Part shown: positions 1-39,421 of the stretch, one piece after another | Layout: every line of letters starts with the position of its first letter | Numbering within the stretch: position 1 is the first letter of the stretch | Made by a program: the position numbers and the translations under genes | Source: a virus | Length of the DNA stretch: 39,421 nt | Direction: 5' to 3' (one strand) | Virus record (IMG/VR): IMGVR_UViG_3300002483_000017 | Location: 13,321-52,741 of that record | Notes under the pieces: model-generated | What the model was told of the DNA's origin: nothing | The model's input: only the letters and a program-made list of their open reading frames with translations | The model's database searches: none

Positions 1-131
1 TGGGCAGTGCTCAATTAAACCGTGCGGCAAGTATACTGGCTAATAGGTCAGCACAATACACTCCACCAGCACGACCAGGGCAGTCTACTTCTTTTACTTA
101 TATAGGTAAACCTCCCATTCCTTTTAACTAA
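1..131 (+). CDS. C-terminal end of an unidentified protein (5' truncated)
   Basis: A reading frame is open from the window edge (first full codon at base 3) to a TAA at 129-131, giving 43 residues. The visible tail is Ser/Pro/Gln-rich and ends in IPFN. The next gene starts two bases after the stop, as is usual for the packed genes here. The body of the protein lies outside the window, so no function can be given. The Pro-rich tail resembles other probable virion proteins in this phage, but that is inference. Confidence 0.55.
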   Translation, partial: GSAQLNRAASILANRSAQYTPPARPGQSTSFTYIGKPPIPFN

Positions 132-133
132 TT

Positions 134-370
134 ATGGCTGAAAAGAAGAAAGATAAAAATTGGATTCAATCGGCAATTAAAAAGCCTGGTACTTTCACAG
201 CTAAGGCCAGGAAGAAGGGGATTACTCCTGCTCAGTTACAAGCCAATGTAGAAAAGAATCCAGATAAATATGACGAGAAAACACGTAAGCAAGCTCAGCT
301 TCGTGAAACTCTTGTTAAGATAAATAAGAACAAAAAAGATAAGAAAAATGCCAGCAAAGAAAAAGAGTGA
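134..370 (+). CDS. Small lysine-rich protein, unknown function
   Basis: This encodes 78 residues with a very high Lys content, beginning MAEKKKDKNW and ending NASKEKE. No membrane segment or catalytic motif is visible. The middle (TAKARKKGITPAQLQANV) reads like the short basic proteins common in marine phages, which tend to lie near structural genes. The ATG has no clear Shine-Dalgarno sequence. The 3' end overlaps the next gene by 23 bases in another frame, suggesting translational coupling. Nucleic-acid binding or packing in the virion is possible from composition alone. It is clearly coding but functionally unknown. Confidence 0.7.
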   Translation: MAEKKKDKNWIQSAIKKPGTFTAKARKKGITPAQLQANVEKNPDKYDEKTRKQAQLRETLVKINKNKKDKKNASKEKE

Positions 371-473
371 TCCTTGCTGGTCAGGGTATAAAAAACAAGG
401 CATGAAGACATCAAAGAAGACAGGCAAAAAAGTTCCCAACTGTGTACCTGTAAAAAAACGGAGTAAAAAGTAA
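348..473 (+). CDS. Tiny Cys/Lys-rich protein (41 aa)
   Basis: An ATG at 348 opens a 41-residue frame ending TAA at 471-473. It contains SDPCWSGYKKQGMK followed by KKVPNCVPVKKR. The pattern D-P-C-W-x-G-Y-K-x-x-G-M-K, then V-P-N-C-V-P, is one I recall from many short cyanophage proteins, so this is probably a genuine gene although very short. The two cysteines sit about 22 residues apart and could form a disulfide or bind a metal. It overlaps the previous gene by 23 bases and the next gene starts two bases after it. Function unknown. Confidence 0.6.
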   Translation: MPAKKKSDPCWSGYKKQGMKTSKKTGKKVPNCVPVKKRSKK

Positions 474-475
474 TC

Positions 476-1135
476 ATGCCACGTGATAGCCGCCTAAGTC
501 GTCCACAAGATTATCTCGATGAGGTAGCTCTTTTTTTTCATAAAGGAGCTAAAGGTCCTTATCAAATTAATTACGAAGAAGCGTTTCGTCGTAAGTCTGA
601 TGAACCACCTTTTACGGTTTATCATTTTGATTCCGCTTCATTACAAGAAAGACTTAAAACTAAAAAGCTAAAGAACAATCCAAGAGCTGGTTTTGTTGAT
701 CCACAGAACCCAGAAAACTTTGAAGCGTTTACTGGACTAGGACGTTTTGATACTGGTAGGAATGATCCAGAGAATCCGTTATATAGTTTTCAAAATGGTC
801 GTGCAAATACAAAATTAGATTTCAGAACGTATCCAGATTTTAAAGAGCGGTGGGTGCAAATGTATGAGTTAAGCCCTACCCTTTCTGTTGATAAAAAAGT
901 TTCTAATCCTAATCCTCGCGCTAGCAACCCTGATCCTAAGGGCAATCTTATGGATTATGCGCAGAAGAAAGCACAAAACCAACTTGAAGGCAAGATGAAT
1001 GTTGCTCAGCTTTTATCATCTTCCAAGAAAGAAGTTAAAGAAGCAGAAGAACCGCAACAAAAACGAACAGAGCAATTAAAAAATCAAGACAAGAAAGAAA
1101 CTAAGAAACCTAAGGATAAAGAAAAACCAGCTTGA
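476..1135 (+). CDS. Hypothetical protein with a charged C-terminal tail, possibly virion-associated
   Basis: This 219-residue protein falls into two parts. Residues 1-140 are mixed and aromatic-rich, with NPENPLYSFQNGR-like turns. From about 175 the sequence becomes a Lys/Glu/Gln-rich tail (KKEVKEAEEPQQKRTEQLK) that is probably helical or disordered. There is no membrane segment or catalytic motif that I recognise. It lies two bases after the tiny Cys/Lys protein and about 40 bases before the run of Ala/Gly-rich proteins. That context suggests a structural or assembly role, but no family is identified. Confidence 0.65.
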   Translation: MPRDSRLSRPQDYLDEVALFFHKGAKGPYQINYEEAFRRKSDEPPFTVYHFDSASLQERLKTKKLKNNPRAGFVDPQNPENFEAFTGLGRFDTGRNDPENPLYSFQNGRANTKLDFRTYPDFKERWVQMYELSPTLSVDKKVSNPNPRASNPDPKGNLMDYAQKKAQNQLEGKMNVAQLLSSSKKEVKEAEEPQQKRTEQLKNQDKKETKKPKDKEKPA

Positions 1136-1175
1136 AATTAAAGGAAGTAGAATCAGACTATATAACTACGGATAG

Positions 1176-1730
1176 ATGCTGGCAGCCGGATTAAAATTAG
1201 CAAGTAAATTTTTACCGGGCCTAACCAAGAAGGGTTTGATGAAAGGCCTTGGCCGTGACGCCTTAGTTAGTGGAGCCCTTAGTTCAGGAATGGAGCTTGT
1301 AGGAGGTGCAGATCCTGTAACAGCATTAGCCTATGGCGTAGCTGATGCAGCTGGTTCTGGCTTAGCTCAAGGTGGTTTACGTGCTGCTTTGGGTAAGAAA
1401 ACAGGAACCAGAGAACTTCTTGCAAACGTTGCTGGTAGTTTTGCAAGTAGGGTTCCTGTAGTAGCAATGGATCCTCGATACAAAGACCTTTCTTTAGCTA
1501 CTGCTCAATCTCCTGTTGCTGCACAACAGACACAAGTTAGTCAGCAAAATTTACAACGCATGCTAATTAATAATGATTTATTAGCAGGACAATATATGCC
1601 CGGAACAATGTATCAAGGTATGGGTATTCAAAGCCCACAAGCATTGACGCAACAATATTTAAATAGTGAGATGCCAATGTTTAATGTGGCAGAGGTTGAA
1701 CGAGATATGGCACGTATTGTAGGAGTGTAA
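1176..1730 (+). CDS. Ala/Gly-rich protein with hydrophobic stretches, possible ejection/internal virion protein
   Basis: This 184-residue protein opens with an amphipathic basic N-terminus (MLAAGLKLASKFLPGLTKKG) and continues with Ala/Gly/Leu-rich stretches to about residue 100. A Gln-rich part follows (residues ~110-165), then an acidic end. There is no signal peptide and no enzyme motif. It is the first of seven similar-looking genes on the plus strand, separated by 2-54 bases. Short-tailed phages often encode several Ala/Gly-rich inner-core proteins that enter the host envelope during DNA ejection. That role is inferred from composition and grouping only. Confidence 0.65.
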   Translation: MLAAGLKLASKFLPGLTKKGLMKGLGRDALVSGALSSGMELVGGADPVTALAYGVADAAGSGLAQGGLRAALGKKTGTRELLANVAGSFASRVPVVAMDPRYKDLSLATAQSPVAAQQTQVSQQNLQRMLINNDLLAGQYMPGTMYQGMGIQSPQALTQQYLNSEMPMFNVAEVERDMARIVGV

Positions 1731-1732
1731 AA

Positions 1733-2848
1733 ATGAAACGATTAAAACAAACATTTGAAGATTTAAAAGCAGGTGGCAGAGCTTTTGCAAAAGCAACAGA
1801 AGGAATTGACTACGGATTAACATTTGCACCTTTTACTAAGGCATCAAGAAAAGCATATAGTGGATTAAAAGAACAAGGTGTTACGACAAAGACACCGGTT
1901 AAGCTTGCTGGTGCTTTAGCTACATCAGCTGTAACTGATTTAGGTTATGACGCAACACGTATCTTGTATTGGAAAAATAATCATCCAATGCCTATTTCAG
2001 ATTCATTATCTCGATTGGCACAAGGTAAAAATATTAATCAATATAGTGCGCCACAGAAAGCTGTTATTGGCTTAGCTTCTGTTGGTATTCCTGTGGGTGC
2101 GTCTTTAGGTATTTATGACTTAACTAATCCAGGGGAGTTATTTAGGCCCAAAGGTTTTGCTCAATCGTATGCAGAGCAAGGTTCAGAAGATCGCAGAAAA
2201 ACAGGACAACCAGCTCCTGAGTTATTAGAACGATTTGTTTTAGGTCGTCAAGGTAGACCTTTAAAGTTTGATACAGCTAAAGAAGATATCCCAGATCTTA
2301 CAAAGCAACGTTATGCAAATTACATGAACTTTTTGTATAACGAAAAAGGACCCCTGGGGGTTGGTTTAGTTAAAGGCACAATGGAGAATCTTCAGGGAGA
2401 GCCTGAAGCACGCATTGTTGGTTTCCCAGTGGGTTTACAAGCCGTGGGTGCTTTAGCAGGAAGTTCTGCAGCAACTGCTACTGCATTAAGGAGCATGCCC
2501 CCTGGGAAGGTAGAGAAGAAAGATAAAGGACAAACAATTGTTCGTCCATCAGCCAAACGTGTTCCTACTGCACAAGTAGCTGCAGCTGGCGCTGGTGGTG
2601 CATTATTAGGTGCATTAGCAGGTAAGTTAATGAATCGAGCTATTGCATCTCAAGGGCAATCTGATCTGCCGTCTACTCAAGAATACGGCATTACACCAGA
2701 ACGTACTTTTAACGGCGTAACTCCAGAAGGTGAATTAGTAATGGCAGCTATCAGAGGTTATGGTCCTTATGAAGAATTAGAAAAAGTTGGATTAAATACT
2801 CCAGAAAAATTAGAACAACGTAGACAAGAATTAATTCGACTTGGTTGA
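1733..2848 (+). CDS. Large Ala/Gly-rich protein with hydrophobic segments, possible internal virion protein
   Basis: This 371-residue protein starts two bases after the preceding stop. The N-terminus is helical and basic. Hydrophobic stretches occur near residues 110-130 (AVIGLASVGIPVGASLGIYD) and 285-300 (AAAGAGGALLGALAGKLM), the latter with small-residue packing typical of glycine-zipper membrane helices. The end is charged and helical (EKLEQRRQELIRLG). No catalytic motif is recognised. With its neighbours it forms a group of membrane-interacting candidates, consistent with ejection proteins. Family unknown. Confidence 0.65.
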   Translation: MKRLKQTFEDLKAGGRAFAKATEGIDYGLTFAPFTKASRKAYSGLKEQGVTTKTPVKLAGALATSAVTDLGYDATRILYWKNNHPMPISDSLSRLAQGKNINQYSAPQKAVIGLASVGIPVGASLGIYDLTNPGELFRPKGFAQSYAEQGSEDRRKTGQPAPELLERFVLGRQGRPLKFDTAKEDIPDLTKQRYANYMNFLYNEKGPLGVGLVKGTMENLQGEPEARIVGFPVGLQAVGALAGSSAATATALRSMPPGKVEKKDKGQTIVRPSAKRVPTAQVAAAGAGGALLGALAGKLMNRAIASQGQSDLPSTQEYGITPERTFNGVTPEGELVMAAIRGYGPYEELEKVGLNTPEKLEQRRQELIRLG

Positions 2849-2885
2849 TATAGAATTTAAGTACAGATTTAAATTTCAATAAACG

Positions 2886-3842
2886 ATGTATTCACCATAT
2901 GCTTCTACTAATTTAGGTTCTGTTGGCGCACCAGCAGTAGGAAATCTTGGTGGACTTGAATCAATTAATATTGGCGCTGGTCGAGAACCGTTGACAGCAG
3001 GAGGTGTACGTTCTCTTGGTCAAGGCCGCACGTTTAGTGCAACACAAGCATTTACAACTCCTTTAACTCTTGGTGTATCAAGAGAAATGACCATGGCACA
3101 ACGTGCTCAAGCAGCACAGCAGCAGATTCAAAATATGCTGTATCCAATGGGAGAACGTGCTAAACAAGTACAACGTGCGATTCAAAATAACCCTGGTCGT
3201 CTTGGTTTAGGTTTAGCAGCCCTACCTGCTCTTGGAACTGCCGTTAGTGAAGCTCAGCAAGGACGCCCAATTGGTGCAGCTGGTGCTGTTGCTGGTGGCG
3301 GCTTTGGTGCTGCTTTAGGTCTGGGTGCAGCAGCTTTACTTCCTGCACCGGTAAGAGGAGTAGCTAAGGCTGTTTTACCGACTGTTGGTGCCTTGATGGG
3401 AGCACCTTCTGGAGCACAAGCAACTGAGTATGTAAAGCGTAAAGTTACAGGTGAACCAACCAAGGGCAAAGAAGGTGAGCTTGGTAGTCAGCTCGCAGCA
3501 AGAGGAAAGATTGCATCACAAGACTTAGACCTTCGCCAACAAATGCTAGGTCAAAACTTAGCTGCAACCAAAGATTTAACTCAGTTCTATATGCAAGCAG
3601 AGTTGCAACAAATGCAAGCAATGAATCCGTTGATTCAAAAAATGAAGAATGCGGATTTAGTACGTCAACAAGCAATGGCTAATACAATGGCTGGTAATTA
3701 TGCCATGTTAGGTACTGTGGCAACTGCTGGTAAACTAGCTACAGGAGCACAAGCAGAAGCTGGTGCTAACTTACGTACTGCATTAACCGCTAATCCTTAT
3801 GCAGGTAGCGTGATGCAAGCACCAAATATTAGCTTTGGTTGA
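2886..3842 (+). CDS. Ala/Gln/Gly-rich protein with glycine-zipper segment, possible internal virion protein
   Basis: This 318-residue protein has a Gly/Ser-rich N-terminal 60 residues and a Gln-rich helix near 70-100. A long Ala/Gly hydrophobic region follows at about 105-180 (AAGAVAGGGFGAALGLGAAA), then a Met/Gln-rich helical end. The glycine-zipper composition suggests membrane insertion or self-association. The codon pattern resembles that of the neighbouring virion candidates. The high GC of the Ala/Gly stretch also leaves antisense frames open at 3254-3469, which I take as shadows. Function unknown; ejection or inner-core role inferred from context. Confidence 0.65.
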   Translation: MYSPYASTNLGSVGAPAVGNLGGLESINIGAGREPLTAGGVRSLGQGRTFSATQAFTTPLTLGVSREMTMAQRAQAAQQQIQNMLYPMGERAKQVQRAIQNNPGRLGLGLAALPALGTAVSEAQQGRPIGAAGAVAGGGFGAALGLGAAALLPAPVRGVAKAVLPTVGALMGAPSGAQATEYVKRKVTGEPTKGKEGELGSQLAARGKIASQDLDLRQQMLGQNLAATKDLTQFYMQAELQQMQAMNPLIQKMKNADLVRQQAMANTMAGNYAMLGTVATAGKLATGAQAEAGANLRTALTANPYAGSVMQAPNISFG

Positions 3843-3848
3843 TTGATT

Positions 3849-4352
3849 ATGTCTTTGTTCCCACAATACAATTTCAATCCTTATGCGAAAGGGCAGAATC
3901 CTTTTAAAGTAGCTGGTGACTATATGCCTTTTTTGGGTACAGACATCAGTGATGTCTATAGTTTAGATGTTTTCGATGAAAATAAAAAACCAGATGATGA
4001 AACAAAGACTAAGTCTACTGGTGATCCTTTGGTTGATTATCTTATAAAAAAAGACAAACAAGCTGAAGAAGATAAAAAGTATTATCGATCTGAAGAGTAT
4101 CTCCGTACCCAAGCTGAGTTAGCTGATGAGATTGCTGCACGTCAAATGGCACGGGCACAGAAATATGGTGAGCGTTCTGCGATGCTGGGTTTCTTATATA
4201 AGGGTCTTCCCAATATGGTTAAGGATATGAAGTTTGCTAAGTACGCAGGTGCTGATGCAGCTTTAGCGGGTATTAGAGATAACTTCGGTAGAATTAGTAC
4301 ACCACAGGTAACGACAGGTCGTTACTTCCAGAACATGCCTTTGATTGGATAA
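3849..4352 (+). CDS. Hypothetical protein of the putative virion cluster
   Basis: I place the start at the ATG at 3849 (MSLFPQYNFNPYAKG, 167 residues) rather than the in-frame TTG at 3843 that abuts the previous stop. The N-terminus is aromatic and Pro/Asn-rich. The middle (~45-110) is strongly charged and predicted helical (KKDKQAEEDKKYYRSEEY), and the end is mixed. No membrane helix as clear as in the neighbours and no recognised domain. It lies tightly between two Ala/Gly-rich genes, with two bases before the next ATG, so co-translation is likely. Function unknown. Confidence 0.65.
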   Translation: MSLFPQYNFNPYAKGQNPFKVAGDYMPFLGTDISDVYSLDVFDENKKPDDETKTKSTGDPLVDYLIKKDKQAEEDKKYYRSEEYLRTQAELADEIAARQMARAQKYGERSAMLGFLYKGLPNMVKDMKFAKYAGADAALAGIRDNFGRISTPQVTTGRYFQNMPLIG

Positions 4353-4354
4353 TT

Positions 4355-4846
4355 ATGGTTGCTACTAATCCGTTTAATCCAGGAGGTGCAGGTTATGCTA
4401 CTTCAAGTTCTTTTAATCCAGCACCTTTAGGCCCTGATTTTTCATCAGGTGCTATTAATTACCCTACAGGAGGCGGCTCATCTAGTGGAGGTGGTGGTTT
4501 CTTAAGTAACTTTAAATTAAGTGATCTGATGCCAGTGGCGGCTGCAGGTCTTGGTGGCATCTTTGCAGGACGTACTGCTGATAATTATGGCCGAAGCATG
4601 TTGGCGGCCCAGCAATTAACTGCTGATGCAGCCCTAGGTACTGCAATGATTAATGCCAATCTTGGAAAAGATATGGCACGCTTTGGATTAAATTTAGATC
4701 AACAGGCAGCACAACGGAATCTACAATTTCAACGCTCTGCTCCTTTTCAAGATTTGTTAGTAACACGTGCAAACATGGGTGACAGCGGCATTGGTTTTGA
4801 ACAACGTGCAGCAGCCAGGAAGAGGATGTTTGGCGGATTAGCTTAA
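4355..4846 (+). CDS. Gly/Ala-rich protein with one hydrophobic segment and a Gln/Arg helix
   Basis: In this 163-residue protein, residues 1-45 are Gly/Ser/Pro-rich and flexible. Residues about 58-72 form a hydrophobic segment (LMPVAAAGLGGIFAG). Residues 80-135 form a long Ala/Gln helix (LNLDQQAAQRNLQFQR), and the end is ARKRMFGG. Flexible linker, short membrane helix and coiled region is the plan also seen in the next gene, so the two may be partners. No enzyme motif. Likely virion or ejection component by context; family not recognised. Confidence 0.62.
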   Translation: MVATNPFNPGGAGYATSSSFNPAPLGPDFSSGAINYPTGGGSSSGGGGFLSNFKLSDLMPVAAAGLGGIFAGRTADNYGRSMLAAQQLTADAALGTAMINANLGKDMARFGLNLDQQAAQRNLQFQRSAPFQDLLVTRANMGDSGIGFEQRAAARKRMFGGLA

Positions 4847-4900
4847 ACTTTACTTTTGGCTTGGGTCTGCGATAATAAATACATAATGAGGTAAATGTAA

Positions 4901-5578
4901 ATGATTTGGCCAGCAATCGCCGGAGCAGCTGTTTCTACGATAGGTGGCTTCGCTTTAAATAAAATGTTTGGTGGTGGCGGTGGTTCGTCAGGAGGCGGAG
5001 GAGGTTATGGTGCTATTCAGTTTGATCCTTATGAATTAGCAGGTAAATTCAGGGATGATTTTACAAAAGATCTTTATATGCCTAAAGAAGACTTTGGTGA
5101 ATTAGCAGGGTTTTTTAATAAAAATGTTAATACAAATCCAATGTTTGATCGTAATTATGCTTTATCTACATTAAGTAGCTACAGTGATCCAAATCAATTT
5201 ATGTTAAATGAAGATGTAAAAGATCTTATGACAGGAACGGTTGATAAAAAAGATGCTAAAAATTTAATTGCTGATCAATTTAGACTTGCATCAAAAGGAC
5301 GAACAGCATCTCAATCATTTGTAGATGATACATATGAATCATTAAAGCGTACAGGGCAACTTGGATCACCATCATCGATTACCTCTGGAGCTAGTAATCA
5401 AATTGCCTCTTTATTCCCAGGGTTTAGAAGCATGGGTGAACAAGATTATAGTTTAATGGCCCAATTTGGTCCAGGAAGACTTGATCCTGAAACGGGTGGC
5501 CTTTTATTTAAAACACCAGATATTATTAAAGCGGGTAGAAAGCAATCACAAGCAGCTGCTTCAAATGCGTTCGCATAA
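4901..5578 (+). CDS. Protein with N-terminal membrane segment and polyglycine linker
   Basis: This 225-residue protein starts at an ATG preceded by a GAGG element about nine bases upstream. Residues 2-20 are hydrophobic (WPAIAGAAVSTIGGFALNK) and look like a membrane anchor or uncleaved signal. A Gly/Ser linker follows at about 24-35, then a globular part rich in Asp/Phe/Tyr with helices. The anchor-linker-domain layout suits a protein inserted in a membrane during DNA entry or in the tail channel. It is separated from the previous gene by 54 bases containing ATAATAAATA, a possible late-promoter-like element. Function inferred only. Confidence 0.62.
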   Translation: MIWPAIAGAAVSTIGGFALNKMFGGGGGSSGGGGGYGAIQFDPYELAGKFRDDFTKDLYMPKEDFGELAGFFNKNVNTNPMFDRNYALSTLSSYSDPNQFMLNEDVKDLMTGTVDKKDAKNLIADQFRLASKGRTASQSFVDDTYESLKRTGQLGSPSSITSGASNQIASLFPGFRSMGEQDYSLMAQFGPGRLDPETGGLLFKTPDIIKAGRKQSQAAASNAFA

Positions 5579-5627
5579 GTTAGCATAGATATTATCAGGT
5601 TACTTATTGTTTTTATAGGATACTGAC

Positions 5628-6311
5628 ATGGGCAAGAAAAAAGGCATTATTAAAAGAGCAGATGGAAATATTAAATGGAGCGATTTAACTGATGAACAAA
5701 AAGGTTATTATGATAATGATAAATCTTTGTTTAAAGAATATAAAGCAGATTATTTCGATGATGCACTGGATACAAGCGTAGGAGTACAAGATCCAGCAGA
5801 GTTTTTAGACGAGTATACAGGTTACCTTGATCAAATTTATGGTTATGAAGAATTAGGGCGAGAAGATCAACAACTTTTTGAAGGACAACAAAGGGATAAA
5901 GATCGTTTAAATAATGTAGCAATTGCAAACATTGAAACAGCTTCAAATGAAGCTGTTGCTGGTATTTATGCAGGTGCTGATATATATGGAAGCCAAGTTA
6001 CCTTATCTGGTTATAACTTACTTGACGCAAGAGAGCGTGATTTAACAGAATATACAACAACAGTTGAAGATGCTCGCTTACGTGATTTCAAAGATAAAGA
6101 CATTGCTTATGGTTTAAATCTCCAGAATATTATTAATCAAGGATTGCTAGATGTTGCAGAAATGCAAGGTAAGTACAGTGTTTCTGGTATTACAGAACGT
6201 GGAAAATTTGATAAAGCAATTCAAGAAATTCGCACAGCAGGTGATCAAGATATTGCACGTACCAACATGTACGGACAAATGATGGCTGGTTTCTGGAATT
6301 CTATCGGTTGA
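5628..6311 (+). CDS. Hydrophilic helical protein, probable structural component
   Basis: This 227-residue protein has an AGGA element 11 bases before its ATG. Residues 1-90 are charged and aspartate/tyrosine-rich. Residues 95-220 look mainly helical with regular Glu/Gln/Asn spacing (RERDLTEYTTTVEDARLRDF), suggesting a coiled coil. It has no membrane helix, unlike the preceding genes, and no recognised catalytic motif. It is the last gene of the 1176-6311 run, before a spacer with a TATAAT element. A virion or assembly role is inferred from position. Confidence 0.62.
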   Translation: MGKKKGIIKRADGNIKWSDLTDEQKGYYDNDKSLFKEYKADYFDDALDTSVGVQDPAEFLDEYTGYLDQIYGYEELGREDQQLFEGQQRDKDRLNNVAIANIETASNEAVAGIYAGADIYGSQVTLSGYNLLDARERDLTEYTTTVEDARLRDFKDKDIAYGLNLQNIINQGLLDVAEMQGKYSVSGITERGKFDKAIQEIRTAGDQDIARTNMYGQMMAGFWNSIG

Positions 6312-6325
6312 CCTGATTAGTTTGT

Positions 6326-6333
6326 ATTATAAT
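6326..6333 (+). promoter_or_regulatory. Candidate promoter -10 (ATTATAAT) before the packaging region
   Basis: The AT-rich spacer 6312-6358 carries a perfect TATAAT at 6328-6333 inside the self-complementary octamer ATTATAAT. A TTGACC at 6308-6313 is only 14 bases upstream, short for a standard -35. The ATG at 6359 follows with a leader of roughly 18 bases. Extensive host-type promoter use is plausible in a cyanophage. The element is seen directly; its activity is inferred. Confidence 0.35.
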
Positions 6334-6358
6334 TTTTATAGTGTAATTTTTAAATACC

Positions 6359-6601
6359 ATGGCAGCAGGTGATCTATCGTTTGTAGACGGCGTCGCAATG
6401 ATTGAGTTGGAGGATGGTAACAAGCGCGAGGCGCTACCTGGCGAAGCTGGGTTTGATAATGCTACTGTCCCCATTGAAGACTTTGAACAACTCCTGGGTA
6501 AGTTAGAAGGATCCAAGATGCGTCAGCAACGTCAAAAGTCTGTTGAAGGCCGTCGTGATATCTATTCACAGGGTCTAGCTTCCATGATGAGCAACTTCTG
6601 A
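6359..6601 (+). CDS. Small acidic protein carrying a conserved C-terminal module (paralogous to 28827-29252)
   Basis: This 80-residue protein has an N-terminal part that is acidic and unrelated to anything I recognise. Residues 35-80, starting ATVPIEDFEQLLGKLEG and ending GLASMMSNF, match the last 46 residues of the minus-strand protein at 28827-29252 at 42 of 46 positions. By hand count the DNA differs at 32 of 138 positions, mostly silently, so the peptide is under strong constraint. Both copies end exactly at NF. A docking or assembly peptide, for example binding capsid or scaffold, would fit. It starts the packaging operon, just before small acidic genes and the terminase. Function unknown. 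Confidence 0.7.
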   Translation: MAAGDLSFVDGVAMIELEDGNKREALPGEAGFDNATVPIEDFEQLLGKLEGSKMRQQRQKSVEGRRDIYSQGLASMMSNF

Positions 6602-6608
6602 TCGTCTT

Positions 6609-6794
6609 GTGAAAAAGCCTTCTCCTGATGAAAATTACACAACAGGCGGGGAGCTTGATGCTTATAAAAAAGCAGCACAAGTCGCCTATGACTACGCAAA
6701 GGAAAAGGCATTAAACGAGTCTTCTCCCGATAACTTCCCCCTGGAAGACAAAGAAGACTCTACTTTCTCTAGGAGCGATAATAAAGATGGCTGA
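6609..6794 (+). CDS. Small acidic hypothetical protein
   Basis: This 61-residue frame starts at a GTG (6609) seven bases after the previous stop. There is no in-frame ATG nearby and no clear Shine-Dalgarno, so the start is uncertain. The protein is hydrophilic, with a helical centre (KKAAQVAYDYAKEKA) and an acidic Ser/Asp end. Its stop overlaps the next ATG by eight bases, which supports it being a real, coupled gene. No family or function recognised. Confidence 0.5.
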   Translation: MKKPSPDENYTTGGELDAYKKAAQVAYDYAKEKALNESSPDNFPLEDKEDSTFSRSDNKDG

Positions 6795-7038
6795 TGCAAT
6801 CAGTGCAATGTATGATGAGGATGCTGATGACGTAACTAATCTTTTCTTTGATGAAGATAAAGCACGTCAAGCGGCTAAAGCAGTAAAAATCTTCCAGGAT
6901 GTTTCTGTTGGTTCAACCATGAAGAAACAGAGTAATCTTGCAGAAGAAGAACGTAAGACTAATGAGCAAAAGCAGCGATTCTCTGAAAAAGACGAAGACC
7001 GGGATTACCGCCAGGCCCAACAAGCATACCGATTCTGA
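6787..7038 (+). CDS. Small acidic/charged hypothetical protein upstream of the terminase genes
   Basis: This 83-residue protein is acidic at the N-terminus (MYDEDADDVTNLFFDEDKAR) and highly charged and helical at the C-terminus, ending QAYRF. It overlaps the upstream gene by eight bases and its 3' end overlaps the next frame. No motif recognised. Position just before a candidate small terminase suggests a part in DNA packaging or head assembly, but this rests on location alone. Confidence 0.6.
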   Translation: MADAISAMYDEDADDVTNLFFDEDKARQAAKAVKIFQDVSVGSTMKKQSNLAEEERKTNEQKQRFSEKDEDRDYRQAQQAYRF

Positions 7039-7537
7039 TATTGACTTAAAAGTCTTTAACCATTGGGTAGATAATTTAGACAGCTCGACCAAGGAGTCTT
7101 TCTGTTCTTTTGCAGAGGAATCTTTCTCTGTTATACAGGTTTATTTGTATGCTAAGTTTCTTGGTTATGACAGTAGTATTGTAGCTGTTGATTTATGGTT
7201 AAAAGATAATTTTTTAAAACCAGATCATCTTAAAGTTTTGTTGCATGAGATTGAAGAAATGCAAGAAGACATTAGAAAGTTAAGAATGGATATTGAAAAC
7301 TATGCGGTTAAGCGAGATGTCGGTGTTGCTCGCATTGCTGCTATGCAAAAAGAATTGCGTGGAACTATCTCCCAGGTTGATTCTTTTGTTTCTTCTCGTG
7401 ACCGTAAAGGTCTTTTGATGGCTGGTGCTGACCGTGCATTACGTGAAGTTGCTTCTATTTTTAAAGATGATCCTATTGAAGGACCTTTACAAGAGGCTTC
7501 AATGTCTGTTTGGGCTAGAATGCAATTTGAAGATTAA
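6962..7537 (+). CDS. Candidate terminase small subunit
   Basis: I choose the ATG at 6962 (191 residues); an upstream in-frame TTG at 6938 is possible and either start overlaps the previous gene. After about 30 residues comes a helical, aromatic region (NHWVDNLDSSTKESF), then a heptad-like coiled coil at about residues 90-120 (LHEIEEMQEDIRKLRMDIE) and a mixed C-terminus. Small terminases typically combine an N-terminal DNA-binding helical domain with a central oligomerising coiled coil and lie just upstream of the large subunit, as here with only two tiny genes between. No sequence signature proves it; the call rests on layout, size and predicted structure. Confidence 0.45.
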   Translation: MSKSSDSLKKTKTGITARPNKHTDSDIDLKVFNHWVDNLDSSTKESFCSFAEESFSVIQVYLYAKFLGYDSSIVAVDLWLKDNFLKPDHLKVLLHEIEEMQEDIRKLRMDIENYAVKRDVGVARIAAMQKELRGTISQVDSFVSSRDRKGLLMAGADRALREVASIFKDDPIEGPLQEASMSVWARMQFED

Positions 7538-7542
7538 TATGT

Positions 7543-7767
7543 ATGGAACAAAATAGCCCATCTTTTACAAGAATGTCAGTATTACAAATGCTGACTGATT
7601 TGGAGAAGAATCGGAACTATAATGTTCCTACATTGCCTAATCAGCCACCACAAAATGCGGCGACTGATTTAGCCCCTTCTCCTTTACCTTCCAACGCTGA
7701 TTCACTCGAACCAGGTGTTGATCCTTCGGATAAATTCCAACAATTGTTAAACGCTCGGTCTAAATAA
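7543..7767 (+). CDS. Small Pro/Asn-rich hypothetical protein
   Basis: This 74-residue protein starts five bases after the previous stop. A short helical N-terminus (SVLQMLTDLEKNRN) is followed by a Pro/Asn/Gln/Ser-rich, probably disordered part and a final short helix (DKFQQLLNARSK). It lies between the candidate small terminase and the large terminase. The disordered middle with terminal helices suits an adaptor or scaffold-like peptide. No family recognised. Confidence 0.6.
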   Translation: MEQNSPSFTRMSVLQMLTDLEKNRNYNVPTLPNQPPQNAATDLAPSPLPSNADSLEPGVDPSDKFQQLLNARSK

Positions 7768-7768
7768 A

Positions 7769-7930
7769 ATGGCAAAGAATAAAATGCCGCCCCAACTCCT
7801 GGAGCACTTTAAAAAGAAAAATGAATCCAAGAAGGGCAAAGATGCAGAAGAATCTGCAGAAAAAGGGTTAAAGGCAGCTAAAGCAGCTAAAAAACATAAA
7901 GATAAAAAAGAAGACAAAGATAAGAAGTAA
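7769..7930 (+). CDS. Tiny lysine-rich protein (53 aa)
   Basis: An ATG at 7769, one base after the preceding stop, opens a 53-residue frame ending TAA at 7928-7930. It begins MAKNKMPPQLLEHFKKKN and becomes almost entirely Lys/Ala/Asp/Glu (KGLKAAKAAKKHKDKKEDK). The opening, P-P-x-L-L-x-x-F-K-x-K, resembles short proteins I recall beside terminase genes in marine phages. It fills the space before the terminase and is probably a charged helix. Function unknown. Confidence 0.6.
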   Translation: MAKNKMPPQLLEHFKKKNESKKGKDAEESAEKGLKAAKAAKKHKDKKEDKDKK

Positions 7931-7960
7931 GGTACTATTTAAGTAACAAGAGGTTAAATA

Positions 7961-9487
7961 GTGCCTTCTCATCTTCATCTAGCTTACCGACGTAACGCAC
8001 AGGCTGCTGCGAAAAAACATAAAGTTCGTAAAAGCAGTAAAGAAGAGTTATTTGAGAAAGCTAGAGAAGATTTTGGTTTTTTTTGTTCTTATGTAGCCGA
8101 TAAACCTCCAGCAGAACACCATAAAGAATGGCATAAACAACTTGTAACAAATAATGATAGCTCTTGCCTTTTAAAAATTGCCGGTCCCAATATTGATTTA
8201 CTTGGTCCTAGAGGATCAGCTAAATCTACAGTACTTGGTTTATTTACTGCTTGGGCTATTGGTATTCATACACAAGCAAAAAAACCATTACAAATTCTTT
8301 ATTTGAGTTATACGGTTGACATTGCAAGATCTAAATCAGCAACAATCAAACGAATTATTGAATCAAAAAAATATCAAGAGGTATTCCCTACCGTTAAGTT
8401 GCTCAAAAACGTTACAAGTAATGAATACTGGTCTATCGACCATAAATTTGCTGGTATTGATACAACAGGTGAAGAACAGTTTACTTTATGTGCCGCAGGA
8501 CTCAAGGGTTCTGTGACTTCAAAACGTTCTCAACTTGTGATAATTGATGACCCAATAAAATCTGCTTCAGATATTGGCAACCCAGACATCCGCAAGATGA
8601 TGCAGGATAACTGGAACGCCGTGATTGCTCCAACGATGTTTGAAGGAGGTCGTGCGATTTGTCTTGGTACACGCTTCCGTCATGATGACATTCATTCGAC
8701 CACGTTCTGTCCAAATAATAACTGGATGCAGATTGTCCTTTCTGCCATTTTAAATAATGACGTAACGGGCGAAGAGGAGTCATATTGGCCTGCAATGTGG
8801 TCCTTAGATTATCTAAAAGAGAAGAAGAGGCAAGCCCCTATTGCTTTTTCTTTTCAATATATGAATCAAATTGTCAGGCAAAATGAGCTGTCCCTGGCAC
8901 CAGAGTTACTAGTAAAAGCAGAAATTGCAACCGAATTTGACACACTTGGTATTGGAGTTGACCTTTCTGCAGGTACCAAAGAGAAAAATGACTATACCGT
9001 CATGGTTCTTGGTGGGCGAATTGGCGATAAAATCCATATTATTGATTACAGAAGGTTACGTGTTATGGGTAACCTAGAAAAATTAGATGCATTAAAAGAG
9101 CTTCTTAATGACTGGTCAGTCATTGGTTGTCAAGAAGATGGTACATATTTTCCAACATATTCAACGTGTGATATTTGGTCAGAAGCTGTGCAATACCAGG
9201 CTTCTTTAGAAGCTGACTTCAAACGTATTTGTTTAAATAATGAGGGTTTGTATAATTTAATTTGGCATCCTGTCAAAGGCTTCAGAGCAGATAAACTTGC
9301 ACGTTTTCGTGGAATCATGGGAATGTTTGAAGACCGTAAAATAGTATTTAACAGATACCGAAACTTTACGACAATGTTTGAAGAGCTTACAAATTTTGGC
9401 GTTAGCTCTCATGATGACTGTGTTGATGCATTGGTATGGCTTATTACAGGATTAACTCGCAAAGGAAAACTCCAGTTGGATTACTAA
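7961..9487 (+). CDS. terL: Terminase large subunit
   Basis: This is the 508-residue packaging motor. It uses ATP to drive DNA through the portal and cuts the concatemer. A GTG start follows AGAGG at a good distance. The ATPase part shows Walker A GPRGSAKST at residues 82-90 and Walker B LVIIDD at 192-197. The RNase H-like nuclease part shows an acidic residue at D334 (GVDLSAG) and the C-terminal acidic pair in SHDDCVDALVW, with D485/D486 and D489 as candidate metal ligands. Length and motif order fit the phage family well. It sits upstream of the portal, separated by a run of small genes, and overlaps the next gene by one base. Confidence 0.95.
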   Translation: MPSHLHLAYRRNAQAAAKKHKVRKSSKEELFEKAREDFGFFCSYVADKPPAEHHKEWHKQLVTNNDSSCLLKIAGPNIDLLGPRGSAKSTVLGLFTAWAIGIHTQAKKPLQILYLSYTVDIARSKSATIKRIIESKKYQEVFPTVKLLKNVTSNEYWSIDHKFAGIDTTGEEQFTLCAAGLKGSVTSKRSQLVIIDDPIKSASDIGNPDIRKMMQDNWNAVIAPTMFEGGRAICLGTRFRHDDIHSTTFCPNNNWMQIVLSAILNNDVTGEEESYWPAMWSLDYLKEKKRQAPIAFSFQYMNQIVRQNELSLAPELLVKAEIATEFDTLGIGVDLSAGTKEKNDYTVMVLGGRIGDKIHIIDYRRLRVMGNLEKLDALKELLNDWSVIGCQEDGTYFPTYSTCDIWSEAVQYQASLEADFKRICLNNEGLYNLIWHPVKGFRADKLARFRGIMGMFEDRKIVFNRYRNFTTMFEELTNFGVSSHDDCVDALVWLITGLTRKGKLQLDY

Positions 9488-9711
9488 TGGAACAACTCGT
9501 AGCTTTAGGTATTGCAGCTGTCTCTGGTGGCGGTTGGTTTATTAGTAAAGTCTTTGGTCGAATGCGTAGCCTAGAAGATCGCATTGATCGACTACCCCTT
9601 GAATACGTTTTAAAACAAGATTATATACGAGAGATGGAAAGAATGAATGATGAGTTTAGTGAAATTAATAATAAACTTGATAAACTTGTGGAAAAGATCC
9701 TTTCCAAATGA
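9487..9711 (+). CDS. Small protein with N-terminal hydrophobic segment and coiled coil (holin/spanin-like layout)
   Basis: The frame extends upstream into the terminase gene, but the natural start is the ATG at 9487, overlapping the terminase stop (TAATG). The 74-residue product has a hydrophobic N-terminus (residues 3-20, QLVALGIAAVSGGGWFIS) and then a charged helix likely to be a coiled coil (MNDEFSEINNKLDKLVEKIL). One membrane segment plus a coiled coil recalls small phage membrane proteins, including some holin-like ones, but there is no family signature. A membrane or virion-attached role is inferred. Confidence 0.65.
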   Translation: MEQLVALGIAAVSGGGWFISKVFGRMRSLEDRIDRLPLEYVLKQDYIREMERMNDEFSEINNKLDKLVEKILSK

Positions 9712-9887
9712 GTTACTTTATTGAAGTTGAAGAACTAGAAAATGGTGATTTATACGTTCAAATTCCAGAAGAAGTCATTGAAACCCTAGGTTGGGAACCT
9801 GAAACTTTATTAACTTGGGATATAAAAGGTGATGGAATTATTATTCAACGTTTAAATGGTGAAGGAGGCTTTGAACCTTTAGAATAA
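9708..9887 (+). CDS. AbrB/MazE-like swapped-hairpin protein (59 aa)
   Basis: The ATG at 9708 overlaps the previous stop (ATGA). The 59 residues alternate short beta strands with one helix: LYVQIPEEVIETLGWEPE, then LLTWDIKGDGIIIQRL. The pattern V-x-I-P-x-x-x-x-x-x-L-G-W, then L-x-W-x-x-x-G-x-x-I-I-x-x, is the form of SpoVT/AbrB (MazE-type) DNA-binding domains, which dimerise to bind operators. No toxin gene lies next to it, so a transcription regulator is more likely than an antitoxin. I recall similar small proteins near packaging genes in other cyanophages. Confidence 0.55.
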   Translation: MSYFIEVEELENGDLYVQIPEEVIETLGWEPETLLTWDIKGDGIIIQRLNGEGGFEPLE

Positions 9888-9905
9888 TAAAAAGTTTTAA
9901 ATTAG

Positions 9906-10271
9906 ATGAATAATTTAGTAGCTCAACAACAAGGATATTCTTTTCCTATGGATGAAATACCCAGGACATATTATCCAGGCCGTGGTTTTTTAACTGATCA
10001 AGAAGCTTATCCAGAGAATCCTTTTTACCGTGCTCCTCGTTATAGCGGAGGATTAAACATCCCTGGTGCTCCAGGAAACATACAAACGCTTCCTTATATA
10101 ACTGCTACACCTAGCTTTGAAATTCCAGGGGGTCAGTCTCCTTATCGCTTTGGTCCATATTTGCCTTATCGAGGAGAAGAAAAAAGAGAAGAAGAAATGC
10201 AATTTATTCCACTTCCTCTTCAGCAAGCGCAAGGTTTACCCATGGGCTTTCAAAATAAATATGTAAGCTAA
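9906..10271 (+). CDS. Pro/Gly/Tyr-rich hypothetical protein
   Basis: This 121-residue protein is rich in Pro, Gly, Tyr and Phe throughout (RTYYPGRGFLTDQEAYPENP and later SPYRFGPYLPYRGEE), with no hydrophobic segment or catalytic motif. It is probably extended or disordered. Its stop shares a base with the next ATG (TAATG), so the two genes are likely co-translated. Such Pro/Tyr-rich proteins are often minor virion components, but this is a guess from composition. Confidence 0.6.
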   Translation: MNNLVAQQQGYSFPMDEIPRTYYPGRGFLTDQEAYPENPFYRAPRYSGGLNIPGAPGNIQTLPYITATPSFEIPGGQSPYRFGPYLPYRGEEKREEEMQFIPLPLQQAQGLPMGFQNKYVS

Positions 10272-10558
10272 TGGCACAAGACGATTCCAAATATACAAAA
10301 CCAGGACTGCGCGAATCAATTAAAAAGCGCATCACCGCTGGTAGTAAAGGTGGTAAGCCTGGTCAGTGGTCTGCTCGGAAAGCACAAATGGTTGCTGCTG
10401 AATACAAGAAGAAAGGTGGCGGTTATAAAGGTGGTGAAGGTAAAAAACAAAAATCTTTGAAAAAATGGGGTAAAGAAGATTGGCAAACTAAAGACCAATA
10501 TGAGAAAAGTAAAAAAGCTGCTACTGCAGCCAAGAAAGCTAAGGAGAAAAACTCATGA
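10271..10558 (+). CDS. Basic protein resembling the N-terminal half of DUF5872-type proteins
   Basis: This 95-residue, Lys/Gly-rich protein contains LRESIKKRITAGSKGGKPGQ followed by WSARKAQMVAAEYKKKGGGY and KKQKSLKKWGKEDWQTK. I recall this block (R-I-x-A-G-S-K-G-G-K-P-G-Q-W-S-A-R-K-A-Q) as the hallmark of a family often labelled DUF5872, found in algal giant viruses, marine phages and environmental bacteria. There it is followed by a second block, R-Y-L-P-K-K-A, which here appears in a separate gene at 11058. The molecular role is unknown; the charge suggests nucleic-acid binding. It overlaps its neighbours at both ends by a few bases. Confidence 0.7.
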   Translation: MAQDDSKYTKPGLRESIKKRITAGSKGGKPGQWSARKAQMVAAEYKKKGGGYKGGEGKKQKSLKKWGKEDWQTKDQYEKSKKAATAAKKAKEKNS

Positions 10559-10761
10559 GAATAGCAGGTAAATATAATAATTACACACCCGAAATTTTTC
10601 CAGATCAAAAATTAATGCATTCTCTTGCGCGGCAAACCAACAACGCTGAACTTCAAAAAGCTTTATTAGATTTTCAATATCCTTTTGCGGTATCCCAATT
10701 AAAAAATAGCGGTTACTCTCCTCAGGTTGTCAATGAAATTTTAAAAATTACTAAACCTTGA
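10555..10761 (+). CDS. Small hypothetical protein
   Basis: This 68-residue frame starts at an ATG overlapping the previous stop (ATGA). The sequence is mixed and probably helical (LMHSLARQTNNAELQKALLD), ending QVVNEILKITKP. There is no hydrophobic segment, cysteine motif or recognised domain. Tight spacing within the run of tiny genes between terminase and portal supports expression. Function unknown. Confidence 0.6.
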   Translation: MRIAGKYNNYTPEIFPDQKLMHSLARQTNNAELQKALLDFQYPFAVSQLKNSGYSPQVVNEILKITKP

Positions 10762-10766
10762 TCATC

Positions 10767-10886
10767 ATGAAAAAACAAGTTAAAGACTTACAAAAAATTT
10801 CTAAACAGCTAAAAGGCAGTGCAAAGATGCACGCTAGCCAAGCCAAAAAACTTGACAAGCTTGCTGGTAAATACATGAATAAATAA
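10767..10886 (+). CDS. Tiny basic helical protein (39 aa)
   Basis: An ATG at 10767, five bases after the previous stop, encodes 39 residues (MKKQVKDLQKISKQLKGSAK then MHASQAKKLDKLAGKYMNK). The regular Lys/Leu spacing predicts an amphipathic helix. The stop overlaps the next ATG by one base. It is supported by tight spacing on both sides. Nothing more can be said about function. Confidence 0.5.
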   Translation: MKKQVKDLQKISKQLKGSAKMHASQAKKLDKLAGKYMNK

Positions 10887-11056
10887 TGGAAGTATTGCTT
10901 GCCTGGATGATGAGTTGTTCCCAGTATCATGGAGCTATTGAACGTTTGTATGATGATCCGTTTTTTCAAAGACCAGAGAATCATCAACAACGTCAAAATA
11001 TACATGAAGTTTTTAAAACAAAAACATGGCCTGAGTGCTTAGAAACGGAAACTTAA
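10886..11056 (+). CDS. Small hypothetical protein (56 aa)
   Basis: The ATG at 10886 overlaps the preceding stop (TAATG) and the frame ends with TAA at 11054-11056, one base before the next ATG. It begins MEVLLAWMMSCSQYHGAIER, with a short hydrophobic helix, then becomes polar and charged. I recall similar short proteins in cyanophage packaging regions but know of no function. The opposite-strand frame at 10751-11005 is treated as a shadow. Confidence 0.55.
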   Translation: MEVLLAWMMSCSQYHGAIERLYDDPFFQRPENHQQRQNIHEVFKTKTWPECLETET

Positions 11057-11057
11057 A

Positions 11058-11267
11058 ATGGCAGATAAAGCAATTCAAAAAGACGGTACGACTAAACGTT
11101 ATCTTCCTAAGAAAGCATGGGCCAAACTTTCTAAAGAAGAAAGGGAGGATACTGATCGGAAAAAACGAGCTGGTTCTCGTAAGGGGAAACAGTTTGTTCC
11201 TAACACAGAGAAGGCTAAAAAAGCAGGCAGAGCTGCTAGGATGTATAAACAAAAGGGTCGTAAATAG
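11058..11267 (+). CDS. Basic protein resembling the C-terminal half of DUF5872-type proteins
   Basis: This 69-residue, Lys/Arg-rich protein contains KRYLPKKAWAKLSKEER, then DRKKRAGSRKGKQFVPNT. From memory, this R-Y-L-P-K-K-A block and the K-K-G-K-Q-F-V end form the second half of the family whose first half is encoded at 10271. Here the two halves are separate genes about 500 bases apart with three tiny genes between them. A longer competing frame (11035-11271) covers the same bases but lacks such resemblance. The product may bind nucleic acid; function unknown. Confidence 0.65.
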   Translation: MADKAIQKDGTTKRYLPKKAWAKLSKEEREDTDRKKRAGSRKGKQFVPNTEKAKKAGRAARMYKQKGRK

Positions 11268-11271
11268 TTAA

Positions 11272-13617
11272 ATGTCTGACGCTAAGTCTCGTCTTAAGGA
11301 AATTATTGATTCTTACATCGATCGAGATGGAAGTTCTAATGTAGATACGGGAATTGTTGCGTCTCATATCGCTCAAATGAAACTCTTTGGTATTCGCCAA
11401 GGAGTTGAGTTCTTTCCGTCACAAGACAACTTTGGTGCACAACGCAAAGATTTTATCGATAAAGTTGTCAAATATAACAAACTAGATACTCGCCTTGATT
11501 CAATATGGGACTATTTCCTATGTGATGGAAAAGGACTGTTTTATATCCGGCCTACTGAAAATAATTATCGTCTCTATTATTTTCGTAATCATGAGTATCG
11601 CTCTTATTACAATGTCGATGGTGAACTAGAAGAGGTTGTCATTATTTACAGCTATAAAGTCAAAAAACCTAATACAGGTTTTCAAGATATTGGTACGTAC
11701 AATTTAACTGGTGATCCAAACCAAACACCAGGACAAAAGAAATATATTCGTCTTTCAATTAAAGCAAACGTTATTGAAGAGACTCATTCAGACGGAGAAA
11801 TTTCGTTTGAAAATGCAATGGGACAAGTCCCTGGTAAAACTGAAAAGTTTACCAATGCACTTCGTTTTATTCCTTGCGTAGAAATTTTCAATAATCCGAA
11901 AGGGTTCTCTATGGAAGGCAGTGGAGAGTTTGATGCTTTAGCAAATCATATTGTTATCCATGATGGTTTAGTTAATAACATGCGAAAGAACTTACAGTTC
12001 TTTGGTAATCCAACCTTATTATCATCCAGGCCTAAAACTGACTTGATGGAGTCAGGTGGTGATGGAGCAGCACAACGTCCTTCTATTGCAGCCAATTCAG
12101 GCTTTACTAGTCCCCTTGGATTAAGTCGTTCAACGTTTAAACAAGATCCAGTCAGCCGTGGTGTTGATGGGCAAATTAGAGTCCCAAGAGTGATTGCGAA
12201 TCTGGAGCCAAATGATCGAGTTGGTTATATTGTTCCGGATGCAATTTCCGGTGATCAAAATGCATTTGTGCGGCAATACCGAGAAGAAATCCGAACATCA
12301 TTAGGTGGTGTAGACGAATTATCAATTTCAGCAGGTGTTACTGCTACAGAATATAAATCATTATTTGGTCGTGTCTCAGCGACAGCCAAAAAGAAAGCTA
12401 ATGCTATTTATACGCATGGTTTATGTCGTTGCCTTGAATTAATTATTTTCCAAGAAGAACAGTTATTTAAAGATACGCTTGCAGCTGCTGCACAATTTGA
12501 AAAACCAGTGCCCCCTGGACCAGAAGCAACACCAGAAGAAGAGGCTGGTTATCAACAAGCTATGGCTGAATTTGACAGCCGCATGAAACAACTTATGATG
12601 GCTTGTGTCAAAGCACAAATGATTCCACCAGGGGTTAAAGGCTTAATTCCTGATGGAGATATCACAATGCTTTGGCGTTGGTTAGGTCCTGTTTATGAGG
12701 ATTCAACACAAGATATCCTGAACAATTCAATTGTTGTAAGAAACTTACAAGAATTAGGAGTTGATAGCATAGAAGCACTGAAATATCTTTTCCCATCAAA
12801 AACCGATGAGGAAAGAGCGGAAATGCTCTCGGGCTTCCCGTTCAGGATGGTCAACGAATTACAGGGAGCTTATTCCCAGTTTTCTCGTTTAGTGGGGGGA
12901 ATGATGCAGACCCCTCACCCACAAGCACCGGATTTACCTATGGCGGCAGATCCACGTTTGGACTTAACTCCCTATCTGTATCGAACCTTAGAAGCATTAC
13001 AAAAGGAGATGAGTTATGCAGGACGCTACCGTCCAATCGATCCCACAGACGAGCCAACCCGCAGTGGCTCCGAGCAGTTACGTGGCGGCAGCACCGGCAG
13101 CACCGGCAGCTCCAGCCCCGGCCCAAGTGGGAACTCTTTACCCCCAGGCGGTTCCCCAGGCCGCACCTCAGGGGACTACCAGTTACCAATCCGCCCCGTC
13201 AACATTCGTCCCCCCATCCCAGGGTTCGGACCAAATGCAGGGCAATCCATGGGAGTCGGCATTCAACAAGGTGGTGAACCTGTTGGGCAGCCCGGTGCAA
13301 TCCCCGTTCCAGGGTCAACCATCCTCTCCGACTCAATACAGCCCGGCGAATTACGGAGTACCACAAGCCCCGGCACAAACCTCGGCACCATCGGCTCAGC
13401 CGACCTGGCAAACAAACCAGACATCATCCAACAACTCTTCCCCAACCTCCTCGATCAACTCCTTAGAGGACGTGGCGAATCTGCTGGAGTGGAGTCCGGA
13501 AAGCCGGATGGTGGTAGCAAACTACGGAACCGAGGCACCGGCAATTCTGAATCAGTACGCCCTAAATCTGGAAGGGATGCTGGACAGCGCCGTCGCGTGG
13601 GGAGAAAGGGCAACTAA
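11272..13617 (+). CDS. Portal (head-tail connector) protein with a long C-terminal tail overlapping the scaffold gene
   Basis: This 781-residue protein lies between terminase and capsid genes in the canonical portal position. Portals form the twelve-subunit ring through which DNA is packaged. Residues 1-580 have the mixed alpha/beta composition of portals, including SIWDYFLCDGKGLFYIRP near residue 75 and ELSISAGVTATEYKSLFGR near 355. The frame stays open for another 200 residues (582-781), Gly/Ser/Pro-rich and basic at the very end. Those bases (13016-13617) also encode the scaffold N-terminus in another frame. Typical portals are shorter than 781, so the tail may be accidental read-through or real overprinting. 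Family assigned mainly by position, size and neighbours. Confidence 0.72.
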   Translation: MSDAKSRLKEIIDSYIDRDGSSNVDTGIVASHIAQMKLFGIRQGVEFFPSQDNFGAQRKDFIDKVVKYNKLDTRLDSIWDYFLCDGKGLFYIRPTENNYRLYYFRNHEYRSYYNVDGELEEVVIIYSYKVKKPNTGFQDIGTYNLTGDPNQTPGQKKYIRLSIKANVIEETHSDGEISFENAMGQVPGKTEKFTNALRFIPCVEIFNNPKGFSMEGSGEFDALANHIVIHDGLVNNMRKNLQFFGNPTLLSSRPKTDLMESGGDGAAQRPSIAANSGFTSPLGLSRSTFKQDPVSRGVDGQIRVPRVIANLEPNDRVGYIVPDAISGDQNAFVRQYREEIRTSLGGVDELSISAGVTATEYKSLFGRVSATAKKKANAIYTHGLCRCLELIIFQEEQLFKDTLAAAAQFEKPVPPGPEATPEEEAGYQQAMAEFDSRMKQLMMACVKAQMIPPGVKGLIPDGDITMLWRWLGPVYEDSTQDILNNSIVVRNLQELGVDSIEALKYLFPSKTDEERAEMLSGFPFRMVNELQGAYSQFSRLVGGMMQTPHPQAPDLPMAADPRLDLTPYLYRTLEALQKEMSYAGRYRPIDPTDEPTRSGSEQLRGGSTGSTGSSSPGPSGNSLPPGGSPGRTSGDYQLPIRPVNIRPPIPGFGPNAGQSMGVGIQQGGEPVGQPGAIPVPGSTILSDSIQPGELRSTTSPGTNLGTIGSADLANKPDIIQQLFPNLLDQLLRGRGESAGVESGKPDGGSKLRNRGTGNSESVRPKSGRDAGQRRRVGRKGN

Positions 13618-13987
13618 TTGCTTAAAAGGTTACGCCAACTTCTCTGTTACTGAGCATAAGGAAAACCTTGCCTATAACCAGATTCTGACCAATCCTGACG
13701 TTCTGTCTGATTACACCTTGAAGTTCTTTGGTCCTGAAGGTCCGTACCCTGTGTACGAATCTGAAGCTGACCTGGAAACTCGTGGTTATCCGACCGCTCC
13801 TGTTGGACAAGCTGGCATGAATGTTGCTGGTCTGCCTGCACCTCCGGCTGCAGCTGCACCTCAACAACCTCAGGATTTCTGGGGTTCCTTTAAACAACAG
13901 ATGGATGTTGATCCCTCCCAAGCCTGGCGTTTGGTGAACCAAGCTGACCCTCGTCAGTTTGCTAACAAGCTCTTTGTCATGGAGTGA
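13016..13987 (+). CDS. Scaffolding protein (capsid assembly)
   Basis: This 323-residue protein should guide assembly of the major capsid protein and be removed from the finished head. Its start is decided by a strong AAGGAG at 13003-13008, seven bases before the ATG. Residues 1-150 are Pro/Ala/Gln/Ser-rich and disordered. The middle is acidic and helical (LEDVANLLEWSPESR). The end is a basic/helical segment (DPSQAWRLVNQADPRQFANK), the usual place for capsid binding. The order portal, scaffold, capsid is classical. Bases 13016-13617 also lie in the portal frame. The segment is markedly richer in G and C than its flanks and falls at the overlap boundaries. Confidence 0.75.
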   Translation: MQDATVQSIPQTSQPAVAPSSYVAAAPAAPAAPAPAQVGTLYPQAVPQAAPQGTTSYQSAPSTFVPPSQGSDQMQGNPWESAFNKVVNLLGSPVQSPFQGQPSSPTQYSPANYGVPQAPAQTSAPSAQPTWQTNQTSSNNSSPTSSINSLEDVANLLEWSPESRMVVANYGTEAPAILNQYALNLEGMLDSAVAWGERATNCLKGYANFSVTEHKENLAYNQILTNPDVLSDYTLKFFGPEGPYPVYESEADLETRGYPTAPVGQAGMNVAGLPAPPAAAAPQQPQDFWGSFKQQMDVDPSQAWRLVNQADPRQFANKLFVME

Positions 13988-13991
13988 TCTA

Positions 13992-14435
13992 ATGCTTCCT
14001 CTTTTGCTAGGAGCAGGAGGTGCCATTGGTGGGGCCGCTTTAGGTAGCGGCCTTGCTGGCAGGTATGCTCCTCAACTAAGAAAACAAGTTCAGTCTGCAG
14101 CAGCTAAAGGCCAAAAGAAAGCTGCTGAAGGTTTGTTTAGAGCTGCTGAATATATTCCCGGAAAGAATATGGAAGCAGGTGGTTTAGGAGGTGTTGGTCT
14201 TTTGGCACGTGATGTCCAAAAAGGTTTACGTGGAGCAGGGCAACAAGTTGCAATGCTATCAACCAATCCTTTAGGAATTGCTGCTCAATACGCACCAGCA
14301 ACAGCCGGTTTAGGTTTAGGAGCTATGGGAGGTGCAGCTTTAGGACAAGGGATGGCAATTGACCCTGAAATGCCAGGTTCAAGTAATACCCTTGGATCAC
14401 GTATGAACATGCAACAATACCCTGTAATGTATTAA
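13992..14435 (+). CDS. Ala/Gly-rich protein with N-terminal hydrophobic segment, probable minor head protein
   Basis: I start at the ATG at 13992, just after the scaffold stop, giving 147 residues; an upstream in-frame start at 13959 would overlap the scaffold. Residues 1-22 (MLPLLLGAGGAIGGAALGSG) are hydrophobic and zipper-like, and another Gly/Ala stretch lies near residue 112-130 (AGLGLGAMGGAALGQG). The centre is basic and amphipathic. The composition is like the proteins at 1176-5578, so it may be a further virion/ejection member. It lies directly upstream of the capsid gene. Confidence 0.62.
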   Translation: MLPLLLGAGGAIGGAALGSGLAGRYAPQLRKQVQSAAAKGQKKAAEGLFRAAEYIPGKNMEAGGLGGVGLLARDVQKGLRGAGQQVAMLSTNPLGIAAQYAPATAGLGLGAMGGAALGQGMAIDPEMPGSSNTLGSRMNMQQYPVMY

Positions 14436-14477
14436 TTACACCAATAAATTACAGACTGCTAAAATTTTCTTTAGATA

Positions 14478-14493
14478 GGGCAATAGAATGCCC
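14478..14493 (+). promoter_or_regulatory. Short hairpin in the capsid gene leader
   Basis: The 110-base spacer before the major capsid gene contains GGGCA (14478-14482) and TGCCC (14489-14493) around the loop ATAGAA, a 5-bp perfect stem. No T-run follows, so it is not a terminator. About 38 bases separate it from the GGAGGA ribosome site at 14531-14536. A leader hairpin could stabilise or mark the 5' end of the capsid mRNA. A TAGATA element lies just upstream. Structure is seen; function is inferred. Confidence 0.3.
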
Positions 14494-14545
14494 GAATCTT
14501 TCACCCGATTACTTAATTTTCCGAATATCTGGAGGATAAAAGAAA

Positions 14546-15709
14546 GTGTTTCTTGATAACGATTTTCCCAAGATTTTAGGCGCGGAATTATACCGTCCGC
14601 ATCCAGCCTATGTTTGTGAGATGGCTGTTGAGCCTGTAGTCGTCCACGACTTTACATCCCAGCCCGGCCAGACTGTGCAACTGGATCGCTACAAGTTCTG
14701 GGGGGCACCTGGTACAAAGGACTCTCGTGAGCGTATTGCTGATCAAACAATTGGTACCGCTAATAGCCGCAACATCACTAAAGAGAAAGTGTTGGTTGTG
14801 CTGAAAGAGTACACAGGTCCTGCGGACCCGGGTGATCCTACTCAGCCTTCTACTTTTAAAATTGCTCGGGAGACCCTGATCACTGCGCAGCGCCTGCTGC
14901 TTGACACGGGCAACCTGAATATGTTCCATCAAAGCATAGGAAGTTTGACGCTGTTAGATGATTACCGACGCTGGAGGGACCGGGTCTTCATTGACGAATT
15001 AGCCAAAGCTGAAGCTAATGGAGCCGCTTCTGCTTCTCAAGGTGGTTACTACTTTGCTGGTGGTAAAGAGAAAGATGCTACTGGACGTGTTTCCTACACT
15101 GCCAATGAGTATGGTGACCAAATCCAACAGTTCTCTGTTCGCACTGACCTGTTAGAAGTCGTCAAGGACCTGCGTAAGCGCAACGTGCCGACCTTTGCTG
15201 ATGGCCTGTATCGCTGCATTTGCGATCCTGTCTTCATGCTGCATCTGCGTCGTGATTCTGACTTCCGCGAGATCGCCCGTTACGCTGGCAATCCTGGTCA
15301 AGGCATGTACATGGCTAACCCCATGATGCCTAACAACTCCAGCTTCTACATGGGTCCCCAAGCAGGTCAGGGCTACTTCCTGGCTGGTGAGCCTGTAATG
15401 CCGACTGGTGTACAATTTGAAGGCGTCAAGTTCTTCGAGTCAACCAACTTCCCATCTAAGAGTGTTACTGCTTCTTTCGACGGCGGTGGTAACTATGCTT
15501 CTAAAGAAGTTGCCCAAGGCTTCTTCTTTGGCCCTCAATCTGTTGGTGTTGGTATCGGTGGACCGAACGCGCAAGTGTTAATTAACAACAACGATGACTT
15601 CTCTAGGTTCATCATTTTAATCTGGCAATTGTATGCTGGTTTTGAAATCTTGAACAAAGATTTCATCACAAATGCGTTCAGTTTCATTCAAGATGACGGT
15701 TCCGTCTGA
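14546..15709 (+). CDS. Major capsid protein (N4 gp56-like, HK97 fold expected)
   Basis: This 387-residue protein forms the head shell. It starts at GTG, nine bases after a strong GGAGGA. In residues 208-250 it shows RKRNVPTFADGLYRCICDP followed by VFMLHLRRDSDFREIARYAG, then later VQFEGVKFFESTNFP. This arrangement (a 'P-T-x-x-D/N-G-x-Y' strand, a helix, then G-V-x-F-x-E-x-x) is how I recognise the N4 gp56-type capsid family. Codon use is distinct from the flanking AT-rich genes, with frequent C-ending codons, consistent with very high expression. Position after the scaffold supports the call. The protein is expected to lose the scaffold after assembly. Confidence 0.85.
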   Translation: MFLDNDFPKILGAELYRPHPAYVCEMAVEPVVVHDFTSQPGQTVQLDRYKFWGAPGTKDSRERIADQTIGTANSRNITKEKVLVVLKEYTGPADPGDPTQPSTFKIARETLITAQRLLLDTGNLNMFHQSIGSLTLLDDYRRWRDRVFIDELAKAEANGAASASQGGYYFAGGKEKDATGRVSYTANEYGDQIQQFSVRTDLLEVVKDLRKRNVPTFADGLYRCICDPVFMLHLRRDSDFREIARYAGNPGQGMYMANPMMPNNSSFYMGPQAGQGYFLAGEPVMPTGVQFEGVKFFESTNFPSKSVTASFDGGGNYASKEVAQGFFFGPQSVGVGIGGPNAQVLINNNDDFSRFIILIWQLYAGFEILNKDFITNAFSFIQDDGSV

Positions 15710-15741
15710 TTGTTATAGTTCAAACTAATTTGGAGAAATAA

Positions 15742-16497
15742 ATGGCTTATTTGTCTGCTAAGAAGATTTACCCCGGTAACTTCAACGAGCCTCTTAATGG
15801 TTGGTACAAAAATATTGATACCAACGACAGTGGCACTAACGATGCCTCCAATGGAGGCCCTACATCTGTTCTCGCCAATCCCGGTTGGCAGTTCTATCAA
15901 CTGCGTGGTTACGTTCCTGTGACCACCACTGGTTACACCTCTTCTGCCAGTGTGATCATTCCTTCCCCCTATCGGAACGATGATACCCGCACTGACATCA
16001 CCGGCATGGTGGTTTCTGCTGATACCACCCGTCCTGCTTATGTGTATCGCACGAACCTTTCCGTAGCCCAAGGCTGGGGAGACGGTCGTGTTGCCGAAAG
16101 CGGTCTGATGACCTCTGGTGGTACCCAAGTGGTTGCTTTTGGTCCTGCAGGCCCTGTGAGCACCTCTGGTGTTGTGGAAGGTGCAAACTTAACGGCAGCC
16201 TCTAACAACATCCCTGCTGGCACTGCTGGATACGGTACTAACCCGTTCCAGAACATTACTGGCATTGTGACTAAAGAGTGGCTCTATGAAGAGCTAACTA
16301 CTGATACTACTTTTGAGGTCTACTCAAAAGCAACGACTAACGCTACTTCTTTGAATGGTGGCTTCTCCATTCACGCTGATGACGTTGCTGCTGGACGTAC
16401 TGGTTACATCCTGGTCGAAGTTTGCTACATCCGTCCTGATACGGCTGTTGCTTACGCCGACATGGAGCAGTATCTGCCTAACCGCACTGTTAGCTGA
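15742..16497 (+). CDS. Probable capsid decoration or highly expressed minor head protein
   Basis: This 251-residue protein starts 32 bases after the capsid stop with GGAG nine bases upstream of its ATG. It is rich in Thr, Gly, Ala and Ser with short beta-like stretches (YVPVTTTGYTSSASVIIP) and no helix-rich parts. Codon use resembles the major capsid gene (many C-ending codons), which points to strong expression. Its end (YADMEQYLPNRTVS) is followed by the 16514 hairpin, so capsid and this gene probably form one transcript. Head decoration is the best guess; a tail-tube role cannot be excluded. Confidence 0.62.
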   Translation: MAYLSAKKIYPGNFNEPLNGWYKNIDTNDSGTNDASNGGPTSVLANPGWQFYQLRGYVPVTTTGYTSSASVIIPSPYRNDDTRTDITGMVVSADTTRPAYVYRTNLSVAQGWGDGRVAESGLMTSGGTQVVAFGPAGPVSTSGVVEGANLTAASNNIPAGTAGYGTNPFQNITGIVTKEWLYEELTTDTTFEVYSKATTNATSLNGGFSIHADDVAAGRTGYILVEVCYIRPDTAVAYADMEQYLPNRTVS

Positions 16498-16513
16498 TAA
16501 TTAATGTAATATA

Positions 16514-16536
16514 GGACCAGAGATTTAATCTGGTCC
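16514..16536 (+). terminator. Hairpin after the capsid operon, possible weak terminator
   Basis: GGACCAGA (16514-16521) and TCTGGTCC (16529-16536) form a perfect 8-bp stem around the loop GATTTAA. Only TTAT and a short TTT follow, so it is at best a weak intrinsic terminator. It ends two bases before the ATG of the next gene at 16539 and would cover the site where ribosomes bind. It may therefore both reduce read-through and limit translation of the next gene. Confidence 0.5.
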
Positions 16537-16538
16537 TT

Positions 16539-16949
16539 ATGCTTTATCAGCACGTAAAAACAGGAGCGCGAGTTAAAGTTGTTAGCGAGTGGGATGATGG
16601 CGATTGGTTTATGATCGAAGATCAAGACGGTCGTGTATTTACCGCTTATAAAACTGAAGTTGTTCCCGATCAAAAGGCAACTAAACAAGTTAAAACTCTT
16701 CAAGTAAAAGACGCTGCAGCTAAAGAAGAAATTCGTAAATTCCCTCCTGAAACACGCCTTAATATCAATTCAGCAACAGCCCAAATGATTGCTGATCATA
16801 TTAAAGGAATTGGTTTAAAAACAGCTCGTGAAATTAAAGACTTACAACTTTCATTGTCGGGTGAAAGATTTCACAGTTTGGATCAATTAAAACAAATTAA
16901 ACGTGTTGATTGGGATTCTGTTTTTGCCGCCGATTTAGTTAGAGTTTAA
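16539..16949 (+). CDS. Helix-hairpin-helix (ComEA-like) DNA-binding protein
   Basis: This 136-residue protein has two parts. Residues 8-45 form a small beta barrel-like region (ARVKVVSEWDDGDWFMIEDQ) resembling SH3/KOW-type folds. Residues 74-125 read LNINSAT, then IKGIGLKTAREI and FHSLDQLKQI, the classic helix-hairpin-helix of ComEA-type non-specific DNA-binding domains (L-N-x-N-x-A, G-I-G-x-x-x-A-x-x-I). Its start lies directly after a strong hairpin and shows no good Shine-Dalgarno. Placement between head genes and tail genes suggests a virion-associated or neck protein touching DNA, but a replication role is also possible. Confidence 0.72.
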   Translation: MLYQHVKTGARVKVVSEWDDGDWFMIEDQDGRVFTAYKTEVVPDQKATKQVKTLQVKDAAAKEEIRKFPPETRLNINSATAQMIADHIKGIGLKTAREIKDLQLSLSGERFHSLDQLKQIKRVDWDSVFAADLVRV

Positions 16950-16950
16950 T

Positions 16951-16973
16951 AAAAGCCCTTCGGGGCTTTTTTT
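16951..16973 (+). terminator. Strong Rho-independent terminator
   Basis: AAAAGCCC (16951-16958), a TTCG tetraloop (16959-16962) and GGGCTTTT (16963-16970) form a stable stem, followed by a further TTT. The UUCG loop and the T-run are textbook. It begins two bases after the stop of the helix-hairpin-helix gene and closes the head operon. It is the clearest terminator in the window. Confidence 0.9.
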
Positions 16974-16985
16974 ATTAACGCAAAG

Positions 16986-16991
16986 TATAAT
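16986..16991 (+). promoter_or_regulatory. Candidate promoter -10 (TATAAT) for the tail operon
   Basis: A perfect TATAAT lies 12 bases after the terminator and 22 bases before the GTG at 17014. The expected -35 position falls inside the terminator stem and shows no TTGACA-like sequence. Terminator, then consensus -10, then gene start is the layout expected of a new transcription unit. Activity is inferred. Confidence 0.45.
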
Positions 16992-17013
16992 AAAAAAATA
17001 CCGGCGGCTTACA

Positions 17014-17493
17014 GTGCAACTATCTGATTTTAATAAAAGTCGTATTCGATATCATCTGGGTTACTACGTTGTTAGTGTTCCAGCTGGTGATTATGCACGT
17101 TTGGAAGAGTCATTAAATTCTGTTCCAGATGCAGTGTTCCACGACAAAATAGTTCTTCAGATTGGTCGTTGTGATGCAGCTGAAAAGAAAACTCAACTTG
17201 CTTCGTTTGAGGACACTTTCCAAGTACCTAGCACACGAGTTGAAGGGATCATAGGTGACGTTGATCGTACGATTCGTTCAAGCAGTATTAAAGAAGCTCT
17301 GAAGCTTTGGGACGAGGTCTATATGTATGAGACCAATCGTCTTGCTCAGATTCTTTATGTTCCTAACTATAAGGATCCTATGCAAGCTCGGTATCGCTAC
17401 GAGCGATCAGGAGCTGAATTTATCCAGGCATTACCTGGCCCTGCTGATACTGCAATCGGCGCAAACATCTACCTTCACGCTACGACTAGATAA
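17014..17493 (+). CDS. Probable neck/head-tail connector protein
   Basis: This 159-residue protein starts at GTG (MQLSDFNKSRIRYHLGYY). The sequence has a helical N-terminus, a central charged part with DVDRTIRSSSIKEALKLW, and an end with YVPNYKDPMQARYRYERSG. I recall close relatives at the same place in other cyanophage genomes, just after the head genes, without a proven function. It is the first gene of the second structural operon and lies three bases before the next. Head-tail joining is the most likely role from size and position; no domain proves it. Confidence 0.55.
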   Translation: MQLSDFNKSRIRYHLGYYVVSVPAGDYARLEESLNSVPDAVFHDKIVLQIGRCDAAEKKTQLASFEDTFQVPSTRVEGIIGDVDRTIRSSSIKEALKLWDEVYMYETNRLAQILYVPNYKDPMQARYRYERSGAEFIQALPGPADTAIGANIYLHATTR

Positions 17494-17495
17494 TC

Positions 17496-18944
17496 ATGCC
17501 TTCTCCTTTAGATTTTTTGAAATACGGTCGCAAGCTTCCCAATGCTGCATCTGTTATTGATAATGTTGTAAATCCAAATACATATAAAGCATTGTTTGGA
17601 CAGGTAGATGACGTACTTCAACGTGCTTTACCTGGAAAATTTCAAGGTGCAGGCATTCAAAATGCACCAACAAATCTGATAGGACAAGTCAGTGATGTTG
17701 CCAAGATGCCTCCAGGGGCAGCAAGAGAAGCGGCGAGAAATCAACTGCAAAGAAATTTTCAAATGGCATCGCGTCTTGATGATGCAGCCCGTCCTTTAGG
17801 AGGACAGGCATCTACTGGAGCACTTAGAGCACCTCAAGTTCCTGGTGCTACCCGATCATATGATTTAATCAACCCCCGTGGAGCAAGAGCTACTACTGGT
17901 CCATTTCAACCAAATTTAAACGCTACTTTTCAAGGCCCCGGACTACCTCCTTCAAAAATTAAACCCGGACCAATCATCCCTTCAGGTGGACAAAAAGTAC
18001 AACCTATAACAGCTTTTGGAGGAACTAACCCTATTGTTGGCAATACACCAATTGTTACTAAAGGGACTAATAAAAACTTAATTCAACAAATTAGTCAATA
18101 TGCACCTAAAGGCCCTATGGGGTTATTGGGAAGAAGCTTTCAAGCGTTTGAAGGAGCTCAGGTTATTAACAATTTAAGACAAGGAAACTATGGACAAGCT
18201 GCGTTAAACGCCGCATTAATGTTCCCAGGTAAAACTTTAAATGCAGTAAAAGGAGTATTACCTGCAGGAGGGCTGGGTGTTGCTGGTTTGACCGGTTTAG
18301 GTTTAACAGCACTTGAACTGGGAGCACCAGCTACAGTAGCAGATGGAACAATGGATTCCCCTGAAGCAAAACGTGCAGAAGAGCTTTATCGAACACAACA
18401 ATATGATAGAGAACAAGGCGCAGACCTTGACATGGAAGCAATCCGTAATCTCCCTGGTGGATCTGCCAATCCACTACCTTCTTTTAATCCCAACCAAGAC
18501 CTTCCTGCTTCCGCTGAGCAATCCATTGATACAAATCCTATGCAGTATCAAATGGCTTTGTATGAACAAGGCCGTGGTGCTGCTAAAACACAAGCCGAAA
18601 TGAACCAAGTAAGAGATGTTGGTTTAGCTATTCATAAAGCACATAATCCACATCTTTATAGCAACTTCCAAACACCGATGGCATCAGACCGGACCTTTAA
18701 TCCGCAAATGAGCGGTATTAAAACCAGTATGTTCCCTGAAGGCTATCCAGCAACTATGGAAGGTTTTGTTAAAGGTGGTGGTGTTCAAATGCCTTATACA
18801 ATGACTGATAAAGATGCACGAACACAGGTAATTGAAGGCAATAAAAAGCAAGGCCTTGCACAGCTAGCTCAAGCAACTCAAATACTAGAAGAACAAGCCT
18901 TTATGCAAGAGTATCTTAAAGAGTTGGAGAAGAAAAAGAAATGA
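17496..18944 (+). CDS. Large Pro/Gly/Ala-rich virion candidate protein
   Basis: This 482-residue protein has Pro/Gly/Gln-rich, probably flexible stretches at about residues 95-200. A hydrophobic zipper-like region at about 250-280 (GGLGVAGLTGLGLTALELGA) follows, and then a charged, Glu/Gln-rich end (LEEQAFMQEYLKELEKKKK). The composition resembles the ejection-type candidates at 1176-5578. Its stop overlaps the start of the transglycosylase gene (ATGA), so the two are probably made together; ejection proteins are often paired with a murein-cutting enzyme. No family recognised. Confidence 0.62.
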   Translation: MPSPLDFLKYGRKLPNAASVIDNVVNPNTYKALFGQVDDVLQRALPGKFQGAGIQNAPTNLIGQVSDVAKMPPGAAREAARNQLQRNFQMASRLDDAARPLGGQASTGALRAPQVPGATRSYDLINPRGARATTGPFQPNLNATFQGPGLPPSKIKPGPIIPSGGQKVQPITAFGGTNPIVGNTPIVTKGTNKNLIQQISQYAPKGPMGLLGRSFQAFEGAQVINNLRQGNYGQAALNAALMFPGKTLNAVKGVLPAGGLGVAGLTGLGLTALELGAPATVADGTMDSPEAKRAEELYRTQQYDREQGADLDMEAIRNLPGGSANPLPSFNPNQDLPASAEQSIDTNPMQYQMALYEQGRGAAKTQAEMNQVRDVGLAIHKAHNPHLYSNFQTPMASDRTFNPQMSGIKTSMFPEGYPATMEGFVKGGGVQMPYTMTDKDARTQVIEGNKKQGLAQLAQATQILEEQAFMQEYLKELEKKKK

Positions 18945-19537
18945 CATCACCGTCTTACGTTACTAAAAAACAATTAGCCGAATCATTGTTAAAAGCAGGC
19001 TTTTCTCCGCAAGAGCTTCCAACAATGATTGAAATTGCTCGGAGAGAGTCTGGTTTTAATCGACTAGCATTAAACCCCGATGCAAGTACTGGAGATTTAA
19101 GCTATGGGACTTTTCAAATCAATATGATTGGGGACATGGGTCCTGAGCGACGTAAACAATTTGGAATTGAAAAAAATGAACAATTATACGATTTAGATAC
19201 GAATACAAGAGCTGCAAAAATTATTCGTGATCAACAAGGTTTTGGAGCCTGGTCAGTTTATGATCCAACAGATCCTGCTTTTACTAATGTTAATTTAGAT
19301 GATACTACAGCAAAACAAGCAGGAGACACATATAACATTACTGTTGAAGCCCAAAAACAAAAAGCAAGAAATCCAGAAAAAGAGTTTGAACAACTTATGC
19401 TAGGGCGACTCCTTAACAACTCTCTTAAATCTACTCCTTCTGACTATGACTTTGGTAAGTTATTGCAAACGCTTACTAATCAGAGCAAAAGAGATGCGGC
19501 TAGACTGATGCAAAGTTATGATACGTTTTATCCATAG
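18941..19537 (+). CDS. Virion-associated lytic transglycosylase (SLT/lysozyme-like)
   Basis: This 198-residue protein should cut peptidoglycan locally during DNA entry. Residues 28-61 read TMIEIARRESGFN...GDLSYGTFQINM, the signature of the SLT/goose-type lysozyme fold: the catalytic glutamate is E36 in the E-S-G-F-N motif, and the S-Y-G-x-F-Q-I-N block follows. Later, TRAAKIIRDQQGFGAWSVY fits the conserved C-terminal helix and W-S-x-Y. There is no signal peptide, as expected for a protein carried in the virion. The start overlaps the previous stop by four bases. The second murein enzyme, the GH24 lysozyme at 27497, probably serves release instead. Confidence 0.82.
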   Translation: MTSPSYVTKKQLAESLLKAGFSPQELPTMIEIARRESGFNRLALNPDASTGDLSYGTFQINMIGDMGPERRKQFGIEKNEQLYDLDTNTRAAKIIRDQQGFGAWSVYDPTDPAFTNVNLDDTTAKQAGDTYNITVEAQKQKARNPEKEFEQLMLGRLLNNSLKSTPSDYDFGKLLQTLTNQSKRDAARLMQSYDTFYP

Positions 19538-19571
19538 TACGATAAAATAGATAGATAAGAACAGCAATTAA

Positions 19572-20366
19572 ATGACAGCAACTAATACTAATAAGCAACC
19601 TGTTTTTGTTGATCGTCCGTTGCTGGCACGCACACGACTGACTAATCAGGTTGTTGGCAACAACACAGACCTTAATGTTCAAGGTGGACAAAGTCCTGGT
19701 TTATTGGTTGACATGGATGCAACCTTAAGCTCCGATAATAATAGTGGTGGTGTTGTTGATTCAATTACTATTGTTCGTGATGATACTTCAGATGCTGTTC
19801 ATATTGATTACACCATTAATGCAGATACTTCAGGAACTTTTATTGGTTTAACAAAAGGTCAGATTGTTTACGTAGAAAATACAGGTGTTTTAACGACACC
19901 TGCTGAAAGTGGACAAGGATATTACACATATACAGGCGATACAGCGTTAAACGTTGTCAATACTGCTATTCATTTTTCAGGTGTAGCAAGCCCCACTGCT
20001 TCTGGTTTTACGTTTAATTCTTTAAGTTCTACTAATCTTCCCGCTGTTACTTTTGTTGTCTACCACACTCGCGGCACTACGGTTCCAATTCCAGGAGACG
20101 GTGATTATGTCCCTGTGTTTAGCAAAACAGTACCTAGTAATTCTGGTTTTGTTGACTGTTCAGATGTTATGCCTGAGTTAGCAACACCTGTACCACAACA
20201 AGGAAATACTACTGGTTTAGGTCCTAAGACACCTTTAAAAAATCGTGGTATTTATCTACAACGTGGTGATCGACTTTATGTAGGCGTTCTTCAACGAGGT
20301 GTGTATAACACAGCTTCCGGTTATATTCCTGGTGCTCACATTATTGCGCAAGGTGGCTTCTATTGA
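19572..20366 (+). CDS. Probable structural protein, beta-rich (tail or minor head)
   Basis: This 264-residue protein is Thr/Ser/Gly/Val-rich and reads as beta sandwich-like (TIVRDDTSDAVHIDYTINAD, FVVYHTRGTTVPIPGDGDYV). It has no helix-rich segment or catalytic motif. It lies between the transglycosylase and a large structural protein, four bases before the latter. In this operon it is probably a tail-tube or adhesion component. Family not recognised. Confidence 0.58.
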   Translation: MTATNTNKQPVFVDRPLLARTRLTNQVVGNNTDLNVQGGQSPGLLVDMDATLSSDNNSGGVVDSITIVRDDTSDAVHIDYTINADTSGTFIGLTKGQIVYVENTGVLTTPAESGQGYYTYTGDTALNVVNTAIHFSGVASPTASGFTFNSLSSTNLPAVTFVVYHTRGTTVPIPGDGDYVPVFSKTVPSNSGFVDCSDVMPELATPVPQQGNTTGLGPKTPLKNRGIYLQRGDRLYVGVLQRGVYNTASGYIPGAHIIAQGGFY

Positions 20367-20369
20367 TAA

Positions 20370-22022
20370 ATGGCTAGCAAAAAATCAAATCCATTTGGCG
20401 GTTCTAATGGGTTTGGTAATTTTAAAAAACAATCTTTTGACAAAAGTGGGCCAAAGATTGAAAAATATCGTGTTGAACCAATCGAAGGAGTTTTTGGAGG
20501 CTCTATTCCAAACTCTTTATATACTATTGATCGAGAGTCAACCTGGTCTCGTTGGCGACGTGGCTATGAATTAGGAACCGCTAATTTAAAAAACACAGCC
20601 TATGAATATAATTTTGCTTACATTATCCCTACAACATCAGGAGCTATTGATCAAATAGGTGCAAGAGAGCCTCAGCTTTCAGGGACATTTAGAGGTTTCC
20701 CAACTAAGAATAAAGAACTAGGAATTCATTGGGCAGGTAAAATACATCCAGGCAACCTTAGATTTGATCGCCTTGATGATGGAACTGGAACCTTATTAGC
20801 TATTTCAGGAGAAGTTTCCAAGAACACTTTGTTCCTTGGTGTACCACAAGACAATCAAAATTATTGGTATATCCAATTGAGTGGTACGTTTAGTACGATT
20901 AATCCAGTTCCTCCACCATTGTTTGTTACCTTTTCAGGTACAACAAAAACATTAAAACCAATTAATGGGGATATTTTAGAAGACAAAATATTAACCGTAT
21001 CTGGTACAGCTATTGAAATTGATAGTCGAGATCCAGCTACAAACCGTCGTTTTGGTTTTGTTCAAGCTGTTTTAATCGACGTAGACCAGTACCAAGGCAT
21101 TTTAAAACTAGAAAAATTAGGTTCTGTACAAGGAACGATTGATGGAATACTAGCTACACCATCAAGAATTCCTCCACATTCAGGACGTTTCTTTCAAACA
21201 GGCCCACGTTATTGTTGTTCATGTCAAGATTTTACACGTCGCGATTATGCTTACTTATCTAATTTAGGTGTTAGAAGAAAACCTTTATTCCCAAGGACTA
21301 ACGTAGCTACTTTAAAACCTGGACGTACAGAAGAAATTTATGAATTAGGACAGCTGTCGAATGCCATGATGACAGAAGTCAATGAGAAGATAGTACAAAA
21401 CAGAAGTTTAACTATTGTTGCACCAAGTGGATACCAATTGGTTGGTATTGGTGTAAGTGGTGAAACTAAAGACGTTAGAGATCCAAAGACGTTGTATCGA
21501 GATGTCCCTGGACAATTTGCTGATTTCGGTAAAATTTACAGACGTGGTTTCGGTGATAACCCCTCAACAACCCAAGTGGCAGAAGGGATGCCAAAATATG
21601 GTGATTATAAACAGAGTGGTTTAGCCATTACAGAAATTTCAGATGATTGGACTTATGTATTGGATCAATATCGTTATTGCAAACATATTTATGCAATGAA
21701 ATATCTTGCAGATGAGTTCCCTACTGAACCATCTGATTTTCCTATCGATGCAGGTTTAATGACTGAATGGGAAAATAATTTAATTGATAAAACAATTAAA
21801 GAACAAAAAGATTCATTCAATTCATTTACTGAATATGGTGTCAGTCATATGGACATACCTCCGTATAATTGTCAGTCACCAATAATGATACCAATGTTAC
21901 AGAAGTTGTTTAACTTTCCCACTGAATTTATCGAGCTTCAGCAGTTCATTATGTTTGACAAAAACGGTGTGGCGTATATTCCAGCCTCTGGCCAAAAACC
22001 TGACTCAGGTGGTCAGTCATAA
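20370..22022 (+). CDS. Large structural (probable tail) protein with a CCSC motif
   Basis: This 550-residue protein has a Gly/Phe/Lys-rich N-terminus, a long beta-rich centre (FSGTTKTLKPINGDILEDKI) and a mixed C-terminus. Around residues 286-300 is PRYCCSCQDFTRRDYAY, a compact cysteine cluster, followed by a basic YLSNLGVRRKPLFPR; this could bind a metal or form disulfides. Size and place suit a tail-tube (nozzle or gatekeeper) protein of a short-tailed phage, but no family is recognised. It is the last gene of the 17014-22022 run. Confidence 0.58.
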   Translation: MASKKSNPFGGSNGFGNFKKQSFDKSGPKIEKYRVEPIEGVFGGSIPNSLYTIDRESTWSRWRRGYELGTANLKNTAYEYNFAYIIPTTSGAIDQIGAREPQLSGTFRGFPTKNKELGIHWAGKIHPGNLRFDRLDDGTGTLLAISGEVSKNTLFLGVPQDNQNYWYIQLSGTFSTINPVPPPLFVTFSGTTKTLKPINGDILEDKILTVSGTAIEIDSRDPATNRRFGFVQAVLIDVDQYQGILKLEKLGSVQGTIDGILATPSRIPPHSGRFFQTGPRYCCSCQDFTRRDYAYLSNLGVRRKPLFPRTNVATLKPGRTEEIYELGQLSNAMMTEVNEKIVQNRSLTIVAPSGYQLVGIGVSGETKDVRDPKTLYRDVPGQFADFGKIYRRGFGDNPSTTQVAEGMPKYGDYKQSGLAITEISDDWTYVLDQYRYCKHIYAMKYLADEFPTEPSDFPIDAGLMTEWENNLIDKTIKEQKDSFNSFTEYGVSHMDIPPYNCQSPIMIPMLQKLFNFPTEFIELQQFIMFDKNGVAYIPASGQKPDSGGQS

Positions 22023-22142
22023 GTAAATCTTAATAATATAGAATACTTACATCAAGTTACCTGAAGGTTTCTTGAGATGACAGTTTTCATTCACAGACAA
22101 ACGACCCTTATGGGTATAGTAAGCTCACTAGCGACATAAGCC

Positions 22143-22583
22143 ATGACTATTCGTAGCGTGCCTCGCGATCAAGAAATTCTAGACGAGTTCTTTTCTCTAG
22201 CAGCTAAACCAAATTTAGAAAAAATTGCCTGGCTTTATGGTATGGTTGCCGTTTATGGTAAACATCCAGAAGAGTTAAAACATTTTATTTGGAACGAAGA
22301 CAACAGTATTAGTCTTAAACATAAAAAAAGACCGCTTCGCCCACTTCATCCTCAGTGGGTTTTCTTGTTTCAACTCAAAGAAAAGCAGCCCCCCAGAATG
22401 AAGAGCTGCTGGAACGCACTCTCTGAAGCACTTTCTCAAGCTCAAGACACAGGTCTTGTATCACAGATAGATGATGTCCTCCTGGCTCATAAAGTTCGTA
22501 AAATTTATTACACCCCTGCTAGGCGGCTTCAGAAGACAACCGGTTGTCAAAAGAAACAGAGATTACTTCTGTGTTCTGCTTAG
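22143..22583 (+). CDS. Truncated tyrosine-recombinase (integrase)-like protein
   Basis: This 146-residue protein resembles the catalytic domain of tyrosine integrases. Residues 27-70 read IAWLYGMVAVYGKHPEELKH, then ISLKHKKRPLRPLHPQW, matching the box I region (Y-G-L-R-P-x-E in active enzymes) and the K-bearing beta hairpin followed by P-L. The box I arginine is replaced by His. A later HKVR (near residues 116-119) fits the box II H-x-x-R. After it only 27 residues remain, too few for the His/Trp and the tyrosine nucleophile expected about 31 residues on. The frame ends over the tail of the convergent excisionase-like gene. Loss of two catalytic features points to a decayed or repurposed integrase. 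Confidence 0.6.
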   Translation: MTIRSVPRDQEILDEFFSLAAKPNLEKIAWLYGMVAVYGKHPEELKHFIWNEDNSISLKHKKRPLRPLHPQWVFLFQLKEKQPPRMKSCWNALSEALSQAQDTGLVSQIDDVLLAHKVRKIYYTPARRLQKTTGCQKKQRLLLCSA

Positions 22584-22779
22584 CCTCTTGTTCTTTCAGA
22601 ATTTTTTTAACCTTGGGAACATTCCAACGATAATTGTCCCTTGACCTAGTCTCAGGGAATGCGGCATAATGCGTTCCAAGCTTACACGTCCCGTCATCTC
22701 TCATACGGAAAAGCTGCTTGCGCTCAATTTGCAATTCTTCCAAGGCTTCCTTCACAGGAAACCAGATTTTCTTTGACAT
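22519..22779 (-). CDS. Excisionase-like helix-turn-helix DNA-binding protein
   Basis: This 86-residue minus-strand protein reads WFPVKEALEELQIERKQLFR, then RDDGTCKLGTHYAAFPETR and YRWNVPKVKKIL. That is the layout of MerR/Xis-type winged helix-turn-helix domains: a tryptophan start, an E-A-L-x-x-L-x-I-x-R-x-x-L-x-x-x-R helix pair, then G-x-H-Y and a final strand-helix. Such proteins serve as excisionases or small regulators. It converges with the integrase-like gene and overlaps its 3' end by 65 bases, as lysogeny-module genes often do. It could instead regulate transcription of the HNH side. Confidence 0.65.
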   Translation of the reverse strand: MSKKIWFPVKEALEELQIERKQLFRMRDDGTCKLGTHYAAFPETRSRDNYRWNVPKVKKILKEQEAKQNTEVISVSFDNRLSSEAA

Positions 22780-22866
22780 GATCGTGTAGAAACTACATAC
22801 TTAAGGTAAATTCAATTAATAAAACGTCAACCCTGTTTATTTTAATTTAAACCCGATTACTTTTTA

Positions 22867-22880
22867 TGAAGTTTACTTCA
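22867..22880. promoter_or_regulatory. Palindromic possible operator upstream of the HNH gene
   Basis: TGAAGT (22867-22872) and ACTTCA (22875-22880) form an inverted repeat with a two-base spacer TT. It lies in the 129-base divergent space between the excisionase-like gene (start 22779) and the HNH gene (start 22909), the natural place for a dimeric repressor to act. AT-rich promoter-like DNA surrounds it. It is also a candidate integrase arm or excisionase site. It is seen in sequence; binding is inferred. Confidence 0.35.
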
Positions 22881-22908
22881 CTTAAAATGAGATAACGGCT
22901 AGAAAAAC

Positions 22909-23271
22909 ATGTTCAAAACGGAGCACGAACCCCTCGCCCTCCTTGTTGAACTGTCGCCTCGATTAGCCAAGAAACGATTTAGAGAAGAGATATATAAAGA
23001 GTGGAACCATAAATGTGCTTATTGCGGAGCAGATGCTACCTCTTTGGATCACATTATTCCAAAATATAAATCAGGCTGTAGTGGCCGTCATAATTTAGTT
23101 CCTGCATGCAGACGATGTAATGCTAATAAAGGATCAGAAGAAATGAAAGCTTGGTATCAAAAACAAGATTTCTTTATTGAAGAAAAATACGATGCAATTA
23201 AAAGCTGGGTTCAAGCAAATACGTTAGACTTTATAAATGGAAATTTAGATAGCGAAAACGCTGTAGCGTAA
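22909..23271 (+). CDS. HNH endonuclease
   Basis: This 120-residue protein is a metal-dependent nuclease of the HNH (His-Asn-His, McrA-like) family. CAYCG places the zinc cysteines at C36 and C39. LDHIIPKYKSG supplies the catalytic D47-H48. GRHNLVPACRRCNANKG supplies N62 and the second CxxC pair (C67, C70) with the N-x-x-K end. These elements are complete, so activity is expected. Such genes are either homing-type mobile nucleases or packaging-associated cutters. Here it lies next to an integrase-like fragment and away from the terminase, which favours the mobile type. Its stop overlaps the next ATG by one base. Confidence 0.88.
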   Translation: MFKTEHEPLALLVELSPRLAKKRFREEIYKEWNHKCAYCGADATSLDHIIPKYKSGCSGRHNLVPACRRCNANKGSEEMKAWYQKQDFFIEEKYDAIKSWVQANTLDFINGNLDSENAVA

Positions 23272-26200
23272 TGAGTCTATATAAAGATTATGTAAATCGT
23301 GAAAATGATTTAAATTCTATTACACAAGGCACCGCATCTTGGCTAAATTATGGTCAAGAATATGGTGTGATTGATTTTTGGTATGAAAATGTAAACACGC
23401 CAACAACTGTAACTATTAGTGCTCCTGGCATTACGAATCTTACATATGAAGGCACTGTATTCAATCGCTATTTAAGACTTGTAGATCCAAATAAAACTTT
23501 ATATGCAAGTAATCCTCAAGCAGCAACAAATGCTGCTTTTGAACGGTTTGCCCAAGATTATTATTCAGGTAGCGGTTGGCTTGGAGAGATAGGATTTGCA
23601 GGCGGAGCAGCTTACAATCATATAGAGCCAAGTAACGCTTTTGTATGGAATGACGGTAATAAAACTAATTATTACTCAAAAGATGACGCAGGTAAAACAT
23701 TATTTGGACAGCAACACTGGGATCAAAAAGGAAAAAATGAAGGAAGAATATTACCCACTACTGCTATTTTTAGTCTTGATGATAATGGAAAATTAAGTGT
23801 TAACACACAATACATTGGTGGAGACTATAAAAATAATTTCCAAGATCTTGCCAATGCAATAAATAATAATTCTGCTGGAGACTATAAAACATTAATCGAT
23901 GAGCTTAAACTTAGATTTCGCAATGAAAACGATCCTAATGCTAATGATCTTCAGTTTGTATTAAATAATTTTGTAGGCACAAAAGATGCAAAAGGAAATC
24001 CTACAGGTCTTATTGATGCTGCTTATGTAGCAAATAGTATACCAAATGAAGAACGCTGGAACACTAAAGAAGACGGTGCTAAAGCACCTTTAATGGATCC
24101 TGAATATAGTTATTTTGATGCTGATTATTATATTAGAACATCATATGGACAGGATGCTGCCAATGAATATTTAAAGAATGCAACTTTTTCAGCAAGTGAT
24201 GGAAGAACAGTTGAAGATTTAGATTATACATATAAATATGGATTAGATGGAGCAATAGATGTAAATGGAAATAAAATTCCTGTTGGCTATCTTTCAAAGT
24301 ATTTTACAGAAGCATCTAAATCAGCTGATTTTAATCCGCTTGAACATCGTGTAACTGAAGAACAAGAAACTGCTGCAGCCAAGGCATATACAGAAACAGT
24401 TACTGATGCAGAAAAAGAAATTCTACGTTCTTATGGATTAGGCCTTAGTGGTGCAGCGTATGATCCAGCTACTCAAACATACGAAGAATTTAAAGACAGT
24501 TTAAAATTCGGTATTGATCCCTCTGGAGGCACATCTGATTTCTTTGAAAGAGATGAAGCAGGAAATATTATTTATGACGTAGACCCTGAAACAGGAGCAC
24601 AAACTCCTAGGCCGAGACAGGTTGAGATTTTTCAATATGAAACAGATGAAGAAGGTAATCCTGTTTACGAAACAGACGAAGAAGGAAATACATTATATGC
24701 AACAGATGAAGAAGGAAATCAAATTTTAGATGATGAAGGAGACCCAATACCCATACCTAAACTTCTATATGAAATTGAATATAAAACAGATGAAGCTGGC
24801 AATATTGTTTATGAACCTGAAAGAGATGCTAATGGAGATCTTATTTATATCAACTCCTTAGACGAGGCTGGCAATCCTATTCCACGTCTTGATAGAGACG
24901 GAGAGCCTTTGCGAAATGAAGCAGGAGATATTATTTATGAGCAAGAACTAAAAAGAACAGATCAACCTCAGATTGCTTCACAAACACCTGTTTTAAATAC
25001 AGATTTTTTAAACAACGCTCGAACTAGTGCTGTTGGTTCAAGTGTCTTTAATGTATATGGAACAAAAGATTTAGAATTACAAGATCAATTTCAACAGCTT
25101 GCTTTAGATGCTTTTAAAACTTCTTATGACAAATTAAAAGAAGTCAAAAAAGAAGAAAGTGAACTTAGTATGCTTCGAGGCATACCTGGATATGATGAAA
25201 TTTTTAGTGCAAATGAAAGTATTGCAAATTCTATTTTAGGAGATTCAGGAATAGGTGGGTATTTATCTATTCTTGGATATGACACACAAGAAGTACAACA
25301 AAATTTAGAAAGTCAATTATCAGGCGTTACAGGAATATCTAATAACAGTGTACTTTTTAATTGGGAAAAATGGTTTGAAGAAGAATTTACAGAACGTTAT
25401 AAAAATCTTGCCACGATTGAAAGTGAAGCACAGGCAACAATAGAAGGATTAGATCCTAACGATGATCCAGAAGCCTGGAAGGCTTTAATGGATCGTTATA
25501 ACTTAGAAGAAAATACGACAAAAGAAGAAGCTATGGCAGCTTTTTCTGAAACTATACCAATATTAGATGAAGATGGAAATCCAACAGGTGAAGTAGAAAA
25601 TAAATATAATCGTCTTTATTTGTTAGAAGAAGATTTTAAAAATTCTTTTATTGAAGATTATTTAAAACCTAGATTTGATCAATCAAAATCTATGGATGAA
25701 TTCATTTCATATATGGATTCGCTTGATCCAGATGAACAAAATATTTTACAAACTGAAACAGGCTTAACAGCTATTACAGATGTAGCTGCAACGTATGCTA
25801 GAAACAGATTAGATAGCATTTATAAAGCAGAAGATAAAGTTTTTGAAACAACTTTTTATATGAATCCTTTAGCAGGAGACAATAGTGGTTGGGCAGAAGA
25901 TGATGCAAAATATAAAGATTATGTTTTACAAGCAGAAAAAGTTGCAGCCGATTGGAATGAAGCAAAAACTAATGGTAATGCTGTAATTGAAGGCACCATA
26001 TCAAATGCTTATCCACAAGGGATTACCTGGAATGATTACGCTTATTACTATGGTATTGATCTAAAAAATCCTGATCAATTTGCAAGATTACATTATGAAG
26101 TAGTTGGACAAAACTATGGTTTTGATCCTGCTCGTGATGCAATTACATATAAAGATATTGAAGATCAAGCAAATGAAGAGTTGTTACCTTTATTAGAACA

Positions 26201-26879
26201 AGAAAAAATTGCATTAGATGGTAATGTATTTTCAGAATTTACAACACCAGAAGAGCTTGCAGATGCTTTATTAGAAGGAATTAATCCTGATGAAAACGAT
26301 CCAGCCTGGAAAGAATTACTAGAACTTTATGATATTGATGATTACTCAACAGAAATTGAAGCTGTTAGAGAATTAATTATTGAAACATTGCAATCAAGTG
26401 ACGCAAAAGCATACAGAGAAGGTATTAAATATTTAAATGAAAAAGGACGTACACCTACACAAGAGGAATTAGGTGTTAGTTATATTCAACGAGAAGAAGA
26501 TAAGCAAGATTTAGAAGATCCTGATGAAGATATTTTATTTCAAACATTTAAACAATATGGTTATGGAGGTACTGCCGATGATTTTTACAATGACTTTATG
26601 CCAGATGACATAGACCGAGCTGATTTAGGATTTTTAACTCAAGCTCTTTCTGGTGATCTTGAACTAAAAGAAATTTCAACAGATCCTTTTGAAGCCTTAG
26701 CAGATATAAGTGCATTGTTTGGTGATACAGGAAGCAACGTTTTTGACACAGCTATTGAAAGAGATGAACAAGAAGAACAAGAAGATTTTGGAAATTACTT
26801 TGATCTATTTGGAGACGATGGTTCTGAAGATGATGGCGAGTATATTGGTGATATGGATTATAGTGTATTTTTTAAATAA
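23271..26879 (+). CDS. Giant acidic repeat protein (1202 aa), probable virion component
   Basis: This is the largest gene in the window, very acidic and AT-rich in codon use. Residues 1-400 contain alternating Tyr/Asp-rich motifs (e.g. YFDADYYIRTSYG, and HWDQKGKNEGR near 145), which recall cyanobacterial adhesin-type repeats. Residues ~426-560 carry ten-residue units of the form x-D-E-x-G-N-x-x-Y. Two further 35-residue segments resemble each other: LDPNDDPEAWKALMDRYNL near 725 and INPDENDPAWKELLELYDI near 1001. The Asp-x-Asp/Asn-Gly patterns suggest calcium-dependent folding. There is no signal peptide or membrane segment. It starts one base over the HNH stop. Virion or internal protein is likely; family unknown. 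Confidence 0.7.
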   Translation: MSLYKDYVNRENDLNSITQGTASWLNYGQEYGVIDFWYENVNTPTTVTISAPGITNLTYEGTVFNRYLRLVDPNKTLYASNPQAATNAAFERFAQDYYSGSGWLGEIGFAGGAAYNHIEPSNAFVWNDGNKTNYYSKDDAGKTLFGQQHWDQKGKNEGRILPTTAIFSLDDNGKLSVNTQYIGGDYKNNFQDLANAINNNSAGDYKTLIDELKLRFRNENDPNANDLQFVLNNFVGTKDAKGNPTGLIDAAYVANSIPNEERWNTKEDGAKAPLMDPEYSYFDADYYIRTSYGQDAANEYLKNATFSASDGRTVEDLDYTYKYGLDGAIDVNGNKIPVGYLSKYFTEASKSADFNPLEHRVTEEQETAAAKAYTETVTDAEKEILRSYGLGLSGAAYDPATQTYEEFKDSLKFGIDPSGGTSDFFERDEAGNIIYDVDPETGAQTPRPRQVEIFQYETDEEGNPVYETDEEGNTLYATDEEGNQILDDEGDPIPIPKLLYEIEYKTDEAGNIVYEPERDANGDLIYINSLDEAGNPIPRLDRDGEPLRNEAGDIIYEQELKRTDQPQIASQTPVLNTDFLNNARTSAVGSSVFNVYGTKDLELQDQFQQLALDAFKTSYDKLKEVKKEESELSMLRGIPGYDEIFSANESIANSILGDSGIGGYLSILGYDTQEVQQNLESQLSGVTGISNNSVLFNWEKWFEEEFTERYKNLATIESEAQATIEGLDPNDDPEAWKALMDRYNLEENTTKEEAMAAFSETIPILDEDGNPTGEVENKYNRLYLLEEDFKNSFIEDYLKPRFDQSKSMDEFISYMDSLDPDEQNILQTETGLTAITDVAATYARNRLDSIYKAEDKVFETTFYMNPLAGDNSGWAEDDAKYKDYVLQAEKVAADWNEAKTNGNAVIEGTISNAYPQGITWNDYAYYYGIDLKNPDQFARLHYEVVGQNYGFDPARDAITYKDIEDQANEELLPLLEQEKIALDGNVFSEFTTPEELADALLEGINPDENDPAWKELLELYDIDDYSTEIEAVRELIIETLQSSDAKAYREGIKYLNEKGRTPTQEELGVSYIQREEDKQDLEDPDEDILFQTFKQYGYGGTADDFYNDFMPDDIDRADLGFLTQALSGDLELKEISTDPFEALADISALFGDTGSNVFDTAIERDEQEEQEDFGNYFDLFGDDGSEDDGEYIGDMDYSVFFK
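24642..24719 (+). repeat. Tandem 30-bp repeat inside the giant acidic gene
   Basis: Two full units and most of a third, with a 30-base period, start at 24642, 24672 and 24702. Each begins with ACAGA(T/C)GAAGAAGG and encodes the ten-residue pattern T-D-E-E-G-N-x-x-Y-x. More diverged copies of the D-E-x-G-N peptide continue on both sides (about 24550-24950). The near-identical DNA of the three central units suggests recent slippage or duplication. In-phase repeats let the array change length without breaking the gene. Confidence 0.75.
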
Positions 26880-27178
26880 TGTCTGAAAAACATAAAAAAG
26901 CTGCAAAAGCAGCTAAGTTAAATAAAGACAAAATGGCTTGTAATAAGCCTAAGCGCACTCCTAATCATAAAACCAAATCACACGTTGTAAAAGCTTGCGA
27001 TAACGGGAAAGAAAAAATAATTCGTTTTGGCCAACAAGGTGTAAAGGGTGCTGGCAAAAATCCGAAGACAGCCAAAGACAAAGCACGTAAGAAGTCATAT
27101 TATGCAAGACATAATGCCCAGGATAGCAAGCCAAGTAAAATGAGCGCACGCTATTGGAGCCATAAAGTCAAATGGTAA
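26879..27178 (+). CDS. Conserved phage basic protein (K-M-x-x-x-Y-W end)
   Basis: This 99-residue Lys-rich protein contains MACNKPKRTPNHKTKSHVVK, then ACDNGKEKIIRFGQQGVKGAG and, at the end, KMSARYWSHKVKW. I recall very similar proteins in many marine and other phages, where the block C-N-K-P-x-R-T-P, E-K-I-I-R-F-G-Q-Q-G and the end (A-x-Y-W-x-x-K-V-K-W) are strictly kept, but no function is known to me. Two cysteines 30-odd residues apart might bind a metal. The ATG overlaps the giant gene's stop (TAATG), so expression is coupled. Confidence 0.78.
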   Translation: MSEKHKKAAKAAKLNKDKMACNKPKRTPNHKTKSHVVKACDNGKEKIIRFGQQGVKGAGKNPKTAKDKARKKSYYARHNAQDSKPSKMSARYWSHKVKW

Positions 27179-27357
27179 ATGTAGAAATAAGCATTAGCGT
27201 AGAAGATTGTCGTACATTATACACAGCCGTTTGTGATGCCATTCAATATTGGCCAGGATCTCCAGCAAGACCAGCAGAAGAACAAGAAAAGTTACACCAC
27301 ATGAAACTATTTTTGTTTAGTATTATGTGTGAAGCTTCTTTAGATTTAGAGCTATGA
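27172..27357 (+). CDS. Small hypothetical protein (61 aa)
   Basis: This 61-residue frame starts at an ATG seven bases before the previous stop and ends four bases over the next gene. The protein is mixed helical with several aromatic residues and three cysteines (CRTLYTAVCDAIQYW). It has no clear membrane helix. Tight overlap on both sides indicates a real operon member. No family recognised. Confidence 0.6.
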   Translation: MVNVEISISVEDCRTLYTAVCDAIQYWPGSPARPAEEQEKLHHMKLFLFSIMCEASLDLEL

Positions 27358-27467
27358 ACAAAGGCGGCAGTTACGTTGTTGGTAAGCCCAAAAAAACAAA
27401 CCAAGGCCAAGGAAAACATTCACGCCCAAATCACGGAAGAAAAAAACTCCGTGGACAAGGTAAATAA
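27354..27467 (+). CDS. Tiny basic protein (37 aa) with RGQGK end
   Basis: The ATG at 27354 overlaps the previous stop (ATGA) and the frame ends TAA at 27465-27467. It begins MNKGGSYVVGKPKKTNQGQG and ends GRKKLRGQGK. Very basic and Gly-rich, with no hydrophobic part. I recall similar tiny proteins in marine phages with the K-x-x-R-G-Q-G-K/R end, also of unknown role. Possibly binds nucleic acid. Confidence 0.58.
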   Translation: MNKGGSYVVGKPKKTNQGQGKHSRPNHGRKKLRGQGK

Positions 27468-27496
27468 TATATAGTATTAAGATATGCGGATCTTTT

Positions 27497-28162
27497 ATGT
27501 GTTCTTACAAAAATGCAGCGTTAATTGTTAAAACATTTGAGGGTTTTAACGAAAAAGCATATTGTGATCCAAACACAGGAAAAGATCCGTATACCTTAGG
27601 CTATGGAACACAGTTTTATCCTGACGGTTCAAAAGTAAAACAAGGGCATTGTTGTACAAAAGAAAAAGCCCAAGAATATCTGCAACACGAAATTAAAATT
27701 ATTGCAGAACAGCTTGACAAATTAAAATTAGATTTAAACCTTTCAATGAAAGAAGGCTTAATTTCTTTCATTCATTCGATTGGTTGGGATGCTTTTTTGT
27801 ATAGTGAAATAATTGATTTATGTGAACATAAAGAATACTCCCTGGCAGCAGATGAATTTTCAAAGTGGATTTTTGACAGTGAGCACCAGGTTATTGGTGG
27901 ACTTATTGACAGACGACGACAAGAAGTTAAATTATTTTTAAAAGAAAATGACGACAACCCATGGACATCAGACCAAATTTTATTGAAAGCGTTTAGAAAT
28001 TATGCAGCCGCTCCTCATCAAGTAAGAGCAATACGCGAATTAGAACAACACATTAATCCTTATGTATTGTCTGTGTTTGCTAACAATTTTAGTTTAGGAA
28101 GTATCTCGGATATAGTGCTTTCCGAAGAAGAATTGCGGAGTATTTTTGAGATACAAAGGTAG
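27497..28162 (+). CDS. Endolysin, GH24 lysozyme family
   Basis: This 221-residue lysozyme should hydrolyse the glycan chain of host peptidoglycan at the end of infection. The T4-type catalytic set is visible: E15 in KTFEGF, D24 in YCDPNTG and T33 in YTLGYGT. The spacing from Glu to Asp equals the family's; the Asp-Thr gap is a few residues longer. A later VIGGLIDRRRQEVKLF fits the conserved G-L-x-x-R-R-x-x-E. The last 60 residues are an extra C-terminal part of unknown role. It has no signal peptide, so it would need a holin. A 5-bp inverted repeat (AAGAT 27479-27483, ATCTT 27490-27494) abuts its start and could damp translation. Confidence 0.85.
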   Translation: MCSYKNAALIVKTFEGFNEKAYCDPNTGKDPYTLGYGTQFYPDGSKVKQGHCCTKEKAQEYLQHEIKIIAEQLDKLKLDLNLSMKEGLISFIHSIGWDAFLYSEIIDLCEHKEYSLAADEFSKWIFDSEHQVIGGLIDRRRQEVKLFLKENDDNPWTSDQILLKAFRNYAAAPHQVRAIRELEQHINPYVLSVFANNFSLGSISDIVLSEEELRSIFEIQR

Positions 28163-28200
28163 GCTTATCTATTAGAATATATAAAGTAAGGACTAAACGC

Positions 28201-28491
28201 ATGGGTGAATCAGCATCTGTAAAAGAGTTTGAATTACCACTTCATTTGCAACTCGCCATGCGTAGAGCTGAACTTGAAGCTAAAGAATTAACCTGGGATC
28301 AGCTTTATGCAGCTCTTTTGAATCTGTATCATCAAAGGCTGCTAGAAATGCAAGCAATTAAAGACATGATGCAGGATGAAAATATTGAACTTGAATTTGA
28401 CATTCCTAGTGATATTGAATTAACACAGCTAGCCATGACCATGATGGCAATGGAAGATGACGATGATGATGATTTAGAAGCATCTTTTTGA
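28201..28491 (+). CDS. nblA: NblA-like phycobilisome degradation adaptor
   Basis: This 96-residue protein has a core (residues about 10-58) that aligns without gaps to NblA as I remember it: FELPLHLQLAMRRAELEAKE, then LTWDQLYAALLNLYHQRL. I count about 13 identities over 48 positions, including the L-x-x-Q, R-x-x-E, L-x-x-x-Q and L-Y-x-Q positions. NblA tethers phycobiliproteins to the Clp protease so that light-harvesting antennae are dismantled; freshwater and some uncultured marine cyanophages carry it. Here about 38 extra residues follow, ending in a run of Asp and Glu. It sits between the endolysin and a conserved small gene, with AAGGA nine bases before the ATG. A look-alike helical pair is possible, so the call is strong but unproved. 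Confidence 0.7.
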   Translation: MGESASVKEFELPLHLQLAMRRAELEAKELTWDQLYAALLNLYHQRLLEMQAIKDMMQDENIELEFDIPSDIELTQLAMTMMAMEDDDDDDLEASF

Positions 28492-28512
28492 TTAAAATTA
28501 AATATTTTCGTT

Positions 28513-28830
28513 ATGTTATCGACGAACTACCGCTTGCGTCTTGAGTTTATTTGTGAACGAATTTCTAAAGGAGAAGAAGTTCAGTTAAAAGACATGGTAT
28601 GGGCTGAGAAATTAGCAAAAGCAAATAGAACAGCAGGAGAAATGATGCGAAAAGCACGTCGTTTTGCAGCTAATCCAGACATGCCTGCTGAAGGTTTAGA
28701 CAGTTTTATGAATGCTATGGATTTGGGAGATCCTGATCCAAGTAACCATCGCACAGAATTTAAAAGTGTTGAAGATATGGCCCAGTGGTTTAGCCAAGAA
28801 AAAACTGACGATTGGCGTCAAAGGGATTAA
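28513..28830 (+). CDS. Conserved cyanophage small protein
   Basis: This 105-residue protein begins LRLEFICERISKGEEVQLKD, then WAEKLAKANRTAGEMMRKAR, and ends with DPDPSNHRTEF and TDDWRQRD. I recall the W-A-x-K-L-A-K-A-N-R-T block and the G-D-P-D-P-S-N-H motif from hypothetical proteins of several cyanophages, where they are conserved. The product is probably helical. It ends over the first four bases of the convergent minus-strand gene, marking a junction between transcription directions. Role unknown; a virion or packaging link is possible. Confidence 0.65.
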   Translation: MLSTNYRLRLEFICERISKGEEVQLKDMVWAEKLAKANRTAGEMMRKARRFAANPDMPAEGLDSFMNAMDLGDPDPSNHRTEFKSVEDMAQWFSQEKTDDWRQRD

Positions 28831-29252
28831 AAATTACCCATCATAGAAGCTAATCCCTCAGCATAAATATCTCTTCTGCCTTCAACAGATTTTTGTCTTT
28901 GTTGACGCATTTTAGATCCTTCTAATTTACCTAAAAGTTGTTCAAAATCCTCAAGAGGTACCGTGGCTTCTCCTGTAGATCCCTGAATATTTACGGTTTC
29001 TTCACCAGGCTCTGGATTTAAATCAACACCTGTTTCTACAGGATTATTACTTAAAAAAGAAAAAGCTTGATTAGAAGATGTTGAAGAAGGTGGAGTATCT
29101 TGTTGATAACTAGTAGCAGTAAAAAACGTAGGAGTAGCAAGTGCTTGACTCTTACTAGCTTTATTTACAACATTACCTTGATTATCAAAAAAAGGATTAA
29201 GCCCTTGCTCTTGATAAGAATAACTTTTTTCTTGCTTAGGAGGCTTAAACAT
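28827..29252 (-). CDS. Protein with disordered N-terminus and conserved C-terminal module (paralogue of 6359-6601)
   Basis: This 141-residue minus-strand protein has residues 1-95 that are Gln/Ser/Thr/Pro/Asn-rich and probably disordered (NPFFDNQGNVVNKASK). Residues 96-141 (ATVPLEDFEQLLGKLEG through GLASMMGNF) are nearly identical to the end of the protein at 6359-6601, with 42 of 46 matching. Codons here are AT-rich and differ silently from the other copy, so this is an old paralogy kept by selection rather than a recent copy. It meets the plus-strand gene tail to tail. The shared end may be an assembly or docking tag; function unknown. Confidence 0.68.
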   Translation of the reverse strand: MFKPPKQEKSYSYQEQGLNPFFDNQGNVVNKASKSQALATPTFFTATSYQQDTPPSSTSSNQAFSFLSNNPVETGVDLNPEPGEETVNIQGSTGEATVPLEDFEQLLGKLEGSKMRQQRQKSVEGRRDIYAEGLASMMGNF

Positions 29253-29272
29253 TTAAATTATTTAGTATTTTA

Positions 29273-29530
29273 TTATTCTAAATTAATCAATCTATTCAAA
29301 TACCATTGAGCTTTCTTTAATGACTCAATACCCCCTTTATGCTTTTCGCGCCAGACATATTTTGCTACGTTACCTTTTAAGTAGCCTCTATATTCTTCTG
29401 GCGTTAGCTGTGCTTCGATGGCTTCAATGCACTCAAGCCCTCCATCGTTGTAATGAGATGGATGATTAACATTGTCCACAATCTCTTTATGTTTTTTAAT
29501 ATAAGCATTCCATGTTTTTTCTTGATACAT
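29273..29530 (-). CDS. DUF3310-family protein
   Basis: I start conservatively at the ATG at 29530 (85 residues). Residues about 20-80 read DNVNHPSHYNDGGLECIEAI, then YRGYLKGNVAKYVWREKHKG and LKKAQWYLNRLI. These are the hallmarks of DUF3310, common in phages and sometimes labelled nucleotide kinase, though I know of no proved activity. An upstream GTG (29563) would add a CPVPWA segment. Translation from 29755 would also extend it, but overlaps the neighbouring gene by 151 bases through a low-complexity stretch. It lies in the minus-strand block with the nucleotide enzyme Dcd. Confidence 0.78.
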   Translation of the reverse strand: MYQEKTWNAYIKKHKEIVDNVNHPSHYNDGGLECIEAIEAQLTPEEYRGYLKGNVAKYVWREKHKGGIESLKKAQWYLNRLINLE

Positions 29531-29604
29531 TTGTTCTTTATCTTCTTTTTTTGCCCAGGGCACAGGACAAATACCACCCGGACATTCCTTTTCTTCTTCT
29601 TGAC

Positions 29605-29952
29605 TTACCGGTTCAAACCAGCTTTCAGTTTCCGTTGCATCACTTCGTCCTCCATCAGTTCCTCTGGAATCTCCATCATTAACTGCCTTGGTTGCGGCCT
29701 TGCTCCCATTGCAATTCCCTGTTCCGCACTCGGTATTGTTCCTGTTACTCCGCATCGTGGTTGTGCCTCCGGATCAATAGCTAAGTTCATGCGAGGACGC
29801 GATTCTTGCGTCACTGCAATTCCTCGATTGAATTGATCATACACCGGAACATCATTATTTTCATTGTCTAATTCTTGACCAAAATCGTTCACGGTTGCCA
29901 AGCGTCCTTTTAGCTCATCATTATTAGCAATGAAAGAGGATAAAAAATCCAT
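29605..29952 (-). CDS. Hypothetical protein, minus-strand block
   Basis: I use the ATG at 29952 (115 residues); a TTG at 29961 also lies in frame. The N-terminus is acidic and helical (DFLSSFIANNDELKGRLATV). A Pro/Arg/Gln-rich middle and a charged helical end (EELMEDEVMQRKLKAGLNR) follow. No family recognised. It is divergent from the plus-strand gene at 29995 across a 42-base gap with a symmetrical -10 element, and its 3' part may overlap the upstream extension of the DUF3310 gene. Function unknown. Confidence 0.58.
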   Translation of the reverse strand: MDFLSSFIANNDELKGRLATVNDFGQELDNENNDVPVYDQFNRGIAVTQESRPRMNLAIDPEAQPRCGVTGTIPSAEQGIAMGARPQPRQLMMEIPEELMEDEVMQRKLKAGLNR

Positions 29953-29980
29953 AATTAACAACGTACCTTTATTAACTCCA

Positions 29981-29988
29981 ATTATAAT
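29981..29988. promoter_or_regulatory. Symmetrical ATTATAAT: possible two-way promoter
   Basis: The 42-base gap between divergent genes holds ATTATAAT, which is its own reverse complement and so gives a TATAAT on both strands. On the plus strand the ATG at 29995 lies seven bases after the element, which would make the mRNA nearly leaderless. On the minus strand the ATG at 29952 lies about 28 bases away, with AAAGG between. No good -35 was found on either side. The same octamer stands at 6326-6333. Activity is inferred. Confidence 0.4.
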
Positions 29989-29994
29989 TCAGGT

Positions 29995-30342
29995 ATGGTA
30001 ATTCCTACTCCTCAAAATAGGCGTGGCTCTTCTGGAGGATTTGTTACAGATCTCACTCCAGAGCGTGCTTATGACGTTGACTTGCGCAATCTAGATGAGA
30101 GCGAACGAAAGACGGCATATGCTGGGGACACTCGCAACGAGCAACAGCAAAATCGTGTTGAGAAGTTTTTGAGATCAGCGAGATCAGCTGGAAAGTTTCG
30201 TCAGAAAAGTGGTTACGATCAGCCATATACTGATAGACAAGGACAAACTCCTGCTTTTATAGAAGGAGATAGGTTTGGGAAAGCTGGTAGTACGAACTAT
30301 GCAGACAAACCCAAACTTTATACAGGAAGAGGTTTTGGTTAA
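29995..30342 (+). CDS. Basic Gly/Arg/Tyr-rich hypothetical protein (plus strand inside the minus block)
   Basis: This 115-residue protein is the only plus-strand gene between 28830 and 32855. It is rich in Arg, Gly, Asp and Tyr (RGSSGGFVTDLTPERAYDVD, then RSARSAGKFRQKSGYDQPYT), ends KPKLYTGRGFG, and has no membrane segment. It shares a four-base tail-to-tail overlap with the dcd gene. The composition resembles small virion proteins of this phage. No family recognised; a TATAAT element lies immediately upstream. Confidence 0.6.
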   Translation: MVIPTPQNRRGSSGGFVTDLTPERAYDVDLRNLDESERKTAYAGDTRNEQQQNRVEKFLRSARSAGKFRQKSGYDQPYTDRQGQTPAFIEGDRFGKAGSTNYADKPKLYTGRGFG

Positions 30343-30923
30343 ACCTTACTAAAGACTACTTCATACGGTTGTTTTTGATATTTTCCTTTTCGCATTTGAT
30401 AGTCAACCTCACAAGGTTCTCCTTGATAAAACAAGAGTTGACAAATACCTTCATTGGCATAAATCTTATTAAATAAAGGAGTGCAATTACTGATCTCTAA
30501 CGTTAAATGACCTTCCCAACCAGCTTCTGCTGGAGTAATGTTCGCCATGATTCCAGCGCGGGCGTATGTACTTTTACCCACTGCAACCACGGTAACGTCT
30601 CGGGGTAAAGCCAGGTGTTCAACAGCAACACCAAGACAGTAGCCATAAGGAGGCAAGATAAAATATTTTCCTCGCTCATCTTCATGAAGTTCTGTTTCTT
30701 TTAAAATTTGAGGATCAAAGTTTTTAGCGTCACACATTCCGTGGGGAACACCACCGAATAAAAGACACTGATTAGGTGACAAACGAATGTCATAACCATA
30801 GGAACTAAGTCCATAACTGAGGATAGGAATGTCATTTTCTTTATTGATTAAAGATGACTGAAAAGGAGTAATCATTCCCTTTTCTGCAAATTCTCGGATT
30901 TCTTTATCGCTTAGTACAGACAT
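30339..30923 (-). CDS. dcd: dCTP deaminase / dUTPase-family enzyme (Dcd)
   Basis: This 194-residue enzyme of nucleotide metabolism converts dCTP to dUTP (or dUMP in bifunctional members), feeding thymidylate synthesis. The Dcd signature is clear: GKSTYARAGI at residues 116-125, with S118 and R122 matching the E. coli S111/R115, and TPAEAGWEGHLTLEISN at 130-146 with E143 as the catalytic glutamate. The N-terminal YGYDIRL block at 42-48 is also typical. Length is standard for the family. It is the second gene of the minus-strand block counted from its left. Mono- versus bifunctionality cannot be told from this sequence. Confidence 0.92.
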   Translation of the reverse strand: MSVLSDKEIREFAEKGMITPFQSSLINKENDIPILSYGLSSYGYDIRLSPNQCLLFGGVPHGMCDAKNFDPQILKETELHEDERGKYFILPPYGYCLGVAVEHLALPRDVTVVAVGKSTYARAGIMANITPAEAGWEGHLTLEISNCTPLFNKIYANEGICQLLFYQGEPCEVDYQMRKGKYQKQPYEVVFSKV

Positions 30924-30946
30924 AGCCAGAACTCAGTTCAAATATC

Positions 30947-31540
30947 CTACACAATAATTCTGCCTTTTTCAGAATAAATATCGATAAATTCTTGAGTAGC
31001 TTTTCCTATATTGTCTTTTGGTTGTAAATAAACTATTAAGCTGCACCCTGTGTTTCTTGACATGACCTTATCATCGGCATAGTAATGACGAATTAATGTT
31101 GGTCTTGATTTCATAATGCAGACAGGATGATCAAAAATATCCTGACAATACATGGTCATATCAATAAAATTAGAAAAATATATACCTTGTTCAATTTCAC
31201 CTGATAACCATTTACGTTTTAATGCCGTCCACCACAAAGCATGACCTGATGTCAATGTTGGGGATAAACCACGAGTTATTTTCCAGCGTTGACTTTTTTT
31301 GTGCCAAAAATAAGATTGACTAGGTGGAAATAAATAAACATTTCCAAACCATTTTTCTTCGTTTAAGCCGTCTTCTTTTGGAGTGTAGTAGTTTTTTGCC
31401 CCGATGTATTCGTTAGCAAATGCAGAGCTAGCTGGATCGAGATCAATTTCACCCATAAGGAGATGGGCAGAGTCAACCAAATCACGGTTAGTAATCCATT
31501 CAAACTCTTCTGAGCGTAGGTTACCGCGCTTAAGACCCAT
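30947..31540 (-). CDS. Phage N6-adenine methyltransferase-like protein (Dam/DUF type) with altered NPPY motif
   Basis: In this 197-residue protein, the start MGLKRGNLRSEEFEWITNRD and MGEIDLDPASSAFANEY (residues 29-45), then YYTPKEDGLN and FGNVYLFPPSQSYF, match phage-type Dam N6-adenine methyltransferases. The usual D-P-A-S block at 35-38 is kept. The catalytic N-P-P-Y is instead F-P-P-S at 71-74. I recall cyanophage relatives with the same F-P-P-x, so this may be a subfamily rather than a decayed gene. Whether it methylates DNA is uncertain. It shares one base with the next gene upstream. Confidence 0.72.
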   Translation of the reverse strand: MGLKRGNLRSEEFEWITNRDLVDSAHLLMGEIDLDPASSAFANEYIGAKNYYTPKEDGLNEEKWFGNVYLFPPSQSYFWHKKSQRWKITRGLSPTLTSGHALWWTALKRKWLSGEIEQGIYFSNFIDMTMYCQDIFDHPVCIMKSRPTLIRHYYADDKVMSRNTGCSLIVYLQPKDNIGKATQEFIDIYSEKGRIIV

Positions 31541-31923
31541 TACTCAGATTCTTTATTGTAATCAATATAAAAATAACGCATACCCTGGTGATCGTTTAAG
31601 ATATAGCCAGCACCAGCAGTAGGATTAATTTTTTGTACTGATTCCAAAATACGTCTAAAGGATTCAGCTAAATCTCCTTCGTTGTTAGATTCTGCTTGTT
31701 CTTTGGCAGAATGCAATTCTTCTAACGTTAACCAAAACATTGTACGTTCTGTGTTGTTTGGTTGAAAACACATAGCACCTGGACCTTCAACCTCCCAAAA
31801 TTTCATATATTCTTTACCCATATCACCCAAAATTAATTTGATAGTTGCATCCGCATAACGAACACTGTTACCATCAAAGTCTTTACCGCAAACAGCAGTA
31901 AGTAATTTTTCTCTCCTATCCAT
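31540..31923 (-). CDS. Hypothetical protein (minus block)
   Basis: This 127-residue protein begins MDRREKLLTAVCGKDFDGNS, with a mixed alpha/beta centre (MFWLTLEELHSAKEQAESN) and a C-terminal beta region (GYILNDHQGMRYFYIDYNK). No recognised motif. It overlaps its downstream partner by one base and its upstream partner by eight, so these are probably co-transcribed with the methyltransferase-like and helix-turn-helix genes. Possibly a small modifier or inhibitor; no evidence for either. Confidence 0.62.
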   Translation of the reverse strand: MDRREKLLTAVCGKDFDGNSVRYADATIKLILGDMGKEYMKFWEVEGPGAMCFQPNNTERTMFWLTLEELHSAKEQAESNNEGDLAESFRRILESVQKINPTAGAGYILNDHQGMRYFYIDYNKESE

Positions 31924-32377
31924 TTTTTAGTAATTTTTGTTTTTGTAAAATGGTTAACATCTTAGGCAAAGGCTGATAGATTACAACCATTTTTCCCAAG
32001 ATACCACGTTTCTTAATTAGCTTTCCATTTTCATCTTTTAATTTATCAAATTCTTCAGAACGAATTAAGTATTCAGCTACACAACGTAAACGACGTTTTA
32101 AAGGTAAATCAGCGTTCGGAAAACGACTACAAATTGTTTCTGGTTGCATGTCTTGAAAAGCAAGACGCAAACGATTAGCTAACGTCATACTGCTATTTGG
32201 ATCTTCCAACTCAAAGTCACGAATTGATTGGATATAACGACGCATAATTATTTCATCAAAAGAACCCTCAGGAGGCAAAAATTTTGTAACTTGAGATGCT
32301 AAATCTTTTGGTAACTTTTCAGCATAGTTTTCTAACGTCAGTTCCGATATGTTTATGTTGTCAAATCGATGAGCCAT
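31916..32377 (-). CDS. Hypothetical helical protein (minus block)
   Basis: The frame opens upstream, but I start at the ATG at 32377 (MAHRFDNINIS, 153 residues), just after the stop of the helix-turn-helix gene at 32379. The upstream hydrophobic stretch is an artefact of that gene's bases read in another frame. The protein is charged and helical (LTLENYAEKLPKDLASQVTK, LRLAFQDMQPETICSRFPN), with a basic end (PLPKMLTILQKQKLLKNG). No family recognised. Confidence 0.6.
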   Translation of the reverse strand: MAHRFDNINISELTLENYAEKLPKDLASQVTKFLPPEGSFDEIIMRRYIQSIRDFELEDPNSSMTLANRLRLAFQDMQPETICSRFPNADLPLKRRLRCVAEYLIRSEEFDKLKDENGKLIKKRGILGKMVVIYQPLPKMLTILQKQKLLKNG

Positions 32378-32378
32378 A

Positions 32379-32843
32379 TTAATCAGGTAAATCGGGAACA
32401 GAAGGATTAGGAATATTATCCAAATCTTTTCGCGAACTTGTTTTATACAAATCAATTGTATTCGGAGCGTCAAAAGTTCTTAAATTAACATCTTCTCCTT
32501 TTCTATAAGACAAAATTAATTGATTCCAAGGAATACGAATCATTTTTTTGTGTGCACCAACAGGCATAACAATGTAATGAATACCTTGCTGCCAACCAAA
32601 ATCTTTTTTCTTTTTTCCTTGTAAAATCCAATTACGAATTGTTTGATCTGTTACATTTAAACGCCGAGCGCATTCTTCTGTAGAAATGTATTCATCTGAA
32701 TAAACTTCAGGTGAAACGAGATCCGTTTCGTCATTTTGATACCTGCTATGCCACATTGAAGACAAGATATTGCGAATCCCACGTAATTCAGCGGTAACTG
32801 AAGCAAGAGCTTTCACAATTCCAAGCGAATCATTTTTACTCAT
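32379..32843 (-). CDS. Helix-turn-helix DNA-binding regulator (MerR/excisionase-like)
   Basis: In this 154-residue protein, residues 52-75 read YISTEECARRLNVTDQTIRN, a typical helix-turn-helix (HTH_17/MerR type). WQQGIHYIVM and KKMIRIPWNQLI follow at about 84-110, the expected strand-helix wing. The G-x-H-Y turn resembles the excisionase-like protein at 22519. N-terminal 45 residues are helical and the last 40 acidic and Pro-rich. As the first gene of the minus block it probably regulates that block. The divergent gene at 32897 starts 53 bases away, so a shared operator is plausible. Confidence 0.7.
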   Translation of the reverse strand: MSKNDSLGIVKALASVTAELRGIRNILSSMWHSRYQNDETDLVSPEVYSDEYISTEECARRLNVTDQTIRNWILQGKKKKDFGWQQGIHYIVMPVGAHKKMIRIPWNQLILSYRKGEDVNLRTFDAPNTIDLYKTSSRKDLDNIPNPSVPDLPD

Positions 32844-32896
32844 CGCAAAAAGTTTTGATTAATGCTACACTTTCAAAGAACAATAACCCAGTACCA

Positions 32897-33331
32897 ATGG
32901 AAGATCAAGTCCCTTCCAGCAAACAATACGTAACCCCTGGGCAACTACCGGAAGAAAATAATTATTTTTCAGATCCTGGAGGACCTCGCTATCAAAATCC
33001 AGCTGACTTTGCTGCTGCACAACAACAAATAGCACAACAAGCTCCTCCTGTTCCTGATTTTCAAGAAATGCGCCGCATTGCCCTGGAGCAAGCCATTCAA
33101 CAAGTCACCCAACAACCGGCACCGGTACAAGCTCCCCCCAGTAGTGCTCCACAAGTACAAGTGCCATACCCTACTCCGCCAGAACCTAATGTTGTTTATA
33201 TAAGACGTAATTTAACCCTTGCAGAAATTCTAGTTGTTTTTGCTGTTTCTTGTGGCCTTGTTTTCGGTATTCAAGGAGCCTGGAATTTTGCCACAGATAT
33301 TCTTCCACGAATTGAAATTCGCGAGAACTAG
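32897..33331 (+). CDS. Pro/Gln-rich protein with C-terminal membrane segment
   Basis: I start at the ATG at 32897 (144 residues) rather than at a TTG at 32855 that would leave only 11 bases to the divergent gene. Residues 20-98 are Pro/Gln/Ala-rich and probably extended (APPVPDFQEMRRIALEQAIQ). Residues about 107-130 form one hydrophobic segment (LAEILVVFAVSCGLVFGIQG), followed by a short charged end. A stalk plus C-terminal anchor could place it in the host membrane, for example in lysis, or in the virion. No family recognised. Confidence 0.62.
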   Translation: MEDQVPSSKQYVTPGQLPEENNYFSDPGGPRYQNPADFAAAQQQIAQQAPPVPDFQEMRRIALEQAIQQVTQQPAPVQAPPSSAPQVQVPYPTPPEPNVVYIRRNLTLAEILVVFAVSCGLVFGIQGAWNFATDILPRIEIREN

Positions 33332-33338
33332 GCAGTTC

Positions 33339-33344
33339 TATAAT
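33339..33344 (+). promoter_or_regulatory. Candidate promoter -10 (TATAAT) for the tail-fibre operon
   Basis: A perfect TATAAT stands 29 bases before the GTG of the first fibre gene. A TTGAAA (33312-33317) is 21 bases upstream, longer than the normal spacing. This would open the fibre operon separately from the preceding gene, whose stop is at 33331. Activity is inferred. Confidence 0.4.
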
Positions 33345-33373
33345 ATCAAATAGGACTTGACTATTAGAAATAG

Positions 33374-35812
33374 GTGGCCAATAGAAAGATCTCACAATTT
33401 CCGACGATTGAATCGGTAGATATTGCTAATGCAGATCTTCTGACCCTGGTTCACGTCTTTGAAGTTGATCCGGCTTTAAGAAATAAAAAGATTACTTTTA
33501 GTGGTTTTAGAGACTACTTAGATCAATATTATATTAACGTTGGCGAAGATCCTACATACAACAATATTACCATTACAGGTAATCTGGGTGTCAGTGGAAC
33601 CACTAGCCTTAATAATTTAACCGTAAGTGGTGACTCAGATTTTCAAGCTGTTATTGTCGGTGGAAATTTAACAACTAGCGGTAGTTTTTCTGTAACAGGT
33701 ACGATTACCGGTACTCAAATTGAAGTCAATAATGTTATTGCCGACTATGTAGAAATTAGTTCAGGTAATTTCACTACCATTATTACTGGCACAACAATTG
33801 ACTTTGTTACCGGTTTCTTTGACACAATGTCAGGAGCGACCCTAACAGGTGAAAGTTTTGGTGTTGTATCAGGCATTATCGTTGATGCAGATATCAACGA
33901 TTTGTATGCTCAGGTTGCACAAATTGATACGCTTACAGCAGATAATGTAACCTTTACAGGCATTCTGACTCACAGTGGAACGATTAATGCCAACGATATT
34001 AATGCAACTGGAACAATTTCTGGTGCAACGATTACTGGAGATGTTGGTCAATACACGACGCTGACAGGTCAAACCGCTGTATTTACAACTCAAATTTCTG
34101 GCACAACTATTACAGGTAATTCAGCATTTTTTGAAAGAACAACGGGAACTTTTATTGATGTTGCAAACCTGTCAGGAACCACGATTACAGGTGATTACGG
34201 ACAGTTTTTAAATCTTACAGGTTTTAGTTCACACGCTACATCTTTTTCAGGCACTACTATCACAGGTGATGTAGCAAACCTAGGTGTTACTTTAGGAACA
34301 TCAGGTTTCTTTACTTACCTTTCCGGTACTACCATTACTGGTGCGTCTGGTTTATTTAATAGCCTTCAAGCTCAAACATTAACTGCAGCCAACCTTCAGT
34401 TTAGTGGTGACCAAACTGTTAGCGGTAGTTTTACTGTTTTAGAAGATTTATTCATTAGTGGTTCAGGTTATTTTGCTTCAGGCATTACTATAACTGGAGA
34501 AGTTAGTGGTCAAACGATTACTGCACAGTCTGGTAATTTTGACACCATCATTACTGCACCAACCATTACAGGCGGCACAATCAGTGGTGACAATGTTTAT
34601 GTCAGTGGAACCATTACTGGCACAACAATTTCTACAACAAGTGGACATTTCGTAACTGCTACAGGCACCAGTGCAGAATTTACAACTTTTAATGGAGCTT
34701 CAGGTGTCTTCACCAACGTAACAGGAACATCGTTCTCAGGTACGACAATCCATGCACAAACAGGAGTTTTTGCTTCTGGAAGTGCTGCCAACCCTTCGAT
34801 TACTTTTGAAGGAGAAGATGATACAGGCATCTTTGTTACTAGTGGTGTTATTGATGGCAATCCTGCATTAGATAAATATTTAGGGTTCTCAACAAGTGGT
34901 ACTGAACGATTACGTATTAGTCGATATGGAGCTTTAGGTCTTGGTGGTGAAAACTACGGTGCTCACGGACAAGTCTTAGTATCACAAGGAGCAGGTGAAG
35001 CACCAACATGGACCAGCACAATTAGTGGAATTGTTATTAGTGGTGGTGAAATCACAATTACCGGTGATTTATTTGTTAGCAACACAATCACTGGTTATCG
35101 CATCTCAGGTCAATTTATTGATGCTGTTCAAGAAATAACTGCAGCAAGTGGTGCTTTTGATGGAACTGTTACTGGTTTAACTGTTCTTGCAAACACCTTG
35201 TCAGGTGCAACCATTTCTGGGCAAACAGTAACAGGTACAAGAGCTTTATTTACAACAGGTACGTTCCAAGACTTATTTGTTGATGATGATTTTATTATTG
35301 GTGACAATCTTACTGTTAGCGGTGATTTAGAAGTTAGTGGTAATTCTGTCTTTGATAGTGGAATTGTTGTTAGTGGAGCCAGTGTTTTCCGTGAAGGTAT
35401 TACAGTCACTGGTACTAGTAATTTTGTCAGTGGTATTCTGATTGGAACAAATCTGACTGTAACAGGTACAATTTCAGGTACAACAGTTACCGGTGAAACA
35501 GCAACCTTTACAACTGGTCAATTTAATGATCTTTACATCGATGATGTTTTCATCGTAGGAGATAACCTGACTGTTAGTGGTGATCTTAATGTCAGCGGTG
35601 AAGTTTATCTGCAAAGTGGATTAACTTCTAGAGACCAAGCCTTCTTTGCTTCAGGTAATCAAGCAACCCCTGGCATTGCATTTATTGATGATGCCAATAC
35701 AGGTTTATATAGTAGTGCAGGAGATGTTATTGATATTACAGCTGGCGCTTCTCGTAAAGCTACGATCTCTTCTGGTACCTACGGTGCTGTCCTAACAATT
35801 TGGGGTAACTGA
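33374..35812 (+). CDS. Long tail fibre with SGTTITG-type repeats
   Basis: This 812-residue protein starts at GTG. The first 55 residues (MANRKISQFPTIESVDIANA) form a conserved N-terminal attachment-like domain. The rest is a Thr/Ser/Gly/Ile repeat with the core S-G-T-T-I-T-G recurring roughly every 20-30 residues, predicted as a beta-helical shaft. Two copies of a module ending D-x-x-T-G-(I/L)-(F/Y) appear near residues 474-487 and 764-778. Extreme repetitiveness opens antisense frames (e.g. 34597-34860) that I treat as shadows. It should form part of the receptor-binding apparatus. Exact tail attachment is unknown. Confidence 0.85.
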   Translation: MANRKISQFPTIESVDIANADLLTLVHVFEVDPALRNKKITFSGFRDYLDQYYINVGEDPTYNNITITGNLGVSGTTSLNNLTVSGDSDFQAVIVGGNLTTSGSFSVTGTITGTQIEVNNVIADYVEISSGNFTTIITGTTIDFVTGFFDTMSGATLTGESFGVVSGIIVDADINDLYAQVAQIDTLTADNVTFTGILTHSGTINANDINATGTISGATITGDVGQYTTLTGQTAVFTTQISGTTITGNSAFFERTTGTFIDVANLSGTTITGDYGQFLNLTGFSSHATSFSGTTITGDVANLGVTLGTSGFFTYLSGTTITGASGLFNSLQAQTLTAANLQFSGDQTVSGSFTVLEDLFISGSGYFASGITITGEVSGQTITAQSGNFDTIITAPTITGGTISGDNVYVSGTITGTTISTTSGHFVTATGTSAEFTTFNGASGVFTNVTGTSFSGTTIHAQTGVFASGSAANPSITFEGEDDTGIFVTSGVIDGNPALDKYLGFSTSGTERLRISRYGALGLGGENYGAHGQVLVSQGAGEAPTWTSTISGIVISGGEITITGDLFVSNTITGYRISGQFIDAVQEITAASGAFDGTVTGLTVLANTLSGATISGQTVTGTRALFTTGTFQDLFVDDDFIIGDNLTVSGDLEVSGNSVFDSGIVVSGASVFREGITVTGTSNFVSGILIGTNLTVTGTISGTTVTGETATFTTGQFNDLYIDDVFIVGDNLTVSGDLNVSGEVYLQSGLTSRDQAFFASGNQATPGIAFIDDANTGLYSSAGDVIDITAGASRKATISSGTYGAVLTIWGN

Positions 35813-35853
35813 GTTAGAATGTATTTAAAAGTAGTAGCCGAGACTGATTAATC

Positions 35854-36612
35854 ATGCCACAGTTTGGCGAGGTTCGCGTTGATTTTATAACATTTACTAC
35901 GGGAGTCTCTCCGAACGAGGCAAATGTTACCGTACCTGTTTCAGGTTTACTGCGTAACCCTACCTTTAGTGGTGATGTAATCATCAACGGGGATTTAGAT
36001 GTCAAAGGTGATATCACCAATAGTGGAAATTACAATACCATAACGGGTAATATTACTACAACTAGTGGCACAATTTCAGGTGCTATTGGTCGATTTACCA
36101 CAGGTATCGTTGGTGATTTAACTGTCACCGGCACACTGTCTGGTGTTGACAGAATTTACTTTGAAAGTGGTAGTGCAGCTGCACCTTCCATTACTTTCAT
36201 TGATGATGAAAATACAGGCATCTTTACAGTAGCTCCTAATACAATTTCGGTTGCTGCGGATGGTGCTGAGTGGTGGCGTATTTCTGGCAATGGTGACACC
36301 CACATGTTCAGCAGTGGGGCACTAAAGATTCCCTCTGGCACAACAGCTGCTCGACCCTCTACTTCTTCTACCGGTATGATCCGGTACAACACAACCCTTG
36401 CTCAGTTTGAGGGTTACGACGGAACCTGGGCCATCCTTGGTGGTGGTGCTACGGGTTCAGGTGGTGATCGTGTATTTGTATTGAATGAACAAACTGTTAC
36501 TACTAATTACACCTTACCAAACAATGAAAATGCCACAAGCTGTGGCCCGGTTTATTTAAATGCTGGGGTGACTGTCACCATCGGCACTGGTGAAAATTGG
36601 TCCATCGTTTAA
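35854..36612 (+). CDS. Tail fibre protein (second fibre)
   Basis: This 252-residue protein has an N-terminus (MPQFGEVRVDFITFTTGVSP) that differs from the first fibre. The middle has the same Ser/Gly/Thr repeat and the module APSITFIDDENTGIF near residue 110-124, followed by WWRISGNGDTHMFSSG. Its C-terminal half ends with a compact beta domain (AGVTVTIGTGENWSIV) probably involved in trimerisation or binding. It stands 12 bases before the next fibre gene. The role is receptor recognition as part of the fibre complex. Confidence 0.78.
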   Translation: MPQFGEVRVDFITFTTGVSPNEANVTVPVSGLLRNPTFSGDVIINGDLDVKGDITNSGNYNTITGNITTTSGTISGAIGRFTTGIVGDLTVTGTLSGVDRIYFESGSAAAPSITFIDDENTGIFTVAPNTISVAADGAEWWRISGNGDTHMFSSGALKIPSGTTAARPSTSSTGMIRYNTTLAQFEGYDGTWAILGGGATGSGGDRVFVLNEQTVTTNYTLPNNENATSCGPVYLNAGVTVTIGTGENWSIV

Positions 36613-36623
36613 TCTGAAGAACA

Positions 36624-37997
36624 ATGACTTTAACTCTGCAAGGCAACGGAACTTTAAATGGTCTCACTGTTTTAGGTGCGCCAGTTACTACGCTTGCTAA
36701 TACGGGCACTGCAGCCTCACCGTCATTAGTTTTTGATGGAGATAGTGATACAGGATTATTTAGACCAGGCGCTAACCAACTAGGACTATCTGTTGGCGGC
36801 TCTGCAAGATTAACTATTGCAAGTGATGGAACAACTACATTTACTAATTTAGAAACTAGCGCGGGATCTTTGACATTTGGTGACTATAGTTCAACAACAG
36901 CAAGTAGTGCAAAGATTTGGAATAATAACAGTTACGGTTTATATATTAATGGCACTGGAGATTCAACACATACCGCTGTTGGTGTATATAAAGTTGACTC
37001 ACCAGCTGGGTATCAGGCAAGGATTTTTCACGATGGATCTGCCACTTTTGCTGGCGGAACAATAAAAATTGCAGATGTAGGTGATAATAGTAATTCAGTC
37101 AGGATTACAACTGATCCTGCTTCAAGTGGTTCTGCTTCCAAGTTAATTTTTAACATGGATTCCAGCCAAGATACAGTTACTATTTATAACGCAGGTTTAA
37201 AAGTTGGCGATTCAAACAATACAGAAAGAATTAACCTCAACGGTTCAAATGGCAATGCCACTTTTACTGGATACCTTCGCACAATCTCAACACCTGGATC
37301 TGGAACTTATGTTCAAGTTGATGACAGTGATGGCTTCACAGTAGTCAATTCAAATATCACTAAAGCCACCATTAACATGAGTGGAGCAGCTACGTTTGAC
37401 AGCGATGCTGAAATTGGTACTGCTGCTGCTGATGCACGTATCACAATAGGTTCACACGGAACTGCTGGTACTAATGACAGTGTTCATATAAGAGCAGATA
37501 GTCAAAATCTATTGTTTATGAGTGGTAGTGGAGGACTAACTATATTTGAATCGAATGGCAGTGAAACAATACGTATTCTTTCAACAGGCGGTATTACTTT
37601 TAACGGTGATACTGCAACAGCTAACGCATTAGATGATTACGAAGAGGGAAACTGGACTCCTGTGGGCAATAATAACTTTAATGGTATTACAAACGCCGAA
37701 GGGTATTATACAAAAGTTGGGAAAATAGTAACTGTTAATTTCCAGTTTAATTATACCAGTCTGGACGACTCAACTGATTATTCAGCAGTAGGTGGACTTC
37801 CGTTTCAGCCAGGTGATTACAATTCAAATACAGGTGTAGAAGCCACAAATTGTATATTTGGAACAAATAAACTCGTTTTAAATTACGTAAATAGTAATAG
37901 CAGCGTTTTGTTTTTTGAAACCTCACGACCGATTGCAGGCTCTGCCAGCACAGGGGCTGATTTCTTTAGAGGAAGTATTGTTTACATGACCGCATAA
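36624..37997 (+). CDS. Tail fibre protein (third fibre) with LDDYEEGNW C-terminal domain
   Basis: This 457-residue protein has SPSLVFDGDSDTGLF near residue 33-47, then GGSARLTIASDGTTTF. A repeated beta shaft follows. The C-terminal region carries ALDDYEEGNWTPVG, then YYTKVGKIVTVNFQF and GLPF, a domain I recall as the C-terminal end of many marine phage tail fibres. It probably forms the receptor-binding tip. Codon use is less C-rich than in the capsid genes. It lies in the same operon as the two preceding fibres. Confidence 0.8.
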   Translation: MTLTLQGNGTLNGLTVLGAPVTTLANTGTAASPSLVFDGDSDTGLFRPGANQLGLSVGGSARLTIASDGTTTFTNLETSAGSLTFGDYSSTTASSAKIWNNNSYGLYINGTGDSTHTAVGVYKVDSPAGYQARIFHDGSATFAGGTIKIADVGDNSNSVRITTDPASSGSASKLIFNMDSSQDTVTIYNAGLKVGDSNNTERINLNGSNGNATFTGYLRTISTPGSGTYVQVDDSDGFTVVNSNITKATINMSGAATFDSDAEIGTAAADARITIGSHGTAGTNDSVHIRADSQNLLFMSGSGGLTIFESNGSETIRILSTGGITFNGDTATANALDDYEEGNWTPVGNNNFNGITNAEGYYTKVGKIVTVNFQFNYTSLDDSTDYSAVGGLPFQPGDYNSNTGVEATNCIFGTNKLVLNYVNSNSSVLFFETSRPIAGSASTGADFFRGSIVYMTA

Positions 37998-38012
37998 TTT
38001 AAAACATATTTA

Positions 38013-38032
38013 TTAAGCCCGCAATGGCTTAA
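38013..38032 (+). promoter_or_regulatory. Hairpin after the third fibre gene
   Basis: TTAAGCC (38013-38019) and GGCTTAA (38026-38032) form a 7-bp stem around CGCAAT. The following AACTAATACC has no T-run, so a standard terminator is unlikely. In the 60-base space before the next gene it may protect the 3' end of the fibre mRNA or attenuate transcription. Confidence 0.4.
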
Positions 38033-38057
38033 AACTAATACCTAAAGCTTAATAGCA

Positions 38058-38396
38058 ATGTCTGATAACTATAACTGGAAAGTTCTCACCATGGATCGCG
38101 AAATTCGCGAGGGTGTTGTAGAACGTATTTATTGGGAGCTTTCTGCTGAACGTGAACCAGATTACGTAGCAACGATTCAAAGCTTTTGTAATTTCACAGC
38201 TAACCCACTTAGCCCTGGGTTTATTCCCTATGAAGATTTACGAGAAGAAACTTGTATTGGTTGGGTAAAAGATCAAGTTGGTCCAGAAAAAGTACTTGAC
38301 TATGAATCACAAATAACTGAGAATTTAAACGAACAACAACAGCCCACACACGAATCTGGCGTACCCTGGGAAACTAGTGTGGTAACGCTAGAATAA
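38058..38396 (+). CDS. Conserved cyanophage fibre-associated small protein (DUF7936-like)
   Basis: This 112-residue protein starts MSDNYNWKVLTMDREIREG. It continues with FIPYEDLREETCIGWVKDQV and ends STQ-like with ESGVPW. I recall this architecture (beta N-terminus, then F-x-x-Y-E-D-L-x-E-x-x-x-x-G-W-V-K and G-V-P-W) in small proteins scattered among tail-fibre genes of cyanophages, sometimes labelled DUF7936. It probably helps fibre folding or attachment, by position only. No enzyme motif. Confidence 0.7.
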   Translation: MSDNYNWKVLTMDREIREGVVERIYWELSAEREPDYVATIQSFCNFTANPLSPGFIPYEDLREETCIGWVKDQVGPEKVLDYESQITENLNEQQQPTHESGVPWETSVVTLE

Positions 38397-38420
38397 ACAA
38401 TACTGGTATGTGACAAAGAA

Positions 38421-39421
38421 ATGAGCACTCTTAGGCTAACAAATTTACAGCATACGGATGCTAGTGATCCTAATATTGTGCTGGCAAACGATCGAACGGC
38501 AGCATTAGCAGATGGTACAGCTAGTGCTCCAGCTTTGTCATTCCAAGATGATTTAGATACCGGTTTATATTCTCCAGGTGCAAACTCAATTGCTTTAGGT
38601 GTTGGTGGCTCTGCAATTTTAACTATTGCAAGCACTGGAAATACAACTTTTACTGGAGCAATTACAACAACTTCTTTATCAGCTCAGAGCACAGCAACTA
38701 ACTCTTGGTTCCAGACCGGAACAAATTTAGGCGGAACTGACTATGTTTGGGCTGCCAAAGATACAAGTGCCAATGTTTGGCATACAGGATTACAAACAGA
38801 TGGTGATTTATACATTGGAGGAAATTTAACTACTAGTAACAGGATTGGACTTACTGGTAGTACTGGAGCAGCATTTTTTGCTTCACAAAATCTTGACATA
38901 GAGTCAACTGGCAGATTAACAATTAAAAGAACAACACATTCTCCTGCTTATGGTGAAGAGGCTTTTAGAATTTTAGATCGAAATTCAAGCAACGTAGAAA
39001 GAGTTTCGATGTATGCCGATGGAAAAGCTGTTTTTGGAAATGCCTCCGGCTCATATGTTCAGCTAGCGCAAAACAGTGGTATCACTATCAATGATGGCGC
39101 TATTGATTTATATCAAGAGACACAAACAGCTACTGCCAAGCCTTTTAAAGTACAATCTGATGTGGGTGGCTCATCAGGGGATAAAATTGAAAAATTTGTT
39201 ATTCTTGCTGATGGAAGGACAGGTATAGGCACAAGCAGTCCAGAAGAAATCTTACACGTCGCAGCAGCAAGTGAAGCTGTAGGCAATCGTGATGGTGTAA
39301 TGTTTCAGTCCACATCAGCTTTGGCAGCTGATACAGGTTTGCCTCTTGTATTTACTTCGCATATTGGAACTCAAGCTAACTATGGCGTAGCTTCTATTGC
39401 AGGTCGAAAAGAAAATGCAAC
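38421..39421 (+). CDS. Tail fibre protein (fourth fibre), cut by the window end
   Basis: An ATG at 38421 opens a frame that runs to the last base, giving about 333 residues without the true end. It begins MSTLRLTNLQHTDASDPNIV and has APALSFQDDLDTGLYSPGAN near residue 37-56, then GGSAILTIASTGNTTFTG. These match the third fibre's N-terminal module closely. The last visible part (DGRTGIGTSSPEE, then LHVAAAS) is the form often followed by a chaperone-of-endosialidase domain. Tail-fibre role is clear; the C-terminal domain lies outside. Confidence 0.82.
   Translation, partial: MSTLRLTNLQHTDASDPNIVLANDRTAALADGTASAPALSFQDDLDTGLYSPGANSIALGVGGSAILTIASTGNTTFTGAITTTSLSAQSTATNSWFQTGTNLGGTDYVWAAKDTSANVWHTGLQTDGDLYIGGNLTTSNRIGLTGSTGAAFFASQNLDIESTGRLTIKRTTHSPAYGEEAFRILDRNSSNVERVSMYADGKAVFGNASGSYVQLAQNSGITINDGAIDLYQETQTATAKPFKVQSDVGGSSGDKIEKFVILADGRTGIGTSSPEEILHVAAASEAVGNRDGVMFQSTSALAADTGLPLVFTSHIGTQANYGVASIAGRKENA

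Follow-up and report, generated by a model that had tools for sequence, protein, structure and literature searches.

An NblA homologue with an acidic C-terminal extension, encoded beside the lysozyme gene of S-EIV1-like cyanophages

The DNA analysed here (the window; 39,421 nucleotides, positions 13,321 to 52,741 of the IMG/VR virus record IMGVR_UViG_3300002483_000017) contains, at 28201..28491 on the + strand, an ORF of 96 codons starting with ATG. Sequence comparison gives good support to its product being a diverged, virus-specific homologue of NblA that carries an acidic C-terminal extension. In cyanobacteria, NblA directs the breakdown of the light-harvesting antenna. Phage NblA is usually treated as an auxiliary gene acquired now and then. 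Here, the NblA homologue is a core gene of the S-EIV1-like lineage and not a sporadic auxiliary gene. It is marked by its fixed linkage to the lysozyme gene, together with the acidic extension and the absence of the usual basic residue. The protein is probably a Clp adaptor of the NblA type that has diverged and whose substrate-binding end has been remodelled; phycobilisomes most likely remain its target.

Genomic context

The ORF is present just as the original prediction described it. It is a genuine gene on which purifying selection is strong (median pairwise dN/dS 0.026, 213 pairs). An AAGGA stretch at 28188..28192 (+), 8 nt before the ATG, is a candidate ribosome-binding site, and scans for promoters and terminators near the gene gave no signal beyond shuffle level. 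The endolysin named earlier as the neighbour is a phage lysozyme (27497..28162, +; PF00959, E 6.6e-21) that ends 38 nt upstream of the ATG on the same strand. The next gene downstream (28513..28830, +) belongs to phrog_507, whose function is unknown. The placement 3' of the lysozyme gene suggests that the NblA-like gene may be late.

The virus record that contains the window has 52,889 bases and the gene order of Synechococcus phage S-EIV1 (KJ410740). The order common to both consists of an HNH nuclease, a very large protein, a basic protein of ~100 residues, the lysozyme, the NblA-like gene and, later, a dCTP deaminase. The window is from an S-EIV1-like cyanophage. The host of S-EIV1 is Synechococcus, and the lineage infects cyanobacteria. 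The S-EIV1 orthologue of the window protein, AHV82245.1, is annotated just as "hypothetical protein"; it is 66% identical, occupies the same place after the lysozyme and, at 106 residues, has a longer acidic run. The lineage is widespread yet little studied, and its group (gOTU G238) has been estimated to make up about 3.3% of marine cyanophage content (PMC5332604).

A scan of viral contigs found 462 stretches that encode relatives of the window protein, and more distant relatives came from a second query. The family comprises 106 distinct proteins of 93–108 residues. In 30 representatives sharing less than 90% identity, P13, L14, R21, E24, L39-L40 and L42-Y43 are invariant. In every one of the 102 relatives whose upstream DNA is long enough, the lysozyme gene directly precedes the NblA-like gene. 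In the reverse check, starting from the lysozyme, the NblA-like gene follows directly in 71 of 72 loci; the lysozyme of the lone exception (L312) is just 24% identical and evidently belongs to another phage, giving a count of 71/71 for the lineage. The downstream slot varies: just 20 of 103 relatives have phrog_507 after the NblA-like gene. Because the adjacency holds in both directions while the downstream neighbour changes, the lysozyme and the NblA-like gene form a fixed unit of the lineage.

This invariant adjacency could also be expected if an old NblA fold now served a structural role in a lysis- or virion-associated protein, for example by regulating or packaging the adjoining lysozyme. 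A weak PHROG match to the tail assembly chaperone phrog_2992 (window protein E 0.0045; 5 of 22 relatives) points the same way. However, most relatives lack that match, it is far weaker than the gapless NblA signal, and no hydrophobic run of membrane-segment length is evident in the sequence, so that we regard such a role as improbable. A tail assembly chaperone as such would be expected upstream of a tape measure gene; the neighbours here are the lysozyme and phrog_507 genes, and no tape measure gene was identified.

Relationship to NblA

As a single sequence, the window protein has no match in Pfam, NCBIfam or the PDB, and from such searches alone the assignment to NblA would falsely look refuted. 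The PF04485 profile search proposed with the original prediction fails for the window protein itself but succeeds for its relatives, of which 15 of 22 match (best E 5.7e-6). Few of them reach the curated cut-off of 25 bits; L059 scores 27.1 bits and L080 25.1 bits, and L065 and L111 are at or above 25 in genome scans. In the PDB, the family profile has just one match, 1ojh (Anabaena NblA; E 2.3e-4).

An NblA HMM was built from 65 distinct cyanobacterial NblAs. The score of the window protein against this HMM is 20.3 bits, compared with a maximum of 13.8 bits among 14,232 scored shuffles and no more than 1.9 bits for reversed sequences. With the search size set to 10,000, 80 of the 106 family members fall below E 1e-3. 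Reciprocally, the family model finds 45 of the 65 cyanobacterial NblAs. Profile–profile alignment of the family with NblA (hhalign) gives 96% probability and E 3e-9 over 53 gapless columns, while 60 column-shuffled profiles reach at most 7.9%. The gapless register foreseen from the single sequence therefore holds, and it covers residues 8–60 (28222..28380, +), which we will call the head. When 390 cyanobacterial genomes were searched with the family model, 46 matched; the best 20 of those 46, inspected as loci, can all be read as NblA ORFs, some of which share the LYHQ stretch of helix 2.

Since the PF04485 matches of the relatives, the 1ojh match, the shuffle controls and the reciprocal profiles agree, common ancestry with NblA is well supported, as the original prediction had proposed. 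The protein is a short helical sequence, and both single-sequence Pfam and Foldseek searches are blank, as would be the case for a hairpin unrelated to NblA that resembles it by chance. Chance resemblance nevertheless appears very improbable and is strongly disfavoured by the sequence comparisons, in which residue and column shuffles stay far below the observed scores.

In the genomes of the cyanobacterial class sampled, three loci (L215, L216 and L218, from genomes of 2.4–3.1 Mb) contain strongly diverged NblA-like ORFs. The ORF of L218 is barely detectable with Pfam NblA (22.7 bits).

Structural model

AlphaFold2, run with the family alignment, predicts helices at residues 14–29, 32–59 and 71–89 and a low-confidence tail, with a mean pLDDT of 70.6. 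The pLDDT of the first two helices, which lie in the head, is about 80. The head of L059 modelled alone gives helices at 14–28 and 32–62 with a pLDDT of 84. NblA has a helix-loop-helix fold (PMC7966870, PMC4103541), and the first two predicted helices agree with it; the helical hairpin anticipated for the head is thus reproduced in these monomer models. Foldseek gave no significant match for the full model and the head alone against the PDB, or for the full model against viral models. This is a weak test of a two-helix monomer, run without a positive control. Because a short hairpin offers little to match, the blank result counts neither for nor against NblA.

Substrate-binding end and C-terminal extension

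In NblA, a ClpC-binding motif near the N terminus and a phycobiliprotein-binding motif at the C terminus have been reported (PMC4103541). The position numbers used here (Q12, R16, L51 and K53) follow the gapless register against NblA. Within the N-terminal motif L[ST]xEQxF..R, Q12 is present in all 106 phage proteins, R16 in 105, F13 in 63 and E10 in 38. The Ser/Thr8 of this motif, as in the cyanobacterial LSLEQ, is replaced by proline in 106 of 106.

The C-terminal end of the head also differs. L51 and K53 of Anabaena NblA are taken here to be the specific phycobiliprotein-binding residues (Bienert 2006). A hydrophobic residue is kept at the L51-equivalent position in all 106 phage proteins. 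Of the 65 cyanobacterial NblAs, 57 have a basic residue at the K53-equivalent position, whereas the 106 phage proteins all have Ala, Gln, Glu, Thr or Ser there. With the basic residue missing throughout the family, the substrate may be another than in NblA, as the original prediction had suspected. On the alignment, this loss lowers the claim that the protein would be an ordinary NblA and leaves the proposed homology untouched.

The unusual length and the long acidic tail noticed in the window protein, with its runs of D/E, are family traits. All relatives have an acidic extension of ~38 residues after the head, and the mean charge from residue 61 to the end is -14. The extension starts with a conserved stretch, FDxP[ST]xxEL, and continues with the third helix of the model and a run of acidic residues. 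In the window protein, the linker and the start of the third predicted helix are residues 61–79 (28381..28437, +), and the end of that helix and the acidic low-confidence tail are residues 80–96 (28438..28488, +). PF or a close PxF variant terminates 75 of the 106 proteins: 48 end in PF, 27 have a PxF-like variant or a residue after the Phe, and 31 end otherwise. Acidic tails are rare elsewhere in these loci, where at least 9 D/E in the last 22 residues occur in 42 of 1,230 ORFs. Only 6 of these 42 are set clearly apart from the NblA-like family by length, and the entry from L078 is a family member with an upstream start.

Proposed role

Like NblA, the two-helix head would most likely dock on ClpC, the unfoldase of the host, and during infection the adaptor would hand over antenna (phycobilisome) proteins of the host to be degraded. 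Its substrate end appears to have been rebuilt: the C-terminal basic residue has been lost, and an acidic extension has been gained that includes the third predicted helix and, in most relatives, a tip with Phe. Since phycobilisome linker proteins are basic, the acidic arm could contact them; the extension probably takes over the contact of the lost lysine, perhaps with these linkers. Alternatively, the extension may be a flexible end for the protease.

The evidence leans towards a phycobilisome adaptor, with the homology to NblA, the kept N-terminal positions, the placement of the helices, the cyanobacterial hosts, the core status and the low dN/dS in its favour. Other cyanophage NblAs bleach cyanobacteria on expression (PMC9602691), which adds to it. 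Counted against it are the K53-equivalent, which is never basic, the lack of a Pfam NblA match for the window protein, the blank Foldseek result (a weak test) and the place beside the lysozyme, unlike that of the early-expressed Ma-LMM01 nblA.

That every family member has lost the basic residue for phycobiliprotein binding, with Q12 and R16 kept, would also fit a Clp adaptor that derives from NblA but now has a different target. Its head would still bind ClpC, and the new end and acidic extension would recruit a host defence, replication or envelope protein instead of phycobilisomes. Retargeting agrees with the conservation of the new extension and with the universal presence of the gene, whereas known phage nblA genes are patchy. 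However, at this position S-TIP37, too, has no basic residue in its NblA-like protein (register by eye), and phycobilisomes are the obvious substrate in cyanophage hosts, with nothing pointing to another. We therefore think retargeting unlikely.

Also rather unlikely, in our estimate, is a core viral adaptor for host-takeover proteolysis, in which the acidic Phe-tipped extension on the NblA head would aim at a substrate other than phycobilisomes. The SSB of E. coli ends in DDDIPF. In one version, which is speculation, the tip would copy this acidic C-terminal tip of SSB and bring DNA-metabolism proteins to ClpC. SSB-tip mimicry stays speculative because many of the tips are variants or end otherwise, although the 48 proteins that end in PF would fit it.

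If the phycobilisome adaptor is active, the dismantling of the antenna would be a constant part of infection in the S-EIV1-like lineage. The loss of a known substrate-binding residue, coupled with the gain of an extension, provides a natural test of substrate choice by NblA.

Comparison with known NblAs

Cyanobacterial NblAs (PF04485; 1ojh, 2q8v, 2qdo and 3cs5) share with the phage family ~53 gapless residues, two predicted helices, the N-terminal Q and R and the LYxQ/LYHQ of helix 2. However, they have 53–69 residues compared with 93–108, and they lack both the FDxP[ST]xxEL linker and the acidic extension. The Microcystis phages Ma-LMM01 and MaMV likewise encode an NblA head. The Ma-LMM01 protein has about 65 residues from an inner Met and keeps a basic IIKK end, and its gene adjoins nrdA, whereas the window gene adjoins the lysozyme.

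The marine Synechococcus phages S-TIP37, S-RIP2 and KBS-P-1A also have diverged NblA-like ORFs. These marine podovirus ORFs encode about 66 residues, keep LTLEQQF, lack the acidic extension and lie beside an exonuclease gene, and the S-EIV1-family profile scarcely matches them (E 0.047). The GenBank record of S-TIP37 has no gene annotated for this ORF (L193:3011-3208), which overlaps the last part of the exonuclease gene.

Among marine isolates, nblA has been attributed to podoviruses, to S-TIM5 and to relatives of S-SCSM1 (PMC9602691); for the marine podoviruses the prediction is that of Nadel et al. 2019, as cited in the same paper. The photosynthesis genes given for the S-EIV1 group by Nishimura et al. 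2017 are hli and ptoX, and nblA is not among them (PMC5332604). No earlier report of nblA in the S-EIV1 lineage was found in the openly readable papers that were searched. A search for light-harvesting-like (hli-type) proteins found none in the record of the window; in two related records there were matches, but these were only weak or broken.

Additional observations

Two ORFs of the window on opposite strands, 6359-6601 (+) and 28827-29252 (-), share a near-identical C-terminal module of about 45 residues, VPxEDFEQLLGKLEGSKMRQQRQKSVEGRRDIY..GLASMM.NF, which apparently reflects duplication within one phage genome. The ORF at 23271-26879 encodes a protein of 1202 residues that contains acidic repeats such as ETDEEGNPVYETDEEGN; its C terminus, also acidic, ends in DYSVFFK.
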